A stretch of 64,000 bases of DNA from Gammaproteobacteria bacterium (lineage in GTDB: Bacteria > Pseudomonadota > Gammaproteobacteria > Burkholderiales > Gallionellaceae), in NCBI GenBank assembly GCA_018820925.1, contig JAHJNJ010000002.1, positions 1 through 64,000 on the forward strand. Direction: 5' to 3'. The notes under the pieces are model-generated. The model saw only the letters and a program-made list of their open reading frames with translations, was not told the origin of the DNA and ran no database searches. Position numbers and translations under genes: made by a program. Shown one piece after another: positions 1 to 64,000 of the stretch. Each line of letters starts with the position of its first letter. Positions within the stretch are counted from its first letter, which is position 1.

Positions 1-234
1 CCTTCGCGTACGGCAGCTTTGGCGAAGGCAATTTGGTAGCTTGAGCTACTGCAATGTGCCAGTAGGAGATATTCGCGCCTGCCCGTACTATTATGCATAT
101 AGGGAACAATAATAAAGGGGGACTTCAATGAATCAATTGTTTACCGGAAATACGCATTCCACTCTATTTTCAATAGTACAGACCGGTGGGTCTGTCTAAT
201 ACCTGTTTAGGATACGACAATCGCGAGACTGCTC
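1..234. other. Intergenic left edge, no gene seen
   Basis: I see no convincing coding region here. An imperfect inverted pair (ccttcgc near position 1 and gcgaagg near position 22) could be the end of a hairpin from a gene outside the window. The AT-rich stretch around 90-120 could hold promoter elements for the next gene, but no clear -35/-10 pair can be assigned. Confidence 0.4.
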
Positions 235-843
235 ATGAGTGCGGCTAACAGAATCGGGTACTTGTCGTCGATCGGCCTCTTCATCGTGGGGGTAGCGTAC
301 GCAGTAGTCGTGGCGTTTGGCATTTCCCAAGCTGGTCTCGACCAACCGATCGTGGATCCAACCCTTGGCGTGATGGAGGCGCTCACATTGCTGTCAGCTC
401 CTCTCATCGTTGCTGTGATGGCATCGATCAACGACACCGCGAGCCGGGATCGTAAGGTATTTGCTGTCATGGCCCTGGTTTTCGCTGGGATCATGGCTGG
501 CCTTACCAGCGCTGTTCACTTCGTAACGCTGACGGCCGGGCGCCAAACTGATTTCGCCGTTCTGGAGTGGCCATCGACGCTGTACGCCGTTGAGCTTCTC
601 GCATGGGACATCTTCCTTGGGCTGTCCCTCCTCTGCGCCGCTCTTGTGTTCGTCGGTTCCGGGATCCGTGCCGTTACCCGATGGTCTCTCACTGTAGCAG
701 GTGTACTATCGCTGCTAGGCGCCGTTGGCCCCATCGTCGGCGACATGACACTTCAGCGGATTGGCATACTCGGCTACGGGGTCGGACTTCCCATCGCGGC
801 ACTGGTGTTATCTCGCTGCTTTCATCAGAGCGGAGACTCATAG
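235..843 (+). CDS. Unknown polytopic inner-membrane protein
   Basis: This 202-residue protein is mostly hydrophobic, with about six predicted membrane segments (near residues 5-30, 47-65, 78-98, 115-140, 145-168 and 175-195) separated by short charged loops such as NDTASRDRK. I do not recognise the family; the spacing resembles small DUF-type membrane proteins of unknown function. The start ATG at 235 has only a weak purine stretch (gagac) ahead of it. It stands alone, with repeats and a RAYT gene downstream, so context gives no hint of function. Coding status rests on the long open frame and the coherent hydrophobic pattern. Confidence 0.65.
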   Translation: MSAANRIGYLSSIGLFIVGVAYAVVVAFGISQAGLDQPIVDPTLGVMEALTLLSAPLIVAVMASINDTASRDRKVFAVMALVFAGIMAGLTSAVHFVTLTAGRQTDFAVLEWPSTLYAVELLAWDIFLGLSLLCAALVFVGSGIRAVTRWSLTVAGVLSLLGAVGPIVGDMTLQRIGILGYGVGLPIAALVLSRCFHQSGDS

Positions 844-865
844 TGGCACTCAGGATGCAGTCCAC

Positions 866-943
866 GTAGGGCGCAATAACCAACGGGCATTGCGCCGTAT
901 GGATTCACATTCGGTGCAATGCGCCACGCTTATTGCACCCTAC
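866..943. repeat. Intergenic inverted repeat, gtagggcgcaataa type
   Basis: The left arm starts gtagggcgcaataac and the right arm ends gcttattgcaccctac, so the two halves are imperfect reverse complements. Internal arms (cattgcgcc and ggtgcaatgcgcc) also pair. It is a REP/BIME-like extragenic palindrome lying just outside the RAYT unit; no coding potential is evident. Confidence 0.7.
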
Positions 944-954
944 AACAGCGAGCG

Positions 955-1568
955 TAGGATGGGTTGAGTGTAGCGATACCCATCAATCACACCCGCCGCT
1001 CGCCACACTCCCACTCCGCCTCGCCGTTGCCTGCCCAATCATCGGGCAACATTCCCGCCCGCACGAAGCGATGAAACGACGTATGCGGCCAATCCACCAC
1101 ACGCATTACCAGGCCATGTTTGACCGGATTGATATGGATGTAATCAATATGTCGGGCAAAATCGGCTTCGTCGCGAATGAGGTGTTCCCAATATCTTCGC
1201 TGCCATATTCCGCGTTCTCCCTTGAGCTGCCGACTTTCTGAACGAGGTTCGGTGTGCGGCAAGCCGCGCGAGAACACGGTTTTTATCAATCTCCAGCGTA
1301 ATGCGAAATCACTGTCTCCTTCGGGCAAGGTCCAGATGGTGTGCATGTGTTCCGGCAAAATCACAATGGCTTCCACGGCGAATGGAAGTCGGTCGCGGGT
1401 ATATTCAAATGCGTGACGCAGTAATTCGATGTGTTCGGTCAGCAAGGATTGAGAACGGTCGGCGAGATTCACCGTAAAGAAGTAGCTGGCTCCGGCAATG
1501 TTGCTGCGGCGGTAGTTTGTCATACGGACATGATAGCGATGGGTATCGCTACGCTCAACCCATCCTAC
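955..1568. mobile_element. RAYT unit with flanking inverted REP repeats
   Basis: The element consists of a left repeat (955-986, taggatgggttgagtgtagc followed by gatacccatca), a transposase-like gene on the minus strand, and a right repeat (1537-1568) that is the reverse complement with one or two changes. The same repeat recurs as a paired palindrome at 18999-19102 and 29905-29990. This is the classical arrangement of a REP-associated tyrosine transposase next to its cognate REP sequences. Confidence 0.8.
987..1523 (-). CDS. REP-associated tyrosine transposase (RAYT), Y1 transposase fold
   Basis: The 178-residue protein has the hallmarks of the IS200-related RAYT family: an HxH metal-binding motif in PEHMHTIWTLP (about residues 57-67) and the family signature DYIHINPVKHGLV (about residues 127-139) that carries the candidate catalytic tyrosine. 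RAYTs are single-strand DNA nucleases thought to cut and spread REP palindromes; they usually occur once per repeat family. The gene is bracketed by inverted copies of one repeat, which are probably its substrate. The start ATG is directly preceded by the right flank. The length matches complete family members, so the enzyme may be active. Confidence 0.9.
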   Translation of the reverse strand: MTNYRRSNIAGASYFFTVNLADRSQSLLTEHIELLRHAFEYTRDRLPFAVEAIVILPEHMHTIWTLPEGDSDFALRWRLIKTVFSRGLPHTEPRSESRQLKGERGIWQRRYWEHLIRDEADFARHIDYIHINPVKHGLVMRVVDWPHTSFHRFVRAGMLPDDWAGNGEAEWECGERRV

Positions 1569-1671
1569 ATTTTGGGAGTTGTTATGTCTCTTATGGGTCG
1601 ATTGTGTGAGTTCGCCAGTGTCCGGTTTGCGGCAACGAATTCGTAAAGAGCTATGGTCTGAATCGTTTTGA

Positions 1672-3702
1672 CTACTTGCGAGAATGAAATGTCACCGGCA
1701 CTTCAGATGGCGGTGTCGCTTTCAAAATGTGTTTCTTCATTTTTCCCATCACGTGCATTTCGCACTTTTTGCAGTCAAATTCCAATCTGAGTTTTTCGCT
1801 GCCGTTGACCAGCGTCATCGGTTCGGCGCGCACTTGGCCCTGGACGCCGATTACGCCTTTGGCCTGCTTGGGACACAGGCTCAATGAATAGCGGATGCAG
1901 TGGCGCGTGATCATCAGCGGGACTTCACCTGCCTGTTGATGCGCTTCGTAAGCGGCCTCAATCAGTTTCACGCCATGCTTTGCATAGAATCCGCGCGCGG
2001 CTGAGTTGTACACGTTGGCGAGGAAGGAGAGGGTTTCTTCCGGATATTGGGCGGGAGGTTCCACGGAGGCTTTGCGCTCGGGGCGTATGCAGGCTTTCAG
2101 GCGGGCGGATTCCAGCTGTTTCACTGCGTCGCGACGGAGTTTGTTGGCGAGAGAGCTGGGGACGAACCAGGGTTGGGCCCAGTGGATGGTGATGGGGGAT
2201 TGGCTGTCCGGCGCGCCGTTCGTTCCTTCGACGAGCTCAGGACGAACGGAATTATGTGCTGCTGAGCGCATGGATGAATCTCTCGGCTCGAAATCGGTAT
2301 TGCCGAAGCGCGCCAGTTGCTCGCGCACGCCGGCTTCCGCTTCAGCCGGATTCTTTGCGGGCTGCTTGTCGAAGTCGGCGGTGGCGGTGACGGCGATACC
2401 GTCCTCATCCAGCAATGTGAGTGAGAAACCTTTGTTTGTCTCGGCGAAGATTGCATTCACACCAATGCGGCGTTCGGCAGATTTTTTGGTGAGCGCTTGC
2501 TCCCACGCATGGTCGCGGTTGCGGCTGATGGCTGTGCCGGGACGCAAGCCTTGCAGCGTGTGCATGGGCTCGTTCGGAAATACCCTCCACACCTTGCCTT
2601 TGCGCTCGACCACGTTGGCTTGCAGGCCAATCACTTCGCGCTTGTACAAGTAATTTAATCCGTCGCTGTTCGCCAAATCTTCGTTCGCTTCCATCTCGAA
2701 CCATTTGTCGCCGACCTGCGTCACCGTACCAAGTTCCAGACCGACGAAGGTGGGCGTGTCGAACGCGCCGATGTCGGCTTTGCGCCCCCGGGAGAAATAA
2801 TCCGTTGCGCCGCGATGGAAGGTTTTGTCCGGGTTGGGGGTGAACAGCAGTCTGGTCTTGCCGCTGGAGGCCGCGTGCAATTCGGGGCGTTCGTTGAGTA
2901 TCGCGTCAAGCAGCAGGCGATAGTGGCCGGTGATGTTCTTCACATAGGGTGCATCCTTGTAGCGCCCCTCGATCTTGAAGCTGCGTACCCCGGCGTCAAT
3001 CAGCGCGCGCAGGTTGTCGCTCTGGTTGTTGTCCTTCACCGACAGCAGGTGTTTTTCGAAGGCGACGATCTGCCCTTTTGCATCCTGCAGTGTGTAGGGC
3101 AGGCGGCAGGCTTGCGAACAGTCACCGCGATTGGCGCTGCGTCCGGTGTGCGCGTGGCTGATGTTGCACTGACCGGAATAGGCAACGCACAGTGCGCCAT
3201 GGACGAAGTGTTCGATGACGGTATCGGCCGGTACGGTCGCGCGAATTTCCGCGATTTCCTGAATCGTGAGTTCGCGCGCCAGCACGATCTGCGAGAAACC
3301 GACCTCGGCCAGAAAACGCGCTTTCTCCGGCGTGCGAATGTCGCACTGGGTGGAGGCATGCAAGTCGATGGGCGGCAGGTCGAGTTCGAGCAAGCCCATG
3401 TCCTGAATGATCAGCGCATCCACACCCGTGTCGTAACAGTCATGCGCCAGCTTGCGCGCGGTTTCCAGTTCGGCGTCGTGCAGGATGGTGTTGAGCGTGA
3501 CGTAAATGCGCGCGCGGAAGCGGTGCGCATATTTCACCAGGTCGGCGATGTCCTGCAGCGAATTGCCCGCCTTGTCGCGCGCGCCGAAAGCGGGGCCGCC
3601 GATATAGACCGCATCCGCGCCGTGCAGGATGGCATCGCGTCCGATGGCTGCAGTCTTCGCCGGGGCGAGCAGTTCGAGGGCTTGGGAAGGGTATTCAGGC
3701 AT
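1672..3702 (-). CDS. rlhA: U32 family protein, RlhA-type 23S rRNA hydroxylase
   Basis: The 676-residue product matches the long (about 650 residue) branch of the U32 family represented by E. coli RlhA, which makes 5-hydroxycytidine at position 2501 of 23S rRNA, rather than the shorter TrhP tRNA enzyme. The U32 signature EHFVHGALCVAYSGQCNIS lies near residues 164-182, with further cysteines in GDCSQACR (about 193-200) that may help hold an Fe-S cluster. A C-terminal region with CPKQAKG and CKKCEMH follows. Around residues 486-495 the reading frame passes through a dispersed repeat that is translated as RPELVEG, a probable insertion in a loop. It is transcribed alone, 10 bases downstream of the cation exporter gene. 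Confidence 0.85.
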   Translation of the reverse strand: MPEYPSQALELLAPAKTAAIGRDAILHGADAVYIGGPAFGARDKAGNSLQDIADLVKYAHRFRARIYVTLNTILHDAELETARKLAHDCYDTGVDALIIQDMGLLELDLPPIDLHASTQCDIRTPEKARFLAEVGFSQIVLARELTIQEIAEIRATVPADTVIEHFVHGALCVAYSGQCNISHAHTGRSANRGDCSQACRLPYTLQDAKGQIVAFEKHLLSVKDNNQSDNLRALIDAGVRSFKIEGRYKDAPYVKNITGHYRLLLDAILNERPELHAASSGKTRLLFTPNPDKTFHRGATDYFSRGRKADIGAFDTPTFVGLELGTVTQVGDKWFEMEANEDLANSDGLNYLYKREVIGLQANVVERKGKVWRVFPNEPMHTLQGLRPGTAISRNRDHAWEQALTKKSAERRIGVNAIFAETNKGFSLTLLDEDGIAVTATADFDKQPAKNPAEAEAGVREQLARFGNTDFEPRDSSMRSAAHNSVRPELVEGTNGAPDSQSPITIHWAQPWFVPSSLANKLRRDAVKQLESARLKACIRPERKASVEPPAQYPEETLSFLANVYNSAARGFYAKHGVKLIEAAYEAHQQAGEVPLMITRHCIRYSLSLCPKQAKGVIGVQGQVRAEPMTLVNGSEKLRLEFDCKKCEMHVMGKMKKHILKATPPSEVPVTFHSRK
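2218..2247. repeat. PELVEG-type palindromic repeat inside rlhA
   Basis: The 30-base palindrome gttcgttccttcgacgagct plus caggacgaac is read in frame on the minus strand. Relatives with the cctgagcctgtcgaagg core occur at about 19014-19040, 28092-28119 and 42904-42940. It is a short dispersed element that tolerates insertion into coding sequence. Confidence 0.75.
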
Positions 3703-3712
3703 GACGCCCGAA

Positions 3713-4333
3713 TTATACCGGAGGGGGAGCGCGAAGTTCTTTACGGGCTGCGGAGATGATTCGAATGGCGGATCTGAGCAGGAGCATGACCAGACAGAAT
3801 GCCACGAACAAATCCGGCCATCCGGAGCCGGTGGACCAGACGCCGAGCGCTGCGGCCAGTACCGCCAGATTCGACGCGATGTCGTTGCGCGAGCATTCCC
3901 ACACGGAGCTCATGTTGATGTCTTCGTTACGGTGGCGCCAGAGCAGGTAGAGGCAGATGCCGTTTGCCGCCAGCCCCAGCAGGCTGAACGCGCTCATCGC
4001 CTCGAAAATCGGCACCGCCGGATGCAGCAGCTTCCAGGCGATTTGCCCCGCGACCGCCAGGGCGGCGACCAGAATCAGCGTGCCTTTGAACAGCGCCACG
4101 CGCGCCTTGACCCGGCCTCCCCTGGCTACCGCATAGATGCTGAGGGCGTAGGTGAGAGCGTCGCCAAGATTATCCAGGCTGTCGGACATGAGCGAGACCG
4201 AGCCGGCGTACAGCGCGGCGGCAACAATGACAAAGAACATCACGGCGTTGATCGCCAGAACGAGTTTCAGGGTCGTTCTTTGGCGTCCATGCAATGCATT
4301 CAGTTCGCAACCGCCTTCACAGCATCCGCTCAT
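3713..4333 (-). CDS. CDF-type cation efflux protein, short form
   Basis: The 206-residue membrane protein has about six transmembrane segments and resembles the transmembrane domain of cation diffusion facilitators, which export Zn2+, Fe2+, Co2+ or similar ions in exchange for protons. Candidate metal-site residues are in DSLDNLGDAL (TM2, about 50-59) and SRNDIASNL (TM5, about 147-155). It ends shortly after TM6 and lacks the usual cytoplasmic C-terminal dimerisation domain. The N-terminus MSGCCEGGCE is cysteine-rich and could bind metal. It lies next to fur, which suggests a role in iron or other metal homeostasis, but the substrate is not shown by the sequence. Confidence 0.75.
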   Translation of the reverse strand: MSGCCEGGCELNALHGRQRTTLKLVLAINAVMFFVIVAAALYAGSVSLMSDSLDNLGDALTYALSIYAVARGGRVKARVALFKGTLILVAALAVAGQIAWKLLHPAVPIFEAMSAFSLLGLAANGICLYLLWRHRNEDINMSSVWECSRNDIASNLAVLAAALGVWSTGSGWPDLFVAFCLVMLLLRSAIRIISAARKELRAPPPV

Positions 4334-4366
4334 TTACCATCCCTCAACTGAGATCAGGGTTCGTGC

Positions 4367-4798
4367 TCAGCGTTTGCGCGGGCATTTTGGGTTGGCGCAA
4401 TCCGCATAAATGGACAGCGAGTGCTCGTGTATTTCAAAGCCGAGTTCGCTTGCCACTTTTTTCTGGCGCGCTTCGATGGTGGCGTCATAGAACTCCTCTA
4501 CGTGGCCGCATTGCAGGCACACGATGTGGTCGTGGTGCTTGCCCTGGTTGAGTTCGAATACCGCTTTGCCGCCCTCGAAATTGTGACGTACCAGCAGGCC
4601 GGCCTGCTCGAACTGGGTCAGCACGCGGTAGACCGTGGCCAGTCCGACGTCGTCGCCCGTGGAAATCAGCTGCTTGTAAATGTCCTCGGCGCTCATGTGG
4701 CGTTCTTGCCCCGATTCAAACAAGCCCAGGATTTTGAGACGTGGCAGGGTGGACTTAAGTCCGGCATTTTTAAGGTTTTCTGGTTGCGATTTGTCCAT
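4367..4798 (-). CDS. fur: Ferric uptake regulator Fur
   Basis: This 143-residue protein is a standard-length Fur: an N-terminal winged helix (KSTLPRLKILGLFES, then TVYRVLTQFEQAGLL for recognition) and a C-terminal dimerisation domain with the GKHHDHIVCLQCGHVEEF metal segment and a second CxxxxC pair (CANPKC). I chose the ATG at 4798 because the protein then begins MDKSQPENLKNAGL as in other betaproteobacterial Fur proteins; a longer frame upstream has no family likeness. The gene diverges from an iron-uptake operon, and a good Fur box lies between them, so it probably represses that operon and perhaps itself when Fe2+ is plentiful. Confidence 0.93.
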   Translation of the reverse strand: MDKSQPENLKNAGLKSTLPRLKILGLFESGQERHMSAEDIYKQLISTGDDVGLATVYRVLTQFEQAGLLVRHNFEGGKAVFELNQGKHHDHIVCLQCGHVEEFYDATIEARQKKVASELGFEIHEHSLSIYADCANPKCPRKR

Positions 4799-4820
4799 AT
4801 CAGGAGTGTTCCCATTTTTA

Positions 4821-4835
4821 ATTATTGCGAATAAT
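4821..4835. promoter_or_regulatory. AT-rich palindrome upstream of fur
   Basis: The sequence attatt-gcg-aataat is a perfect 6-3-6 palindrome 23 bases upstream of the fur start and 20 bases from the Fur box. It could be a second, degenerate Fur site or a promoter-overlapping operator; the sequence alone does not decide. Confidence 0.35.
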
Positions 4836-4855
4836 GCACGAAAGTGCTTGCCATT

Positions 4856-4874
4856 GCAAATGGGAACCATTATC
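4856..4874. promoter_or_regulatory. Fur box in the fur / iron-permease divergent promoter
   Basis: The 19-mer gcaaatgggaaccattatc agrees at 14 of 19 positions with the classical Fur consensus (GATAATGATAATCATTATC). It sits 29 bases before the cupredoxin start and 58 bases before the fur start, so it could control both directions. Confidence 0.75.
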
Positions 4875-4902
4875 GTTTGCGTACATTCACAAGAGGACCG
4901 CC

Positions 4903-5220
4903 ATGAAATTTATCTGTCTATTCGCACTGCTATTGCCGTTTGCCGCTTGTGCAGACGATGCCGATTACACGCTGGTGCTCAAGGATCACCGCTTTCAACC
5001 GGAAGAGCTGATCGTCCCGGCCGGAAAAAAGATCAAGTTGAAAATCGAGAATCGGGATGAGTTGGCCGAGGAATTCGAAAGTTTTGCGTTGAACCGGGAA
5101 AAGGCGGTCGCCGGTAACGGCAGCGCAACGCTCTATATCGGGCCGCTGGAGCCAGGCCGTTATCCGTTCATTGGCGAGTTTTATGAAGAGACAGCCAAGG
5201 GCGTAATCATTGCGAAATAG
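4903..5220 (+). CDS. Periplasmic cupredoxin-like protein of an FTR1 iron-uptake system
   Basis: The 105-residue protein starts with a signal peptide (MKFICLFALLLPFAACA, cleavage near residue 17-18) followed by a single small beta-sandwich domain of the cupredoxin type found next to FTR1 permeases. The segment AEEFES and the C-terminal GEFYEETAKG are typical of this group, although the position often occupied by histidine in the last motif is tyrosine here and no full type-1 copper site is evident. It probably binds or oxidises iron in the periplasm for the permease encoded 11 bases downstream. The ATG at 4903 has a good ribosome binding site (aagagga). A Fur box precedes it. Confidence 0.82.
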   Translation: MKFICLFALLLPFAACADDADYTLVLKDHRFQPEELIVPAGKKIKLKIENRDELAEEFESFALNREKAVAGNGSATLYIGPLEPGRYPFIGEFYEETAKGVIIAK

Positions 5221-5231
5221 GGTGCGCCACC

Positions 5232-6065
5232 ATGTTTGGCACTGCCGTTATTGTGTTCAGGGAAGTGCTGGAAGCGGCACTTATCATCGGGATTGTCGCC
5301 GCGGCCACGCATGGCATTCCCGGCAGCCGGCGCTGGCTGCTCGCGGGATTGCTGGCGGGGCTGGCCGGTGCGGGTCTGGTTGCCGCTTTTACGGATGCGA
5401 TCGGCGCGCTTGCCGACGGCATCGGACAGGAGTTGTTCAATGCCATCGTGCTCGGTATCGCGGTGATGATGCTGGCCTGGCACAACATCTGGATGTCGTC
5501 CCACGGTGCAGCGCTGGCAGCCGGCGCGCGCGCGATCGGGGGTGACATTCGCGCCGGTCGTCGCGAGTGTTCCGTATTGCTGCTCATCGTCGGCCTGGCC
5601 GTGCTCCGGGAGGGATCGGAAACCGTGTTGTTCCTGTACGGCATTGCCGCTTCCGGGAATGGCCAATCCTCAATGCTGTTCGGCGGACTGCTCGGTATGG
5701 CGCTCGGTATCGCCACCGGGTATCTGATTTATGCCGGATTGCTGCGCGTGCCTTTGCGCTGGTTTTTCACGGCGACCAGTGTCCTGGTGCTCCTGCTGGC
5801 TGCGGGGATGGCTTCGCAATCCGCGCATTTCCTGATCCAGGCCGACTTGCTGCCCAGCCTGGCCGCCCCGTTATGGGACACCTCTGCGGCGCTGCCGGAA
5901 AACGGAATACCCGGAATGCTGCTGCATAGCCTGATCGGATACGACTCCCGCCCGGCAGGCATGCAACTGGTCTTTTACATCATCGCGCTGGTCGCCATCG
6001 GCGCCGGCATGAAATTGGCGACACAAGCGCATAAAGAGAAGCACTCTACTCAAGGAGAGGTTTGA
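5232..6065 (+). CDS. FTR1-family high-affinity iron permease
   Basis: The 277-residue inner-membrane protein has about seven hydrophobic segments and two REXXE motifs that define FTR1/EfeU permeases: REVLE at residues 10-14 and REGSE at residues 126-130. These glutamates bind Fe3+ during transport. It is encoded between the cupredoxin and an outer-membrane protein in a tight operon, downstream of a Fur box, so it is very probably induced on iron limitation. The length is normal for the bacterial family. No Dyp peroxidase (EfeB) or full EfeO is encoded nearby, so this is the minimal cupredoxin-FTR1 type of system. Confidence 0.92.
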   Translation: MFGTAVIVFREVLEAALIIGIVAAATHGIPGSRRWLLAGLLAGLAGAGLVAAFTDAIGALADGIGQELFNAIVLGIAVMMLAWHNIWMSSHGAALAAGARAIGGDIRAGRRECSVLLLIVGLAVLREGSETVLFLYGIAASGNGQSSMLFGGLLGMALGIATGYLIYAGLLRVPLRWFFTATSVLVLLLAAGMASQSAHFLIQADLLPSLAAPLWDTSAALPENGIPGMLLHSLIGYDSRPAGMQLVFYIIALVAIGAGMKLATQAHKEKHSTQGEV

Positions 6066-6809
6066 ATGAGAAGCAACAGCCGCGCATTGTTTTTTTGTCT
6101 GGGTCTGCTTAATACCGGGATTGCATTTGCCGGTCCGGCGGATTACGTCTATACCCCCACCGTGGAATACGGCGAAAAGGAAATCGATTTCAAATACGGA
6201 TCCGCCAGGCAGAAAGACGGCACGCGCAAGCAGGTAGCCAGCGTAGGCTTTGGTTACGCTGCCAGGGAAAACTGGTTTACGGAGATCTATCTGAAGCATG
6301 AGCGCGCCGGAGACCAGACGGCCAACCTGGCCGAATGGGAAAACAAGTTCCAGCTCACGGAAACCGGGAAATATGCGGTGGATATCGGCCTCATCACCGA
6401 ACTGGAAGCGCCGCTAAGCGACAATGTGCCGTGGGAATTCAGATTCGGCCCGTTGTTCCAGACGGAATCCGGCAAGCTGCAGCTGAACGGCAACCTGCTG
6501 TTTGAACGCGCGTTCGGCAAGGCGGATGAGAGCGGTGCGCCTTACACCACCAATTTCCTTTACCAGTGGCAGGCCAAGTACCGCTGGCAACCGGAGTTCG
6601 AATACGGCCTGCAGGGATTGGGCGAATTGGGAAAATGGAACGACTGGAGCAAGCAAGCCGAGCAGATCCACAATGCCGGTCCGGCCGTCTTCGGCAAATT
6701 CGTGCTCGGCAAGCGGCAGGCCATCAGGTACAACGCGGCCTGGTTATTCGGCGCCAGCGAAGCGACTCCCAAACATACTTTCAGGATGCAGGTCGAGTAC
6801 GAATACTGA
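6066..6809 (+). CDS. Outer-membrane beta-barrel-like protein of the iron operon
   Basis: The 247-residue protein has a signal peptide (cleavage after GIAFA, about residue 22) and then alternating amphipathic strands rich in aromatic residues and glycine, ending in VEYEY, all typical of a small outer-membrane beta-barrel. Its start codon follows the permease stop directly (the permease stop ends at 6065), so the two are co-transcribed and probably co-regulated by Fur. A role in moving iron or copper across the outer membrane, or as a sensor of the envelope, is an inference from position only; I do not recognise a characterised homologue. Confidence 0.72.
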   Translation: MRSNSRALFFCLGLLNTGIAFAGPADYVYTPTVEYGEKEIDFKYGSARQKDGTRKQVASVGFGYAARENWFTEIYLKHERAGDQTANLAEWENKFQLTETGKYAVDIGLITELEAPLSDNVPWEFRFGPLFQTESGKLQLNGNLLFERAFGKADESGAPYTTNFLYQWQAKYRWQPEFEYGLQGLGELGKWNDWSKQAEQIHNAGPAVFGKFVLGKRQAIRYNAAWLFGASEATPKHTFRMQVEYEY

Positions 6810-6849
6810 AATAGCCGGAGGGGCGAAACTCCGGATCAGTCTGCCGGAA

Positions 6850-8061
6850 TTACTTCGACCGGAAGATGATCTCTTTCATACGTTCCAGTTTCGGCGCAAC
6901 CACCGGGACGGTAAGCATGGTGCTGGCGACAGCCATCAGCAGCAAGGCGGTGAAGGTCTCGCTGGTGATGATCTGCTTGTCCAGCAGGATGTTGGCGAAA
7001 ATGATCATGATGAGCGCCTTGGTCTGCAGCAGCCAGCCGATGATGGAAGCCTCACCCTGTTTCCATTTGAGTATCTTTCCGGCAATGTGGGTTCCCAATA
7101 CTTTTCCGGTTGTTTCCGCGAACAACAGCACGCCGGCGGCGATGAACACGGCTGTGCCGCCCATCGCCCAATTGGTGCGCAGCCCGGTGCTGAGGAAAAA
7201 CACGGGCATGATCACCAGCAACACATGATGACGCAGCGCATCCATTTGTTTCAGGTTGAACCAGTGGCTGTCGGTGACGGCACCGGCGAGGAACGCGCCG
7301 ACCATGAAGTGCAGGCCAGACCAGTCGGCGCCGAGTCCGCACGAGGCAAGCCAGATCAGGCCGACATACAAGCGGTCGCGTTCCTCCAGCCGTTCCATGA
7401 GCTTGCGAAACAGCCAGGCGATTACAGTGAAGGCGACCAGGAAAGTCACCTGTTTTCCGACGCGCTCCCAATCCATCAGGATCAAGGCAAGCACGCCCCA
7501 GATTGCAACGTCATCCATGCTGGCGTAACGCAGGATGCGCTGGCCGATGGGCTGGCGCAGGATGGTGAGTTTTTCCATGAACAGGATGAGGATGGGCAGC
7601 GCAGTAACGGCACAGGCCATGCCGACACCCAGCACAAACTGCCAGGTCATGGCTTCGGGGCCGATCCAGCCGTCGCACATCAGCATGCCCGCTGCAGCGA
7701 AGCAGCCGAAAAGCAGCGGTGTGCCCAATGCCAGACCGGCGGTGATGCCGCTTTCCTTGCGGTATTTCCATGCCTGGCGCAGATCGAGTTCGATACCGGC
7801 AATCCAGACAAAGAGCATCACTGCCCACCAGGCGATACCGTTCAACAACTGGATGACCTGGGGCGTGAAGACGAAGGTGTAATAGTCCGGAAAAGCCGCA
7901 CCGAGGACGCCGGGGCCGAGCAGGATGCCGGTAATGATCTGCACCACCACCAGCGGTGCATAGTATTCGGTTCGTCCCACGCGCCAGATCAGATAGGGAA
8001 TGGTGAAGATCAGCGTCATTGCGACGAGGAATATCTCGGTGGTGCTCATGGCGGTGTGCAT
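6850..8061 (-). CDS. CPA2-family cation:proton antiporter
   Basis: This 403-residue protein has about twelve membrane segments and looks like the membrane domain of KefB/NapA-type Na+(K+)/H+ antiporters. An acidic pair in YASMDDVAIWG (about residues 175-185) is at the position expected for the ion-binding aspartates of the family. It has no C-terminal TrkA/RCK regulatory domain, unlike KefB/KefC. The start may be at 8061 (MHTAM) or at 8049 (MSTTEIF), since neither has a strong ribosome binding site. It is convergent with the iron operon and stands alone. It would serve pH or sodium homeostasis. Confidence 0.85.
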   Translation of the reverse strand: MHTAMSTTEIFLVAMTLIFTIPYLIWRVGRTEYYAPLVVVQIITGILLGPGVLGAAFPDYYTFVFTPQVIQLLNGIAWWAVMLFVWIAGIELDLRQAWKYRKESGITAGLALGTPLLFGCFAAAGMLMCDGWIGPEAMTWQFVLGVGMACAVTALPILILFMEKLTILRQPIGQRILRYASMDDVAIWGVLALILMDWERVGKQVTFLVAFTVIAWLFRKLMERLEERDRLYVGLIWLASCGLGADWSGLHFMVGAFLAGAVTDSHWFNLKQMDALRHHVLLVIMPVFFLSTGLRTNWAMGGTAVFIAAGVLLFAETTGKVLGTHIAGKILKWKQGEASIIGWLLQTKALIMIIFANILLDKQIITSETFTALLLMAVASTMLTVPVVAPKLERMKEIIFRSK

Positions 8062-8267
8062 GGTGTCGCTATCTTAAAAATCGATCAATCACGGAAGTAT
8101 GCCACAAGCACATGGCCGGAATCCGTACAGGTGTATTGCCCGACTAACCTTGTCCGGCTTGGGCCAAGGGCAGATAATGTCCTCCATCGGGGATAAGGCA
8201 GCCTCCCCGCCTCAAGACGATTCCTCGTCCAAGGCTTGCTGGATTGGAACTATTCCAGGGAGGAATC

Positions 8268-9620
8268 ATGGACGCACCGCAACTTCCCGATAACACACAA
8301 CCTCCCGCACCGGTCACGCTGGCGCAGGCCTTCCGCTACTGGCTCAAACTCGGCTGCATCAGCTTCGGCGGCCCGGCCGGGCAGATTGCCATCATGCATC
8401 ACGATCTGGTCGAGCAGAAGCGCTGGATTTCCGAGAAACGTTTCCTGCATGCGCTCAACTATTGTATGGTGCTGCCCGGCCCCGAGGCGCAGCAGCTCGC
8501 CACTTATATCGGCTGGCTGATGCATAGAGGCAGGGGTGGCGTCATCGCCGGCACGATGTTCGTGCTGCCCTCACTGTTCATCCTCATCGCGCTGTCCTGG
8601 TTCTACATCGCGTTCGGCGATGTGCCGCTGGTGGCAGGGTTGTTCTACGGCATCAAGCCCGCAGTCACTGCCATCGTCGTGCAGGCCGCGCACCGCATCG
8701 GTTCGCGCGCGCTCAAGAACAACTGGCTGTGGGCCATCGCCGCCGCATCCTTCGTCGCCATCTTCGCGCTCAACGTGCCGTTCCCGGCCATCGTCATTGC
8801 TGCGGCAATGCTGGGTTATGTCGGCGGACGCTACCTGCCGGAGAAGTTCGCGCTCGGCGGAGGCCACGGTAAATCCAATAAATCATTCGGCACCGCGTTG
8901 ATCGACGACGACACACCCACGCCGGAACACGCGAAGTTCCGCTGGTCGGGTCTGCTCAAGGTTGCCGTACTCGGCGGATTGTTGTGGCTGCTGCCGATGG
9001 GGCTGCTGACAGTGAGTTACGGCTGGGACCACACGCTGACGCAGATGGGCTGGTTCTTCACCAAGGCCGCGCTGCTCACCTTCGGCGGCGCTTACGCGGT
9101 GCTGCCCTATGTCTATCAGGGCGCGGTCGGTCACTACGGCTGGCTCACCCCGACGCAGATGATCGATGGCCTCGCACTCGGCGAGACCACGCCGGGGCCG
9201 CTCATCATGGTGGTGGCCTTCGTCGGCTTCATCGGCGGTTACACGCAGGCGCTGTTCGGACCGGACGACTTGTTCCTGGCCGGTGCGCTCGCCGCAACGC
9301 TGGTCACCTGGTTCACCTTCCTGCCCTCGTTCATGTTCATTTTTGCGGGCGGCCCGCTGGTCGAGACCACGCACGGCGACCTCAAATTCACCGCACCGCT
9401 CACCGCGATCACGGCGGCGGTGGTGGGCGTGATCTTGAATCTGGGCTTGTTCTTCGGCTACCACGTATTGTGGCCGAAGGGGTTCGAAGGTGAGTTTGAC
9501 TGGGTGTCGGCTGTGCTTGCGCTGGCGGCGGCGGTGACGCTGTTCAGATACAAACGCGGAGTCATCGAGGTGATTGCGGGCAGTGCGGTGGTGGGACTTG
9601 TCCTGAAAACCATCCTCTAG
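8268..9620 (+). CDS. chrA: Chromate transporter ChrA, two-domain form
   Basis: The 450-residue protein contains two homologous CHR halves, each with a glycine/proline signature: FGGPAGQIAIMH near residues 35-46 with the following LPGPEAQQLATYIGW, and FGGAYAVLPYVYQGAV with LALGETTPGPLIM in the second half. A hydrophilic linker (about residues 200-220) separates them. Long-chain ChrA proteins export chromate, taken up via sulfate transporters, from the cytoplasm. The ATG at 8268 has an ideal ribosome binding site (gggaggaatc), which makes it preferable to the in-frame ATG 24 bases upstream. No chrB regulator is adjacent, so the physiological substrate remains an inference. Confidence 0.9.
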   Translation: MDAPQLPDNTQPPAPVTLAQAFRYWLKLGCISFGGPAGQIAIMHHDLVEQKRWISEKRFLHALNYCMVLPGPEAQQLATYIGWLMHRGRGGVIAGTMFVLPSLFILIALSWFYIAFGDVPLVAGLFYGIKPAVTAIVVQAAHRIGSRALKNNWLWAIAAASFVAIFALNVPFPAIVIAAAMLGYVGGRYLPEKFALGGGHGKSNKSFGTALIDDDTPTPEHAKFRWSGLLKVAVLGGLLWLLPMGLLTVSYGWDHTLTQMGWFFTKAALLTFGGAYAVLPYVYQGAVGHYGWLTPTQMIDGLALGETTPGPLIMVVAFVGFIGGYTQALFGPDDLFLAGALAATLVTWFTFLPSFMFIFAGGPLVETTHGDLKFTAPLTAITAAVVGVILNLGLFFGYHVLWPKGFEGEFDWVSAVLALAAAVTLFRYKRGVIEVIAGSAVVGLVLKTIL

Positions 9621-9631
9621 AAAACAAACAT

Positions 9632-9715
9632 TGTAGGGTGGGCACGTTTTCTGTGCCCACGCGGAGGAAAAATGAAACAACAACCGCGTGGGCACAAGAA
9701 ACGTGCCCACCCTAC
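9632..9715. repeat. Palindromic repeat, tgtagggtgggcacg type
   Basis: Two arms (tgtagggtgggcacgttttc and its near reverse complement gaaacgtgcccaccctacg) enclose a short AT-rich loop, with inner arms gtgcccacgcgg/ccgcgtgggcac. Related copies lie at 29781-29840, 35394-35473 and, as a half copy, 40258-40275. It sits between the convergent chrA and exchanger genes and might double as a terminator. Confidence 0.8.
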
Positions 9716-9730
9716 GTCAGGATTTGTTGA

Positions 9731-10807
9731 CTAGATCAAACCCATCATCACCAGCGCCACGAACGCCGCAAACAGCGCGAAGTGGCTGATACCCTCGATG
9801 GCGTTGGTCTCGCCGTCGTGCAGGTTGTTCATCACGGTGACGAAGGTGAGCAGCAGCATCCCGGCCTGAATCGGGGTCAGTGCCATGACGATGCGCTCGC
9901 CGGTGAACAGCGCGATGCCTTCGATCACCGGCAGGGTGAGCAACACGGTGGCGAGCGATGCGCCGAGCGCGATGTTGACCGTGGTCTGCATGCGGTTGTT
10001 CTGTGCGGCGCGCAGTGCGGTGAGAATCTCCGGGCTGGCGGAGATCAGCGCGACCAGCACGGCGGGGATGGACTTGGGCAGGCTGCTGCCCGCGAGTCCG
10101 GCATCCAACAACACCGACAACACTTCGGAGAGCAGGCCGACCAATATGATCGCACCGACCATCATCGCGACGTGCAGCGTATTCGGGCTGTGCGCCTCAT
10201 CGTGCACCTCTTCGTCGGTTTCGCTGGAATACTCGAAGAACTTGCGATGCTCTACCGTCTGCAAACGCAGGAAGCCGACATACATCAGCACCATCACGCA
10301 CACCGAGAACACGGAATAGAAATGCCACTGCGTATCCGGCACGAAGTCGGGGATGAACATGCCGATACCGATGGCGACCAGCAGCATGGCGACATAGGAG
10401 TTGGCCGAGGAGATGTTGTACTTGGTCTGGCCGTGCTTGAGGCCGCCGACGATGGCGGCGAGGCCGAGGATGCCGTTGATGTCGAACATTACGGCGGCGA
10501 ATACGGTGTCACGCGCCAGCGTCGGGTTGGGCGCGCCCTGCAGCAGCACGATCAGGATGACCACTTCCACCGATACGGCGGCAAGCGTCAGGATCAGCGT
10601 ACCGTAGGGTTCACCCAGGCGCATTGCCAAGACTTCGGCGTGGTGCGCGATGCGGAAGGCGACACCGATGATGGCGGCGAGGATCACCAGCAACAGCCCC
10701 CACAGGGTGACGCCGCCATGTTCGACGGCGCCGTGTTCGAGCGCGAAGCCGAGTCCGAGGACGATCAAGGCGATGGCGATGGGAAGTTCGGATTTGAGAT
10801 ATTTCAT
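9731..10807 (-). CDS. ChaA-like calcium/sodium:proton exchanger
   Basis: The 358-residue membrane protein belongs to the CaCA superfamily. The first repeat has GEPYGTLILTLAAVSVEV (about residues 65-82) and the second has SASPEILTALRAAQNN (about 255-270), the paired acidic alpha-repeats that bind the cation. Overall length and motif wording are close to E. coli ChaA (366 residues), a Na+(K+, Ca2+)/H+ antiporter active at alkaline pH. A histidine- and acid-rich loop near residue 200 (EEVHDEAHS) is on the cytoplasmic side. It is a single gene, convergent with chrA and divergent from the MITE-led gene. Confidence 0.85.
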   Translation of the reverse strand: MKYLKSELPIAIALIVLGLGFALEHGAVEHGGVTLWGLLLVILAAIIGVAFRIAHHAEVLAMRLGEPYGTLILTLAAVSVEVVILIVLLQGAPNPTLARDTVFAAVMFDINGILGLAAIVGGLKHGQTKYNISSANSYVAMLLVAIGIGMFIPDFVPDTQWHFYSVFSVCVMVLMYVGFLRLQTVEHRKFFEYSSETDEEVHDEAHSPNTLHVAMMVGAIILVGLLSEVLSVLLDAGLAGSSLPKSIPAVLVALISASPEILTALRAAQNNRMQTTVNIALGASLATVLLTLPVIEGIALFTGERIVMALTPIQAGMLLLTFVTVMNNLHDGETNAIEGISHFALFAAFVALVMMGLI

Positions 10808-10892
10808 ACGGGAGGCCTTGTTTGGATGCGCCGGATTATAACGGATGAGACAATGCGTCCGGTTTGCAACTATTTACCGGGAACAAGCAAAT

Positions 10893-11033
10893 GGGCACCT
10901 CTAATAATCCAAATTTCGTTGCAATACTGCGTTGCTCACAAAAAATAACTCCTTACATATCACACATATGCCGCGTCGCAATTTTTTGCTCGCGCCTTGT
11001 CTTGCTTAGAACTTTGAATTATTAGAGGCGCCC
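10893..11033. mobile_element. MITE-like element with 21-bp terminal inverted repeats
   Basis: The 141-base element begins gggcacctctaataatccaaa (10893-10913) and ends tttgaattattagaggcgccc (11013-11033), which pair at about 18 of 21 positions. It is flanked by aaat on both sides, consistent with a target duplication. The interior has no open frame. Its right terminal repeat carries AGAGG (11024-11028), seven bases ahead of the next gene's ATG, so the element supplies a Shine-Dalgarno sequence. Confidence 0.72.
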
Positions 11034-11035
11034 AA

Positions 11036-11650
11036 ATGAAAACGCAAATGAGATTTCCCCTGTTGGCTTCCTGTGCGCTATGCATTCTCGCAATGCTGCC
11101 GTTAAACGCAAGCGCAGAGGGCTGGTCTCTGGACGACAACGGTTCGAGGTGGGGGCAGTTTGCTTTCGGCATAGCCTCCGGCATTGTCGCGCATGAGGCG
11201 GGGCATATGCTTGTCGCGACCGCAAAAGGCTACCAGGTCAGCCACGACGGACTCTCAATCACCTATCCGGGAGCACAATATTCCCCAGCCAGCCATTTGC
11301 AGTTGGCTTCCGCCGGATTCCAGACGCAATGGGTACTGTCGGAATTGGTGTTGCGTGACCGGAATGGACGGGAACATACAAAACCGCCAGGCGATTTTGG
11401 TGCCGGTGTCGTGTGCTCCTATATCGGGGTTTCATTTGCCTACCTGACCTTTCTGAAGAATCAGCAACAGGGGGATGTGTACGGCATGTCCGATGCGACA
11501 GGCCTGTCGCGCGACCGGATCGCCCTGATGATGGCCATTCCGGCCGTGCTGGATGCCTGGCGCTTGTTCGGAGACGACGTGCCGCAATGGGTGCCCACGC
11601 TCTCGGTGGCGAGCAAGGGAATCGGCGCGGCCTGGATATGGACTTATTAG
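11036..11650 (+). CDS. Secreted or membrane-anchored HEAGH zincin-like protein, unknown
   Basis: The 204-residue protein has an N-terminal signal peptide (cleavage near ASA-E, about residue 28) and a hydrophobic segment containing HEAGH at residues 53-57, an HExxH zinc-protease motif embedded in IASGIVAHEAGHMLVATAKG. Further hydrophobic stretches near 120-140 and 160-180 suggest membrane association, reminiscent of site-2 protease-like folds, but no NPDG-type second motif is visible. I do not recognise the family. Translation starts three bases after the MITE-like element, whose terminal repeat supplies the ribosome binding site. A short inverted repeat follows the gene. Confidence 0.7.
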   Translation: MKTQMRFPLLASCALCILAMLPLNASAEGWSLDDNGSRWGQFAFGIASGIVAHEAGHMLVATAKGYQVSHDGLSITYPGAQYSPASHLQLASAGFQTQWVLSELVLRDRNGREHTKPPGDFGAGVVCSYIGVSFAYLTFLKNQQQGDVYGMSDATGLSRDRIALMMAIPAVLDAWRLFGDDVPQWVPTLSVASKGIGAAWIWTY

Positions 11651-11652
11651 TT

Positions 11653-11719
11653 TCGGGAACGCCGACGTCCCGTCGGCCTATGACATCAAAAACTGCCGAC
11701 GGGACGTCGGCGCTCCCGG
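11653..11719. repeat. Inverted repeat between convergent genes
   Basis: Arms cgggaacgccgacgtcccgt and acgggacgtcggcgctcccg are nearly perfect reverse complements with a loop of about 20 bases. It lies between the HEAGH gene and folA, ends two bases before the folA stop, and may act as a two-way transcription stop; it looks like one more REP-type palindrome. Confidence 0.7.
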
Positions 11720-11720
11720 A

Positions 11721-12209
11721 TTATTTCCTGCGGTAGGTCACAAAATGGTATTCGAGGGGCTGCGGCGTTTCCTGCGAACGCACTTCGCGCGAAGCTTCCT
11801 GCCAGACACTTGCATCGAATTCGGGGAAATGCGCATCGCCTTCCACATCCTGCTGAATCTCGGTGATGTACAGCGTATCCACCAGCGATACGGCCTGCCG
11901 GTAGAGATCGGCACCGCCCACAATAAAAATCTCCGGGTCTCCCGCGCAAACGTCAATTGCCTCCTGCAGCGAATGCGCAATGGTGCAACCTTCGATTTTC
12001 AATTCTGCGTTGCGCGTAACGACCACCGTGGTGCGTCCGGGTAACGGTTTGCCGATGGAATCGAATGTTTTGCGCCCCATGATCATGTGATGCCCCATGG
12101 TCAGGGTCTTGAAGTGTTTCAAGTCTTCCGGGCAGCGCCAGGGCAGCGTGTTGTTGACGCCGATGGTGCGATTGCGCGCCATGGCGACGATGATGGAGAG
12201 CTTGCTCAT
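11721..12209 (-). CDS. folA: Dihydrofolate reductase
   Basis: The 162-residue protein is a full-length bacterial DHFR. It begins [20 protein letters not shown] with the [14 protein letters not shown] active-site segment (aspartate near residue 30), then [15 protein letters not shown] for NADPH binding, and ends in YHFVTYRRK. It reduces dihydrofolate to tetrahydrofolate and regenerates the cofactor consumed by thymidylate synthase. The ATG at 12209 overlaps the thyA stop by four bases (ATGA), so the two genes are translationally coupled. Confidence 0.96.
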
Positions 12210-13000
12210 ACGGCGACGGGGGCTTTGATCGCGGGAAGCGGGTCGTAGCCTTCCAGCGTGAAGTCTTCGAACCTGAAGCCGAAAATGTCTTTGATCTCGG
12301 GGTTGATCTTCATCGTCGGCAACGGCCGTGGTTCGCGCGACAACTGCAGTTGTGTCTGCTCCATGTGGTTCGAATACAAATGCGCGTCGCCGAAGGTATG
12401 CACGAAATCGCCGTATTCCAGGCCGCACACCTGCGCCATCATCATGGTCAGCAGCGCATAACTGGCGATGTTGAACGGCACGCCGAGGAAGATATCTGCG
12501 CTGCGCTGGTACAACTGGCAGGACAATTTCCCGTCTGCCACATAGAACTGGAAGAAGGCATGGCAGGGTGCCAGCGCCATTTTGTTCAGTTCGCCCACGT
12601 TCCAGGCAGAGACGATGATGCGGCGCGAATCCGGGTTGTGCTTGATCTGCTCGACGGCATCCCATATCTGGTCGATCACTCGGCCGTCCACCGACTCCCA
12701 TGAACGCCATTGCTTGCCATACACCGGGCCGAGCTCGCCGTTCTCGTCCGCCCATTCGTCCCAGATGCTGACCCCGTTGTCCTTGAGGTATTTCGTGTTG
12801 GTGCTGCCCTGCAAGAACCACAGCAGTTCATGGATGATGGATTTCAGGTGGCATTTCTTGGTGGTGACCAGCGGAAAGCCCTGTGCCAGGTCGAAGCGCA
12901 TCTGGTAGCCGAACACGCTGGTGGTGCCGGTGCCGGTGCGGTCGGATTTTTTCGTTCCCTTTTCGAGGACGTGCTGCATTAATTCGAGGTATTGGCGCAT
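12206..13000 (-). CDS. thyA: Thymidylate synthase
   Basis: The 264-residue product equals E. coli ThyA in length. It starts [18 protein letters not shown], contains the catalytic cysteine in [12 protein letters not shown] (about residue 146) and the folate/dUMP loop [13 protein letters not shown], and ends with [18 protein letters not shown]. It methylates dUMP to dTMP with methylene-tetrahydrofolate. I use the ATG at 13000 because upstream in-frame sequence has no family likeness and overlaps pepA antisense. thyA is first in a two-gene operon with folA and diverges from pepA. Confidence 0.96.
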
Positions 13001-13011
13001 GGTGTAGCCCG

Positions 13012-13017
13012 TATAAT
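13012..13017 (+). promoter_or_regulatory. Candidate -10 element of pepA
   Basis: A perfect TATAAT lies 32 bases before the pepA start in the thyA-pepA divergent gap. No convincing -35 at the right distance is visible, so this is only a candidate. Confidence 0.3.
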
Positions 13018-13049
13018 CGCGGCGTTTTATGACTAATTTAGAGGACGTA

Positions 13050-14555
13050 ATGCTAGCACAACTGACCCTGACTCCCGCTTTGCCCAAGACATTGAATGCC
13101 ACGCACTTGCTGGTGCTACTGCCAAAGGCCAAGGTTTTGCCCAAGGATATTCTGCACGGCGACTTGCTTGCCAGCATTCTCAAGCGCCGCGACATGAAGG
13201 CGGATGAACTCGCCAAGTCGCCGGTCGCTGCCAATGCCGCCAACGGCACGCTGGTGGCGTGGGCGATGGTCGATTTCGACAAGGATACTTTCGCGCAGCA
13301 GGTGCAGGTGCGCAAAGGCTTGCAACTGCTGCTGGAAGAGCAGCCGAAGACCATTGCGATAGCCGTGTCTGGCAGCCATGCGCAACGTGCCGCCGAACTG
13401 GCTGTATACGGTGCCTGGGTGAATGGAGCGTTGTTGCCGGTGCACAAGAAGAAGGACGAACGCAAACCGCTGCAGAAGATCGAGGTGTACGGCTTGGATG
13501 TAGGGGCGAATTCATTCGCCCATGGCAGCAAGAGCGGGCGAATCAATTCGCCCCTACAGGCGGCAAGCAATAAAGTGTTCGATGCGTTGAAGGCGCAGGC
13601 CGCCGGCAACCTGCTGTGCCGCGAACTGACCGTGCTGCCGCCCAACGAACTCACACCGGGGCAATACCGCGTTCGCGTGAAGAAGCTGGCGCAGGCCAAC
13701 GGCTGGAAACTTGAAGAGTTCACCATGCCAAAATTGCGCAAGATGGGCGCAGGGGCGTTCGTCGCGGTGGCGCAGGGCAGCGATCCGGAAGACGCAGCCA
13801 TCGTGCATCTGACTTACAAGCACCCGAAAGCGAAGCAGACCGTGGCGCTGGTGGGCAAGGGCATCTGCTTTGACACCGGCGGCCACAACCTCAAGCCTTC
13901 GCGCTACATGCACAATATGCACGAGGACATGAACGGCTCGGCGGTCACGCTCGGCATCCTGCTTGCCGCCTCGCAGCAGAAATTGCCCGTGAACATCGAT
14001 TGCTGGCTGGCGCTGGCGCAGAACCACATCAGCCCCAAGGCCTACAAGCAGAACGACATCGTCAAGGCGCTCAACGGCACCAGCATCGAAGTGATGCATA
14101 CCGATGCCGAGGGCCGCATGGTGCTGGCGGATACGCTCACGCTGGCTTCGCGCGCCAAACCGAACCTGATGATCGATTTCGCCACGCTGACTGGTAGCAT
14201 GGCGACGGCGCTGGGGGCGCGTTACAGCGGCGTGTTCGGCACGACTGATGCGTTGGCGCAGCGTGCGGTGAACGCGGGCAAGCAAAGCGGCGAACGCCTG
14301 TGCGCTTTCCCGATGGACGAGGATTACGAGGTCGCGCTGGATTCCAAAGTCGCCGACATCAAGCAATGCACGCTGGACGGCGAAGCCGACCACATTCTCG
14401 CCACGCGCTTCCTCAAACGTTTTGTCGAGTACGACACACCCTGGCTGCATGTGGACTTGTCGGCCAGCCGCTGCGAAGGCGGGCTGGGCAGTGTTGCATC
14501 CGAGGTAACCGGGTTTGGCGTGGGTTGGGGTTTGAGGATGCTGCAGGAAAAATAG
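13050..14555 (+). CDS. M17 leucyl aminopeptidase family protein
   Basis: The 501-residue protein carries the M17 catalytic domain: [16 protein letters not shown], the [17 protein letters not shown] active-site segment (family form is NTDAEGRL; here the first residue is His) and [15 protein letters not shown]. It removes N-terminal amino acids from peptides in the cytosol with two divalent metals. The ATG at 13050 is preferred over the one at 13029 because gagga lies just before it. Residues about 150-170 are encoded by a REP-type inverted repeat read in frame, between the N-terminal and catalytic domains. Its stop codon is part of a bidirectional terminator. Confidence 0.9.
13499..13558. repeat. 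REP-type inverted repeat inside pepA
   Basis: Arms tgtaggggcgaattcattcg and cgaatcaattcgcccctaca are near reverse complements 20 bases apart. It belongs to the same family as the intergenic copies at 19129-19187, 21158-21216 and 63031-63090, in which t replaces one g (taggtgcgaa). The 60-base length keeps the reading frame. Confidence 0.85.
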
Positions 14556-14581
14556 GCCGGAACGATTAGCCCCGGCCTATT
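14551..14581. terminator. Bidirectional terminator overlapping two stop codons
   Basis: The 10-base stem aataggccgg / ccggcctatt with an 11-base loop lies between convergent genes. The pepA stop (14553-14555) is in the left arm and the EEP gene stop (14577-14579) is in the right arm. A-rich sequence precedes and short T-runs follow, so it could stop transcription from both sides. Confidence 0.7.
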
Positions 14582-15350
14582 TGGTGAATTCGAGTTCCGC
14601 GATCAGGATGTGGTGATCCGACGCACTCGTCGGCTTCACCGTATAGCGCACCGGGCGCAGGTGGCGGCTGTGGAATATATGGTCGAGCACGTAAGGACGA
14701 TGGCGCCAGGTGACTTCTTCTGTTTGCACGGTTTGATAACCGATCTCGCCGAACTGGCGAATCAGCGAATCGCGGTTGCTGACATTGAAATCGCCCGCTA
14801 TCAGTGCGGGGCCGCTGGCGCGGCGCAGTTGCTCGATGACGAGTTTGCGTTGATCGAGATGCAATTCGCTCGATGAATTGAGCATGAAGTACGCCAGCAA
14901 GTGCACGTTGAAAAGGTTCACATCGTGTCCGTGCAGCGTGGTCGTGGCGCCAATGAGCAGACGGTCGGTCGGCGTCGTTTTCCTGCCTTCGAATTCGAAT
15001 TCGATGGGCGGCGAAGGCAGGTCGACGCGGAAGGTGCCGCGCAACGGCGTCCTGGAAAAGATGGCCAGCCCGATGCCGAACGGCAACTCGCGCGGATCGG
15101 CTTTCGGATAGGAAAAATAACCGTGATAGTCTTTGAGCGCCGCGCTCAGCCGGGTGTAATTGGGTGGCGGTTCGATCTGTTTGCCGCCCGGCAGGGCATG
15201 CTCCACCTCCTGCAGTATGACGATATCAGCGTTGTGTTTGCGTATCTCTGCAATGGTCAGTTCCAGATCGATAGGGGCGGGGCCGGTGTTGCCTTCCTCC
15301 CATATCTGGCCGAACTGCATGTTGAACTGCATGACTTTGAATGTGCTCAT
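14577..15350 (-). CDS. Endonuclease/exonuclease/phosphatase (EEP) family protein
   Basis: The 257-residue protein has the EEP fold motifs: MQFNMQFGQIW at the start, ILQEVEH (metal-binding glutamate, about residue 48), LIAGDFNVSNRDS (about 183-195) and the C-terminal SASDHHILIAELEF with the catalytic Asp-His pair. Members hydrolyse phosphodiester bonds in DNA, RNA, lipids or sugar phosphates; the substrate here cannot be told. No signal peptide is seen, so it is probably cytoplasmic. It is a single gene convergent with pepA. Confidence 0.85.
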   Translation of the reverse strand: MSTFKVMQFNMQFGQIWEEGNTGPAPIDLELTIAEIRKHNADIVILQEVEHALPGGKQIEPPPNYTRLSAALKDYHGYFSYPKADPRELPFGIGLAIFSRTPLRGTFRVDLPSPPIEFEFEGRKTTPTDRLLIGATTTLHGHDVNLFNVHLLAYFMLNSSSELHLDQRKLVIEQLRRASGPALIAGDFNVSNRDSLIRQFGEIGYQTVQTEEVTWRHRPYVLDHIFHSRHLRPVRYTVKPTSASDHHILIAELEFTK

Positions 15351-15440
15351 GGGTGCCTATGATGCCATTGCTATCGCTTCAAGCAAACTGTTGTCTTTCA
15401 AATCGCATTTTGCCAGTTCAAATTCCAGAACATACCCACC

Positions 15441-18400
15441 CTACTTTCTTTTCAGCAGTTTCTCAAATTCTTCTGCCGGCACAGGCGGGCTGGTGAGATA
15501 GCCCTGATACATGTCGCAACCTTTGGCTTGCAGAAAGCTCAGCTGTTCCAGCGTTTCCACGCCTTCGGCCAGTACCTTGAATCCCAGGGAGTGGCCCATG
15601 GCGATGATGGTGGCGGCGATTTCCATGTCGTCCTGATGGAACGGGATGTCGTCGACGAAGCTCTTGTCGATCTTCAGGATATCGAGCGGGAAACGCTTGA
15701 GGTAGGCAAGCGAAGAATAGCCGGTGCCGAAATCGTCGATGGCCAGGCGGATATCCAGCGCCCGCAGCAGGTGCAGCATTTTGACGGCATCTTCTTCATG
15801 TTGCATCAGGGCGCTCTCGGTCAGTTCCAGTTCCAGGCGTTCGGCGGGGAACCCGGTTTCAGCCAGCACCCTGGAGACCACGTCCACGATGTTGCCGCGC
15901 TGGAATTGGTGCGGGGACAGGTTGACTGCCATTGTCTTGAATGGCAGTCCGATTTGGATCCAGCGCCTGCCTTGCAGGCAGGCTTCCTTTAACACCCATT
16001 CGCCGATGCTGCCGATCAGCCCCGATTCCTCTGCCAGCGGGATAAAGTCGACGGGTGAAATCAGGCCCCGTTGCGGATCCTGCCAGCGCACCAGGGCTTC
16101 CGCGCCGATGATGCGACCGGTGGCGATGTCCACCTGCGGCTGGTAATAGACGCGCAACTGGTTGGTCGTGATCGCGTAGCGCAGGCGGGTTTCCATTTCG
16201 AGATATTCGCCGGAAGTGCGCGTCAGCGCTTCGGTATAGAACTGATAGGTGTTGCGCCCTTGTTGCTTGGCTTGATGCATGGCGGCATCAGCATGCTGGA
16301 TCAACTGATCCGCTTTGTTGCCGTCGTTCGGGAAAACACTGATCCCGATACTGGCGCCGACAAAGATTTCCTGTCCTCCCGACAGCACAAAGGGTTGCAT
16401 CAGTAATTCGAGCAATGAGCGCGCCACAATGGCGGCATCCTCCGGGTTATCCATATTTTCAAGAACCAGCAAAAACTCATCGCCGCCAAGACGGGCCAGC
16501 ATGTCCTCGCTGCGCATGTGCATGATCAGGCGTTCTGTCAGTTTGATCAGCAGTTCATCGCCGACCGGATAGCCCAGGCTGTCGTTGATGTTCTTGAATC
16601 TGTCCAGATCGAGGTAAAGCACGCCGACGCGAAGAGAGTTACGTTGTGCCTGCGCGAGTGTGTGGGCGAGGTGCGACTGCAATAACAGGCGGTTGGGCAG
16701 GTTGGTGAGCGGGTCGTAATGCGCCAGATGCTCCAGTTGCGTTTCGGATTGTTTGAGTTGGCTGAGGTCCGAGAACACTCCAACATAACGCGTGGTTTCG
16801 CCCTGGTCATTGCGCACGGCACTGATGGTCAGCCACTCCGGATAGGTTTCGCCATTCTTGCGCCGGTTCCAGATCTCTCCCTGCCAGAATCCTTCGGCCT
16901 TGATACTGGCCCACATGCTTTGGTAAAAATCCTTTTTCTGGCGGCCGGAGTGGAGGATGCTCGGGTTCTTTCCAAGCACCTCTGCCTCCTCGTAACCGGT
17001 GATTTTCAGGAACGCACGGTTTACCGCCAACATGCGCCCGTCGAGGTCGGTGATCATAACCCCGTCGTGGCTGCTCTCGAATACTGTGGCGGCTTGGCGG
17101 AGTGCATCTTCGGTCTGTTTACGCTCGCTGGTATCGCGGAACAGACCCATCAGGTGAGCCTTGCCGCCGATCATGATAGGTGCGGAATTGACGTCTGCGA
17201 AAAATATGGAGCCATCCTTGCGTTTTACGGGCACGTTGGGCAACAACGTGATTTCACCGGCCAACTGTCTGTTAAACCCCGCTTCGATATTGGATAGCTC
17301 CTCTGCGGGGTGGATTTCATTCACGCCGATATTGAGGATTTCCTCGTGGCTGTATCCCAGCATGCGTTCGATTGCCGGGTTCGCCATGACGAATCTTCTT
17401 GTTTCGGCATCCGCAAGCAGGATCCCGTCTATCGCGTTGGTAAAGATGTTGCGAAAGCGATCTTCGCTTTCACGCAATGCCTGCTCGGCCAGTTTGCGCT
17501 CGGTGATGTCGTCATTGACTACAACGAATTCTCCCTGCGCCGGGCTGTAGATGGAAAACGAAAACCATTTTCCCAGCGCGGCCAGGTAGTGTTCCCAGCG
17601 GGTGGATTTGCCGGTTTGGGCTACCTTGCCGAATACCTCAAGCGAATCCGGATTGTCTTCGCAATAGCCGGGAATGACCTCGCTGACCTTTTTGCCCACG
17701 ACATCTTTCAGTCCGGTGGTTTGTGCAAAGGCAGGATTGACGGCGATGAACTCGTAATCAACGGGAGCGCCGTTCCGGAAAATCATCCGGTAGTGGGCAA
17801 CGCCATTCAGCATGTTCTCGAACAACGAGCGGTAAGTTGCCTCGCTTTCGCGTAAAGCCTGCTCAGTTCGTTTGCGCTCGGTGATGTCCTCAATCATTGC
17901 AACGATATGGTTCGCCTTGCCATCTGCCCCTCGCGTGCATTTAACATCGAGGTTGACGGTAAGAAGCGATCCGTCTTTGCGCATGAAACGTTTTTCCAGT
18001 GAGTAGCCGTCGATTTTTCCGGTTTTCATCTGGTCGAATTGTTCGACGTTGCTGGATAAATCGTCGGGGTAAGTGATGTCCGCCCAGGTGGTATGCAACA
18101 ACTCCTCGCGCGAGTAGCCCAGCATGTCGCACAGATGGTCGTTGACATACAGCCACGCCTTGCTTTCCGGCGCACTGATCGCCATGCCGATGAAAGGCAG
18201 GTCGTAGAACAACTTGAGTTGTTTGTCTTTCTCTGAGGTTTGGGTAACCAAAGCTCGAACCAGCAGATGAAGCAGCAATGTCGTAACGATGACAAAAGCG
18301 AAGCCTTTGAACATGCTGATCTGCATTAGCAATTGCGGGTCGGGCACGGCCAGCGCCAACAGCTTGTCGGATGAAAAAATCCACAGGCCGGCAAATGCCG

Positions 18401-18443
18401 CGTAGAGCAGGGCGATTCTGGCAGGGGTCAGGCGGCTATCCAT
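15441..18443 (-). CDS. Membrane-anchored PAS-GGDEF-EAL c-di-GMP protein
   Basis: The 1000-residue protein has two N-terminal membrane segments (about 8-27 and 43-68), four PAS/PAC units (about 78-200, 205-320, 325-450 and 455-575, each ending in an ITERK-like PAC tail), a GGDEF domain with the intact motif GGDEF at about 652-656 and an RSED product-inhibition site five residues before it, and an EAL domain from about 770 with EALVRW, LTESALM and DDFGTGYSSL. Both catalytic sites look complete, so it could make or degrade c-di-GMP, depending on PAS signals such as redox or oxygen. It is transcribed alone. Confidence 0.93.
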   Translation of the reverse strand: MDSRLTPARIALLYAAFAGLWIFSSDKLLALAVPDPQLLMQISMFKGFAFVIVTTLLLHLLVRALVTQTSEKDKQLKLFYDLPFIGMAISAPESKAWLYVNDHLCDMLGYSREELLHTTWADITYPDDLSSNVEQFDQMKTGKIDGYSLEKRFMRKDGSLLTVNLDVKCTRGADGKANHIVAMIEDITERKRTEQALRESEATYRSLFENMLNGVAHYRMIFRNGAPVDYEFIAVNPAFAQTTGLKDVVGKKVSEVIPGYCEDNPDSLEVFGKVAQTGKSTRWEHYLAALGKWFSFSIYSPAQGEFVVVNDDITERKLAEQALRESEDRFRNIFTNAIDGILLADAETRRFVMANPAIERMLGYSHEEILNIGVNEIHPAEELSNIEAGFNRQLAGEITLLPNVPVKRKDGSIFFADVNSAPIMIGGKAHLMGLFRDTSERKQTEDALRQAATVFESSHDGVMITDLDGRMLAVNRAFLKITGYEEAEVLGKNPSILHSGRQKKDFYQSMWASIKAEGFWQGEIWNRRKNGETYPEWLTISAVRNDQGETTRYVGVFSDLSQLKQSETQLEHLAHYDPLTNLPNRLLLQSHLAHTLAQAQRNSLRVGVLYLDLDRFKNINDSLGYPVGDELLIKLTERLIMHMRSEDMLARLGGDEFLLVLENMDNPEDAAIVARSLLELLMQPFVLSGGQEIFVGASIGISVFPNDGNKADQLIQHADAAMHQAKQQGRNTYQFYTEALTRTSGEYLEMETRLRYAITTNQLRVYYQPQVDIATGRIIGAEALVRWQDPQRGLISPVDFIPLAEESGLIGSIGEWVLKEACLQGRRWIQIGLPFKTMAVNLSPHQFQRGNIVDVVSRVLAETGFPAERLELELTESALMQHEEDAVKMLHLLRALDIRLAIDDFGTGYSSLAYLKRFPLDILKIDKSFVDDIPFHQDDMEIAATIIAMGHSLGFKVLAEGVETLEQLSFLQAKGCDMYQGYLTSPPVPAEEFEKLLKRK

Positions 18444-18543
18444 AGGATAAGACTCTGATGGGGCAGGCAGTAAATGTAGACTGTATAACCTGCGGCTGCA
18501 ACAGGGAATTCTTTAGTGCTGATTTGCGGCCAGTTGTGTCGCA

Positions 18544-18963
18544 TTAATAATGGCTGGCGAGGGCGATTACCCAATAGCGCGCAAACTTGCCGATGGCCAT
18601 GAACAGCGCCGCTTGCCACCAGTTCAAACGCAACCATCCGGCCGCCAGGCACAGCGCGTCGCCGATCAGCGGCACCCAGGCCAGCAGCAAGGCTGGTGTG
18701 CCAAGTCTCCGAACATTTTCTGCATGCTTGAGTTGCTGTGTCTGCGGGAGTACCCAGCCCATGCCAAAGGTGACCATGCCGCCCAGCGTGTTGCCGAGCG
18801 TGCCGAGCAGCAGCGCGGGCCAGAACAATTCCGGGTGCAGTTTCAACACGCCGAACAGCACCGCCTCCGAACCGCCCGGCAGCAGCGTTGCCGCGAGGAA
18901 GCTACTGATAAACAAGCCCCACAGGCTGAGGTCGCTGCCAATAATGGTGTTGATCGAATCCAA
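18544..18963 (-). CDS. YqaA-like VTT/DedA-related membrane protein
   Basis: The 139-residue protein resembles E. coli YqaA, a short member of the VTT (SNARE-associated/DedA) superfamily. It has four to five hydrophobic segments and the family glycine-rich stretch LLLGTLGNTLGGMVTFGMGW (about 52-71), followed by ARYWVIAL near the end. The family is linked to lipid scrambling or export in the inner membrane; no function is known for this subgroup. The gene follows the PAS-GGDEF-EAL gene's promoter region on the same strand and is preceded by a dense repeat block. Confidence 0.82.
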   Translation of the reverse strand: MDSINTIIGSDLSLWGLFISSFLAATLLPGGSEAVLFGVLKLHPELFWPALLLGTLGNTLGGMVTFGMGWVLPQTQQLKHAENVRRLGTPALLLAWVPLIGDALCLAAGWLRLNWWQAALFMAIGKFARYWVIALASHY

Positions 18964-18998
18964 GTGAATATCCTAAGCCGGAGCCGGAAACAATATAT

Positions 18999-19102
18999 TG
19001 TAGGATGGGTGGAGCCCTTCGACTTCGCTCAGGGCAGGCTGCGCGATACCCATCAATTTTTCAACATTAGCGATGGGTATCGCTACGTTCCACCCATCCT
19101 GC
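18999..19102. repeat. RAYT-1-type REP pair with a second repeat nested in its left arm
   Basis: The outer arms (tgtaggatgggtggag and ccacccatcctgca, with gcgatacccatca / gatgggtatcgc) are the repeat that flanks the first RAYT gene. Between ggtggag and gcgatacc lies an extra piece of about 25 bases, cccttcgacttcgctcaggg plus caggct, a member of the PELVEG/TCGAAGG family. One repeat has inserted into another. Confidence 0.8.
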
Positions 19103-19128
19103 ACACTACCACGACGCCCCGACGGGGT

Positions 19129-19187
19129 TGTAGGTGCGAATTCATTCGCACGTATGACACACGAGTGCGAATGAATTCGCACCTACA
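19129..19187. repeat. REP-type inverted repeat, taggtgcgaattcattcgc type
   Basis: Arms tgtaggtgcgaattcattcg and cgaatgaattcgcacctaca are exact reverse complements around a 19-base loop. It stands just downstream of ybhR. Other copies are at 13499-13558, 21158-21216 and 63031-63090. Confidence 0.88.
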
Positions 19188-19204
19188 GAACCAACGACAT
19201 TTGT

Positions 19205-20314
19205 TCAGTACATTCGATGGCGGAACAGCCAGTCGGCAATGACCAGCGCGACCGTGCCGATCAGTGCCATGGGCCAGAACTGCGGAATAAGCAAATGGAA
19301 CGGCATGCCTTCGAGGAACACCCCGCGCAGCACCACCAAGAAATAGCGCAAGGGATCGATCAGCGTGATGTACTGCACCACCTCGGGCATGTTGCGGATC
19401 GGCGTGGCGAAGCCGGACAGGATGATGGCCGGCACCAGGAACATGAACGCACCGAGCAGGCCTTGCTGCTGGGTGGCCGCAAACGACGAGATCATCAGCC
19501 CCACGCCGACGCCGGACAGCAGGAACAGCAGCAGCCCGGTGTACAGCGTGAGCAGGCTGCCGAGCAGCGGCACCTTGAACCAGAACACTGCGGCCAGCAC
19601 GATCACGCTGGCTTCGCCGATGCCGATGATGAAACCGGGCAGGGTCTTGCCGATCAGCAGTTCCACCGGGCGCATGGGCGTCACCAGCAACTGGTCGAAG
19701 GTGCCCTGCTCGCGTTCGCGCGCGACCGACATCGCGGTGACCAGCATGGTCACCAGCAGCGTGATGATGCCGACGATGCCGGGCAGGAAGAACCAGCGGC
19801 TTTCCAGGTTGGGATTGAACCAGGCGCGCGTCTCGATGTGCGCGGGCGGCTGGCTGGCGCCGTGGTCGCGCAGCCACGCGCGGTTGTAGCGCTCGACAAT
19901 GTCGCGCACGTCGTTGATCGCCAGCATCGCCGTGTTGGAGTTGCGCCCGTCGACGATGACCTGCAACGCGCCGCTGCGCCCGGCCAGCAGGTTGGCGCTG
20001 AAGTTGCGGCTCACGTGTACCACCATCAGCGCATGCCTGCCGTCGATCAGCGGCGCGATCTCGCTCTCGTGGGTGAGTAGCGCCACGCGGCTGAACGTGG
20101 CCGCACCCTCGAAATCGGCCAGCAGCTCGCGCGCGGCCGTGCCGCGATCCTCGTTGTACACCGCATACGGCACGTTCTTCAGGTCGAAGGTTGCCGCGTA
20201 GCCGAAGATCATCATCTGGATCAGCGGCGGCGCGATCAGCACGATGCGGCCGCGCTTGTCCTTGAGCAGCGCGAGGAATTCCTTGAGAACGAGGGCGAGG
20301 ATGCGGGCGAGCAT
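19205..20314 (-). CDS. ybhR: ABC-2 type export permease, YbhR-like
   Basis: The 369-residue protein has the ABC-2 permease plan: a first membrane segment (about 20-40), a periplasmic domain of about 150 residues, then five membrane segments from about 175. The motif REREQGTFDQLLVTPMRP (about 225-242) is characteristic of YhhJ/YbhR-type exporters. The ATG at 20314 has a strong ribosome binding site (ggaggataacc); further upstream in frame is only repeat DNA. It should be the last gene of a cecR-ybhGFSR operon, but a RAYT/REP island separates it from ybhS by 0.9 kb, so its transcription may now be uncoupled or polar. Confidence 0.88.
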   Translation of the reverse strand: MLARILALVLKEFLALLKDKRGRIVLIAPPLIQMMIFGYAATFDLKNVPYAVYNEDRGTAARELLADFEGAATFSRVALLTHESEIAPLIDGRHALMVVHVSRNFSANLLAGRSGALQVIVDGRNSNTAMLAINDVRDIVERYNRAWLRDHGASQPPAHIETRAWFNPNLESRWFFLPGIVGIITLLVTMLVTAMSVAREREQGTFDQLLVTPMRPVELLIGKTLPGFIIGIGEASVIVLAAVFWFKVPLLGSLLTLYTGLLLFLLSGVGVGLMISSFAATQQQGLLGAFMFLVPAIILSGFATPIRNMPEVVQYITLIDPLRYFLVVLRGVFLEGMPFHLLIPQFWPMALIGTVALVIADWLFRHRMY

Positions 20315-20329
20315 GGTTATCCTCCGTTG

Positions 20330-20487
20330 CGTTCCCACGCGGAGCGTGGGAACGATAGCGTTGCGGAGCGCGGGATCGATAGCGTTGCGGCGTGCGGGGT
20401 CGATAGCGTTGCGGCGTGCGGGGTCGATAGCGTTGCGGCGTGCGGGGTCGATAGCGGAACATCGTTCCCACGCTCCGCGTGGGAACG
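20330..20487. repeat. Tandem 24-bp repeats between two copies of a 25-bp palindrome
   Basis: A palindrome cgttcccacgcggagcgtgg plus gaacg (20330-20354) is followed by four 24-base units of atagcgttgcggcgtgcggg plus gtcg (20355-20450; the first unit has changes) and a second palindrome (20463-20487) of the same type. A third palindrome is at 21109-21133 on the other side of the RAYT gene. Units abut without spacers, so this is not a CRISPR array. Confidence 0.88.
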
Positions 20488-20531
20488 CACCCCCCACCGC
20501 TCTGCGGCAATAAACCCACTCCGTCCAAGGC

Positions 20532-21065
20532 TCAAACCCATCTGTCCACCTCAATCAAACCCGTCTCCCTCGCATAATTCCGCGCACTGGAATAACGCCA
20601 GTGTTCAGCCCTGTCCACATACCCCCGCTTCACCGGGTTGGCGTGGATGTAATCCAGCTTTTCGCGCATCATATCCTCGCTGAAAACCAGTTCGGCATGG
20701 GAGCCTTCCTGCCAGAACTGGAACTCCCGATCTGTTTTATGCGCCCGCTTGGCGCAACGCAAACAAGCCAACAAATTCTCCTCCGCATGCGCCGCAAGAT
20801 GGTCAATGATGCGACGCGCTGTGTAGGACTTGAAATGTCTCACGCACAAATCGAGGCGCTCGGACTGGGCGACAAAGTGCAGATGGTTCTCCAGAATCAC
20901 ATAGCCATAAAGGCGCATACCCTCATGTTCGCGCAGATACAGCCAGCTATCGAGCACGATTTGCACCGTGTCCGGGCGGGTGAATACCGGCAACCACTCC
21001 ACGACCGTGCAGGTCAAAAAGTGCGGCGCGGCGGGATCTGTGATGATGTAGCGGCTGCGGCCCAT
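20532..21065 (-). CDS. REP-associated tyrosine transposase (RAYT), second copy
   Basis: The 177-residue protein shows HLH in ILENHLHFVAQ (about residues 62-72), the HxH metal site of Y1 transposases, and LDYIHANPVKRGYV (about 142-155), the RAYT signature with the candidate catalytic tyrosine. I use the ATG at 21065 (MGRSRYIITDP) since the upstream in-frame sequence encodes the palindrome (PRSAWER). It differs clearly from the RAYT at 987-1523, so it belongs to another subfamily with another REP set. It is co-oriented with the ybh operon and may be carried on its transcript. Confidence 0.9.
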   Translation of the reverse strand: MGRSRYIITDPAAPHFLTCTVVEWLPVFTRPDTVQIVLDSWLYLREHEGMRLYGYVILENHLHFVAQSERLDLCVRHFKSYTARRIIDHLAAHAEENLLACLRCAKRAHKTDREFQFWQEGSHAELVFSEDMMREKLDYIHANPVKRGYVDRAEHWRYSSARNYARETGLIEVDRWV

Positions 21066-21108
21066 GGCGATGGTATTCCGGTTAAGCGACGCGGAGCGTC
21101 GCGGGTTG

Positions 21109-21133
21109 CGTTCCCACGCGGAGCGTGGGAACG
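21109..21133. repeat. Cognate REP palindrome of RAYT-2, right copy
   Basis: The 25-base palindrome cgttcccacgcggagcgtgg plus gaacg is identical to the one at 20330-20354 and lies 43 bases upstream of the RAYT-2 start codon. Confidence 0.85.
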
Positions 21134-21157
21134 ATAACAACAAAGTCCCAGCGCTTT

Positions 21158-21216
21158 TGTAGGTGCGAATTTATTCGCTCGATTATCAAATTGCGTGCGA
21201 ATAAATTCGCACCTAC
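21158..21216. repeat. REP-type inverted repeat downstream of ybhS
   Basis: Arms tgtaggtgcgaatttattcg and cgaataaattcgcacctaca form a near-perfect palindrome around a short AT-rich loop. Same family as the repeats at 13499, 19129 and 63031. It lies 33 bases past the ybhS stop. Confidence 0.85.
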
Positions 21217-21249
21217 ACTGCATTGCCTCAATTGGCGTGGCATTCAAAC

Positions 21250-22389
21250 TCACTCCAGCCGCTTGCGCGATTTCTTCCACGTAATGCCGAGGAAGATCGT
21301 TGCCATCGCCACCAGTGCCAGCGCGTTGGGCACGATCACGCTCCAGTCGTTGCCGGCGAGGAACACGGTCTGCAGGATGGCGATGTAGTAGCGCGCGGCG
21401 ACGATGTGGGTGATGACCTGCACCACCGGCGGCATGCTGCCGATGTCGAAGATGAAACCGGACAACAGGAACGCGGGCAGGAAGGTGGTGATCAGCGCGA
21501 GCTGCCCGGCGACGAACTGGCTGCGCGCGATGGTGGAGATCAGCAGACCCATGCCCAGCGCCGCGACCAGGAACAGCGCCGAAGTGACAATCAACACCCA
21601 CAGCGAACCACGCAACGGCACCCCGAACAGAAACAGCGACATGCTGACCGCCAGTGCCAGCCCGCCCATGCCCAATACGAAATAGGGCAGCAGCTTGCCG
21701 ACGATTACTTCGCGCATCGACAGCGGCGTGACCAGCAGTGCTTCCATGGTGCCGCGTTCCCACTCGCGCGCCATCACCATCGCGGTGAGCAGCGCGCCGA
21801 TCAGCGTCATGATCAGCGCCACCAGCCCCGGCACCAGGAAATTGCGGCTGCGCAGCTCGCTGTTGAACCAGACGCGCTGCTGCAGTTCCACCGGTGCCTC
21901 GAATTTCTGCCCGCGCTGTTCCGCATAGTGCGCCAGCCAATTGCCCCACACGCCCTGCACATAGCCGGAAATGATGCGTGCCGTGTTTGCATCCACGCCG
22001 TTGACGATAAGCTGTATCGGCGCGCCATCACTCTGGCGCAACGTGCGCCCGAAATCCTGGCGCAGCACCACGATGGCGTTGACGCGCCCGGCCATCATGG
22101 CTTGCTCGGCCTCGCGCGTGCTGGCGTAATAAGACGGCACCAGATATTTCGAATGCTCGAAGCGGGAGGTGAAATCGATGGTATCCGCGTTCGATTTTTC
22201 CACCACCAGCGCCACCGGCACATGTTCGGAATCGAGCGACACGCCGTAGCCGAACAGCAGCAGCAGGATGATCGGCATCAGGAACGCAATCGCGATACTG
22301 CTCGGATCGCGCACGATCTGCAGGAACTCCTTGCGGATGAGCCCGCGCAACCGCATGCGCGCGGAACCAGTACGTATCTCGCCGCTCAT
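21250..22389 (-). CDS. ybhS: ABC-2 type export permease, YbhS-like
   Basis: The 379-residue protein begins MSGEIRTGSARMRLRGLIRK and has the same plan as the other permease: one membrane segment (about 30-50), a periplasmic domain to about residue 180, then five segments. EWERGTMEALLVTPLSMRE (about 230-248) is the family motif. Its ATG overlaps the stop of the fused ATPase gene by four bases, so translation is coupled. With YbhR it would form the heterodimeric membrane channel of a drug/cation exporter. Confidence 0.9.
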   Translation of the reverse strand: MSGEIRTGSARMRLRGLIRKEFLQIVRDPSSIAIAFLMPIILLLLFGYGVSLDSEHVPVALVVEKSNADTIDFTSRFEHSKYLVPSYYASTREAEQAMMAGRVNAIVVLRQDFGRTLRQSDGAPIQLIVNGVDANTARIISGYVQGVWGNWLAHYAEQRGQKFEAPVELQQRVWFNSELRSRNFLVPGLVALIMTLIGALLTAMVMAREWERGTMEALLVTPLSMREVIVGKLLPYFVLGMGGLALAVSMSLFLFGVPLRGSLWVLIVTSALFLVAALGMGLLISTIARSQFVAGQLALITTFLPAFLLSGFIFDIGSMPPVVQVITHIVAARYYIAILQTVFLAGNDWSVIVPNALALVAMATIFLGITWKKSRKRLE

Positions 22390-24365
22390 GCTGCCGTCCT
22401 CTGTTCGTCGTGCGCCATGATCAGCCCGATGAACGCGTCTTCCATGGTCGGTTCGGGCAGCGCCGCGCTGCGCGCTTCTGCCTTGATCGCGCCGGGTGTG
22501 CCCATGGTCAGTATCTCGCCCGCCGCCATGACGGCGAGGCGGTCGCAATATTCCGCTTCCTCCATGAAATGCGTGGTGACCATCACGGTCACGCCCTGTC
22601 CGGCCAGCGCGTTGATGCGCGACCAGAATTCGCGCCGCGCCAGCGGGTCGACGCCGGACGTGGGTTCGTCGAGGAATAATATTTCCGGCTCGTGCATCAG
22701 CGCACACGCCAGCGCCAGACGCTGTTTGTAGCCGAGCGACAGGTCGCCGCTGGTGATATCCGCCATCGCCGCCAGTTCGAATTCATCAAGCGCCCATTGA
22801 ATGCGCCTGGTCCGGCGCATACCGGTCAGATCGTAGGCGCTGCTGAAAAAGCGCAAATTCTCGGCCACGCTGAGATTGCCGTAGAGCGAAAATTTCTGCG
22901 ACATGTAACCGATGCGCGCACGCGCCGCGGCCGCGGCATGGCGCAGGTCGGCGCCCGCGACGCGCAGCGTGCCGCCGCTCGGCGGCAACAGCCCGCACAG
23001 CATGCGGAAGGTGGTGGATTTGCCCGCGCCGTTTGCGCCCAACAGGCCGAACACTTCGCCCTGGCTAACCTCGAAGCTGATGTTGTTCACCGCGTAGAAA
23101 TCGCCGAAGCGGCGCTGCAGGTTGTGGACCTCGATGACCGGCGCGGCAGACTGTCCGCTCTCCGCTGTTGGGTCAGGGAGAGGGGCATTTTCAGGAGCAG
23201 TTGTAGGGTGCGCTTGCGCACCATTTATACCGGTGCGCAAGCGCACCCTACGACTTTGTCCCCTCGCCCCTTCGGGGAGATAACCAGCGACTTGGCTGGC
23301 GACTTTGGCCAGCCTAGTCGAATGGCTAGTAGTTCCACCAGGGTCAGGGAGAGGGGTGCTCTCAGGAGCAGATGCATCGCTACGATCCTTCCCCTTGATC
23401 AACGCCACAAAACTGTCCTCAAATCGCGGTGGCACTGCTTCTGCCTTGACGCCCTCCACGCCCGGCAGCAGCGCGGCGTAATCCGGTGGTGTATCGTTCT
23501 GCATCACCATGCGCACATGATCGCCCTGGATCAGTGCATCCATCACGCCGGGCGCCTGCGCGATGCGGCTCTGCAACGTGCGCTTGTCCATGCCCGCCAC
23601 TGTCACGCGATAGCTGCGCCCGCGCATGGTCTCGCGCAGCACAACTGGTGCGCCCTGGTCGAGCAGCCGTCCTTCATGCAGCAACACCACTTCGTCGCAA
23701 CGTTCCGCTTCGTCGAGATAGGCGGTGGTGAGCAGCACGCTGGTGCCCTGTTCGCGCACCAGCCGGTACACGATCTCCCACAGTTCGCGGCGCGACACCG
23801 GGTCCACGCCGACCGTGGGTTCGTCGAGCAGCAAGAGTTGCGGCTGGCGCACCAGCGCGCAGGCGAGACCGAGTTTCTGCTTCATACCACCGGAGAGTTG
23901 CCCCGCCAGCCGCTTGCCGAAAGGCGCCAGCCCGGCCATGTGCATGAGCTCGCGGTAGCGTTGTTCGCGCGTGCTTTCCGGCACGCCCTGTAAGTCGGCG
24001 TAGAGGTCGAGGTTTTCCTGCACGCTGAGATCTTCGTAGAGACCGAAGCGTTGCGGCATGTAACCGATGGCGCCCTGCACTGCGAGCGACTGCGTGGCCG
24101 CATCCAGGCCGAGTACAGTGATCGCTCCGCCATCCGGCACCAGCAATCCTGCGGCGAGACGCATCAGCGTGGTCTTGCCGGCAGCGTCCGGACCGACCAG
24201 CCCGGTGACCACGCCGTGGCGCACGCTGAAGCTGACATCGTGCAGCGCCTGGATGCGCCGCTCGCCGATGTGGAAAGACTTGGAAAGTTGATTGACGGCC
24301 AGTGCGACGCCGCTGTCCTGCATCGCAGGGGCGGGTGGTGCCGAATCGTGGCTGGCCGTGTTCAC
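22386..24365 (-). CDS. ybhF: Fused double-ATPase ABC exporter subunit, YbhF-like
   Basis: The 659-residue protein holds two ABC ATPase domains. The first has Walker A GPDAAGKTT (about 57-65), signature LSGGMKQKLGLA and Walker B LLLLDEPTVGVDP; the second has GANGAGKST (about 445-453), LSLGYKQRLALA and ILFLDEPTSGVDP. E. coli YbhF has the same fusion but is about 80 residues shorter; the extra length is in the linker (about residues 332-400), which is encoded by repeat DNA read in frame. It powers the YbhS/YbhR permeases. It follows ybhG by 7 bases. Confidence 0.92.
   Translation of the reverse strand: MNTASHDSAPPAPAMQDSGVALAVNQLSKSFHIGERRIQALHDVSFSVRHGVVTGLVGPDAAGKTTLMRLAAGLLVPDGGAITVLGLDAATQSLAVQGAIGYMPQRFGLYEDLSVQENLDLYADLQGVPESTREQRYRELMHMAGLAPFGKRLAGQLSGGMKQKLGLACALVRQPQLLLLDEPTVGVDPVSRRELWEIVYRLVREQGTSVLLTTAYLDEAERCDEVVLLHEGRLLDQGAPVVLRETMRGRSYRVTVAGMDKRTLQSRIAQAPGVMDALIQGDHVRMVMQNDTPPDYAALLPGVEGVKAEAVPPRFEDSFVALIKGKDRSDASAPESTPLPDPGGTTSHSTRLAKVASQVAGYLPEGARGQSRRVRLRTGINGAQAHPTTAPENAPLPDPTAESGQSAAPVIEVHNLQRRFGDFYAVNNISFEVSQGEVFGLLGANGAGKSTTFRMLCGLLPPSGGTLRVAGADLRHAAAAARARIGYMSQKFSLYGNLSVAENLRFFSSAYDLTGMRRTRRIQWALDEFELAAMADITSGDLSLGYKQRLALACALMHEPEILFLDEPTSGVDPLARREFWSRINALAGQGVTVMVTTHFMEEAEYCDRLAVMAAGEILTMGTPGAIKAEARSAALPEPTMEDAFIGLIMAHDEQRTAA
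23167..23372. repeat. Composite repeat block inside ybhF linker
   Basis: The block has a near-duplicate of about 32 bases at each end (23169-23200 and 23340-23372, ggtcagggagagggg then caggagcag). Between them are a palindrome (23201-23253, tgtagggtgcgcttgcgcac and its complement) and a piece (23261-23350) with cgacttggctgg and tagtcgaatggctagt that recurs at 38781-38880. The whole block is translated as a Pro/Ser/Arg-rich linker. Confidence 0.82.
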
Positions 24366-24372
24366 GCCGGCC

Positions 24373-25242
24373 TCACGGATTGCGGCAGGGCTCGTTGTCC
24401 GTGGCGGCGGGCTGGCCCGGCGCGATGGTCACCGTGGCCGGCATGCCGAGGCGCAGTTCGCCCTGCGGGTTGCACACGAAGACGCGCGCCTGGTAGACCA
24501 GGCTGCTGCGCACCTCGGTGGTCTCCACCGATTTCGGCGTGAATTCCGCGGTGGGGGAGATGTAGCCGACCCATGCCGGGTAGCGCTTGTCCGGGTAGCT
24601 GTCGGTCGCCACCTCGGCGCGCATGCCCGGCTGGATTTTGCCGAGATCGCTTTCTCTCAGGTAAACGCGCACCCACAGCGGGTCGGTCATTGCGAGCGTG
24701 TAGACCGGACGCTGCGGCGAGGCCATGTCGCCGGGTTCGAGGATGCGTTGCTGCACGATGCCATTGTCGGGCGCATACAGCGAGGCGTCGGCCAGTGCCG
24801 TGCGCGCCAGGTCCAACGCGGCTTGCGCGGCCTTGAACACCGCCTGCGCCGCGTCGGCCGCAGTACGCGCGTCGTCTGCCTGCTGCTGTGCGACGAAATG
24901 CTGCTCGACCAGTTTGCTGGTGCGCCGGTATGTGTTGGCCGCGTTGACAGCGCCGAGGCGCGCGGCCTCCTTGTCGGCCTCGGCCTTGCGGACTTTCTGC
25001 TGTAGCGTCGCCGTATCCAGCATCGCCAGTAGCTGACCCTTTTTGACCGGGTCGCCTTCTTTCGCCAGCATCTGCGCGATGCGCTCGGAGCCGTTGAAGG
25101 CAAGCTGAACCTGCCTGATGTCGGCGTTGCCATACAGCGTCAGCGTGTCGCCGTTTGCGGCGCGGTGGTTGCCGAAATACGCGGCGCCTGCGGCGCCGAG
25201 CAAGATCGCAGCGGCAAGGAGAAGGAGAATTTTCTTTTTCAT
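24373..25242 (-). CDS. ybhG: HlyD-family periplasmic adaptor, YbhG-like
   Basis: The 289-residue protein starts MKKKILLLLAAAILLGAAGA, a signal anchor, followed by a lipoyl-like half motif (GDPVKKGQLLAMLD), a coiled-coil hairpin (about 85-150, rich in Ala, Lys, Glu and Gln) and a beta-barrel region (LWVRVYLRESDLGKIQPGM). Such membrane fusion proteins connect an inner-membrane exporter to an outer-membrane channel. The ATG at 25242 is chosen because the signal sequence follows at once. It is the second gene of the operon, between the TetR regulator and the ATPase. Confidence 0.9.
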   Translation of the reverse strand: MKKKILLLLAAAILLGAAGAAYFGNHRAANGDTLTLYGNADIRQVQLAFNGSERIAQMLAKEGDPVKKGQLLAMLDTATLQQKVRKAEADKEAARLGAVNAANTYRRTSKLVEQHFVAQQQADDARTAADAAQAVFKAAQAALDLARTALADASLYAPDNGIVQQRILEPGDMASPQRPVYTLAMTDPLWVRVYLRESDLGKIQPGMRAEVATDSYPDKRYPAWVGYISPTAEFTPKSVETTEVRSSLVYQARVFVCNPQGELRLGMPATVTIAPGQPAATDNEPCRNP

Positions 25243-25306
25243 GGTCTTGGTCCCGGGCCCCATGCCGGGTCCGAAAAAAGCAGCGGTGCATTCAGCAGCA
25301 GCATAT

Positions 25307-25867
25307 TCATGGTCGTGCCCGTTTCGTTTGTTTGGGTGTCAGCACGCGAATCAGGGTGTTTACACCATCGAGTACTTCATTTGCCGATTCCTTGTTCAGT
25401 CGCGCCTGATGCATGACAGCCAGGCCGATGATGGTGGCGTGAAATAACCGCGCCGACTCTTCGTCTGCAGCGATTCCCGCCTCTTGCAGCAGATGCCGCA
25501 TGGCAGTACGCACATGCCGGATCAGCCTGCGCAGCAATTTCCGGATATCGGGGTCGTTGTCGGCAGCGACGATCAGGCCGAGAAAAACGCGCGGCGGCAA
25601 GCCATCGATCATGATCTTTGAAACGGCATCCGCCAGCGTCTTGCCCTGCGGTTTCTTTTGCAGCTGCAATGCAACATTGTCCATCGCGCCGAAGATCGTG
25701 AACTCGGCAATCGCCAGCAGCAAATCGGCGCGTTTGGGGAAATAGTAGGTCAGGTGGCTTTGCTTGATCTTGGCCGCCTGCGCGATTTGCGGCTGCGTCA
25801 GCGCGGCCACGCCTTTCTCGCGCAACAGCGACGAACCTGCAATCAGAATGTCTTCCTTGACGCCCAT
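25307..25867 (-). CDS. cecR: TetR-family regulator, CecR/YbiH-like
   Basis: The 186-residue protein has a TetR-type helix-turn-helix at residues about 25-45 (LTQPQIAQAAKIKQSHLTYY, then FPKRADLL) and a C-terminal ligand-binding helical domain. Being first in a TetR-HlyD-ABC-ABC2-ABC2 operon, it matches E. coli CecR (YbiH), which represses ybhGFSR and responds to antibiotics such as cefoperazone and chloramphenicol. It probably controls its own operon. The signal recognised here is unknown. Confidence 0.87.
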   Translation of the reverse strand: MGVKEDILIAGSSLLREKGVAALTQPQIAQAAKIKQSHLTYYFPKRADLLLAIAEFTIFGAMDNVALQLQKKPQGKTLADAVSKIMIDGLPPRVFLGLIVAADNDPDIRKLLRRLIRHVRTAMRHLLQEAGIAADEESARLFHATIIGLAVMHQARLNKESANEVLDGVNTLIRVLTPKQTKRARP

Positions 25868-26229
25868 TGGGTTACCCGCAAATCATCCGGCTTGGTAAGA
25901 CTACCAAAATTGGCGGAGAACTTCAAATGTTCGTTGAATGCAGCAGCAAAGACTTGTGGTGTGCGGAACAAATGGAATGAATTGGCGCGGTCCTTCATGT
26001 CAGCGAGTTTTCTCAACTACGTAGTTCTACGTAATGAAGCAGGCGCGAGGTATAGAGAAAGGTATAGGCCGTTTGGCATATTGTTCAAAGTCGCTTAATC
26101 GGTTAGGTTGGAAATGTGTGTAAGGCCGTTGTTCATTTCTTGATATTCAACGCATCGCAACGATGTGAAACAGATGTGAACAACAAGAATGCAGGCGAGA
26201 AAACACTCGCCGCTTATCGGGGAGGCAAG
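25868..26229. other. Divergent promoter region, cecR / chemosensory operon
   Basis: No gene is evident in these 362 bases. The region must contain the promoters for the export operon (leftwards) and the chemosensory operon (rightwards). A stretch ttggtaagactaccaa at about 25891-25906 is a near-perfect palindrome (ttggtaa/gac/taccaa) just 24 bases upstream of cecR and is a candidate operator. The right end has the ribosome binding site ggggaggcaag for the HD-GYP gene. Confidence 0.5.
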
Positions 26230-27360
26230 ATGCAGGTTCTCGCCATGAATGGTGCCATTCCACCCGGCCCGTCGCGGGCTACCGTTCTCATCGTGGATGA
26301 CGACACGGGGAATCTGGGTATTCTCGGCAACCTGCTCCAGCCGCAACACGATGTACTGGCCGCTCCTTCCGGCGAGCGTGCTTTGCAGATTTCCACCGGC
26401 ACCCCGAAACCCGATTTGATCCTGCTCGACGTGTTGATGCCGCACCTGGATGGCTACGCCGTGCTCGCGCGCCTGCGTCAGAACCCGGCCACTCTTGATA
26501 TCCCGGTCATTTTTGTCACCGGGCTGGATTCCACCGAAGATGAAGAAAAGGGCCTGGCGCTCGGCGCGGTGGATTACATCGCCAAGCCCTATCGTTCATC
26601 CATCGTCCTGGCACGCGTGCGCACCCAGCTTGAACTCAAGCGCGCCCGCGACCGGCTGCGCAACCAGAATGCCTATCTGGAAGCCGAAGTGGCACGGCGC
26701 ATGCAGGACACCCTGCTGGTTCAGGACGTCACCATCAATGCGCTGGCCGAACTCGCGGAAACGCGCGACAACGAGACCGGCAACCACATCCGCCGTACCC
26801 AGCAATACGTGCGCATATTGGCGCAGCGCTTGCAGACACATCCCCGCTTTGCGGGCTTCCTGACCGACAAGGTCGTCGAGCTGATGGCCAAATCCGCCCC
26901 GCTGCACGACATCGGCAAAGTCGGCATCCCCGATCAGATTCTGCTCAAACCGGGCAAGTTGAACGAAGAGGAATGGGCCATCATGAAGACCCATAGCATG
27001 CTGGGCGCCCTTTCCATCGAGCGGGCACTGCGCAATGCGGATCGGCGTCTGGACTTTCTTGATATGGCGATGCAGATCGCGCGTTTCCACCATGAAAAAT
27101 GGGATGGCAACGGTTACCCGGAAGGGTTGAAAGAAAATGACATTCCCATCCCAGCACGCCTGATGGCCCTGGCCGATGTGTTCGATGCACTCGTTACGCG
27201 TCGCGTATATAAAGAAGCGATACCGTTCTACATGGCGAAAGAAATAATCGTCGCAGAGCGCGGACGCCACTTCGATCCCGATGTCGTCGATGTTTTTCTC
27301 GAAAACTTCGATGACTTCGTCACCGTTGCCGAAAAATACCGGGAGAGCGACGGTGAATGA
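26230..27360 (+). CDS. Response regulator with HD-GYP c-di-GMP phosphodiesterase domain
   Basis: The 376-residue protein has an N-terminal receiver domain (VLIVDDD, LLDVLMPHLDG with the phospho-aspartate, KPY) to about residue 135, a short coiled coil and an HD-GYP domain. The latter has HDIGKVGIPDQILLKPGKL, HHEKWDGNGYP and the expected histidines and aspartates for a metal centre, so it probably cleaves c-di-GMP to GMP. I chose the ATG at 26230 with ggggagg ahead of it. It opens the chemosensory operon and overlaps the CheR start by eight bases, so it is probably the output regulator phosphorylated by the CheA at 31652. Confidence 0.92.
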   Translation: MQVLAMNGAIPPGPSRATVLIVDDDTGNLGILGNLLQPQHDVLAAPSGERALQISTGTPKPDLILLDVLMPHLDGYAVLARLRQNPATLDIPVIFVTGLDSTEDEEKGLALGAVDYIAKPYRSSIVLARVRTQLELKRARDRLRNQNAYLEAEVARRMQDTLLVQDVTINALAELAETRDNETGNHIRRTQQYVRILAQRLQTHPRFAGFLTDKVVELMAKSAPLHDIGKVGIPDQILLKPGKLNEEEWAIMKTHSMLGALSIERALRNADRRLDFLDMAMQIARFHHEKWDGNGYPEGLKENDIPIPARLMALADVFDALVTRRVYKEAIPFYMAKEIIVAERGRHFDPDVVDVFLENFDDFVTVAEKYRESDGE

Positions 27361-28609
27361 CAGAGTGCCCATCATCAACAACGAAACCTATTTCTTTCGC
27401 GACCACGGCCAGTTTGACCTGCTGCGCCTGCGCCTGCTGCCGGAGTTGATCGCGCGCCACCGGGCTACAAAAACGCTGCGCCTGTGGAGCGCCGGTTGCT
27501 CCAGTGGAGAGGAAGCCTATTCTCTCGCCATGCTGCTGGACATGTTGTTGCCGAAACGGCATGAATGGAACATCCTCATCCTCGGCAGTGACATCGACGG
27601 GAAAGCGCTGGCAAAAGCGCGGCGCGCACGCTATGGGCAATGGTCGTTCCGCATGGCGCCCACCGCGCTGAAACACCGCTATTTCCGGCGCACGGGAGAC
27701 GAATGGACACTGGACGAGCGCATCCGCAACATGGCGACCTTTCAAACAGGCGACCTGATCGGCGATGCCTGCGCCGACGCGCAATTACAGGACATGGACC
27801 TGATCCTGTGCCGCAACGTGTTCATCTATTTCGGCACCGCGGCCGTGGCCGTCGTGGCGGACAAACTGGCCGCCGCACTAAGCGAGGGCGGCTATCTCAT
27901 GACCGCCCACACCGAACTCATCGGCTATCGCGTGCGGAATCTGCAGAGCAGGTTATTTGCCGAAGGGGTGGTGTATCAAAGGGGCGCATCTGTGTCTGTG
28001 CCTGCTGCGGCGAAACACGCACCTTATATAAACCCGGATAGTTCATTAGCGCCAAACTCGTTCCTTCCCCCTTGCAGGGGGAAGGCTAGCTTGGCCTGTC
28101 CTGAGCCTGCCGAAGGAGGGGTAGAGTTGCGGAACGGTAATGTTTCTACCCCCTCCCTAGCCCTCCCCCTGCAAGGGGGAGGGAATAAAACGGCCAATAA
28201 ACAATCCACATCAATCCCGCCAAGCATACCAAGCGCAGAAGACCTGCTTGCATCGGCACACGCATTCGCGGACCGGGGCGACTACGATCAGGCCGTGCAA
28301 ACCTGCCGCCGCACGCTAAGCATCGCCCCGCTCGCGCCAGGGCCGTATTTCCTGCTCGCACAGTTGGCTCAACTCAAGGGAGATTTCGAGCAAGCGCGGG
28401 AACTGCTGGACAAGACCCTCTACCTGGATCCACGCAGCGTCGCGGCCACGCTGGAACTGGCGTCGCTGTGCGAGCGACAGGAAAACCTGCTGCGGGCACA
28501 AACCCTGCGGCGTGCGGCGCTGGACATCGTGCGCGCACTACCCGGTGACGCAGTGATCGAGCCTTATGAAACGACCGCGGCCGAGATGGCGCAGTGGCTC
28601 GCGCAATGA
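27353..28609 (+). CDS. cheR: CheR methyltransferase with TPR tail, N-terminal domain missing
   Basis: The 418-residue protein starts at a GTG overlapping the HD-GYP stop, with ggagagcgac as ribosome binding site. Its methyltransferase domain starts almost at once (NNETYFFRDHGQF, then WSAGCSSGEEAYSLAM for S-adenosylmethionine binding), whereas typical CheR has about 70 residues of helical N-terminal domain first. Near 165 is DLILCRNVFIYF. After a repeat-encoded linker (about 237-278) come TPR-like helices (about 295-400), as in WspC. It should methylate glutamates of the MCP at 30052. Confidence 0.88.
   Translation: MNDRVPIINNETYFFRDHGQFDLLRLRLLPELIARHRATKTLRLWSAGCSSGEEAYSLAMLLDMLLPKRHEWNILILGSDIDGKALAKARRARYGQWSFRMAPTALKHRYFRRTGDEWTLDERIRNMATFQTGDLIGDACADAQLQDMDLILCRNVFIYFGTAAVAVVADKLAAALSEGGYLMTAHTELIGYRVRNLQSRLFAEGVVYQRGASVSVPAAAKHAPYINPDSSLAPNSFLPPCRGKASLACPEPAEGGVELRNGNVSTPSLALPLQGGGNKTANKQSTSIPPSIPSAEDLLASAHAFADRGDYDQAVQTCRRTLSIAPLAPGPYFLLAQLAQLKGDFEQARELLDKTLYLDPRSVAATLELASLCERQENLLRAQTLRRAALDIVRALPGDAVIEPYETTAAEMAQWLAQ
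28063..28184. repeat. Inverted repeat block inside cheR linker
   Basis: Two palindromes, ccttcccccttgcaggggga plus agg (28064-28086) and ccctccccctgcaaggggga plus ggg (28161-28183), bracket a PELVEG-family piece (28092-28119, cctgtcctgagcctgccgaa plus gg). All is read in frame. A further palindrome of the first type stands in the cheR-cheW gap at 28639-28663. Confidence 0.8.
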
Positions 28610-28638
28610 ACGCAAATAAATTGTTTGCACCGAATTGT

Positions 28639-28663
28639 CCCTTCCCCCTCGCAGGGGGAGGGA
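28639..28663. repeat. Short palindrome between cheR and cheW
   Basis: The palindrome cccttccccctcgcaggggg plus aggga is of the same type as those inside cheR. It lies 55 bases before the CheW gene start. Confidence 0.75.
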
Positions 28664-28717
28664 GCCTTATGTCGAATAGAGTATTCGGGATAAACCACCG
28701 CATTCGAGGATGACCGC

Positions 28718-29761
28718 ATGACGACCCAGCCCCTGCTGATTTTCGATCACGACGGCGCGCGCTTCGGCGTTGACGCGACGCAAGTGCGCGAATCCGTGTG
28801 GCTGCCCGAACTGACGCCGGTCGAGGAAGCGCCGCCGTGGATCGTCGGCCTGTTCAGCCTGCGCGGACAGATCATCCCCGTCGCCGACCTCCATCTGCGT
28901 TTCGAACATCCGGCGCGGCGCTACAGCACCGGCGATCATGTCGTGATACTGGAGACCGAACGCCTGCCGATGGGGGTGATTGTCAGCGAAGTGCGCGAAG
29001 TGATCGATCTGCCCTGCGACGCCATTCAGTCTCCCCCCCAGTTCGATGCAAAGGTTTCCGGGCCGGCTCACTTGGTGGCCGGCGAGGCGCGCGTGGGCGA
29101 CGACCTCGTGACGCTGCTCGATGTATTCCGTCTGACGCAGTTGCCCGAAGGAACTGAACTTCCCGAAGGAGCGGAACTGATCGAAGGAGTGGAGCCGGGC
29201 GAAACTGCGGAACAACCTGCGCCCGCCGCTTATTTCTGTCCGGATGCCACACCCGCAGAACGCGCGCTGTTCCGCAAGCGGGCGCTGGCGCTGCAGGAAA
29301 ACGCTGCCGACGACGAGGGCACAGGCCTCGGGCTGGCGGTGGTAGAACTGGGCGGCGAATTTTTCGGCGTCGAGCTTGCGGACGTACTGGAATTCTGCGA
29401 CATCGCCGAATTGTGCCCCATTCCCTGCTGCCCGCCGCACGTGCTCGGGGCCATGAGCCTGCGCGGCGAACTGCTCACCCTGATCGACCCGCGCTCCGCG
29501 CTCAATTTGCCGCTTGCCGACCGGGGCGGCAAGGCCGTGGTCGCCCTTCTCGGCGAACACGCCGTAGGTATCGCCGTGGATCAAGTTCACGACGTCGTTT
29601 ACCTGCGCGACGAAGCATTGCAGGCGCCGCCTGCGGCGTTGCGCGAACTGTGCGGCGCATCAATTGCGGGCACCGCGCCGTATGCCAACAAGATGATGAC
29701 GGTACTCGACCTGCCCGTGCTGCTGGCGAGGGAAGAATGGATTGTTAATGAACATGTGTGA
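28718..29761 (+). CDS. cheW: Adaptor with two CheW domains
   Basis: The 347-residue protein holds two CheW-like SH3-type domains, at about residues 5-140 (LFSLRGQIIPVADL) and 195-340 (AMSLRGELLTLIDPRSAL). The acidic linker contains three PEG/EG repeats (ELPEGAELIEGVEPGE). Two CheW units in one chain would match the separate WspB and WspD adaptors of the Wsp pathway and link the MCP to the CheA kinase. There is no receiver domain, so it is not CheV. The last 40 bases of the gene recur 275 bases downstream. Confidence 0.88.
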   Translation: MTTQPLLIFDHDGARFGVDATQVRESVWLPELTPVEEAPPWIVGLFSLRGQIIPVADLHLRFEHPARRYSTGDHVVILETERLPMGVIVSEVREVIDLPCDAIQSPPQFDAKVSGPAHLVAGEARVGDDLVTLLDVFRLTQLPEGTELPEGAELIEGVEPGETAEQPAPAAYFCPDATPAERALFRKRALALQENAADDEGTGLGLAVVELGGEFFGVELADVLEFCDIAELCPIPCCPPHVLGAMSLRGELLTLIDPRSALNLPLADRGGKAVVALLGEHAVGIAVDQVHDVVYLRDEALQAPPAALRELCGASIAGTAPYANKMMTVLDLPVLLAREEWIVNEHV

Positions 29762-29775
29762 TCGCAAGAGAAGGC
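29719..29775. repeat. CheW-tail duplication, left copy
   Basis: These 57 bases, covering the last codons of cheW and the ribosome-binding region after it, match 29994-30050 at all but about seven positions (gaagaatggatt and atgtgtgatcg are identical in both). The two copies bracket the REP island at 29781-29990. Confidence 0.82.
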
Positions 29776-29780
29776 CTTTA

Positions 29781-29990
29781 CGTAGGGTGGGCACGTTCTT
29801 TGTGCCCACGCGGCTAGCGGAGAATATTCTGCGTGGGCAGTGCGAGCGGGTAATGGCATAGCCGTTGGGTACCCGTCGGCCTCCTCCTTGCGGGGACACA
29901 AGTTCGTAGGATGGGTTGAGCGTAGCGATACCCATCAAACATATTCACTCGAACAATCGATGGGTATCGCGTTGCTCAACCCATCCTACA
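29781..29990. repeat. REP island between cheW and the MCP gene
   Basis: It contains a tgtagggtgggcacg-type repeat (29781-29840, right arm truncated to gcgtgggca), a GC hairpin (acccgtcggcctcctccttg, also present at 40223), and a complete RAYT-1-type REP pair (29905-29990). No gene is present. Confidence 0.85.
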
Positions 29991-29993
29991 GTT

Positions 29994-30050
29994 GCTGCTC
30001 GCGCGGGAAGAATGGATTGCTAATGAAAATGTGTGATCGAAGGAGAATGC
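29994..30050. repeat. CheW-tail duplication, right copy
   Basis: This is the second copy of the 57-base duplication; it supplies the ribosome binding site gaaggagaatgcc of the MCP gene. Confidence 0.82.
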
Positions 30051-30051
30051 C

Positions 30052-31503
30052 ATGTTCGAAAAAATGAAACTGCGCCAGCGCATCCTGCTGGGTTATCTGG
30101 CTCCGTTACTGTTGCTGCTGTGTGCCATGGGTCTGGTGTTCTTCAACCTGCAGGAGGCAACGCATGCGGCGGCGGGTGTCGAAGCTTCGCACCTGATCGT
30201 GAGTGAAGCCAAGGATCTCGCTTATACACTTACCAGGATGCAGCGCGCAGCGCGCGGCTATCTGCTGATAAAGAATCCGACCTCGCGCCAGACTTTCCTG
30301 GACAACGAAAAGGAGTTCATCCGCCGTGGCGAACAACTCACCGGCCTGGTGAAAGACCCGCAACAGCAGGACAACCTGCGCAGCATGCTGAACATGGGGC
30401 AAGAACTGATCAAACTGGACAACCAGTTCCTGATCTTGGTGGATGCAGGCAAGCAGGCGGAAGCCCAGGCCAAATTCCGTAGCGGAGAGGGCGTCAAGGC
30501 ATCGGCAGAAATTGACACGCAATGGAATCGTTTCAGGCAGCGGGAAACCGAGATCGTGAAAGAGCGCCAGGAAGCCTACGATACCGCCATGCGCACGGTC
30601 GCCAACTCGATCATCTACGGCATGCTGGGCGCCATCTCCCTGGCCGTTGTTATCGCCGTCTGGCTCGCCGCTGCGGTGAGCCGCAAGATCACCGCCAGCG
30701 CCACGCAGCTTTCTACCGCCGCCAACGAAATCGCCGCCACCATTAACCAGCACGAGCGCACGGCCAGCCAGCAGGCCGCTGCCGCCAGCGAAACATCTGC
30801 CACCATAGAGGAGTTGTCCACCTCCTCGCGCAAGTCGGCCGAACAGGCGGCGGCCGCAGCGGCGGTATCGGAACAAGCCGGGGCTGCCACGGTGCAGGGC
30901 GACGAGACCACGCGCCAGGCGGTGGAAGCGATGAGTAGCCTCAAGGACAAGATCGGCGCCATGGCCGAGCAGATACTGCACCTGGGCGAGCAGACCGGAC
31001 AGATCGGCAGCATCGCCACCGTGCTCAAGGACCTGGCCGGACAGATCAACATGCTGGCCCTGAATGCCGCCGTGGAAGCGGCCCGCGCCGGCGAACACGG
31101 CAAGGGTTTCGCCGTGGTGGCGAGCGAAATTCGCAAGCTCGCCGACGAGAGCAAAAAGTCGGCGGAGCAAACCGCGGTGCTGGTGGCCGATGTCCAGAAA
31201 GCCACCAACTCCTCCATCATGATGACGGAAGAAGGCAGCCACACCGTCGCCGAAGTGACCAAACTGGTACAGAAAGTCGCCGAACTGTTCGGCAATCTGG
31301 CCGGTCTGACCGGAAGCGCCAACGAAAACGTGCAGCAGGTGATGCTCAACATCCAGCAACAATCTGCTGCCTTCAACCAGGTGGTGGAAGCGACCAACAG
31401 CATCGCTTCCGGCGCCAAGGACACTGCCGCCGGCATCAGCCAGACCAAGATTGGCGTGCAGAACCTGAACGAGGCGGCGAGCAACCTCAAGGCGATCGCG
31501 TGA
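30052..31503 (+). CDS. Methyl-accepting chemotaxis protein, four-helix-bundle sensor type
   Basis: The 483-residue receptor has a first membrane segment at about 11-32, a periplasmic four-helix bundle to about 185, a second segment at about 187-210 and no clear HAMP before the long cytoplasmic coiled coil. The kinase-binding hairpin tip is around [20 protein letters not shown]-like sequence ([20 protein letters not shown], about 342-361). This layout matches WspA-like receptors that sense surface contact or envelope stress. It is encoded directly ahead of the CheA gene; CheR and CheB in the cluster should adapt it. Confidence 0.92.
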
Positions 31504-31507
31504 GGCG

Positions 31508-31654
31508 AATGCGGATTTCGGAAAGCGGAGTGCGGATTTGGGGGTATGGAATGAAGCGAATGCGGAATGAATCGATTGCGGAGTGCAGATTTCGGATTAC
31601 GGAATTCGGAGTGGTGGTTTTCATTCCGCGTTCCGCAATCTGCAATCCGCAATG
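31508..31654. repeat. GCGGAAT repeat copy A (MCP-cheA gap)
   Basis: The gap is filled with units of gaatgcgga, cggattacgga and similar in one orientation, followed after gtggtggttt by ttccgc, caatctgc and aatccgcaat in the other orientation. It can fold into a long imperfect hairpin. The last unit runs into the CheA start codon (aatgg). Confidence 0.8.
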
Positions 31655-33889
31655 GATATGATCGAAGACAAGGAACTGCACGCACTGTTCAAGGCGGAAA
31701 GCGCGGAGCATCTCGCGCGCCTCGACGACGGCTTGCTGCGCCTCGAAAAAACGCCGGCCGACCCCGCGCTGCTGGAAGAAGTGTTCCGCGAATCGCACAG
31801 TCTGAAAGGTGCGGCACGCATGCTCGGGCTGGGCAAGATAGAAACCGCCGCGCACGGACTGGAAAGCATCTTCAATGCGGCGCGCAAGGGCGAGGCGCCG
31901 CTCACACCGGAGGTGATCGAGCACATGAATGCTGCGCTGATCGATCTGCGACGGCATGTGCAGGAGGCGCTTTCGAATGCGGATTTCGGAATGCCGACAG
32001 CGGAATTAGCGCCCACTCCGCAATCGGATATTCCGCAATCCGCAATCCGCACTCCGCAATCGGACATTCCGCAATCCGCATTCCCCACTCCACAATCGAC
32101 CGTGCCTTTCCGCATCGACACCGTGCGCGTGGAAACGCGCAAGCTGGACGATCTGCTGACCCAGGCGGGCGAGCTCTCGGTGATTCAGGGGCGGGCGCAA
32201 CACCGGCTGGCGCTGATGGAAGAACTTTTGGAACAATGGACGGTAGTGGAACGGGGGCGCCGCAAGCGCAGGGCAAATTCATCGGCGCGGCACGCGGAAG
32301 AACACGAGGCGCTGCTGCACTTCGGCAGCCTGCTCAAGCAGGCGCGCGATGCGCATTTTGACGATAGCGCGCGCCTGGAATCCACCGTTCACCTGCTGGA
32401 AGACCAAGTGCGCAGCATCCGCCTGCTGCCGCTCTCCACCGTATTTGCGCTGTTTCCGCGCATGGTGCGCGACTTGGCCAAAGAACAGGGCAAGGAAGCG
32501 GAACTGGTGATCGAGGGCGGTGACATCAGCGTGGACAAACGCATTCTCGAGGAAATGAAAGACCCGCTGATGCACCTGATCCGCAATGCCATCGATCACG
32601 GCATCGAAGCGCCCGCCGAGCGCGAGCAGTTGGGCAAGCCGCGCAGAGCCACGGTGCGGTTGCGTGCCACGCGCGAAAATGCCAGCGTACAACTGGCCGT
32701 GCAGGACGACGGCCGCGGGCTGGACACCGCGGTCATCCTGCAGGAAGCAAAGAAGCGCGGCCTACTCAATGCGGAGTTCGGAATGCAGAATGCGGACTCC
32801 ATTCTGCAGTCGAACACTCCGCAATCCGCACTCCGCAATCCGCAATTGGATGCGGCTCAATTGCAGCAACTGATTTTCACGCCCGGCTTTTCCACCAGCA
32901 GCTTCGTCACCGAACTCTCCGGGCGCGGTGTGGGGCTGGATGTGGTGCGCGTCAATGTCGAGCGCATGAAGGGAAGCGTGCACCTGCAATCAGTCGCCGG
33001 TCAGGGGCTGACAGTGCAACTGCGCCTGCCGCTGAGCCTCACCACTGCGCAGATCCTGCTGGCGAGCGCGGGCGGCGGACTGTACGGACTGCCGGTCGAA
33101 TTCGTCCATACCTCGCGCCGCGTGCGCGAAGAAGACATCTTCACACTCGAAGGCCATCTGGCCATCCTGCTGGACGGCCTGCCGGTGATCACTGCGCGCC
33201 TCGCCGACCTGCTGCAACTGCCGACCGGTGAACTGGTGGCGCCCGACATCCTGGCGTGCATCGTGATCCAGGTCGGCGAGGAGCGCTTGGGTTTGCTGGT
33301 GGACGAACTGCTGGCCGAGGAAGAAGTGGTGCCCAAACCGCCCGGCCCGCCATTGCGGCGCGTGCGCAACGTATCCGCGTTGGCCATGCTGGGCAGCGGC
33401 AAAATTTGCGCGGTGCTGAACCCTGCCGACCTGTTGCGCACGTGTCTAATGCGGAATTCGGAATTCGGAATGCGGAGTGCTGAATCCATTCCGCATTCCG
33501 CAATCGGCATTCCGCAATCGAATGCTCCGCATTCGATCCTGTTGGTGGAAGACTCGGCCCTGATCCGCGCCATGGAAAAACGCATTCTAGAAGACGGCGG
33601 CTACGAAGTGGTGGCGACGGTGGACGGCGTGGATGCGCTCAACGCCCTGGGCAGCCGCGCCTTCGCCGCCGTGGTGTCGGACGTCATGATGCCCAACATG
33701 GACGGCCTCACGCTCACCGCGCGCATTCGCGCCGAGCCGCGCTACAAGGAACTGCCGCTGATCCTGGTGACCAGCCTCGCCTCGGATGAAGACAAGCGGC
33801 GCGGCCTCGATGCCGGCGCCAACGCCTATATTCCCAAACCGACGTTCGACCAGCGCGTGCTGCTGGATACGTTGAAAAGGCTCATTTGA
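31652..33889 (+). CDS. cheA: CheA-type histidine kinase with C-terminal receiver, repeat-loaded
   Basis: The 745-residue protein resembles WspE: HPt domain (ESHSLKGAARM, phospho-histidine near residue 50), dimerisation region, HATPase (LIRNAIDHGIEAP about 305-317, DDGRGLD, then TPGFSTSSF and GRGVGLDVV), a CheW-like domain and a receiver (VEDSALIRAME, SDVMMPNMDG). It should phosphorylate the HD-GYP regulator, CheB and its own receiver. Three linkers are encoded by one repeat family: about 108-149 (after HPt), 373-399 (in the ATPase domain between DDGRGLD and TPGFS) and 599-628 (before the receiver). The ATG at 31652 is the last bases of repeat copy A. Confidence 0.9.
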   Translation: MDMIEDKELHALFKAESAEHLARLDDGLLRLEKTPADPALLEEVFRESHSLKGAARMLGLGKIETAAHGLESIFNAARKGEAPLTPEVIEHMNAALIDLRRHVQEALSNADFGMPTAELAPTPQSDIPQSAIRTPQSDIPQSAFPTPQSTVPFRIDTVRVETRKLDDLLTQAGELSVIQGRAQHRLALMEELLEQWTVVERGRRKRRANSSARHAEEHEALLHFGSLLKQARDAHFDDSARLESTVHLLEDQVRSIRLLPLSTVFALFPRMVRDLAKEQGKEAELVIEGGDISVDKRILEEMKDPLMHLIRNAIDHGIEAPAEREQLGKPRRATVRLRATRENASVQLAVQDDGRGLDTAVILQEAKKRGLLNAEFGMQNADSILQSNTPQSALRNPQLDAAQLQQLIFTPGFSTSSFVTELSGRGVGLDVVRVNVERMKGSVHLQSVAGQGLTVQLRLPLSLTTAQILLASAGGGLYGLPVEFVHTSRRVREEDIFTLEGHLAILLDGLPVITARLADLLQLPTGELVAPDILACIVIQVGEERLGLLVDELLAEEEVVPKPPGPPLRRVRNVSALAMLGSGKICAVLNPADLLRTCLMRNSEFGMRSAESIPHSAIGIPQSNAPHSILLVEDSALIRAMEKRILEDGGYEVVATVDGVDALNALGSRAFAAVVSDVMMPNMDGLTLTARIRAEPRYKELPLILVTSLASDEDKRRGLDAGANAYIPKPTFDQRVLLDTLKRLI
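31974..32098. repeat. GCGGAAT repeat copy B (inside cheA, after HPt)
   Basis: Left units gaatgcggatttcggaatgc pair with right units of attccgcaatccgc; the right arm has about eight ccgcaat/ccgcact units in a row. It is read in frame as an Asn/Pro/Gln/Ser-rich linker (PQSDIPQSAIRTPQ). Confidence 0.85.
32768..32847. repeat. GCGGAAT repeat copy C (inside the cheA ATPase domain)
   Basis: Left arm aatgcggagttcggaatgca, right arm actccgcaatccgcactccg; about 80 bases. It encodes NAEFGMQNADSILQ and NTPQSALRNPQ, between the conserved DDGRGLD and TPGFS motifs of the kinase core. Confidence 0.85.
33448..33535. repeat. GCGGAAT repeat copy D (inside cheA, before receiver)
   Basis: Left arm aatgcggaattcggaattcg, right arm attccgcattccgcaatcgg and more. 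It encodes the linker from the CheW-like domain to the receiver (RNSEFGMRSAESIPHSAIGI). Confidence 0.85.
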
Positions 33890-33920
33890 ATGCGGAATGC
33901 TGAATTCGGAATGCGGAATG
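33888..33920. repeat. GCGGAAT repeat copy E (left arm of the bS23 cassette)
   Basis: Units gaatgcggaatgctgaattc and ggaatgcggaatg run in one orientation only. The stop codon of cheA and the start codon of the four-helix-bundle gene both lie in or at this arm. Its inverted partner is copy F. Confidence 0.82.
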
Positions 33921-34264
33921 ATTTGAAGCAGCGGACCAAGGGTTTCGCGCTGCAAATTATTGTGTTGGTTGATAGCTTGCCGGTGGGCAGGACAGCCGAG
34001 GTAATAGGCAGGCAATTGCTCCGCTCCGGAACATCGGTGGGTGCGAATTATCGCGCGGCGTGTCGTGCAAAGTCGGCGGCGGACTTCATCGCCAAGATGG
34101 GAATCGTAGAAGAAGAGGCCGACGAATGTATCTACTGGATGGAGCTGCTGGCCGAGGCAAATATTCTGCCTTTGACCAGATTACAACCGCTCATGACGGA
34201 GGCTGATGAACTCGTAGCCATCACGGTCTCATCTATAAAAACGGCCAAGGCAAACAAGAAATGA
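33890..34264 (+). CDS. bS23/IVP-type four-helix-bundle protein
   Basis: The 124-residue protein has the features of the family found in 23S rRNA intervening sequences and, as Avd, in diversity-generating retroelements: an RTKGFALQIIVLVDSLP helix, then IGRQLLRSGTSVGANYRAA, then KMGIVEEEADECIYWMELL and a final amphipathic helix. The first residues MRNAEFG are repeat-encoded; translation may instead start at the ATG at 33911 (MRNDLKQRTKG). It overlaps CheB's start by four bases (ATGA) and follows cheA directly. No reverse transcriptase or rRNA is nearby. The family is thought to bind nucleic acid or nucleoprotein; its role in a chemosensory operon is unknown. Confidence 0.88.
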   Translation: MRNAEFGMRNDLKQRTKGFALQIIVLVDSLPVGRTAEVIGRQLLRSGTSVGANYRAACRAKSAADFIAKMGIVEEEADECIYWMELLAEANILPLTRLQPLMTEADELVAITVSSIKTAKANKK

Positions 34265-35340
34265 ACACCACCAATTCCGCACCCCGCATTCCGAATTCCG
34301 CAATCAGGGTCCTCCTCGTCGACGACTCTCCCATCGCGCTGCACATCATGCAGCGCCTGCTGTCTGCCTCACCCGGCATTCAGGTGGTGGGCACTGCCAC
34401 CAACGGCAAGGAGGCGCTCGAGTTGTTGCCCGAGTTGAATCCCGACGTGATCTGCACCGATCTGCACATGCCGGTGATGGATGGCATGGAGTTCACCCGC
34501 GCGGTGATGAACAAGTACCCGCGCCCCATCCTGGTGGTGAGCGTATCGGTGGAGCCGGACTCGTCCAATATTTTCCAGATGCTGGGGGCGGGGGCGGTGG
34601 ATGTCTACCCCAAGCCGCGCGACATTCTCGGGGCGGATCAGGACAAGCTGGCCAGGGAACTCTCCAGCAAGATTCGCATCCTCGCCGGTGTGCATGTTTT
34701 TCGCCGCACCGCAACAGCGAAAACTACTCCTCCGTCCCTGCCGCACTTAAAGCTGACACCTCACGCCAACGTGCGCATCGTGGCGATTGGAGCTTCCACT
34801 GGCGGCCCGCAGGCGCTGCGCGAAATTCTTTCCCATCTGCCGGTCGAGTTTCCCGTGCCGGTGTTGTGTGTGCAGCATATCGGCGGCGACTTTCTCACCG
34901 GACTGGTGGCCTGGCTGGCCGAAGCCTGCCCGCTGCCGGTGCGCAAAGCCGTGCAGGGCGAGCAGCCGCGAGCCGGGATGGTCTATTTCGCGCCCGAGGA
35001 CACCCATCTGGAACTTGACGGCAGCGGACGTTTTTCGCTCACGCAGGCTCCGCCCTGCGACGGCCACCGGCCCTCGGCAACCGTCACCCTGCGCGCTGCG
35101 GCGCGCCGCTACGGTGCCGGTACGGTGGGCGTGCTGCTCACCGGCATGGGCCGCGACGGTGCCGAAGGCATGGCGGAAATTGCCGCCGCCGGCGGCGTCA
35201 CCATCGCCCAGGATGAAGCCAGCAGCGTGGTTTACGGCATGCCCAAAGCGGCAGTGGAACTGGGTGCCGCGCTGCATGTGCTTCCCATTGAACAGATTGC
35301 GCCGGCGCTGGTGGCGTTGGCGAAGGGGAATGTTGAATGA
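34261..35340 (+). CDS. cheB: CheB methylesterase with receiver domain
   Basis: The 359-residue protein has a receiver domain (VLLVDDSPIALHIM, TDLHMPVMDG with the phospho-aspartate, VYPKPRD) and a methylesterase domain with the catalytic triad in GASTGGPQALRE (serine), CVQHIGGDF (histidine) and LLTGMGRDGAEGM (aspartate). It removes methyl groups from the MCP and may deamidate glutamines. Residues 1-15 (NTTNSAPRIPNSAI) are encoded by a repeat arm, so the native start may have been replaced when the cassette inserted. Confidence 0.93.
   Translation: MNTTNSAPRIPNSAIRVLLVDDSPIALHIMQRLLSASPGIQVVGTATNGKEALELLPELNPDVICTDLHMPVMDGMEFTRAVMNKYPRPILVVSVSVEPDSSNIFQMLGAGAVDVYPKPRDILGADQDKLARELSSKIRILAGVHVFRRTATAKTTPPSLPHLKLTPHANVRIVAIGASTGGPQALREILSHLPVEFPVPVLCVQHIGGDFLTGLVAWLAEACPLPVRKAVQGEQPRAGMVYFAPEDTHLELDGSGRFSLTQAPPCDGHRPSATVTLRAAARRYGAGTVGVLLTGMGRDGAEGMAEIAAAGGVTIAQDEASSVVYGMPKAAVELGAALHVLPIEQIAPALVALAKGNVE
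34271..34306. repeat. GCGGAAT repeat copy F (right arm of the bS23 cassette, start of cheB)
   Basis: Units ccaattccgcaccccgcatt and ccgaattccgcaatc are the inverted counterpart of copy E. Together E and F form terminal inverted repeats around the four-helix-bundle gene. Confidence 0.82.
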
Positions 35341-35361
35341 ACACCCGAATGTTCATTAGGC

Positions 35362-35473
35362 CGTCATACCGGCGCTGGCCGGTATCCAGATTGGTAGGGT
35401 GGGCACGTTTTTGGTGCCCACGCGGTGATGGGAAGGTGTTTCCGCGTGGGCACCAAAAACGTGCCCACCCTAC
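35362..35473. repeat. Two palindromic repeats between cheB and the hybrid kinase
   Basis: A gtcataccggcgctggccgg plus tatccag palindrome (35362-35389, same type as 42806-42832) is followed by a complete tagggtgggcacg-type REP pair (35394-35473, same family as 9632-9715). Confidence 0.85.
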
Positions 35474-35476
35474 GAG

Positions 35477-35572
35477 ACTGCGGAATGAATGGAGTGCTGC
35501 ATGAAGAATGAAAACAAATCGAAAGCGGAATCCGGACTTGGGACTGCGGACTCCATTCTGCAATCCGAAATC
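35477..35572. repeat. GCGGAAT repeat copy G (start of the hybrid kinase gene)
   Basis: Units agactgcggaatg, aagcggaatccgg, gactgcggactcc and the inverted attctgcaatccgaaat run through the ribosome binding site and the first 24 codons of the next gene. Confidence 0.8.
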
Positions 35573-38500
35573 CTCATCGTAGAAGACAGCCCCGTCGAGG
35601 CGGAAATGCTGCGCCGCACGCTTGTCAAGGCTGGCTACGCGGTGAACGTGGCGCACAACGGCGAGGAAGGCCTGCAGGCAGCGCACAAGCAGCGGCCCGC
35701 GCTGGTGTTGAGCGACATCAACATGCCGGTGATGAACGGCTTTGAGTTGTGCCGCGCGATCAAGTACGACGATGACCTGTGGAATGTTCCGCTGATGCTG
35801 CTCACGGTACTGTCGGAGCCGAAAGACATCATCGAAGCGATCAATTGCGGTGCCGATGCTTACGTCGTCAAGCCTTTCGGCGAGGCCAACCTGCTGGGCC
35901 GCGTCCGTTCCCTGCTGGATGCCCCGCTCAAGAGAAAAAGGGCGGATGAGCGGCGCGAGGAAGTGGTGGGCTACGGCGGCCAGCGCTTCTCCATCTCCGG
36001 CGGCGGCCAGCAGATACTCAACCTGCTGCTCTCCGTATACGAGAACACGCTCAACCAGAATCGGGAATTGGAGAATACCCAGACCGAGCTAAATCTGCTC
36101 AACGAGAACCTGGACCGGGAAGTGCATGAGCGCACTGCGGCGGTTCGCGCGAGCGAGGAACGCTACAAACGCATCACCGAGGGGCTCACGGATTATCTGT
36201 ACACGGTGCGCGTCGAGAACGGCCGTGCGGTGGAAACCAGGCAGAGCCCGGCCAGCATGATCGTGACAGGATACACGCCGGAAGAATTTGCCGCCGATCC
36301 CTATCTATGGATCCGCATGGTCGTGCCGGAGGACCGCGAACTGGTCAACGAGCATGTGCGGCAAATCCTGGCGGGGAAGGACAGCTTGCCCATCGAGCAC
36401 CGCATCATCCGCAAGGACGGCAAGATGCGCTGGATAAGCGATACGCCCGTCCTGAGCAAGGATGCCGCCGGGAAGCTGCTGTCCTACGACGGCCTGATCA
36501 AGGACATCACCGAGCGCAAGGTTGCCGAGGAGCAAATCCACAAGCTCTCGCTGGCCGTCGAGCAGAGCATGGACAGCGTTGTCATTACCGATCTGGATGC
36601 CAAAATCGAGTACGTGAACGAAGCCTTTGTCCGGGTCACCGGCTACAGCCGCGAGGAAGTCATCGGCCAGAACCCGCGCATCCTGCAATCCGCCAGGACA
36701 CCGCGCGCAACCTACGACGCCCTGTGGGACGCTTTGCACCACGACCGGACCTGGAAGGGCGAGTTCATCAACCGGCGCAAGGACGGCAGCGAATACGCCG
36801 AATTCGCCACCATCACGCCCATTCATCAAGCCGACAGACGCGTCAGTCACTACGTGGCGGTGAAGGAGGATATCACCGAGAAAAAACGCCTGGGCAAGGA
36901 ACTGGATCAGCACCGCCATCATCTGGAGGAACTGGTCGAGACCCGCACCCACGAGTTGAACGAGGCCAAGGCCGCGGCCGAGGCGGCGAACGCGGCCAAG
37001 AGCGCCTTCGTCGCCAACATGAGTCACGAAATACGCACGCCGCTGAATGCCATCGTCGGGCTCACGCACCTGTTGCGGCGCGACAATCCCGATCCGGCGC
37101 AGAAGGAGAAGCTGGACAAGATCGTCGAGGCTTCCCGGCACCTGCTCTCGGTCATCAGCGACATTCTCGACTTTTCCAAGATCGAGGCGGGCAAGCTGAA
37201 TCTGAGTGTCGCCGACTTTTCCTTCGCGCGCATGCTGGACAATGTCGTCTCCATGATCGGTTCCAGGGTGCGCGAAAAGAATCTGGAACTCGTCGTGGAA
37301 CGCGACGCTGTGCCGCCGGTCTTGGTGGGCGATTCCACCCGGCTGGCGCAAGCCCTGCTCAACTATCTTTCCAACGCCGTCAAATTCACCGAGCGCGGCA
37401 CGATCGGCATCCGCATTTCCAAATCGGAGGAAACGCCAACCGACCTCATGGTTCGCTTCGAAGTGACGGACACCGGCATCGGTATCCCGCCCGAGAAAAT
37501 ATCGCATTTGTTCGCCGCCTTCGAGCAGGTCGATGCCAGCATCTCGCGCCGTTATGGCGGCACTGGCCTGGGGCTCGCCATCACCCGGCAACTGGCGCAC
37601 CTCATGGGCGGCGAGGCCGGCGCGCAGAGCGTACCCGGCCAAGGCAGTACATTCTGGTTTACCGCGCGTCTGCGCAGGAGCGATCTCGGCGTGGACGAGT
37701 TGCCCGACGCCCCCGCGCGCGGCAAGTTGGGCCTGCAAACCATGCCGGTCGGCACCCGCATCCTGCTGGCCGAAGACAACAAGATCAACCAGGAAGTCGC
37801 GGTAGAACTCCTGAGCGAAGTCGGCTTGAAGGTGGAGGTCGCCAACGACGGCTTTGAGGCATTGGAGATGGCGCGCAAAGGCGGTTACGACCTGATCCTG
37901 ATGGACATGCAGATGCCGGGCATGGACGGCCTCGAGGCGACCCGTGCCATCCGCGACCTGCCCGGTTGCGCGATGCTGCCCATCCTGGCGATGACCGCCA
38001 ACGCCTTCGACGAAGATCGCGAGCGCTGCAAGGCCGCAGGCATGAACGACTTCATCACCAAACCGGTCGATCCCGAGCAGCTTTTCGGCACGTTGTTGCG
38101 CTGGTTGTCTCCCGCCGCGATGGTTGTACCCGCCGCTCCTGCCGCCACCGGGACGCCGCCCGCCGAACTCACAGACATCCCCGGACTGGATATCCGGCAG
38201 GGACTCAAGGTACTGAACGGCCACCTCGCCATCTACCTGCGTTTGCTGCGCCAATTTGAGGTTGATCATGGCGACGACATGATCCGGCTGCGCAAGCACA
38301 TGTCTGCGGGAGAGCGCGACAAGGCCAGATTGCTGGCCCATACGCTGAAAGGCAGTTCGGCCAATCTGGGGGCGACCGGCGTGCAGGGGCTGGCCGCCAA
38401 ACTGGAAGAGGCGATCAAGGATGGTCGCGATGCGGTGACAATCGGACGGCTGGCGAACACGCTCGAAATCGGCTTGCAGGAACTGGTTGCGGGAATACGC

Positions 38501-38767
38501 ACGGCGCTGCCGCAGGAGGCCGCCGCGCCCTGGGCGGGTGAAGTGGACTGGGCGCTAGTGCGGAAGGTGCTGTCCGAACTCGAGCCGCTGCTGGCGACGG
38601 GCAGCATGCAGGCAAACCAGATTTTCGAGACCCATGCCGCGTTGCTCAAGGCCGCGCTCGGCCCGCCGGGTGCGGAACTGGAACAACGTATCGAGCATAT
38701 TCTCTACCCCGAGGCGCTGGAGACCCTCAGGCGGGTGCGGCAGGAACACACGGAGTTGGCGGGATGA
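35501..38767 (+). CDS. Hybrid histidine kinase: REC-PAS-PAS-HisKA-HATPase-REC-HPt
   Basis: The 1088-residue protein has no membrane segment. Domains in order: receiver (ILIVEDSPVEAEM, LSDINMPVMNG, about 25-140), coiled coil, PAS (about 215-345), PAS (about 350-470), HisKA with MSHEIRTPLNAIVG (about 507-520), HATPase (NYLSNAVKFTERG, DTGIGIPPEK, GGTGLGL), receiver (ILLAEDNKINQE, LILMDMQMPGMDG, about 752-870) and HPt (LAHTLKGSSANLG, about 945). It starts at the ATG at 35501 with ggag eight bases ahead. It may act as a phosphorelay hub; the N-terminal receiver could be a CheA target. Confidence 0.92.
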   Translation: MKNENKSKAESGLGTADSILQSEILIVEDSPVEAEMLRRTLVKAGYAVNVAHNGEEGLQAAHKQRPALVLSDINMPVMNGFELCRAIKYDDDLWNVPLMLLTVLSEPKDIIEAINCGADAYVVKPFGEANLLGRVRSLLDAPLKRKRADERREEVVGYGGQRFSISGGGQQILNLLLSVYENTLNQNRELENTQTELNLLNENLDREVHERTAAVRASEERYKRITEGLTDYLYTVRVENGRAVETRQSPASMIVTGYTPEEFAADPYLWIRMVVPEDRELVNEHVRQILAGKDSLPIEHRIIRKDGKMRWISDTPVLSKDAAGKLLSYDGLIKDITERKVAEEQIHKLSLAVEQSMDSVVITDLDAKIEYVNEAFVRVTGYSREEVIGQNPRILQSARTPRATYDALWDALHHDRTWKGEFINRRKDGSEYAEFATITPIHQADRRVSHYVAVKEDITEKKRLGKELDQHRHHLEELVETRTHELNEAKAAAEAANAAKSAFVANMSHEIRTPLNAIVGLTHLLRRDNPDPAQKEKLDKIVEASRHLLSVISDILDFSKIEAGKLNLSVADFSFARMLDNVVSMIGSRVREKNLELVVERDAVPPVLVGDSTRLAQALLNYLSNAVKFTERGTIGIRISKSEETPTDLMVRFEVTDTGIGIPPEKISHLFAAFEQVDASISRRYGGTGLGLAITRQLAHLMGGEAGAQSVPGQGSTFWFTARLRRSDLGVDELPDAPARGKLGLQTMPVGTRILLAEDNKINQEVAVELLSEVGLKVEVANDGFEALEMARKGGYDLILMDMQMPGMDGLEATRAIRDLPGCAMLPILAMTANAFDEDRERCKAAGMNDFITKPVDPEQLFGTLLRWLSPAAMVVPAAPAATGTPPAELTDIPGLDIRQGLKVLNGHLAIYLRLLRQFEVDHGDDMIRLRKHMSAGERDKARLLAHTLKGSSANLGATGVQGLAAKLEEAIKDGRDAVTIGRLANTLEIGLQELVAGIRTALPQEAAAPWAGEVDWALVRKVLSELEPLLATGSMQANQIFETHAALLKAALGPPGAELEQRIEHILYPEALETLRRVRQEHTELAG

Positions 38768-38780
38768 ATTTTCGTTGACA

Positions 38781-38880
38781 CACGGTTGCGCTCCCGCCAG
38801 CGGGATAACCGGGGACTTGGCTGCGGTTTTTTGCAGCTTAGTCGAATGGCTAGTTGTTTCATCCAGAGGGTTAGGGAGAA
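38781..38880. repeat. Repeat related to the ybhF linker block
   Basis: The stretch gggataaccggggacttggc, tagtcgaatggctagt and gggttagggaga matches 23265-23355 inside ybhF at most positions, with a hairpin (ggctgcggttttttgcagct) that differs between the copies. Here it fills the gap between two kinase genes. Confidence 0.78.
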
Positions 38881-38906
38881 GGAAGTAAAAACAGGGGAAT
38901 AATCAA

Positions 38907-40205
38907 ATGAACATGAACCAGCCAATAGAAAAAACCCGCGAAATAATTCTGGTTGCTGACGACGATGCAGGCGACGTGGCCGCGCTGGGGCGTTTGCTCC
39001 ACCCGCATTACGATGTATTTGCCGCCCCTTCCGGTGAGCGGGCATTGCAAATCGCCGCCGGAATTCCCAAGCCGGATCTGATTCTGCTCGATGTATTGAT
39101 GCCGGAGATGGATGGTTACGAGGTGCTGATCCGCCTGCGCGACAACCCTGCCACCCGCGACATTCCGGTCATTTTCATCAGCGGGCTCGACTCCATTGAA
39201 GATGAAGAGAAAGGCCTCGAACTCGGTGCGGTGGATTACATCGCCAAACCCTACCGCCCGCCCATCATTCTGGCGCGAGTGCACACTTGGCTTGAACTCA
39301 AGCGCAGCCGCGACCGGTTGCGCGACCAGAATGCGATTCTGGAAGCCGAAGTGGACAAGCGCCTGAAAGAAAATCAACAGGTTCAGGGGCAACTGCTGCA
39401 TTCCGAGAAGATGGCCGCCATCGGCCAGTTGGCGGCCGGTATTGCACACGAGATCAACAATCCGGTGGGTTTTGTCACCTCCAATCTCAAGACGCTGGAT
39501 ATCTACAAGAGGGATATTCTCGAGATTCTGGATACCTACGAAACATTGGAGGCCGCGTGCGCACCGGACGCGGAGGCACTGTTGAAAATACACGCGCTCA
39601 AGCAACAGAAGGATTTCGGTTTTATTCGCACCGATCTGGACCAGTTGATAGCGGAGTCGCAGCAAGGGATGGCGCGCGTGGCCAAGATCGTGAGCGACCT
39701 GAAGGATTTTGCCCATGCCGAAAACAAGGAGTGGCTGTGGGCCGACTTGAACAACGGGCTCGATTCCACGCTCAACATTGTGCGCAATGAAATCAAGTAT
39801 CACTGCACCTTGAACAAAGCCTACGGCGACATTCCCAAGGTGTATTGCATGGCATCGCAGATCAACCAGGTTCTGCTGAATTTATTGGTGAACGCGGCAC
39901 AGGCGATACCGGAAAAAGGCGAGATCACCGTTCGCACCGGACAAGAAGGCGAAGAAGTCTTTGTCGCGATTGCCGATACCGGCAGCGGCATCCCCGCCGG
40001 GAACCTGAAGCGGATATTCGAACCCTTTTTTACCACCAAGCCTGTCGGCAAGGGCACGGGGCTTGGTCTTGCGATATCTTTCGACATCGTCCAGAAACAT
40101 AAAGGGCGCATTGAAGTCGAGAGCACGGTGGGCAAGGGAACAACTTTCACCGTTTGGCTGCCGGTCAATTCGCAGGTCGAAGACGCGGCCCGGAAGGCAA
40201 GTTGA
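38907..40205 (+). CDS. Receiver-histidine kinase protein
   Basis: The 432-residue cytoplasmic protein has an N-terminal receiver (LVADDDAGDVAALG, LLDVLMPEMDG, IAKPYRPP; to about 130), a coiled coil, a HisKA region with GIAHEINNPVGFVTS (about 183-197) and an HATPase (NLLVNAAQAIPEKG, DTGSGIPAG, GTGLGLAIS). The receiver and coiled coil are strikingly similar to the HD-GYP regulator at 26230, so the operon begins and ends with the same module on different outputs. It could be phosphorylated by CheA and then relay to unknown targets. RBS aggggaat precedes the ATG. Confidence 0.9.
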   Translation: MNMNQPIEKTREIILVADDDAGDVAALGRLLHPHYDVFAAPSGERALQIAAGIPKPDLILLDVLMPEMDGYEVLIRLRDNPATRDIPVIFISGLDSIEDEEKGLELGAVDYIAKPYRPPIILARVHTWLELKRSRDRLRDQNAILEAEVDKRLKENQQVQGQLLHSEKMAAIGQLAAGIAHEINNPVGFVTSNLKTLDIYKRDILEILDTYETLEAACAPDAEALLKIHALKQQKDFGFIRTDLDQLIAESQQGMARVAKIVSDLKDFAHAENKEWLWADLNNGLDSTLNIVRNEIKYHCTLNKAYGDIPKVYCMASQINQVLLNLLVNAAQAIPEKGEITVRTGQEGEEVFVAIADTGSGIPAGNLKRIFEPFFTTKPVGKGTGLGLAISFDIVQKHKGRIEVESTVGKGTTFTVWLPVNSQVEDAARKAS

Positions 40206-40217
40206 ATATATTGCGAC

Positions 40218-40275
40218 CGGGTTGGGAACCCGTCGGCCTCCCCCTTGCGGGGGCAAAGAACGTGCCCACCCTACA
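40218..40275. repeat. Partial REP, gc-hairpin plus half tagggtgggcacg arm
   Basis: Contains ttgggaacccgtcggcctcc, then ccttgcgggggcaaag and aacgtgcccaccctaca, the right arm of the family at 9632. The first part matches 29865-29897. It lies next to the end of the DUF4197 gene. Confidence 0.7.
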
Positions 40276-40283
40276 TGAATTTC

Positions 40284-41047
40284 CTACTGCCCGCGCAATG
40301 CCGAGAAAACTTTCTGCGCCAGATCGCCGACAGCCTGCAGCGGATGGGCGCGAATCTCTTTTTCCTGTTCTGCCATCATCAGGAACAAACCATCCAGCGC
40401 CTTGCGCGTGATGTAGTCGTCGAGGTGGGCATCCTGCTGTTTGACCAGTCCGAGCTTGACGCCTTTGCCGGCGAAGCGGTCATAGGTCTGCGCGAGGCGG
40501 ACTTTTTGCATGGATCGATTGACGATGGGTTTGAATTTTTCACCCAGCGGGGTTTCGGTATTGCGGCGGAAATATTGCGTGGCGGCATCGTCGTTGCCGA
40601 GCAGGATGTCTTTGGCATCCGTCACGGTCATGTTTTTCACCGCACCGACCAGCAGTGTTTTCGCTTCCGGCACGGCGGCTTCGGCGGCGCGGTTCATGGA
40701 GGTGATCAGCTCATCCGAATATTTGCCCAGGCCGAACCGGCGCAGGGTGCGGTCGGCTTTTTGCAGGTTCTCCGGCAGCGGAATGCGCACTTTGTCGTTG
40801 CCCAGATAACCGTTCTCTTTGGCCAAGTTGCGCACCGCGGTTTCCGCGCCCTGCGTGAGCGCCTGCTTCAGGCTGTCGGTTTGTTCCTGTGCGCTGAATT
40901 GCGCCAGCCCCGAGGGTTTGGATGCGGATGCATTCGAGGTGTCGGCGGGTTGTTTCAGTTCGTCGAGCGTGGCCTTGAGATCATCCAGGTTGAACGCACT
41001 GGCGGACATACTTGCCGCGAGCATAGCGAGCAACAGGATTCGACGCA

Positions 41048-41051
<4 letters not shown>
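40284..41051 (-). CDS. DUF4197 family secreted protein
   Basis: The 255-residue protein has a signal peptide ([20 protein letters not shown], cleavage near residue 20) and a helical domain with the DUF4197 pattern: [38 protein letters not shown] and [19 protein letters not shown]. Its function is unknown; homologues are periplasmic in many proteobacteria. Its start overlaps the stop of the dihydrolipoyl dehydrogenase gene by four bases, so they are co-transcribed, though a functional link is not known. Confidence 0.88.
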
Positions 41052-42790
<1,739 letters not shown>

Positions 42791-42805
42791 GTTGTCTTCT
42801 CCAAT

Positions 42806-42951
42806 GTCATTCCGGCGCAGGCCGGAATCCAGTCTTAAACTAATCTTCGCAAAGCGAAGACAAAATCATAAAGGCATATTGAATAAAACCGCTGGATTCC
42901 GGCTTGACCGAAGGTTAGCTTGTCCTGAGCCTGTCGAAGGGCCGGAATGAC
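42806..42951. repeat. gtcattccggc-type repeat pair with a PELVEG-type repeat nested in the right copy
   Basis: A gtcattccggcgcaggccgg plus aatccag palindrome (42806-42832) is followed by an inverted copy ctggattccggc...gccggaatgac (42892-42951). The loop of the right copy is replaced by about 37 bases (42904-42940) carrying cttgtcctgagcctgtcgaa plus gg of the PELVEG family. A related palindrome is at 35362-35389. Confidence 0.82.
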
Positions 42952-42954
42952 GGT

Positions 42955-44214
42955 TTAGGTTCTGATTTGTCCGCTGCCAAGAACGATATATTTTTGCGAG
43001 GTCAGGCCTTCCAGTCCGACCGGGCCGCGCGCGTGGATCTTGTCGGTGGAGATGCCGATCTCCGCTCCCAACCCGTATTCGAAGCCGTCGGCGAAACGCG
43101 TCGAGGCATTCACCATCACGCTGCTGGAATCCACTTCGCGCAGGAAACGCATCGCCTTGCTGTAGTTCTCGGTGACGATGCTGTCGGTGTGCTGCGAGCT
43201 GTAGGTGTTGATGTGGGCGATGGCTTCGTCCAGATTTGCCACGATGCGTATGCTCAGGATCGGCGCCAGATATTCGGTGTGCCAGTCCTCTTCGGTGGCC
43301 GCTTTCATCTGCGCGACGAGTTTGCGCGAAGCCTCGTCGCCGCGCAGTTCAACGCCTTTGTCGAGATATATTTTGCACAGTTCAGGCAAAACTTTTGCCG
43401 CCACGTCGGCGTTTACCAGCAAAGTCTCCATTGCGTTGCACACGCCGTAGCGATGGGTTTTGGCATTGTCGGCGATGCGCACGGCTTTGGCGAGATCGGC
43501 TTCATCGTCGATGTACACATGACAGATTCCATCCAGATGCTTGATGACCGGTACCTTGGCATCTGCGGAGATGCGCGCGATCAGGCTCTTGCCGCCGCGC
43601 GGCACGATCACGTCCACATACTCTTTCAGGGTGATGAGTTCGCCCACGGCGGCGCGGTCGGTTGTATTCACCACTTGCACTGCCGTCTCCGGCAAGCCCG
43701 CTTCGCGCAACCCCTGATTGACGCAGGCGGCGATGGCCTGGTTGGAATGAATGGCTTCCGAGCCGCCGCGCAGGATGCAGGCATTGCCCGATTTCAGGCA
43801 CAGTCCGGCGGCATCCGCCGTCACGTTCGGGCGTGATTCGTAGATGATGCCGATGACACCCAGCGGCACGCGCATCTTGCCGACCTGGATGCCGGAGGGG
43901 CGGTACTTCATGTCGCTGATCTCGCCGATGGGATCGGGCAGGGCAGCGATCTGGCGCAGGCCTTCTGCCATGGACTTGACGGTTTTTTCGGTGAGTTTGA
44001 GGCGGTCGATGGAGGCTGCATCCAATCCGCTGGTTTTGGCAGCAGCGACATCCCTGGTGTTCTCGGCGATAAGCTTCGCGCTGTTGAGCAGAATCGCGGT
44101 GGCGATGTTCTCCAGCGCGTGATTCTTGGCGTTGGTGTTGGCCTGCGCCATCAGGCGCGAAGCCGCGCGGGCCTGCTGCCCGACTTGTTGCATGTATTGC
44201 CTGATGTTTTCCAT
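42955..44214 (-). CDS. proA: Gamma-glutamyl phosphate reductase (glutamate-5-semialdehyde dehydrogenase)
   Basis: The 419-residue protein is a normal-length ProA. It has the nucleotide-binding region [18 protein letters not shown], the catalytic cysteine region [12 protein letters not shown] (about residue 255) and the C-terminal [15 protein letters not shown]. It reduces gamma-glutamyl phosphate to glutamate-5-semialdehyde in proline synthesis. I chose the ATG at 44214 ([10 protein letters not shown]). It is a single gene here, divergent from trpC; proB is not in the window. Confidence 0.95.
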
Positions 44215-44296
44215 CGTTTGTCTCTTCTTGGAATAGGTGTGCATTTTAGCATTCCGCTTGCGCTAGAATGCGCACTCTATTCATTGAGAAAGCTGT

Positions 44297-45112
44297 ATGT
44301 CCGACATTCTTAAAAAGATCATTGCGGCAAAAACCCAGGAAGTCGCAGCGGCGCTGTCGGCAAAACCGTTGCCGGTCATTCGCGCCGAAGCCGAGCAGGC
44401 TGATCCCGTGCGCGATTTCATCGGTGCGATCCGCAACAGGATTGCAGGCGGACATTCTGCAGTGATTGCGGAAATAAAAAAAGCCAGTCCGAGCAAAGGG
44501 GTAATCCGCGCCGATTTTCATCCGGCGGAGATCGCGGACAGTTATGCGCGGCATGGTGCGGCGTGTTTGTCGGTGTTGACCGATGAGCAGTTCTTTCAGG
44601 GCAGCGCGGAGTACCTGAAACAGGCGCGCGCGGCATGCAGCCTGCCCGTGCTGCGCAAGGATTTCATGGTGCACGAGTACCAGGTCTACCAGGCGCGGGC
44701 GATGGGGGCGGATGCCATTTTGCTGATCGCGGCGGCGTTGACCCTGGGCCAGATGAAAGCGCTGGAGGCGCTGGCGTACAAATTGGGCATGGCCGTGCTG
44801 GTGGAAGTGCATGATGCCAAAGAGCTGCATAATGCATTGCAGCTTGCTACGCCGCTGCTCGGTATCAACAACCGCAACCTGCGCACGTTTGAAGTCAACC
44901 TGCGCACCACGATTGATCTGCTGGCGATCATTTCTTCCTCCGAGGCGGGGCACGATCGTATCGTCGTCACCGAAAGCGGCATTTTTACGCAACAGGATGT
45001 GATGCTGATGCGCGAGCATAAAGTGCATGCTTTCCTGGTCGGCGAGGCATTCATGCGCGCATCCGATCCGGGCGAGGAATTGCAAAAAGTCTTTGCCGAT
45101 GCGGGGCAATAA
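44297..45112 (+). CDS. trpC: Indole-3-glycerol phosphate synthase
   Basis: The 271-residue TIM-barrel protein has the family motifs [16 protein letters not shown] (about 55-70), [22 protein letters not shown] with the catalytic lysine, [14 protein letters not shown] and VTESGIFT. It closes the indole ring in tryptophan synthesis. It is not fused to TrpF and is apart from other trp genes. The gene 29 bases downstream, on the same strand, is unrelated in function. Confidence 0.95.
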
Positions 45113-45141
45113 TTGCCGGAAGCCATTTTGGGGAGAATAAC

Positions 45142-47049
45142 TTGAGTGCGATCCACCCTTCAGAACTGTCTTTTATTACCAGACACGCCCCGTTCGACCG
45201 CATGGAACTGGCACATGTGATGTGGATGATGGAGCGCATGTTCCTGGGCTATTACGCGGAAGGCGAAGTGATCGTCACGCCGGAGCAGGGTCCGGTGGAT
45301 CGTTTCCTCGTGATCAAGCAGGGGGTGGTGCACGGGGAGCAGAATGTCGCCAAGGCTTCCGAGGCGGATACCTGGCTGGAGCTGGGAGAAGGGGAATGCT
45401 TTCCGCTGGGCGCGTTGCTGGCCAATCGCCGGGTCGCGAGCGTCTATCGAGCGGGCAGCGACACCTTCTGCTACGAACTGCCTGCCGCAGAGTTCCGGGA
45501 ACTGATCGGGATGAGTTCCGCGTTCCGCGATTTCTGCACGCGGCGCATCGCAAATCTGCTGGAGCATTCCAAGCAGGTCATCCAGGCGCAGTTCAGCCAT
45601 TCCAGTGTCGAACAACAATCGCTGGCCAGTCCGTTGTCGGCGATCATCCGGCGCGAACCGGTGACATGTGCGCCGGAGACCAGCGTGCGCAAAGTGCTGG
45701 GGGTCATGCGCGAACAGCGCATCGGCTCCATGGTCGCGGTCGATATGAACAGCCGGCCGCTCGGCATCATGACCCTGCACGACGTGCTGGATCGCATCGC
45801 GATTCCGCAGTTCGATCTGGAGCAGCCGGTCATCAAGGTCATGAGCACGCAATTGTCGAGTCTGCCGCCGCAGGCGCTGGCGCATGAAGCCGCGCTGACG
45901 ATGGCGAGGCACGGGTTTCGCCATGTGCTGGTGGTGGAAAACGAGCGTCTGGTCGGGCTGGTTTCGGAAAAGGATCTGTTCGCGCTGCAGCGGGTCGGCT
46001 TGCGCCAGATCGGTTCGACCATCCGGCATGCCGAAACGCCCGAGGTGTTGCAACAGGCGGCTGCGGACATTCGCCGCATGGCGCATAACATGATGGCGCA
46101 GGGCGTGGCGCCGGAACAATTGACGCAGTTCATCTCCACCTTCAACGATCTGCTCACTGTCCGCGTGGTCGAGCTGGAACTTGCTGCCAGCGGTTTGCTC
46201 GGCACGCCGTTGCATGACCGGCTGTGCTGGATGGCGCTGGGTTCGGAGGGGCGCTTCGAGCAGACGCTGAATACCGACCAGGATAATGCGATCATTTTCG
46301 AGACGCCGCCGGGGATGACGCCGGATCAGGTGCGCGAGAAACTGTTGCCGGCGGCGCGGCGTATCAATGAAACGTTGGCGCTGTGCGGGTTTCCCCTGTG
46401 CAAGGGCGAAATCATGGCGTGCAACCCGAAGTGGTGCCTGTCGCTGGAGGAATGGAAACGCGCCTTTTCCGCGTGGATAGACGGCGGGTCGCCGGAATCC
46501 CTGTTGCACGCATCCATCTTCTTCGATTTTCGCGCGCTGTATGGCACCGAGCATCTGGCGGAAGAGCTGCGCCAGTGGCTGTCGCAATATGCGCGCAGCA
46601 ATGCGCGCTTCCTGCGCCAGATGGCGGCCAATGCCTTGCGCAACCGCCCGCCGCTGGGGCTGGTGCGCGATTTCGTGTTGAACGACGAGAACCGGCTCGA
46701 TCTCAAGCTCAACGGGCTTGCGCCTTTTGTGGATGCGGCGCGTATTTTCAGTCTGGCGGCGGGCGTGCCGCAGACCGGCACGTTGCAGCGCTTGCGCCTC
46801 AGCGCGCCTGCCTTGCATATCCCCGCCGCCGAAGTCGAGGCATGGATCAATGCCTTGCTGTTCATCCAGCTGTTGCGCCTGCGCCACCATTTCGAAGTGA
46901 GCGACAGGCAGGGTGGCGAGAAGGCGCAACCTCTGGATAACCTGATCGATCCCGGGCAGTTGAACGAACTGGACAGGCGCATTCTCAAGGAGGCGTTCCG
47001 CCAGGCGCGCAAAGCCCAGGCCAAACTGGCGCTGGATTACCAGCTTTGA
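45142..47049 (+). CDS. cNMP-binding / CBS pair / DUF294 nucleotidyltransferase protein
   Basis: The 635-residue cytoplasmic protein has a Crp-like cyclic-nucleotide domain (about 15-140), two CBS domains (about 160-285), a GlnD-like nucleotidyltransferase (DUF294) with GSEGRFEQTLNTDQDNAII (about 371-389) and a helical C-terminal domain. It uses a TTG start at 45142 with ggggagaataac ahead. The family is often paired with a DnaQ-like exonuclease and with acetate-type symporters, exactly as here, and may sense nucleotides or modify a partner protein. The precise reaction is unknown. Confidence 0.88.
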   Translation: MSAIHPSELSFITRHAPFDRMELAHVMWMMERMFLGYYAEGEVIVTPEQGPVDRFLVIKQGVVHGEQNVAKASEADTWLELGEGECFPLGALLANRRVASVYRAGSDTFCYELPAAEFRELIGMSSAFRDFCTRRIANLLEHSKQVIQAQFSHSSVEQQSLASPLSAIIRREPVTCAPETSVRKVLGVMREQRIGSMVAVDMNSRPLGIMTLHDVLDRIAIPQFDLEQPVIKVMSTQLSSLPPQALAHEAALTMARHGFRHVLVVENERLVGLVSEKDLFALQRVGLRQIGSTIRHAETPEVLQQAAADIRRMAHNMMAQGVAPEQLTQFISTFNDLLTVRVVELELAASGLLGTPLHDRLCWMALGSEGRFEQTLNTDQDNAIIFETPPGMTPDQVREKLLPAARRINETLALCGFPLCKGEIMACNPKWCLSLEEWKRAFSAWIDGGSPESLLHASIFFDFRALYGTEHLAEELRQWLSQYARSNARFLRQMAANALRNRPPLGLVRDFVLNDENRLDLKLNGLAPFVDAARIFSLAAGVPQTGTLQRLRLSAPALHIPAAEVEAWINALLFIQLLRLRHHFEVSDRQGGEKAQPLDNLIDPGQLNELDRRILKEAFRQARKAQAKLALDYQL

Positions 47050-47753
47050 AGAAGCTGCTGCAGCGCTGGTTTTCCCCCAAACCGAGCCTGAGGCCGCATC
47101 AGGCGGCACGCCTGGCCGCATGGCAGGCCTTGCCCGCCGCGCCGCAACCGGCAACCGTTGAGCATTCGCGTTTTGTGGTGGTGGATGTCGAGACGACGGG
47201 TTTGAACCTGATGACGGATACGCTGATCTCGATTGGCGCAGTGGCGGTGGTGAATGGGCGCATTGCGCTGGGTGACAGTTTTTATGTGGTGTTGCAGCAG
47301 CGTGAGATCAGCCGCAAGGAAAATATTCTGATCCATGGCATTTCCAGCTCCGCGCAACGCGAGGGTGATGATCCGGCCGAGGCTTTGCTGGCGTTCCTCG
47401 AATACCTGGGCAAATCCCCGCTGGTGGCATTTCATGTCACCTTCGACGAAACCATGATACGGCGTGCCCTGCGCCAATATCTGGGCCTGTCATTCAAACA
47501 CCCGTGGCTGGATCTGGCGTATGTCATGCCTGCCCTGTACCCGACCCTGGCGTACAGTCATCGCGTGCTGGACGACTGGATAGGGCGTTTCAATATCCGC
47601 ATCGAAGTCAGGCACAACGCGCTGGCGGATGCCCTAGCCACCGCGCAATTGTTGCAAGTCGCACATTCCCGTGCACGCGCCAAGGACATTACCGATTTCG
47701 CCGGATTGCGCGACCTGGAGCGGTCGCAACGCTGGGCGAATGGCGTAAGCTGA
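47046..47753 (+). CDS. DnaQ-like 3'-5' exonuclease
   Basis: The 235-residue protein has the DEDDh motifs of the DNA polymerase III epsilon family: ExoI VVVDVETTGLN (about 41-51), ExoII FHVTFDETM (about 125-133) and ExoIII HNALADALATA (about 196-206) with catalytic His and Asp. The N-terminal 40 residues are basic. It starts with TTG at 47046, overlapping the preceding stop by four bases, so it is coupled to the CBS/nucleotidyltransferase gene. It is not the replicative epsilon subunit, being shorter in the C-terminal region and in a different context. Confidence 0.87.
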   Translation: MKKLLQRWFSPKPSLRPHQAARLAAWQALPAAPQPATVEHSRFVVVDVETTGLNLMTDTLISIGAVAVVNGRIALGDSFYVVLQQREISRKENILIHGISSSAQREGDDPAEALLAFLEYLGKSPLVAFHVTFDETMIRRALRQYLGLSFKHPWLDLAYVMPALYPTLAYSHRVLDDWIGRFNIRIEVRHNALADALATAQLLQVAHSRARAKDITDFAGLRDLERSQRWANGVS

Positions 47754-47928
47754 TTGTAAGCTTCCTCAAGTAACCTCGTTATCGGTAGTAAGAGGGGGTC
47801 AGGCTGTAATCCCTGGCTAATTCGATTGTATTGGGGAAGTGAAAAATATCACCAGCCGTTTCTACGCGGAATTCCGGGGGAAGCGGCAACTCGATGCGGT
47901 CATATAAATAAATTTTGAGGAGAACGCA

Positions 47929-48183
47929 ATGGACAAAAGCAGCGAGGCCTATTGGAAGGCTACGTTGGGTTTGCTGACCAAGATCCTGATTGTCTGGTTC
48001 CTGGTTTCTTTCGGCGCAGGCATCTTGTTTGCACCCTTGCTTAACAACATTCATCTGGGCGGTTACCCGCTGGGATTCTGGTTTGCACAACAGGGTTCCA
48101 TGTACACATTTGTGGCGCTGATCTTCATCTATGCCAAGAAGATGAATGACATCGATCGCAAATTCGACGTGCACGAAGACTAA
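47929..48183 (+). CDS. DUF4212 small symporter subunit A
   Basis: The 84-residue protein has two membrane helices (about 16-38 and 47-67) in the order typical for DUF4212: EAYWKATLGLLTKILIVWFL, then GYPLGFWFAQQGSMYTFVAL, and a short KKMNDIDRKFDV tail. It is encoded 9 bases before a large sodium:solute symporter, the usual pairing, and probably stabilises or assists it in the inner membrane. The RBS is gaggagaacgca. Confidence 0.92.
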   Translation: MDKSSEAYWKATLGLLTKILIVWFLVSFGAGILFAPLLNNIHLGGYPLGFWFAQQGSMYTFVALIFIYAKKMNDIDRKFDVHED

Positions 48184-48192
48184 GGGGATAAC

Positions 48193-50004
48193 ATGGAACT
48201 TCAAACAACAATCTATCTGGTGGTGGGGCTGACATTTGCGCTCTACATCGGCATCGCCTTCTGGGCGCGTGCGGGAAGTACCAGCGAATTCTACGTCGCC
48301 GGCGGCGGCGTCCATCCCGTGCTGAACGGCATGGCGACCGGTGCCGACTGGATGTCTGCGGCGTCGTTCATCTCCATGGCCGGCCTGATCTCCAACATGG
48401 GTTACGGCGGCGGCTTGTTCCTGATGGGCTGGACCGGCGGTTACGTGCTGCTGGCCATGCTGCTGGCACCGTACTTGCGCAAGTTCGGCAAGTTCACCGT
48501 GCCGCAATTCATCGGCGACCGTTACTACTCCAAGTCTGCCGCGACCGTGGCCGTACTGTGCCTGCTGGTGGCTTCGCTCACCTACGTGATCGGCCAGATG
48601 ACGGGTGTCGGTGTCGCGTTCTCGCGTTTCCTGGGCGTATCCAAGGAGACCGGCGTTTATGTCGGTATGGGCGTGGTCTTCGTGTATGCGGTGCTGGGCG
48701 GCATGAAGGGCATCACTTACACGCAGGTGGCGCAGTATGTGGTGTTGATCTTTGCCTACACGGTTCCGGCAGTCTTCATCTCCATGCACCTGACCGGCAA
48801 TCCCATTCCGCAACTGGGCCTGGGCTCCAACCTGATCGGCAGCGATGTCTCCCTGCTGCAGAAACTGGACACCATCGTGGTCGAATTGGGCTTCGGCCAG
48901 TACACCACCACCACGGCGGGTAGCACGCTCAACATGTTCGTGTACACCCTGTCGCTGATGATCGGCACCGCCGGTCTGCCGCACGTCATCATGAGATTCT
49001 TCACTGTTCCGACAGTCAAGGATGCGCGCTCTTCCGCCGGTTGGGCGCTGGTGTTCATCGCCATTCTGTACACGACTGCACCTGCCGTGGCAGCCATGGC
49101 CAAAACGAACCTGCTGCGCACGATTACACCGGGAGTTGTAACCCAGAACGCCGACGTCTATGCCAAGGACAGTGCAATTCAATACGCCGAGCGTCCGGAC
49201 TGGATGAATCGTTGGGAAAAGACCGGCCTGTTGAAATTCGAGGACAAGAACGGCGACGGACGCATCCAGTATTACAACGACAAGGTCAAGGATGAAGCAG
49301 TCAAGGCCAAGATGGATGCGGCCGGCTGGAAAGGCAACGAGTTGACGGTGAATGCCGACATTATCGTGCTGGCCAATCCGGAAATCGCACTGTTGCCGAA
49401 CTGGGTGATTGCGCTGGTGGCTGCGGGTGGTCTGGCTGCCGCGTTGTCCACGGCGGCGGGTCTGTTGCTGGCGATTTCCTCCGCCATCTCGCATGACCTG
49501 GTGAAGGGCGTGTTCAATCCCAAGATCAGCGAAAAAGGCGAACTCATGGCCGGCAAGATTGCGATGGCCTGCTCCATCGTGGTCGCCGGTTACCTCGGTT
49601 TGAATCCGCCGGGCTTCGCGGCGGGAACGGTGGCGCTGGCCTTCGGTATTGCGGCCAGTTCCTTGTTCCCGGCCATCATGATGGGCATCTTCAGCAAGAA
49701 GATGAACAAGGAAGGTGCCATCGCCGGTATGTTGTTCGGCCTGTTCATCACCCTGTTCTATGTGTTCGCGCACAAGGGCCTGTTCTTCATCAAGGGTACG
49801 GAATATCTGCCCCTGATCGGCGGTCCCAACTCGTTCTTCGGCATCACGCCGGAAGCGTTCGGTGCGGTGGGTGCAATGTTCAACTTCATCGTTGCTTTCG
49901 CGGTGGACAAGTTCACCGCTGAGCCGCCGGAGCACATCCAGCACCTGGTGGAAAGCGTACGTACACCGCGTGGCGCAAAAGCGGTTGACGGTGCTCACGC
50001 GTAA
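48193..50004 (+). CDS. Sodium:solute symporter A (VC_2705/ActP type)
   Basis: The 603-residue protein is a solute:sodium symporter with about 13 membrane segments. ADWMSAASFISMAGLISNMG (about 53-72) and the sodium-site region TLSLMIGTAGLPHVIMRFF are typical of the acetate/ActP-like branch. A long loop after about residue 315 contains DKNGDGRIQYYND (351-363), an EF-hand-like calcium loop. It probably imports acetate or a related short organic acid. The neighbourhood (DUF294, DnaQ-like, DUF4212, LuxR-type regulator) fits acetate-switch loci, although no acs gene is seen. A strong terminator follows. Confidence 0.9.
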   Translation: MELQTTIYLVVGLTFALYIGIAFWARAGSTSEFYVAGGGVHPVLNGMATGADWMSAASFISMAGLISNMGYGGGLFLMGWTGGYVLLAMLLAPYLRKFGKFTVPQFIGDRYYSKSAATVAVLCLLVASLTYVIGQMTGVGVAFSRFLGVSKETGVYVGMGVVFVYAVLGGMKGITYTQVAQYVVLIFAYTVPAVFISMHLTGNPIPQLGLGSNLIGSDVSLLQKLDTIVVELGFGQYTTTTAGSTLNMFVYTLSLMIGTAGLPHVIMRFFTVPTVKDARSSAGWALVFIAILYTTAPAVAAMAKTNLLRTITPGVVTQNADVYAKDSAIQYAERPDWMNRWEKTGLLKFEDKNGDGRIQYYNDKVKDEAVKAKMDAAGWKGNELTVNADIIVLANPEIALLPNWVIALVAAGGLAAALSTAAGLLLAISSAISHDLVKGVFNPKISEKGELMAGKIAMACSIVVAGYLGLNPPGFAAGTVALAFGIAASSLFPAIMMGIFSKKMNKEGAIAGMLFGLFITLFYVFAHKGLFFIKGTEYLPLIGGPNSFFGITPEAFGAVGAMFNFIVAFAVDKFTAEPPEHIQHLVESVRTPRGAKAVDGAHA

Positions 50005-50029
50005 TTAGTCTGATCTGCAGTAACATAGA

Positions 50030-50056
50030 CCCCGCCGTATTCCGGCGGGGTTTTTT
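50030..50056 (+). terminator. Rho-independent terminator after symporter A
   Basis: Stem ccccgcc / ggcgggg with a seven-base loop (gtattcc) followed directly by six Ts. It lies 26 bases past the symporter stop and 12 bases before the next start. Confidence 0.93.
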
Positions 50057-50068
50057 CTTGGAGAGTTT

Positions 50069-50422
50069 ATGCAATTTGATATCAGCGTGGCAACAACGTG
50101 GATATTGTTCATCTCGTTGTTTCCCATCGCATTCTTTTGGCTGCGCCGCGCCTGGCGTATCGCCGTGAAGCGCGATTTTTCAGACGTCGCATTGAAACGC
50201 GGCGAGTCGCCGGCAGATCCGCAGAAATATGCGCCCTATGCTGCCGCCATCAATCTGCTGGCGGGTGTGGTGGTGGTTTCCGTCATCGCCGGGGTGTTGA
50301 CGGCATCTTATGATTACGCAACCTGGAGTGCGATGGCGGGTGTCACGATCTGGCTCAAGCTGATTGCCGACTTTATCCTGAGCCGGCATGCGCATCCGTT
50401 TAACTTCAAGAAGAAAACCTGA
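50069..50422 (+). CDS. Unknown small membrane protein
   Basis: The 117-residue protein has three hydrophobic segments (about 8-26, 59-80 and 85-105), with a hydrophilic stretch ALKRGESPADPQKYAPYAA between the first two. I do not recognise the family. It lies between two terminators, so it is either a monocistronic gene or is read through at low level from the symporter. The start has ttggagagttt ahead. Confidence 0.7.
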   Translation: MQFDISVATTWILFISLFPIAFFWLRRAWRIAVKRDFSDVALKRGESPADPQKYAPYAAAINLLAGVVVVSVIAGVLTASYDYATWSAMAGVTIWLKLIADFILSRHAHPFNFKKKT

Positions 50423-50451
50423 TTAACCGTGCCGTTTTTCGGTCGCCAGGT

Positions 50452-50477
50452 ACCGGACGTTCCAGCGTCCGGTTTTT
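50452..50477 (+). terminator. Rho-independent terminator
   Basis: Stem accggacg / cgtccggt with a six-base loop followed by ttttt. It ends the small membrane protein gene and faces the end of the LuxR-type regulator on the other strand. Confidence 0.88.
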
Positions 50478-50566
50478 GTTGGCGAAAGGAAGGCGCGAGT
50501 GGGACACGGATGAGGGTGTCGCGGATTGAAACCCGTCCGGCTGCGTTCTGCAGAAAATCCTGGTGC

Positions 50567-51217
50567 TTATTGGTCCGGGCCGGGAACGCCACGCTGCATG
50601 GCGATCAGCGCAGCTTCCGTGCGCGAGCGCACATGCAGTTTCTGCAGGATGCTCGTCATGTAATGCTTGACGGTCTTTTCGGCAAGGAAGGTTTTTTCGC
50701 CGATTTCCCGGTTGGTCAGTCCCTGGCTGAGGAGTTGCAGGATCTGGGTCTCGCGGGCGGTTAATTCGGAAAACGAATCAATGGTGTGCGGGTTGGAAAA
50801 CTCCGTCAGCATATCGGCTGCCAATTCAGGAGTGACATAAGCCTCGCCACCGGCTACCCGGCGCGTGATGTTGCGCAACTCGCTGGCGGAGACGCCCTTC
50901 AATACGTAACCATGTGCGCCGGCTTTGAGGGCCGCCATCAGGTTTTCCCGGTTTTCCGAAACGGTGAGCATCATGATGCGCACGACCGGTGCACCGGCAG
51001 CGATTTTTCCCGCCGCCGCAATGCCGCCCATGCCGCCCATGGAAACATCCAGCAGCACAATGTCGGGGTGCAAACGAAGCGCCAGTTCCACGGCTTCTTC
51101 ACCGCTGCTGGCCTGGGCAACCACCTCGAAATCCGGCTCTGCGCCAAGCGAATGTGCAACACCTTCGCGAAACAGCGGATGGTCATCGGCAAGCAGAATG
51201 CGGATCGGGCTAGTCAT
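50567..51217 (-). CDS. NarL/LuxR-family response regulator
   Basis: The 216-residue protein has a receiver domain (ILLADDHPLFREG, IVLLDVSMGGMGG with the phospho-aspartate) and a C-terminal LuxR-type helix-turn-helix (LTNREIGEKTFLAEKTVKHY). I use the ATG at 51217, which overlaps the end of the kinase gene by eight bases; an ATG 12 bases earlier is possible. It is partner of the kinase at 51210-52637. Placement next to symporter A suggests that it controls organic-acid uptake, like CrbR of acetate-switch systems. Confidence 0.92.
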   Translation of the reverse strand: MTSPIRILLADDHPLFREGVAHSLGAEPDFEVVAQASSGEEAVELALRLHPDIVLLDVSMGGMGGIAAAGKIAAGAPVVRIMMLTVSENRENLMAALKAGAHGYVLKGVSASELRNITRRVAGGEAYVTPELAADMLTEFSNPHTIDSFSELTARETQILQLLSQGLTNREIGEKTFLAEKTVKHYMTSILQKLHVRSRTEAALIAMQRGVPGPDQ

Positions 51218-52637
51218 GGAGCATCCCAACAGTAGATAACGGCAGGCGGGCGCGAATTACAGTGCCGCTTCCGGGAGCGGAATCGATTTCAAAAATACCC
51301 CCGAGCAGCCGCACGCGTTCCCGCATGAAAGCCAGACCGAGACGACCGCCGATGGCCGCAGCCTGCGCATCGAATCCGGCGCCGTGGTCTGTGACGGTGA
51401 CCAGTACCTCGCCATCGGTGCGCTGTATATGCACTGCGGGAGATCCCTTGGGCGCGTGGCGCCAGCAGTTGGTGAGTGATTCCTGGAGCAGCCGGTACAC
51501 CGTGATCTTGACCGAAAGCGGTGCCTTGACCAGCGATTCATCTATGTCTGACTGTACTGTCAGTCCGGACAGGTGTTCGAAATCGCGCACTGCATGGCGG
51601 GCGGTGTCGGCAAGCGACAATTCAGCTATGCCCGGAATCGCCAGTCCCGATGAAATCTTGCGCACATCGCGCAAGGAGGATTGCAGGGCACTCTGGATGC
51701 TGTGGAGTTCCTGCGCGGTATTGCTGGGAGACGATGCGCATTTGCGGCAGTTTGCGGCGAACTCATCGAAACGCATCAAGGCAAAGGCAATCGTTTGCGC
51801 CGGCCCGTCGTGCAGATCGGCCGCGATCCGGATCAGGAATTCCTCGTTGAGTGTAGTCGTGCTTACGCCGGCCTCGCGCAAGCGTTCGCGCATGTGGTCA
51901 TTTTCATTGAGTGCATTGCGCAACTGCTGGAGTTGCTGGCGCAGGTTGTGCTGTTGTGCCTGGATGGTATTGCTGGCGCGGCTCACCATGCCGAACAGAA
52001 ACAGGTAGATTGCGAGCGTGGAGAGTGCCACCATTGCCCAGCTGTGCAGTTGGGCGGAGCGGATTTCGCGTCTCAGGTGATCTGCCGAGAGATAGAACTC
52101 GGCGACTGCAATGATTTTGTCGTCGGAACCGGAACGGATCGGTACATAGATCTCCAGCAGTTCCGGCCAGCGCGCTTGTTCCGGCTGGTTGTCGCTTTCG
52201 TCAAGTTTGCTCATCCGCGACTGCACTGTTCCGCCGAAAGCTGCGCCAAGCAAACCCCTGACCGGGAAGCGAAGCCCGTTTTGCTCATGGTCGCTGCTGT
52301 AGTCGATACGCCCGTCCGCGTCCCACAGTTTGAAGCGCACGACCTCGTGGCGTAGCGGGCCCGCGACGAAAATATGGTCGAGCTCGGTATGCGTTTTGTT
52401 GTTCACAGGGCTTCCGCATGGCCAGTCGCTCAGTTGTACCGCCAAAATGCTCTCCAGATAGACCGCGGAAATTTCTGCCGTGCGGTTCACCGCATTGGTC
52501 TCGATCAGGCGTGCTACCCACGAACCAATGGCCGTCATGCCGATGGCGAGAACGACAATGATCGCCAGCATGAATTGGCGGGAAAAACTCATTCGAAGAA
52601 AAGCCTGCTGCAGGGCTGTCACTATCTGGAAATCCAT
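51210..52637 (-). CDS. NarX-type sensor histidine kinase
   Basis: The 475-residue kinase has two membrane segments (about 22-42 and 195-215) that enclose a periplasmic domain of about 150 residues, a coiled coil, a HisKA_3 dimerisation region with DLHDGPAQTIAFALM (about 276-290) and an HATPase (RLLQESLTNCWRHA, VTDHGAGFD, GLAFMRERV). It should autophosphorylate and pass phosphate to the LuxR-type regulator encoded just downstream. The periplasmic signal is unknown. Confidence 0.92.
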   Translation of the reverse strand: MDFQIVTALQQAFLRMSFSRQFMLAIIVVLAIGMTAIGSWVARLIETNAVNRTAEISAVYLESILAVQLSDWPCGSPVNNKTHTELDHIFVAGPLRHEVVRFKLWDADGRIDYSSDHEQNGLRFPVRGLLGAAFGGTVQSRMSKLDESDNQPEQARWPELLEIYVPIRSGSDDKIIAVAEFYLSADHLRREIRSAQLHSWAMVALSTLAIYLFLFGMVSRASNTIQAQQHNLRQQLQQLRNALNENDHMRERLREAGVSTTTLNEEFLIRIAADLHDGPAQTIAFALMRFDEFAANCRKCASSPSNTAQELHSIQSALQSSLRDVRKISSGLAIPGIAELSLADTARHAVRDFEHLSGLTVQSDIDESLVKAPLSVKITVYRLLQESLTNCWRHAPKGSPAVHIQRTDGEVLVTVTDHGAGFDAQAAAIGGRLGLAFMRERVRLLGGIFEIDSAPGSGTVIRARLPLSTVGMLHD

Positions 52638-53143
52638 GGTGGGTGAATATAAAAGCGGGCGAACGCCAAGCGCGCACCGCGTGATTTGCGGCGAATGTTA
52701 ACACGCGTTGGCGGTGGCGGAATTTAGACCAAGGTCTGACGGATACGTGAATTTGGCCCTGTTTGTTCTGCGCTGACAAGCCGTGGCGACTTCGTGCGGG
52801 CTTGCTGGCAATGACTTCCAATCGGGGCGGCTTGATACAGCGATCAACAACGGGATGTGGCGTTGTTCGGAGCAACCGGGAAGTGGAAGTCAGAGCGATG
52901 TGTTTTACCGTACAGGCGGCACTCGGTTTCATACCTGTTGTGGCGGGCAAAGAAAGAGCGGTTGTGCGGATGGCGGGATTCGGGTGTCGATGTAATTGTG
53001 GTGTACAAAATTATTTCGGGGAGAAAGACCATGGGTATCGCAAAGCTGCTGTCGTTCAGCCCCGCCCGCAAGGCGGGGTTCTTATGGGTGCGGGAAAGCA
53101 GGGGATTGAGTGGGTGCCGGAGGTTAACCGGACCCGTGCGGAT
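52638..53143. other. 506-base gap between two two-component systems
   Basis: I see no gene. Short open frames here lack ribosome binding sites and family likeness. A hairpin ccccgcccgcaaggcggggt (53062-53081) followed by tctta could be a terminator for a rightward transcript, which leaves open a small RNA or leaderless transcript from about 52.7 kb. The leftward kinase promoter should be near 52640-52740 (gaatataaaa at about 52645 on the plus strand). Confidence 0.4.
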
Positions 53144-54538
53144 TCATGATGGGTGATCGGACACGGGACGGGGAAAGCGAATGCTGATCCTGGTTCCTGT
53201 GCCGTCGCTGCCGGCATCCAGCACCAGCTCGGCACCGTGGCGTTTGGCGACTTCGGCAACAATGGAGAGCCCGAGCCCGCTGCCGCTTTGGCCGGTGCCG
53301 AGGATGCGATAGAAGCGTTCGAATACGCGTTCGCGGTGTTGCGGTTCGATGCCGGGCCCATTGTCTTCCACGCTCATTTCCATCCCGTGTTTCGTTGCAA
53401 TTACGCGAACCGTGATATGCCCGCCTTCGGGCGTGTAGCGAATCGCGTTGTCGATCAGGTTGTTGAGCATCTCCATCAGGCTGTTCGCATCGCCCCGCAC
53501 TTCCGCCGTTGCGGAGGCGCCTTCGAAACCCAGATCGATGTTTTTTTCCAGCGCCATATGCACCCAGTTGACCGTGCATTCCTGCGCCAACTGGTTGAGG
53601 TCCAGTGAGGTGAAATTGTCGTTGCTCTGGCCGCCCGGTTCGTTGCGCGCCAGCGCCAATAACTGGTTGACCAGACGGATGCCGTGCTGGGTGCTGGTGA
53701 GGATGTGTTCCAGCGCGTGCTGTTTTCTTTCCGGCTCGTCGGAACGCAGTGCCAGTTCGGATTGCGTCTTGAGGCCGGCGAAAGGCGTGCGCAACTGGTG
53801 TGCCGCATCGGCGACAAAACGTTGTTGTGCGGCCATCACTTGTTTCAGGCGCTCCAGCAAGTCGTTGACGGCATCGATCAGCGGCCGCACTTCGGCGGGC
53901 GCTTTGCTTCCATCCAGCAGGCTCAGGTCGTCGCGGTGCCGGTTCACCACGTCGCGGCGCAACCGGTCCAGCGGGCGCAAGCCCTGTTTCAAACCGTACC
54001 AGACGACGGCCAGCGCGATCAGGGTCAGCAGGAGTTGCGGGATCACGATGTTGGCCAGGATGCCGCGAATGAGCGCCTGCCGTTGGCGCGTGGTTTCGGA
54101 GACATGCAGCTGGAGAATGCCGTTTTTCGAAGGGAAGGTCAGGCTGACCATGCGCGTTTTCTGTCCTTCGCGCTCGCCGTTGCTGAACAGCGGGCCGGTA
54201 CGGTCGCGCCGGTAGGAGAGCGGGCGCAACGTGTTGCCATTGCCGGCAAGCTTGCGGCCTTCGCTGTCGGTGACGGTATAAACCACGCTGTCCGGCATGC
54301 CCACGTCGCTACCGTCGGGGAGCGTGGGTATCACATCCAGTTGTTCGTGCCCGCTGCCCAGCTTGAGCTCGGTCGCGACTTCATTGGCGCGTTGCAGCAA
54401 AACAATGTCGTAGGGCTGGTTGGCATAGTTGATGGTGGCAAAGTAACCCACCACCGTGCTCACGATCCACAGCAGATAGAGCGAGATGAGCAACCTCTGC
54501 ATGAGGTAGCTGCGCAGGGAACGGATGCTGTTGGCCAT
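53144..54538 (-). CDS. TctE/QseC-like sensor histidine kinase
   Basis: The 464-residue kinase has a membrane segment at about 14-34, a periplasmic domain to about 160 (2CSK_N type), a second segment at about 165-185, a HAMP-like stretch, HisKA with DAAHQLRTPFAGLKTQ (about 245-260) and HATPase (NNLIDNAIRYTPEGG, DNGPGIEPQH, GSGLGLSIV). It pairs with the OmpR-type regulator encoded 13 bases upstream. Kinases of this group sense tricarboxylates or similar acids, which fits the symporter on the other side. Confidence 0.92.
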   Translation of the reverse strand: MANSIRSLRSYLMQRLLISLYLLWIVSTVVGYFATINYANQPYDIVLLQRANEVATELKLGSGHEQLDVIPTLPDGSDVGMPDSVVYTVTDSEGRKLAGNGNTLRPLSYRRDRTGPLFSNGEREGQKTRMVSLTFPSKNGILQLHVSETTRQRQALIRGILANIVIPQLLLTLIALAVVWYGLKQGLRPLDRLRRDVVNRHRDDLSLLDGSKAPAEVRPLIDAVNDLLERLKQVMAAQQRFVADAAHQLRTPFAGLKTQSELALRSDEPERKQHALEHILTSTQHGIRLVNQLLALARNEPGGQSNDNFTSLDLNQLAQECTVNWVHMALEKNIDLGFEGASATAEVRGDANSLMEMLNNLIDNAIRYTPEGGHITVRVIATKHGMEMSVEDNGPGIEPQHRERVFERFYRILGTGQSGSGLGLSIVAEVAKRHGAELVLDAGSDGTGTRISIRFPRPVSDHPS

Positions 54539-54551
54539 TAACCTAGGAACG

Positions 54552-55226
54552 TCAGGCCGAGAGGTTGTCGATGACGTAACCCAGGCCGCGGATGGTGCGG
54601 ATGGTAACCCCGGCCGGCTCGACCTTCTTGCGCAGGCGGTGGATGTAGACTTCGATGGCATTGTTGCTGGCTTCTTCCGAGTAGCTGTAGAGCCGCTCCA
54701 GCAGCTGTTCTTTGCTCACCACCCAGCCGGTACGCAACATCAGGGCTTCCAGCACGCTCAACTCGCGCGTGGTGAGCTCCAGCGTGGCGCCGTTGATCAT
54801 CGCACGCCGCCCGACACTGTCAAAGGTCAATGTGCCGCAGGTGTACACCGGGTTGACGCCGCATTGGCCGCGCCGGATCAGCGCGCGCACCCGGGCCTCG
54901 AGTTCGGGCAGGCTGAACGGTTTGATCATGTAATCGTCGGCGCCCAGATCGAGCCCCTTGACGCGGTCGCCTTCGGCATCGCGCGCGGTGAGAATGATGA
55001 CCGGTACCTGTTTGTTTTTTTCGCGCAGGCTCTTCAGCACGCTGAAACCGTCCACCTTGGGCAGGCCCAGATCGAGGATTACCAGGTCGAAAGGTTGTTC
55101 GCCCTTGAGAATGAGGTTGGCCGAATGCCCGTCCTTTACACAATCGACGGCGTAACCCGATTGGCGCATGGAATTGCACAAACCATCGGACAGTACTTCA
55201 TCGTCTTCGGCGATCAGAATGCGCAT
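54552..55226 (-). CDS. OmpR/PhoB-family response regulator, TctD/QseB-like
   Basis: The 224-residue protein has a receiver (ILIAEDDEVLSDGL, LVILDLGLPKVDG with the phospho-aspartate, DDYMIKPF) and a winged-helix output domain (LTTRELSVLEALMLR, ..NAIEVYIHRLRKKV). It is divergent from the symporter B operon across a 170-base gap, so it probably activates that operon when phosphorylated by the kinase encoded next to it. Confidence 0.93.
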   Translation of the reverse strand: MRILIAEDDEVLSDGLCNSMRQSGYAVDCVKDGHSANLILKGEQPFDLVILDLGLPKVDGFSVLKSLREKNKQVPVIILTARDAEGDRVKGLDLGADDYMIKPFSLPELEARVRALIRRGQCGVNPVYTCGTLTFDSVGRRAMINGATLELTTRELSVLEALMLRTGWVVSKEQLLERLYSYSEEASNNAIEVYIHRLRKKVEPAGVTIRTIRGLGYVIDNLSA

Positions 55227-55396
55227 TGCAGTGTAAGCACCGTGTAAGGATATGCGGTTAAGTTCTTGCTATGGGACCATCATATGGATAATTGGGTACT
55301 ATATCCATTCGTTATACGGCTATTCTAAGTGGAAGCGGTTAATTGTCCAAGTTGTCGACCGGCAGGACAGGGAATTCATTTTTTTCGGGGTAAAGC

Positions 55397-55660
55397 ATGC
55401 AACTGACGGAGAAGCACAGACAGTATTGGCGCAAAAACCTCAAAATAACGGGGATTTTGCTGTTGGTCTGGTTTGTGGTCACCTTCGTGGTGGGCTGGTT
55501 TGCGCGGGATATGCAATCCGTCACCATTCTCGGGTTTCCTTTTCCGTTCTTCATGGGGGCGCAGGGCGCGCTGCTGGTCTATGTGCTGCTCGTCGGTTAT
55601 TACGCTTATTGCATGAGCAAGCTGGACCGGGAATACGGCGTGCAGGAAAGAGATCAGTGA
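55397..55660 (+). CDS. DUF4212 small symporter subunit B
   Basis: The 87-residue protein has the same plan as subunit A (two helices at about 17-38 and 50-72) and the sequence HRQYWRKNLKITGILLLVWF, then GFPFPFFMGAQGALLVYVLL and SKLDREYGV. Its stop overlaps the start of symporter B by one base (TGATG). RBS-like gggg is 10 bases before the ATG. The 170-base gap upstream should hold a promoter controlled by the OmpR-type regulator. Confidence 0.92.
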   Translation: MQLTEKHRQYWRKNLKITGILLLVWFVVTFVVGWFARDMQSVTILGFPFPFFMGAQGALLVYVLLVGYYAYCMSKLDREYGVQERDQ

Positions 55661-57747
55661 TGATGCAGCCGGTCCAGTCGCGCTTTGTCTCGCAACTCAA
55701 ACGCTACTACGCGCTGTACACGGGCGGATTCATCGGTTTTATCGTGATGCTGTCCATCCTCGAACAGATGGGCGTGCCCAACAAGCTGCTGGGCTACATA
55801 TTCCTGGGGGTGACCGTCTCGCTGTACGCGGGCATCGGCATCCTTTCGCGCACTTCCGATGTCTCGGAGTATTACGTGGCCGGGCGGCGCGTGCCTGCCA
55901 TGTTCAACGGCATGGCGATCGGCTCCGACTGGATGTCGGCCGCCAGCTTTATCGGTCTGGCGGGAACGCTGTATCTGTCCGGTTACGATGGTCTGGCCTT
56001 CGTGATGGGCTGGACCGGCGGCTTCGTGCTGGTGGCTTTGTTGCTGGCCCCGTATCTGCGCAAGTTCGGCCAGTTCACCATTCCGGATTTTCTGGGCGCG
56101 CGCTACGGCGGCAGCATTCCGCGCTCCATCGGCGTGTTCGCCGCCATCCTGTGCTCGTTTACTTATGTGATCGCGCAGATCTATGGCGTGGGGCTGATCA
56201 CCAGCCGTTTCACCGGGCTGGATTTCGGCGTGGGCGTGTTCGTCGGCCTGGGCAGCATCCTGCTGTGTTCTTTCCTGGGCGGCATGCGCGCCGTGACCTG
56301 GACGCAGGTGGCGCAATACGTGATCCTCATCGTGGCCTTCATGATCCCGGTGATCTGGTTGTCGGTGAAGCACACCGGCAACCCGATCCCGCAGGTTGCC
56401 TACGGCTATGTGCTGGAGAAAGTCACGGCGCGCGAAAAGGTATTGAATGACCCGACTTCGCCGGACGGCGCGCGCGAGGCGGAAGTGCGTGCCATCTTCA
56501 AGCAGCACGAGATCAGGGACGAAGACAGACTGAAGGCGCTGGAGACGGGAGGCGCGGCCTACCTGTCCGAAGAAAAAGCCAAACTGGTCAAGGCGGCAGC
56601 CGAATTGGAAGCCAGGCGCGATGCCGATCCCCTGGCACTCAAAGCGGCCAATCAGGCCGTGGCCGATTTCCCGGCGGATGTAGCGGCTGCACAAAAGGCG
56701 TGGCGCTTGCAAGCCGAAGCGGACAAGGCCAAGTCGGGGCCGATCTCCGCGCATGCCGAACCGTTTGCCGGTCCGGATGAACAAACGCGCGACAACAAGC
56801 GCAAGAATTTCATGGCGCTGGTGCTGTGTCTGATGGTGGGTACTGCCGCCTTGCCGCATATCCTGATGCGTTTCTACACCACCACCTCGGTGGGCGAAGC
56901 ACGGGTTTCCGTGTTCTGGTCGCTGCTGTTCATTTCCCTGCTGTATGTCACCGCGCCCGCGCTGGCGGTGTTGGCCAAGTACGACGTGTATACCCTGCTG
57001 GTGGGTTCCAGTTTTTCCGAACTGCCGAGCTGGGTTTCGGCTTGGGCCTCGGTGGACAAGACGCTGATGAGCGTGACCGACGTCAACCATGACGGCATTG
57101 TGCAGTTGGCCGAGGTCACCATCGGCGGCGACCTGATCGTGCTGGCGACGCCGGAGATCGCGGGTCTGCCTTATGTGGTGACGGCGCTGGTGGCGGCGGG
57201 CGGTCTGGCGGCAGCGCTGTCTACCGCCGACGGATTGATGCTGACCATCGCCAACTCGCTGTCGCACGATGTGTACTACAAGATGCTCGACCCCAAGGCG
57301 CCGACCGGGCGCCGCCTGTTCATTTCCAAGGCATTGCTGCTGGTGGTGGCGGTGTTTGCGGCCTATATCACCTCGCTCAAACCGGGGGATATTCTCGTGC
57401 TGGTCGGTGCCGCATTTTCGCTGGCAGGTTCCGCGTTCTTCCCGGCGCTGGCACTGGGCGTGTTCTGGAAGCGCGCCAACAAGGCCGGCGCAATTCTCGG
57501 CATGAGCAGCGGTTTGCTGACCTGCATGGTTTACATGTACATCACCTATCCGTTCTTCGGGGTAAATGCGCCGTTGTGGTGGGATATCAACCCGATCTCG
57601 GCGGGGATTTTCGGCATGCCGGTCGGGTTCGCCGGTGTGATCATCGGCAGCCTGCTGACACCCGCGCCGGACAAGGAGACGCAGGACATGGTCGACCACG
57701 TGCGCTATCCGAATCTGGAACGAAATATCAAGAGCAGGATTGCCTGA
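55660..57747 (+). CDS. Sodium:solute symporter B with long hydrophilic insert
   Basis: The 695-residue protein is related to symporter A: SDWMSAASFIGLAGTLYLSG, AALPHILMRFYTTTSVGEA. It differs by an extra N-terminal helix and a charged Ala/Glu/Lys-rich insert of about 120 residues (about 257-380) inside the segment that in A is a short loop. DVNHDGIVQLAE (474-485) is an EF-hand-like calcium loop at the same place as in A. I chose the ATG at 55660 because it couples to subunit B; sequence upstream in frame is the other reading frame of subunit B. Substrate probably an organic acid. Confidence 0.9.
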   Translation: MMQPVQSRFVSQLKRYYALYTGGFIGFIVMLSILEQMGVPNKLLGYIFLGVTVSLYAGIGILSRTSDVSEYYVAGRRVPAMFNGMAIGSDWMSAASFIGLAGTLYLSGYDGLAFVMGWTGGFVLVALLLAPYLRKFGQFTIPDFLGARYGGSIPRSIGVFAAILCSFTYVIAQIYGVGLITSRFTGLDFGVGVFVGLGSILLCSFLGGMRAVTWTQVAQYVILIVAFMIPVIWLSVKHTGNPIPQVAYGYVLEKVTAREKVLNDPTSPDGAREAEVRAIFKQHEIRDEDRLKALETGGAAYLSEEKAKLVKAAAELEARRDADPLALKAANQAVADFPADVAAAQKAWRLQAEADKAKSGPISAHAEPFAGPDEQTRDNKRKNFMALVLCLMVGTAALPHILMRFYTTTSVGEARVSVFWSLLFISLLYVTAPALAVLAKYDVYTLLVGSSFSELPSWVSAWASVDKTLMSVTDVNHDGIVQLAEVTIGGDLIVLATPEIAGLPYVVTALVAAGGLAAALSTADGLMLTIANSLSHDVYYKMLDPKAPTGRRLFISKALLLVVAVFAAYITSLKPGDILVLVGAAFSLAGSAFFPALALGVFWKRANKAGAILGMSSGLLTCMVYMYITYPFFGVNAPLWWDINPISAGIFGMPVGFAGVIIGSLLTPAPDKETQDMVDHVRYPNLERNIKSRIA

Positions 57748-57819
57748 AGCAGGCGTGTTGCCGTGACAGGGTAAAAAGCATCCGGCGTATACTCCGCAAC
57801 CTGTTTAAATTTTTTCAGA

Positions 57820-58647
57820 ATGGCAAGTGCAATGACAATCCTGAAACGTACCGTCATCTACGTGTCCGACGGCACCGGCATCACCTCTGAAACGCTGGGT
57901 CACGGTTTGCTCGCCCAGTTCGAAGGCATCGAGTTCCGTCATTTGCGCTTTCCCTTCCTGGATAGCGAAGAAAAGATCAGGGATTGCGTTGCGCGCATCA
58001 ATGATGTCGGCCGGCGCGAAGGTTCGCGCCCCATCGTCATCATGACGCTGACCAATACCGACTATAGCGCCATACTGCACAAGGCCGATGCGCTCTTCAT
58101 CGATCTGTTCGATGCTTTTGTCGTGCCGCTGGAGCTGGAACTCGGCTGCCGCTATTCCCGTGCCGTGGGCCGCTCGCACAGCCAGTCCAACCCCGAATAC
58201 AACTCGCGTATCGCTGCGGTGAATTTTGCCCTGGCGCACGACGACGGCGCGTCGGATGCCGACCTGAAAAGCGCCGACATCATCCTGGTCGGGGTGTCGC
58301 GCAGCGGCAAGACGCCGACCAGCCTGTACCTGTCCCTGCAGTTTTCATTGAAGGCGGCCAACTATCCGCTGATACCGGAAGACTTCGAGCGCGATCAATT
58401 GCCGTCGAGATTGCAACCTTTTCGCGGCAAACTGTTCGGCCTGACCATAGAACCCGGGCAACTGCAGCGCATCCGCACCGAACGCCGCCCGAACAGCAAA
58501 TATGCTTCGCTGGAGAATTGCCGCTATGAAGTCGCGGCGGCGGAAAAGATGATGCGCCGTGAAGGCATCAAATGGTTCGATACCACTTCGCGTTCCATCG
58601 AGGAGCTGGCTGTGCAACTCATGCAGGAACTGAATCTCGAGCGTTGA
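57820..58647 (+). CDS. ppsR: PEP synthase regulatory kinase/phosphorylase PpsR
   Basis: The 275-residue protein matches the DUF299 family: YVSDGTGITSETLGHGLLAQ at the start, the P-loop GVSRSGKTPTS (about 152-162) and the C-terminal KWFDTTSRSIEELA. PpsR inactivates phosphoenolpyruvate synthase by ADP-dependent threonine phosphorylation and reactivates it by phosphorolysis, so it controls entry into gluconeogenesis. It may start at 57820 or at the ATG at 57832 (MTILKRTVIYV); neither has a strong ribosome binding site. ppsA is not in the window. Confidence 0.93.
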   Translation: MASAMTILKRTVIYVSDGTGITSETLGHGLLAQFEGIEFRHLRFPFLDSEEKIRDCVARINDVGRREGSRPIVIMTLTNTDYSAILHKADALFIDLFDAFVVPLELELGCRYSRAVGRSHSQSNPEYNSRIAAVNFALAHDDGASDADLKSADIILVGVSRSGKTPTSLYLSLQFSLKAANYPLIPEDFERDQLPSRLQPFRGKLFGLTIEPGQLQRIRTERRPNSKYASLENCRYEVAAAEKMMRREGIKWFDTTSRSIEELAVQLMQELNLER

Positions 58648-58958
58648 ATCCGGCGCTGCCCGTATCGCGGCAGCGAACAAACGCGATGTCTCAAACCTTG
58701 CAGGCAAGTAGCGCTGTCTGCAATTCGAACACCCTCAAATTCACTCGGGATTGGAATAGCCTTTTCATTGACGCGGGATAGAAGTTTCCTTACTGTGAAC
58801 GCTGTTGTATACGACAGTCCGTAAATTCTGCCGCGAGTGTGGACATTGAACCGAAACGCAACTGCTGCCGACTTACAGGTGTCCCGCCCATTCAGGCGTC
58901 GTTGCGGGGATCGGTATTGAAAAAAACACGGGCGATATATTTTTCAGGGGGAAGCGAT
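58648..58958. other. 311-base gap, presumed promoter region
   Basis: I find no gene. Short frames in this gap lack start signals. It contains AT-rich stretches around 58730-58790 (caaattcac, gtttccttactgtg) that may be a promoter for the next gene, and ends in the ribosome binding site caggggga. Confidence 0.4.
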
Positions 58959-61004
58959 ATGCATTCCGGATATGGCCGAATTATTGTTTTGGCAAAGCTG
59001 GTGCTGTTGTATTTCTGCATGCAAAGCCCCGCATGGGCGCAACCAGTGCAGTGGACTCCGGAATTGATGCAACCTGCCGCAAAAGCGCGCGACCCTTCCG
59101 AACCGTTCCGTATCCGTCTGGCAAAGATTCCAGCGAAGACGCTGCAGCTACTTACGCTGGAGCTGGACGAAATCGATGTGACCTCAATGGTGGCGATGGA
59201 GGGCGATGTGGCCGTGTTCACGCCCCCGCAACCCCTTGCCTACGGCGAACACCAGTTGCGGCTGGTCGAGAACAGTCCGGATGGCAGCATCAACGAGCGC
59301 GGCCAGTGGTCGTTCGAGTTGCGCAAGAGCGCGCTGTTTCGCGATGCGCAGGCGAATGGCAGTTTGACACTGAGGGAAAACTATCGAGCCGCCGATCATG
59401 GACTTGCCGATCCGGCGCCTGCGCGCAGCCAGGCTGACGCTGCCGGCCAGTTTGCCGGGTCTGTGGAAAACGAAAACTGGCGGGCGAATGCCATGCTGTC
59501 CTTTATTGCCAATCAGCAGTCGCAGATGATGCCGCGCCAAAAAGGCCACCTCGATCTGGGGCAGTTCCTGGCGGCAGCGGACTCGGGGATGTACGGGTTC
59601 AAGCTGGGTGATCATGCGATCGGCCCCGATAGCATGGTGTTGCAGTCTTTCGGCAGGCGTGGCATTTCGGTCAGCGCAACGGCACCCGGCGACAGGGCAT
59701 CCGTCACCGGTTTTTCCATGCATGCCACGCCGTTGAGCGGTGCGGCGAACGTCCTGGGCGTGGCCGATGACGGCAACCGGGTTGACGGTGTCGTGGCCGC
59801 ACTGCAACCCATTGCGGATGACGCCGGTGCGCTTGCGTTGCTGGGGACTTATGTCAGCGGCGGGAGCGAAAATCAAACCGGGGCGGGCGGGTTTGGCGGC
59901 TCGGATGCGGGCAGGGGAAGTGCGGGCAGCATCGTCGCGGACAGCAGTTTGTTGCAGCAACGACTGCGCTTGCGTGGCGAGTTCGCGCGGAGTTCATACG
60001 ATTTTGACGGACGTGTCGGAGATCTTGCAGCCATGGGCGGCCATGCTTACTCGGGGCTTGTCAATTTCGTTCCCTGGCACGACAGGATGATATTCGACCA
60101 GGCGTTTCTCTTGAACGTGGGGCTGGAGAAGAAGTTGATCAGCAGCTATTTCCACAGTCCGTCAAATCCGGGCGCGATTTCAGACCGCGACATGGTGCGC
60201 ATATTTACCGGGGTAAATTGGTATGGGCTGGATTTTCAGGCCAACGCGGGCAAGGAAACCGACAACGTGGACAATAGCCCGCTCATCCCGGTCACTGCCA
60301 GCCGGCAACGTAGCGCGGCCATCTCATATTCTCCAATGATGAACTACACGCCGCAGGCGGACGGGCAACTTCCCGAACCCCCTTGGTACGGCCAGCCGAG
60401 CTTGAGTGCGTCCTTCATGAGCTTGAACCGGGAAGTGGTGCAACTCGGCGGCTCGGCTGTCAGCCAGCCGGCGCATTCGACCTATAACAGCACCGTCGGT
60501 GCGAACTTCCAGTATGCGCTATGGAGTTGGGGGATCATGCAGAGCTGGGTGCGCGACCGCGGATACAACCTCGACATGACGCCGCTTACCCGTTCCGCGT
60601 CCACCCAACTGCAGGGAAATTTTCTGTTTTTCGAGAAGTTGACTGTCGGGATGAATGCCTTCAATGAAAACGTGGATAACGTCGACGCGGGCATCAAGAC
60701 GAATGGAATCGGCGGGGGATTGAACCTGGCTTATCCATTCACCGACACAGTAAGCAGCATGTTGTCGTATTCGACGCGGCATGACTGGTTGACCGACGGT
60801 TCCAACGACAGCGTGACGAGCGATACCACCGCCTCCGTGAATTGGGTTGTGGATACACCACACGGCGCGAAGCCGGGAATCACGCTCGGCATGGACGGCA
60901 GTTACCACAATGTCAGCAACAAGAGCGGGATGTCGACGCAGCCCTTGGGTTCAATGTATCAGGTGTTTCTTCGAGTGAGTCTTGCATGGTCGCCATCGTA
61001 CTAG
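58959..61004 (+). CDS. Unknown large outer-membrane-like protein
   Basis: The 681-residue protein has a signal peptide (MHSGYGRIIVLAKLVLLYFC, cleavage after PAWA near residue 27), an N-terminal beta-sandwich (about 30-130; PFRIRLAKIPAKTLQLLTLE) and then about 500 residues of alternating strands with aromatic girdles, Gly/Ser/Asn loops and a C-terminal FLRVSLAWSPSY, typical for an outer-membrane beta-barrel. I do not recognise the family. The ATG at 58959 has caggggga ahead. It lies upstream of a secreted protein and an ECF sigma factor, with which it may form an envelope system. Confidence 0.72.
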   Translation: MHSGYGRIIVLAKLVLLYFCMQSPAWAQPVQWTPELMQPAAKARDPSEPFRIRLAKIPAKTLQLLTLELDEIDVTSMVAMEGDVAVFTPPQPLAYGEHQLRLVENSPDGSINERGQWSFELRKSALFRDAQANGSLTLRENYRAADHGLADPAPARSQADAAGQFAGSVENENWRANAMLSFIANQQSQMMPRQKGHLDLGQFLAAADSGMYGFKLGDHAIGPDSMVLQSFGRRGISVSATAPGDRASVTGFSMHATPLSGAANVLGVADDGNRVDGVVAALQPIADDAGALALLGTYVSGGSENQTGAGGFGGSDAGRGSAGSIVADSSLLQQRLRLRGEFARSSYDFDGRVGDLAAMGGHAYSGLVNFVPWHDRMIFDQAFLLNVGLEKKLISSYFHSPSNPGAISDRDMVRIFTGVNWYGLDFQANAGKETDNVDNSPLIPVTASRQRSAAISYSPMMNYTPQADGQLPEPPWYGQPSLSASFMSLNREVVQLGGSAVSQPAHSTYNSTVGANFQYALWSWGIMQSWVRDRGYNLDMTPLTRSASTQLQGNFLFFEKLTVGMNAFNENVDNVDAGIKTNGIGGGLNLAYPFTDTVSSMLSYSTRHDWLTDGSNDSVTSDTTASVNWVVDTPHGAKPGITLGMDGSYHNVSNKSGMSTQPLGSMYQVFLRVSLAWSPSY

Positions 61005-61092
61005 GCAGGCAAGCGCGACAATCCGTACTGGAGCGTGCCGAAATGTGGATAAACATGCAATTTGCGGGCAGCTTGCCTGTCCTGGAGGGATT

Positions 61093-62301
61093 ATGAACAT
61101 CAATATGAAAAATCTGCGGCAGTGGCTTTTCCTGGCATGTCTCACATTATTGCCGGGATCGGGTTGGGCCGATGTTACAAGCGGCTCGGCGCAACCCGTG
61201 TCGACCACCATACCGCTCGGTCAGTCCACCACGATGACGGTGACATGGGTGGTCACTTCGTTTTTTGCGCTGGCGCCGCTTCCAAACGCTACGCTGACTT
61301 CTTCGTCCGGGCAGTTCTTCGTACCCTCCACGGGACTTGTCGTGGGTACGGTAAACTCGACAGTCAGCGCTGTGGGCACGGGAATGATCGACGGCTCATC
61401 GAGGGCGATCATTACCGAAAACGTGACGGTGCCAGCGGAGATTTCGCTCAAGGTCCTGCGTTCAGGAGCGTCTTCCCTTGAGTACCGGCGGACGTTCAGC
61501 GACGGCAGCGCGGTCACCGGGACTTATGCGGTCAATGTTGCGATCGGCGGTTCAGGGGCGGCCGGGTTCGGGATATCGCGCATGGCACTGACGTTTGATG
61601 ACGGCGCCGTCGTGCGCATTGTGCCGGCCAAAAGCAGGCTGAGTGCGGTGGCGGAGGTCAGTTACAACGGCAGCGGAATGTTGACCGGCTATTGGGAGGT
61701 TGCGGATCCTGGCAGCACGTCCGGCACGCCGGTATTCAGGCAATTGCAGCCGGTTTCCCGGGGTTTGGGCGGCGCCGGGCGCATGCAGGCGCCGAGCCCG
61801 GATTTGCCCACCGGCAGCCTGGGACTGTACATGGTGCGTTTGCGCGTGACCGCACCCGTGCCGGGATTCGAACCGCCGGTTTTGTATTACTACGTCGGCG
61901 AAACCAAACCCGGTACGCCACTCGCCTTCATGCCGATGACCGTGATGAGTCCGCCGGATCAGGCCTATGTCGATGTCGCAACGTCGTTTGCATGGCAGCC
62001 GGTGAAAGGTGCGCGCGCGTACAAAATCGAAATTTTTGCGAACCCGGAGACATCGGCGAACAATCTACCGGAACTGGGGGGCGGCCCGGTCGCGGCGGAT
62101 CCCCAACTGATGCAGCGTGCACTTTCCCGCCCACCCATGGCGGGCATGCTGGTTGCGGGAAAACAGACCCGGACGACACTCTCCGCTGCAACCAGGGCGA
62201 AGCTTCTGCCACAGCATTCCTACTTCTGGCGCATCCAGGCCATCGGTGCGGACGGGTCAACGGTGGGAGAAGCACAGGTGCGTGAACTCAGGATCCCGTA
62301 G
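61093..62301 (+). CDS. Secreted beta-sandwich protein with FN3-like C-terminus
   Basis: The 402-residue protein has a signal peptide (MNINMKNLRQWLFLACLTLL, cleavage near GWA, about residue 26), two to three beta-rich regions (about 30-120, 125-240) and a C-terminal fibronectin-III-like domain (about 290-400) with SPPDQAYVDVATSFAWQPVK and YFWRIQAIGADGS. There are no transmembrane segments after the signal. I do not recognise the family. Its ATG is preceded by ggaggga. It is 88 bases past the outer-membrane-like gene and 16 bases before the sigma factor, so all three may be one transcript. Confidence 0.75.
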   Translation: MNINMKNLRQWLFLACLTLLPGSGWADVTSGSAQPVSTTIPLGQSTTMTVTWVVTSFFALAPLPNATLTSSSGQFFVPSTGLVVGTVNSTVSAVGTGMIDGSSRAIITENVTVPAEISLKVLRSGASSLEYRRTFSDGSAVTGTYAVNVAIGGSGAAGFGISRMALTFDDGAVVRIVPAKSRLSAVAEVSYNGSGMLTGYWEVADPGSTSGTPVFRQLQPVSRGLGGAGRMQAPSPDLPTGSLGLYMVRLRVTAPVPGFEPPVLYYYVGETKPGTPLAFMPMTVMSPPDQAYVDVATSFAWQPVKGARAYKIEIFANPETSANNLPELGGGPVAADPQLMQRALSRPPMAGMLVAGKQTRTTLSAATRAKLLPQHSYFWRIQAIGADGSTVGEAQVRELRIP

Positions 62302-62317
62302 CGGGGCTGAGCACAAA

Positions 62318-62920
62318 ATGGAAACAGAAATCCAATCCCCGGCGATGGCAAACGTATTTGTACTGCCGACGCGCAAGGAAGATGCTGTCGGGCTTCTTGC
62401 GTCCATCGCCGACGGCAGCGAGACTGCGCTCGCCGAGTTTTACCGGCTTTATCAGTCGCGTATCTACAGCTTCATCATCGGGCGGGTGCACAATGCCGCC
62501 GATGCCGCCGACGTTCTCAACGAAGTGATGCTGGAAGTGTGGCGCCATGCCGCCGCGTTTCAGGGGCGCTCACGGGTGCTGACCTGGGTACTGGGGATTG
62601 CCCACCACAAGAGCATCGACTGCTTACGGCGGCGTTCACCCCATCTGGAGCTAGAGGACGGTGTTGAGGAAAACATGGAAGACGAGCGTGACGGCGCACC
62701 GGAGATTCTGGCGAAGCAACAGGATGCAACGCTCTTGAGATTCTGCGTGGAGAAGCTCTCCGGCAGCCAGCGTGAGGTGGTGCATCTCGCGTTCTTTCAG
62801 GAGCTTTCCTACGCCGAGGTCGCCACGATACTCGCCTGTCCAGAAGGAACCGTGAAGACTCGTATGTTTCATGCCAAGCAGAAACTGAAAGATTGTCTGG
62901 TGCGCGCAAACGCGGGCTGA
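62318..62920 (+). CDS. ECF-type RNA polymerase sigma factor
   Basis: The 200-residue protein has a sigma-70 region 2 (LAEFYRLYQSRIYSFIIGRV, then AADVLNEVMLEVWRHA and RSRVLTWVLGIAHHKSID for -10 recognition and melting) and region 4 (LSGSQREVVHLAFFQELSYA, then ILACPEGTVKTRMFHAK, a helix-turn-helix). I take the ATG at 62318 (METEIQSPAMANVF). The next gene on the same strand is a putative anti-sigma factor, separated by a REP repeat. The sigma factor could drive the upstream envelope genes and itself; no consensus promoter could be assigned. Confidence 0.92.
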   Translation: METEIQSPAMANVFVLPTRKEDAVGLLASIADGSETALAEFYRLYQSRIYSFIIGRVHNAADAADVLNEVMLEVWRHAAAFQGRSRVLTWVLGIAHHKSIDCLRRRSPHLELEDGVEENMEDERDGAPEILAKQQDATLLRFCVEKLSGSQREVVHLAFFQELSYAEVATILACPEGTVKTRMFHAKQKLKDCLVRANAG

Positions 62921-63030
62921 TTGCAACGTAGCGGTAAACTTTACAGCTTATTGAAACGACCAATTTTTATGAACTTGGATAACGCAGTCGGTGATGAATG
63001 CCCAGTTATTTTCTGGCGCTGGGTTAATTT

Positions 63031-63090
63031 TGTAGGTGCGAATTTATTCGCACAAAATCCGGCGTGCGTGCGAATAAATTCGCACCTACA
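63031..63090. repeat. REP-type inverted repeat between sigma and anti-sigma genes
   Basis: Arms tgtaggtgcgaatttattcg and cgaataaattcgcacctaca are exact reverse complements with a 20-base loop. Same family as those at 13499, 19129 and 21158. It sits within what should be a single transcript. Confidence 0.88.
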
Positions 63091-63147
63091 AACCCCTTAA
63101 ACTGTATTTTCCGGGATGAATATCCTGTCAACCAACAGACATTGACC

Positions 63148-63771
63148 ATGGAACCCACAAGCACAGCACAGCATCCGGACGAACTTCTGCCGTGGCTCGC
63201 GAACCGCACGCTCGACGGTGCGGAGCGGCTTGAGGTCGAGGCACATGTCGCGACGTGCGAACGCTGCCGCAGCGAACTGGCCTATCTTGAGTCGCTGCGC
63301 AGCGGCATTGCGGAAATGGAGAACGTGCAGGCACCGGGCGAGTTTGGCCTGAACCGTCTGCTGCGGGACATCAGGCGCCAGCCAAAGCATGCAGAGCGTC
63401 GCCGCTGGCTTGCTCCGGCACTGGCAGCATCACTCGCAGTTGTCGTGTTGCAGGGTGTCATGCTCACGCAAATGTGGATGCAGCCGACGAACATTGCGCC
63501 ACTCGGGCGCGCGCTGCCGGACGCGGACGTGCTGCAGATCAGGTTCGATCCGCGCGCGACCGAGGCCGACATCCGCAACGCATTGCAGGCCGTCGGGGCG
63601 AGCCTGATAGACGGTCCGGGCGCACTGGGAATCTATCGCGTGCGACTGGAGCCCGGCATTTCCGGCAAGCCGATGGAAGTAGCGCAAGCGATTACCTCTC
63701 TCGAAGCAAGGCATGGCGTTGTTGTGCAAATAATTACCGAAAGCAGGCGCGCCCCAGCGGCGACCGAATGA
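63148..63771 (+). CDS. Putative membrane-anchored anti-sigma factor (zinc-finger type)
   Basis: The 207-residue protein has an N-terminal zf-HC2-like domain (LPWLANRTLDGAERLEVEAH, then VATCERCRSEL with the His...Cys-x2-Cys metal set, about 32-42), a single membrane helix (about 91-112) and a periplasmic domain (about 115-207) with a ferredoxin-like beta-alpha pattern. This is the common layout for anti-sigma factors that hold an ECF sigma at the membrane. It follows the ECF gene after a 227-base gap that contains a REP. The ATG at 63148 is chosen as start because the preceding codons are REP-derived. Confidence 0.85.
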   Translation: MEPTSTAQHPDELLPWLANRTLDGAERLEVEAHVATCERCRSELAYLESLRSGIAEMENVQAPGEFGLNRLLRDIRRQPKHAERRRWLAPALAASLAVVVLQGVMLTQMWMQPTNIAPLGRALPDADVLQIRFDPRATEADIRNALQAVGASLIDGPGALGIYRVRLEPGISGKPMEVAQAITSLEARHGVVVQIITESRRAPAATE

Positions 63772-63802
63772 GCGGCATCCGCACAAGCAGGAGGAACAGG
63801 AA

Positions 63803-64000
63803 ATGACGAGGGCCATTGCGGCAGCGATCCTGGCAGTACTCGCGGTTCCGGCGCAGGGAGCCGGTTTTACCGTGTCGAAAGACAAGTCGCAGCCCGCCGT
63901 CAGCATTCAGGGCAAGAAGGCGATCCCGCAAACCAAATCCAAAACCTTGCAGACCCCGTCGGTTGCTTCGCCCGTCATTACCGCCGTCAGTCCGGCAGAT
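63803..64000 (+). CDS. Secreted protein, N-terminal part only (cut by window edge)
   Basis: The open frame starts at an ATG with aggaggaacagg ahead and encodes at least 66 residues with no stop before the window ends. It begins MTRAIAAAILAVLAVPAQGA, a signal peptide, followed by a Lys/Gln/Ser-rich stretch and then VASPVITAVSPAD, which resembles the start of an IPT/TIG or similar Ig-like repeat. The rest is outside the window, so the function is unknown. It is 31 bases behind the anti-sigma gene and probably part of the same operon. Confidence 0.75.
   Translation, partial: MTRAIAAAILAVLAVPAQGAGFTVSKDKSQPAVSIQGKKAIPQTKSKTLQTPSVASPVITAVSPAD

Follow-up and report, generated by a model that had tools for sequence, protein, structure and literature searches.

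REPIN/RAYT systems consist of small dispersed hairpins together with a gene-bearing copy that has those repeats on its flanks. In the intervening sequences (IVSs) of 23S rRNA, which occur patchily, an S23 ORF is held in an inverted-repeat stem loop. Passages of one report describe the excision of IVSs by RNase III and, for one IVS, tandem heptameric repeats ahead of the S23 ORF that vary between strains (PMC4990558). Heptameric simple sequence repeats, such as GGGAATC in Xanthomonas and GGGGATT in Nostoc, occur in excess in bacteria and are in part inverted, and at a given gene pair they vary among related species, as set out in parts of a second report (PMC4692102). The S23 family, PF05635, is described as Avd-like in passages of a third, which also report its association with immune loci (PMC10053308).

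In these passages of the literature the rRNA IVS, the bacterial excess of heptameric repeats and the orphan 'four helix bundle protein' genes are treated apart; the locus analysed here joins the three. In searches of open-access literature, as judged by titles and the beginnings of abstracts, we found no description of heptad-armed S23 elements outside rRNA. The cluster of heptad blocks in this locus was probably produced by an element of IVS type that is related to the rRNA IVS but resides in protein operons, and it would include gene-less derivatives. In such an element an S23/PF05635 gene would sit in a hairpin loop, between two arms of tandem degenerate 7-base repeats.

Heptad blocks of a chemotaxis operon

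The window, which is the whole 64-kb stretch of DNA that was analysed, contains seven blocks (A to G) made of inverted arms of tandem, degenerate 7-base units of the TGCGGAAT type, all at about the coordinates where a preliminary description had placed seven blocks of one unit family. Its further remark that none was noticed elsewhere in the window also holds; all 25 matches to the three-unit pattern GADT...GADT...GADT in the 64 kb lie within 31574-35572, while 50 dinucleotide shuffles of the window gave a mean of 0.2 and a maximum of 2. The features are as follows, the z-scores comparing RNA folding with that of shuffles.

Block A, 31508..31652, + strand: heptad hairpin with no gene, lying in the spacer that runs from the MCP stop (31503) to the cheA ATG (31652); z -3.6
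cheA, 31652..33889, + strand: Hpt, HATPase, CheW and receiver domains; blocks B, C and D have this gene as their target
Block B, 31974..32098, + strand: gene-less heptad hairpin in the CheA linker past the Hpt domain, in frame; z -7.1
Block C, 32768..32850, + strand: gene-less heptad hairpin, in frame, in place of an 11-residue loop of the CheA ATPase domain; z -4.3
Block D, 33448..33535, + strand: gene-less heptad hairpin in the CheA linker from the CheW-like to the receiver domain, in frame; z -6.4
Block E, 33887..33920, + strand: left arm of the gene-carrying element; begins at the cheA stop TGA and encodes disordered N-terminal residues of the four-helix-bundle protein
Four-helix-bundle (S23 / 23S rRNA intervening-sequence protein) gene, 33890..34264, + strand: 124 aa; PF05635, TIGR02436
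cheB, 34261..35340, + strand: its start and the stop codon of the preceding four-helix-bundle gene overlap as ATGA
Block F, 34271..34307, + strand: right arm of the gene-carrying element; codes for part of the CheB N-terminus
Block G, 35477..35574, + strand: weak heptad hairpin at the start of a hybrid kinase gene; z -1.9

The statement that most blocks fold into hairpins, for which a folding check had been proposed, stands for A, B, C and D, and weakly for G because an equally good fold was reached by 9 of 200 shuffles, but E and F are the two arms of one structure. B, C and D keep the frame within cheA and A lies in a spacer, and the earlier account of the coding blocks needs the correction that E, F and G also encode protein starts: E that of the four-helix-bundle protein, F that of CheB and G that of the hybrid kinase. 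The key point that it missed is that one hairpin of the family carries a PF05635 gene. Arms E and F are 91% complementary over 22 nt and stand 367 nt apart with the gene enclosed between them, and the predicted fold pairs them with each other (z -2.3, with 2 of 100 shuffles equally good). The site of this element is the cheA/cheB junction and not a 23S rRNA gene.

The window protein scores 57.9 bits against PF05635 (cut-off 33.8) and 86.5 bits against TIGR02436 (cut-off 24). Its model has a pLDDT of 93, with residues 1-9 below 50, and is matched best in the PDB by 2rld and also by 2gsc. The fold is similar to that of Avd of diversity-generating retroelements (4dwl, TM 0.72, weak by E-value at 0.08) and is also matched in a DGR ribonucleoprotein (8ube, TM 0.70), but the five locus genes scanned with Pfam include no reverse transcriptase. 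In the Pfam scan of the gene between the arms PF05635 was the sole match, with no transposase domain and no RAYT transposase, and neither of the proteins queried had a match in PADLOC at E 0.001. Three comparisons of the cheA-cheB locus gave dN/dS values of 0.10-0.18 for the gene, which indicates that the protein is under purifying selection.

Among ten aligned CheA sequences the block C hairpin is present only in the window and in L195; the other eight have a heptad-free loop of constant length at the site. In L323, which lacks the block, DNA identity to the window is 93.7% and 97.2% on the two sides. Block C itself has replaced about 33 nt of target, with no target duplication visible. Alignment with this close relative indicates that block C arrived in the lineage of the window after the two had split. 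Block A takes the place of a short spacer of relatives and is absent in L323, L324 and L194; at block B, L194, L195 and L199 differ in length and L323 and L324 have other sequence; heptad-type residues at block D are also found in L194, L195 and L327, with none in L323 and L324; and a stretch similar to block G is retained in L323.

The 52 contigs of this draft genome and its estimated contamination of 1.72% could raise the suspicion that the blocks are repeats of foreign origin or products of misassembly. Such an artefact of assembly or binning is extremely improbable, as the order cheA - gene - cheB with heptad arms is also present in L194, L195, L199 and L270, all from other assemblies, and the block flanks are continuous with sequence of the same genus.

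Inverted arms around PF05635 genes in other bacteria

The arm arrangement was examined in a first set of 80 loci, the best 80 of at least 584 relatives of the window protein. Heptad matches in the left 250 bp of these loci (best 80 of at least 584) numbered 158 on the plus strand vs 5 on the minus strand, and in the right 250 bp 163 on the minus vs 28 on the plus strand. An arm pair in this orientation was found at 51 of the best 80 loci (of at least 584) and the reverse orientation at one, and six had no heptad match; the first residues of the query are themselves heptad-encoded, so this ranking may favour loci of similar vocabulary.

Complementarity of the arms was assessed with a threshold score of 18 or more, and windows 900 bp out in the same loci served as the control. 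The threshold was reached at 59 of 74 loci of the first set (from the best 80 of at least 584; 15 fall under 18) vs 0 of 68 control windows, at 20 of 26 vs 0 of 26 in a Pseudomonadota set, at 19 of 25 vs 0 of 25 in a set from 20 further genomes, and at 12 of 17 vs 0 of 17 in a same-genus set; the Pfam-based sets are without the vocabulary bias of the query, but include related loci (e.g. L052, L053), and their L346, L347 and L348 repeat loci of the 80. The second and third sets began with 30 loci apiece, of which 26 and 25 had full flanks, as did 17 of 19 same-genus loci. A score of 15 was reached by 1, 2, 3 and 0 of the control windows 900 bp out (of 68, 26, 25 and 17), and among 69 pairs of windows set 1.5 kb out, three reached 18 (L261 with 53, where heptads are present, L259 with 20 and L267 with 19). 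The period of the arms is seven, with a lag-7 identity of 0.72, 0.71 and 0.55 in the first, Pseudomonadota and 20-further-genomes sets; at lags 7 and 14 identity lies at 0.54-0.72 across the three sets, and at every other lag it is 0.38 or less.

Mispaired flanks were dropped as the main control in favour of windows further out because loci share vocabularies, the mispaired 99% point of 29 being exceeded by only 12 of 77 real pairs. An in-register test of arm order gave a real mean of 25.1 vs 20.2 with shuffled unit order, and 20 of 60 loci were matched by at most 10 of 200 shuffles, but both values are biased because the arms were chosen as best local alignments.

The same architecture, a further point that the preliminary description missed, is found in many bacterial groups, written in other 7-base vocabularies, and arm sequence differs from locus to locus. 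Among plasmid homologues, of which 26 were found, six of the seven inspected have clear inverted 7-base arms. Sites of the hairpin-plus-gene arrangement include guaB/guaA, the neighbourhood of a ruvC-like gene, DISARM, CRISPR and further operons, and also 23S rRNA, within which the PF05635 gene of G219 bears heptad arms. The anatomy thus recurs around PF05635 genes in many groups and on a real 23S rRNA IVS.

With the 23S rRNA IVS the window element shares the protein family, an ORF in an inverted-repeat stem loop and patchy occurrence, and also heptameric repeats by the ORF, which are reported for one IVS in the passages of PMC4990558 and are seen here in G219. It differs in lying between protein genes, in having several gene-less hairpins in the same operon, some of them in coding sequence, and in that elements of its type change their 7-base vocabulary from locus to locus. 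MITEs have terminal inverted repeats that are fixed, plus a duplication of the target; here arm sequence varies between loci, and at block C no duplication was seen. Dispersed small hairpins and a gene-bearing copy with the same flanking repeats are features in common with REPIN/RAYT; however, the protein encoded in the window is a four-helix bundle that lacks a transposase domain, and genomes do not share a conserved repeat sequence.

The range of these loci also bears on the earlier proposal of a variable-linker system, in which the number of units tunes CheA signalling. Blocks B, C and D do lie in frame in CheA linkers or loops and their length varies among relatives, but the other four blocks (A, E, F and G) occupy spacers or the beginnings of genes, block C is missing from most of the aligned CheA sequences, and the same arrangement is found in purine synthesis, CRISPR, DISARM and rRNA loci as well as by the ruvC-like gene. 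The proposal is not supported and tuning is very improbable; chemotaxis is therefore one target among many.

Changing neighbours and gene-free arrays

Neighbouring genes are co-oriented with the PF05635 gene in a ratio of 57:7 upstream and 58:4 downstream. No homologous neighbour was found on either side in 39 of 49 pairs at 70-80% protein identity. In that comparison a flank cut off by a contig end, as happened on one side in 8 of the 80 loci, was scored as not homologous. The gene thus changes its neighbours and sits mostly in sense orientation inside operons. No clean transposition within one genome was seen among the near-identical copies checked, which were a duplicated rRNA operon, a longer duplicated segment and, in one short contig, gene plus arm repeated directly in tandem with a period of 525.

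It is probable, as proposed above, that an IVS-type element gave rise to the cluster, and E-gene-F would then be one full copy between cheA and cheB. Blocks A, B, C, D and G would be gene-less hairpins of the same vocabulary which stand in place of the operon's spacers and domain linkers, possibly as non-autonomous products. The element might move or be copied at the RNA level, as suggested by sense insertion, the absence of a transposase in the element and the RNase III processing reported for rRNA IVSs. The Avd-like protein could bind the heptad hairpin and aid its copying, and within coding sequence the survivors would be stop-free, frame-keeping hairpins in loops only. If this is true, the rRNA IVS would belong to a wider class of elements, found in protein operons too, the role of the S23 protein would become testable, and one source of new protein linkers would be explained. 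The association of PF05635 with immune loci, as given in passages of PMC10053308, could alternatively be read as element insertion into defence operons.

Heptad arrays that lack the gene are common, which weighs against the element reading. Among at least 120 viral-contig loci searched with a single tblastn query, from which distant PF05635 proteins could escape, no convincing match to the window protein was found near heptad arrays, the lone match listed being of 29% at E 0.12; heptad arrays alone are for this reason not diagnostic. An inverted partner is present for 28 of 152 viral-contig arrays, among the matches listed, and the other 124 are direct only. Heptameric simple sequence repeats are likewise degenerate, tandem, intergenic, sometimes inverted and variable between species, but the passages of PMC4692102 make no tie to an S23 gene or a hairpin element.

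Such repeats could arise and turn over in operon spacers through slippage of the polymerase and through template switching where hairpins form. They would be kept for mRNA stabilisation or separation, with the four-helix-bundle gene a separate hitch-hiker that tends to land or survive there. This explanation accords with the excess, partial inversion and variability reported in parts of PMC4692102, with the mostly direct viral-contig arrays and with the filling of the same junctions in the genus by hairpins of unrelated vocabulary, yet it leaves unexplained the arms around PF05635 genes in every set vs none 900 bp out, and the same arms on a 23S rRNA IVS. The numbers of GGAT-type arrays bear on it in both directions. 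Across 34 same-genus genomes, 15 of which hold 23 PF05635 genes, the presence of the gene did not predict their number (median 6 with, 5 without, p = 0.25), but genomes in which the gene is GGAT-armed are richer in GGAT arrays (18-93 vs 0-33, p = 0.004, post hoc, with 13 of the 15 gene-bearing genomes typed by eye). We regard slippage with a hitch-hiking gene as rather unlikely.

Unit vocabulary within and between genomes

In the window's genome (G000; 3,442,231 bases, 52 contigs) all 22 matches to CGGADTNCGGADTNCGGADT with at most one mismatch lie inside the locus. With two mismatches 7 of 16 lie outside, each a lone match, and the reversed-pattern control gave 1. The unit vocabulary is restricted here to 4 kb of a 3.44-Mb genome. 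Each of 20 genomes of relatives has 11 to 1,981 four-unit matches, in excess of the reversed-pattern control in 19 of the 20, and these are genome-wide rather than local, so that strict local confinement is special to G000. A vocabulary confined to the operon in G000 and the lack of block C in eight of ten CheA sequences agree well with the suggestion, made in the preliminary description, of an element that spreads locally and takes linkers as safe sites; the interpretation given there is, as a whole, partly supported.

A heptad hairpin may occupy the same junction in different words. The guaB|guaA junction holds a PF05635 gene in three same-genus genomes, and 20 such junctions that were read include 11 with clear and 5 with degenerate heptad hairpins and 4 with none, the hairpins being written in several unrelated vocabularies within the genus. 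The recurrence of the hairpin-plus-gene arrangement in many bacterial groups points to a widespread, little-noticed kind of mobile DNA. More tentatively, it could represent an undescribed mobile class of RNA type across bacterial groups, in which the Avd-like S23 protein encoded by full-length copies helps heptad hairpins of local or genome-specific vocabulary to be copied into spacers of operons and loops of proteins. The active vocabulary would overwrite resident hairpins, so that site and structure would outlast any one sequence; the best-known special case would be the 23S rRNA IVS, and the link of PF05635 to defence might in part reflect insertion into defence operons. A de novo scan of 340-360 kb stretches from three genomes gave heptad hairpins in numbers too few for comparison (1 in G364, 4 in G000 and 2 in G424). 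Against the proposed element, the arms of the gene in G426 are of the TAGCTGG and GAGTGCT types and the dispersed hairpins there are of the TTAGTCG type.

Heptad blocks of the chemotaxis operon

The operon in the window comprises an MCP gene, cheA, cheB and a hybrid kinase gene, and across 31508-35574 it carries inverted clusters of a degenerate 7-base (heptad) unit, GADTNNN (here TGCGGAAT). The preliminary description had divided these into seven blocks, A to G, and had noticed none elsewhere in the window; their reality and confinement were borne out: all 25 three-unit matches lie inside the interval, against an average of 0.2 in 50 shuffles. Across the whole genome (G000), 22 of 22 three-unit matches with at most one mismatch fall inside the chemotaxis locus. 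A stricter three-unit pattern was found in one of 398 genomes sampled from the phylum, the window's own, and a related pattern in 7 of 120 nearer relatives. On folding, block A (MCP-cheA spacer) and blocks B, C and D (within cheA) each beat all 200 shuffles, but G, at the hybrid kinase start, is weak. The clusters stand, but not as seven separate blocks, since E and F are two arms around one overlooked gene. Other repeat families are also present within the operon: the cheB-hybrid kinase spacer (35354-35480) holds a stretch CCGTCATACCGGCGCTGGCCGGTATCCAG, which we take to be REP-like, followed by a 39-nt inverted repeat (92%; GGGTGGGCACG...).

In four relatives' loci (L194, L195, L199 and L270) the gene again stands between cheA and cheB and has heptad arms. 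Over the cheA segments tested, locus L323 (genome G426, of the window's genus) shares 90-97% identity with the window, but it lacks A, C, D and the whole E-gene-F element; it retains a G-like stretch. In place of block C, L323 has a loop whose length is that of 8 of 10 aligned CheA sequences. Block C therefore most likely arrived after the split from L323, displacing about 33 nt; at this point L195 has a hairpin too, different in content. A different hairpin repeat, of CCCTCCCC / GGGGAGGG type, occupies cheA linker B in L323 (encoding PSPLQGEG-like residues) and the cheA-cheB spacer in L324, also of the window's genus, both places where the window has heptads. In a further relative's operon (L325:1955-2641) a DUF559 gene (133 bits) separates the MCP gene from cheA, and upstream of it are four direct repeats of about 69 nt of CCCTCCCC within 23-nt perfect inverted arms, possibly a second pairing of repeat and orphan gene in the same spacers.

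PF05635 genes and their heptad arms

The 124-codon gene between E and F belongs to PF05635 / TIGR02436 ('four helix bundle protein'), the family encoded by 23S rRNA intervening sequences (IVSs). It begins immediately after the cheA stop codon (TGAATG), and the cheB start codon overlaps its end (ATGA). E, the left arm, and F, the right, are 91% complementary over 22 nt at a spacing of 367 nt and pair in the predicted fold. The AlphaFold model of the product is a confident four-helix bundle in which residues 1-9, from the left arm, are disordered; with it Foldseek returned the IVS-encoded (S23) proteins 2rld (E 5e-6) and 2gsc (E 3e-3), both also recovered by sequence search, and Avd, the accessory protein of diversity-generating retroelements (4dwl, TM 0.72, E 0.08). 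Comparisons between the window, L194 and L195 gave dN/dS of 0.10, 0.12 and 0.18, and two other pairs, L203/L206 and L207/L213, gave 0.05 and 0.23 (window versus L199 was not finite), so the protein appears to be kept by selection.

The heptad-arm arrangement around PF05635 genes is general. When a collection of 84,980 genomes was scanned with aligned PF05635-type proteins, at least 584 relatives were obtained, and record titles of the best 80 of these include Proteobacteria, Chloroflexi, Verrucomicrobia, Planctomycetes, Acidobacteria, cyanobacteria, Bacteroidetes and others. In these best 80, heptad matches are strand-specific and crowded close to the gene: the 250 bp to its left hold 158 on the plus strand and 5 on the minus strand, the 250 bp to its right 28 and 163 respectively, and no 250-bp bin farther away exceeds 20 on either strand; both arms have the plus-left/minus-right orientation at 51 loci and the reverse at one, and six have no heptad match at all. 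Arm complementarity of at least 18 was found in 59 of 74 of these loci (six with short flanks excluded), in 20 of 26 top-scoring Pseudomonadota loci with PF05635, and in 19 of 25 taken from 20 further genomes, against 0/68, 0/26 and 0/25 control windows 900 bp out. In the first set, control windows at a distance of 1.5 kb gave 3/69, one being another heptad inverted repeat. Identity within the arms at lag 7 was 0.72, 0.71 and 0.55 in the three sets, with all lags besides 7 and 14 at or below 0.38. Within the window's genus the same complementarity was reached in 12 of 17 loci versus 0 of 17 controls. rRNA was absent from all 11 Pseudomonadota loci checked.

Seven of 26 plasmid records with a match were inspected: the gene stands alone among unrelated neighbours (only L187 and L188 have a common pair, DUF1156/Swt1), and 7-base repeats lie either side of it. 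Six loci have these repeats in inverted orientation across the gene; in L190 they are mainly direct, with a weak inverted pair. Loci L187, L188, L189 and L193 have PF05635-type genes and 7-base repeats within defence operons (DUF1156/Swt1, DISARM drmD/PglX, csx2/cas1), a setting that may be relevant to the immune association of PF05635 reported in PMC10053308. Four viral contigs from IMG/VR (L074, L080, L098 and L108) each carry at least one gene-less heptad hairpin.

A link to rRNA IVSs is given by genome G219. One of its PF05635 genes lies inside 23S rRNA and has heptad arms (lag-7 identity 0.62; GGAATCA, GAGTTCA and GGAATTA are among the units on the left); a second, outside rRNA and upstream of a presumably ruvC-like gene, has GTGAGGA-type arms, and for the third copy clear arms were not found. 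One 23S IVS is reported in PMC4990558 to have strain-variable tandem heptameric repeats ahead of its S23 ORF and to be excised by RNase III.

Mobility and mechanism

Neighbours are mostly co-oriented with the gene, 57:7 upstream and 58:4 downstream, and on both sides in 46 of 56. Among the best 80 of at least 584 loci, pairs at 70-80% protein identity had no homologous neighbour on either side in 39 of 49 cases, and pairs above 80% in 1 of 8 (an absent flank, as at eight loci, being scored as not homologous). The window's genus has 23 PF05635 genes in 15 of 34 genomes. The second such gene of G000 lies exactly between the guaB stop and the guaA start (Pfam identifies these two as IMP dehydrogenase and GMP synthase). 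Thirty of the 34 genomes have no PF05635 gene at this junction, and there the two flanks match separately; the insert is present in G000 and G412, G426 has a diverged gene copy between the flanks, and in G414 only one flank was found. In another genome, L363 (G510:C203:1-3000) shows two PF05635 genes in direct tandem with CTTCCAG-type repeats (period 525; 99.5% identity over 576 bp), either real or an assembly effect at the contig end.

We consider that these loci probably represent an IVS-type element with heptad arms, together with gene-less derivatives. Such an element would be copied at the RNA level, and the S23 protein would act on the heptad hairpins; this is inferred from the sense insertion, the IVS precedent, the Avd-like fold and the fact that the element contains no transposase. 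Heptameric repeats and rRNA IVSs are already known; a single class of element that unites them outside rRNA was not found in the open-access literature searched.

Hairpin vocabulary and array numbers

The strongest results against a role for the gene come from array numbers. GGAT-type arrays occur in 26 of the 34 genomes of the genus and are as many in gene-free genomes (median 6 with the gene versus 5 without, p = 0.25), and among 20 relatives' genomes arrays far outnumber genes, with 11 to 1,981 four-unit arrays each (above the reversed control in 19; the exception, G509, has 18 versus 133) and 1 to 11 PF05635 matches. It could be that the repeats are born by slippage and the S23 gene is a hitch-hiker, a reading we regard as rather unlikely beside the IVS-type element. 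GGAT arrays number 18-93 where the gene's own arms are of GGAT type versus 0-33 otherwise (a post hoc comparison with p = 0.004, in which arm types were assigned by eye and G398 and G402 were excluded). G426 speaks against a strict match between gene-arm and dispersed vocabulary (type of unit), its gene arms being of TAGCTGG and GAGTGCT types and its dispersed hairpins partly TTAGTCG.

Twenty of the 34 guaB-guaA junctions were read, with clear hairpins defined by a score of at least 17 and a best lag of 7, a cut-off set without a random control; these gave 11 clear heptad hairpins and five degenerate ones (scores 9-14), three of all these hairpins holding the gene, and none was present in G404, G403, G413 and G398. 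Units were of TTAGTCG, TAGCTGG, GGATTTA, GGATACA or GAAGGGG type. A search with the G000 insert gave 13-14 matches per genome in G000, G412 and G426 only and 1-3 in the other 31; because the query carries one vocabulary, this shows shared vocabulary and not a rule about the gene. The TTAGTCG hairpin of G000 was read at seven more places. In one of these the counterpart in G421 is a GGATTGA hairpin, in a second G426 shares the vocabulary of G000, and in a third neither G364 nor G424 has a heptad hairpin. In G000, a hairpin repeat GTAGGATGGGTGGAGCG... is nested in the loop of a TTAGTCG heptad hairpin (L404; G000:C33:61400-62300).
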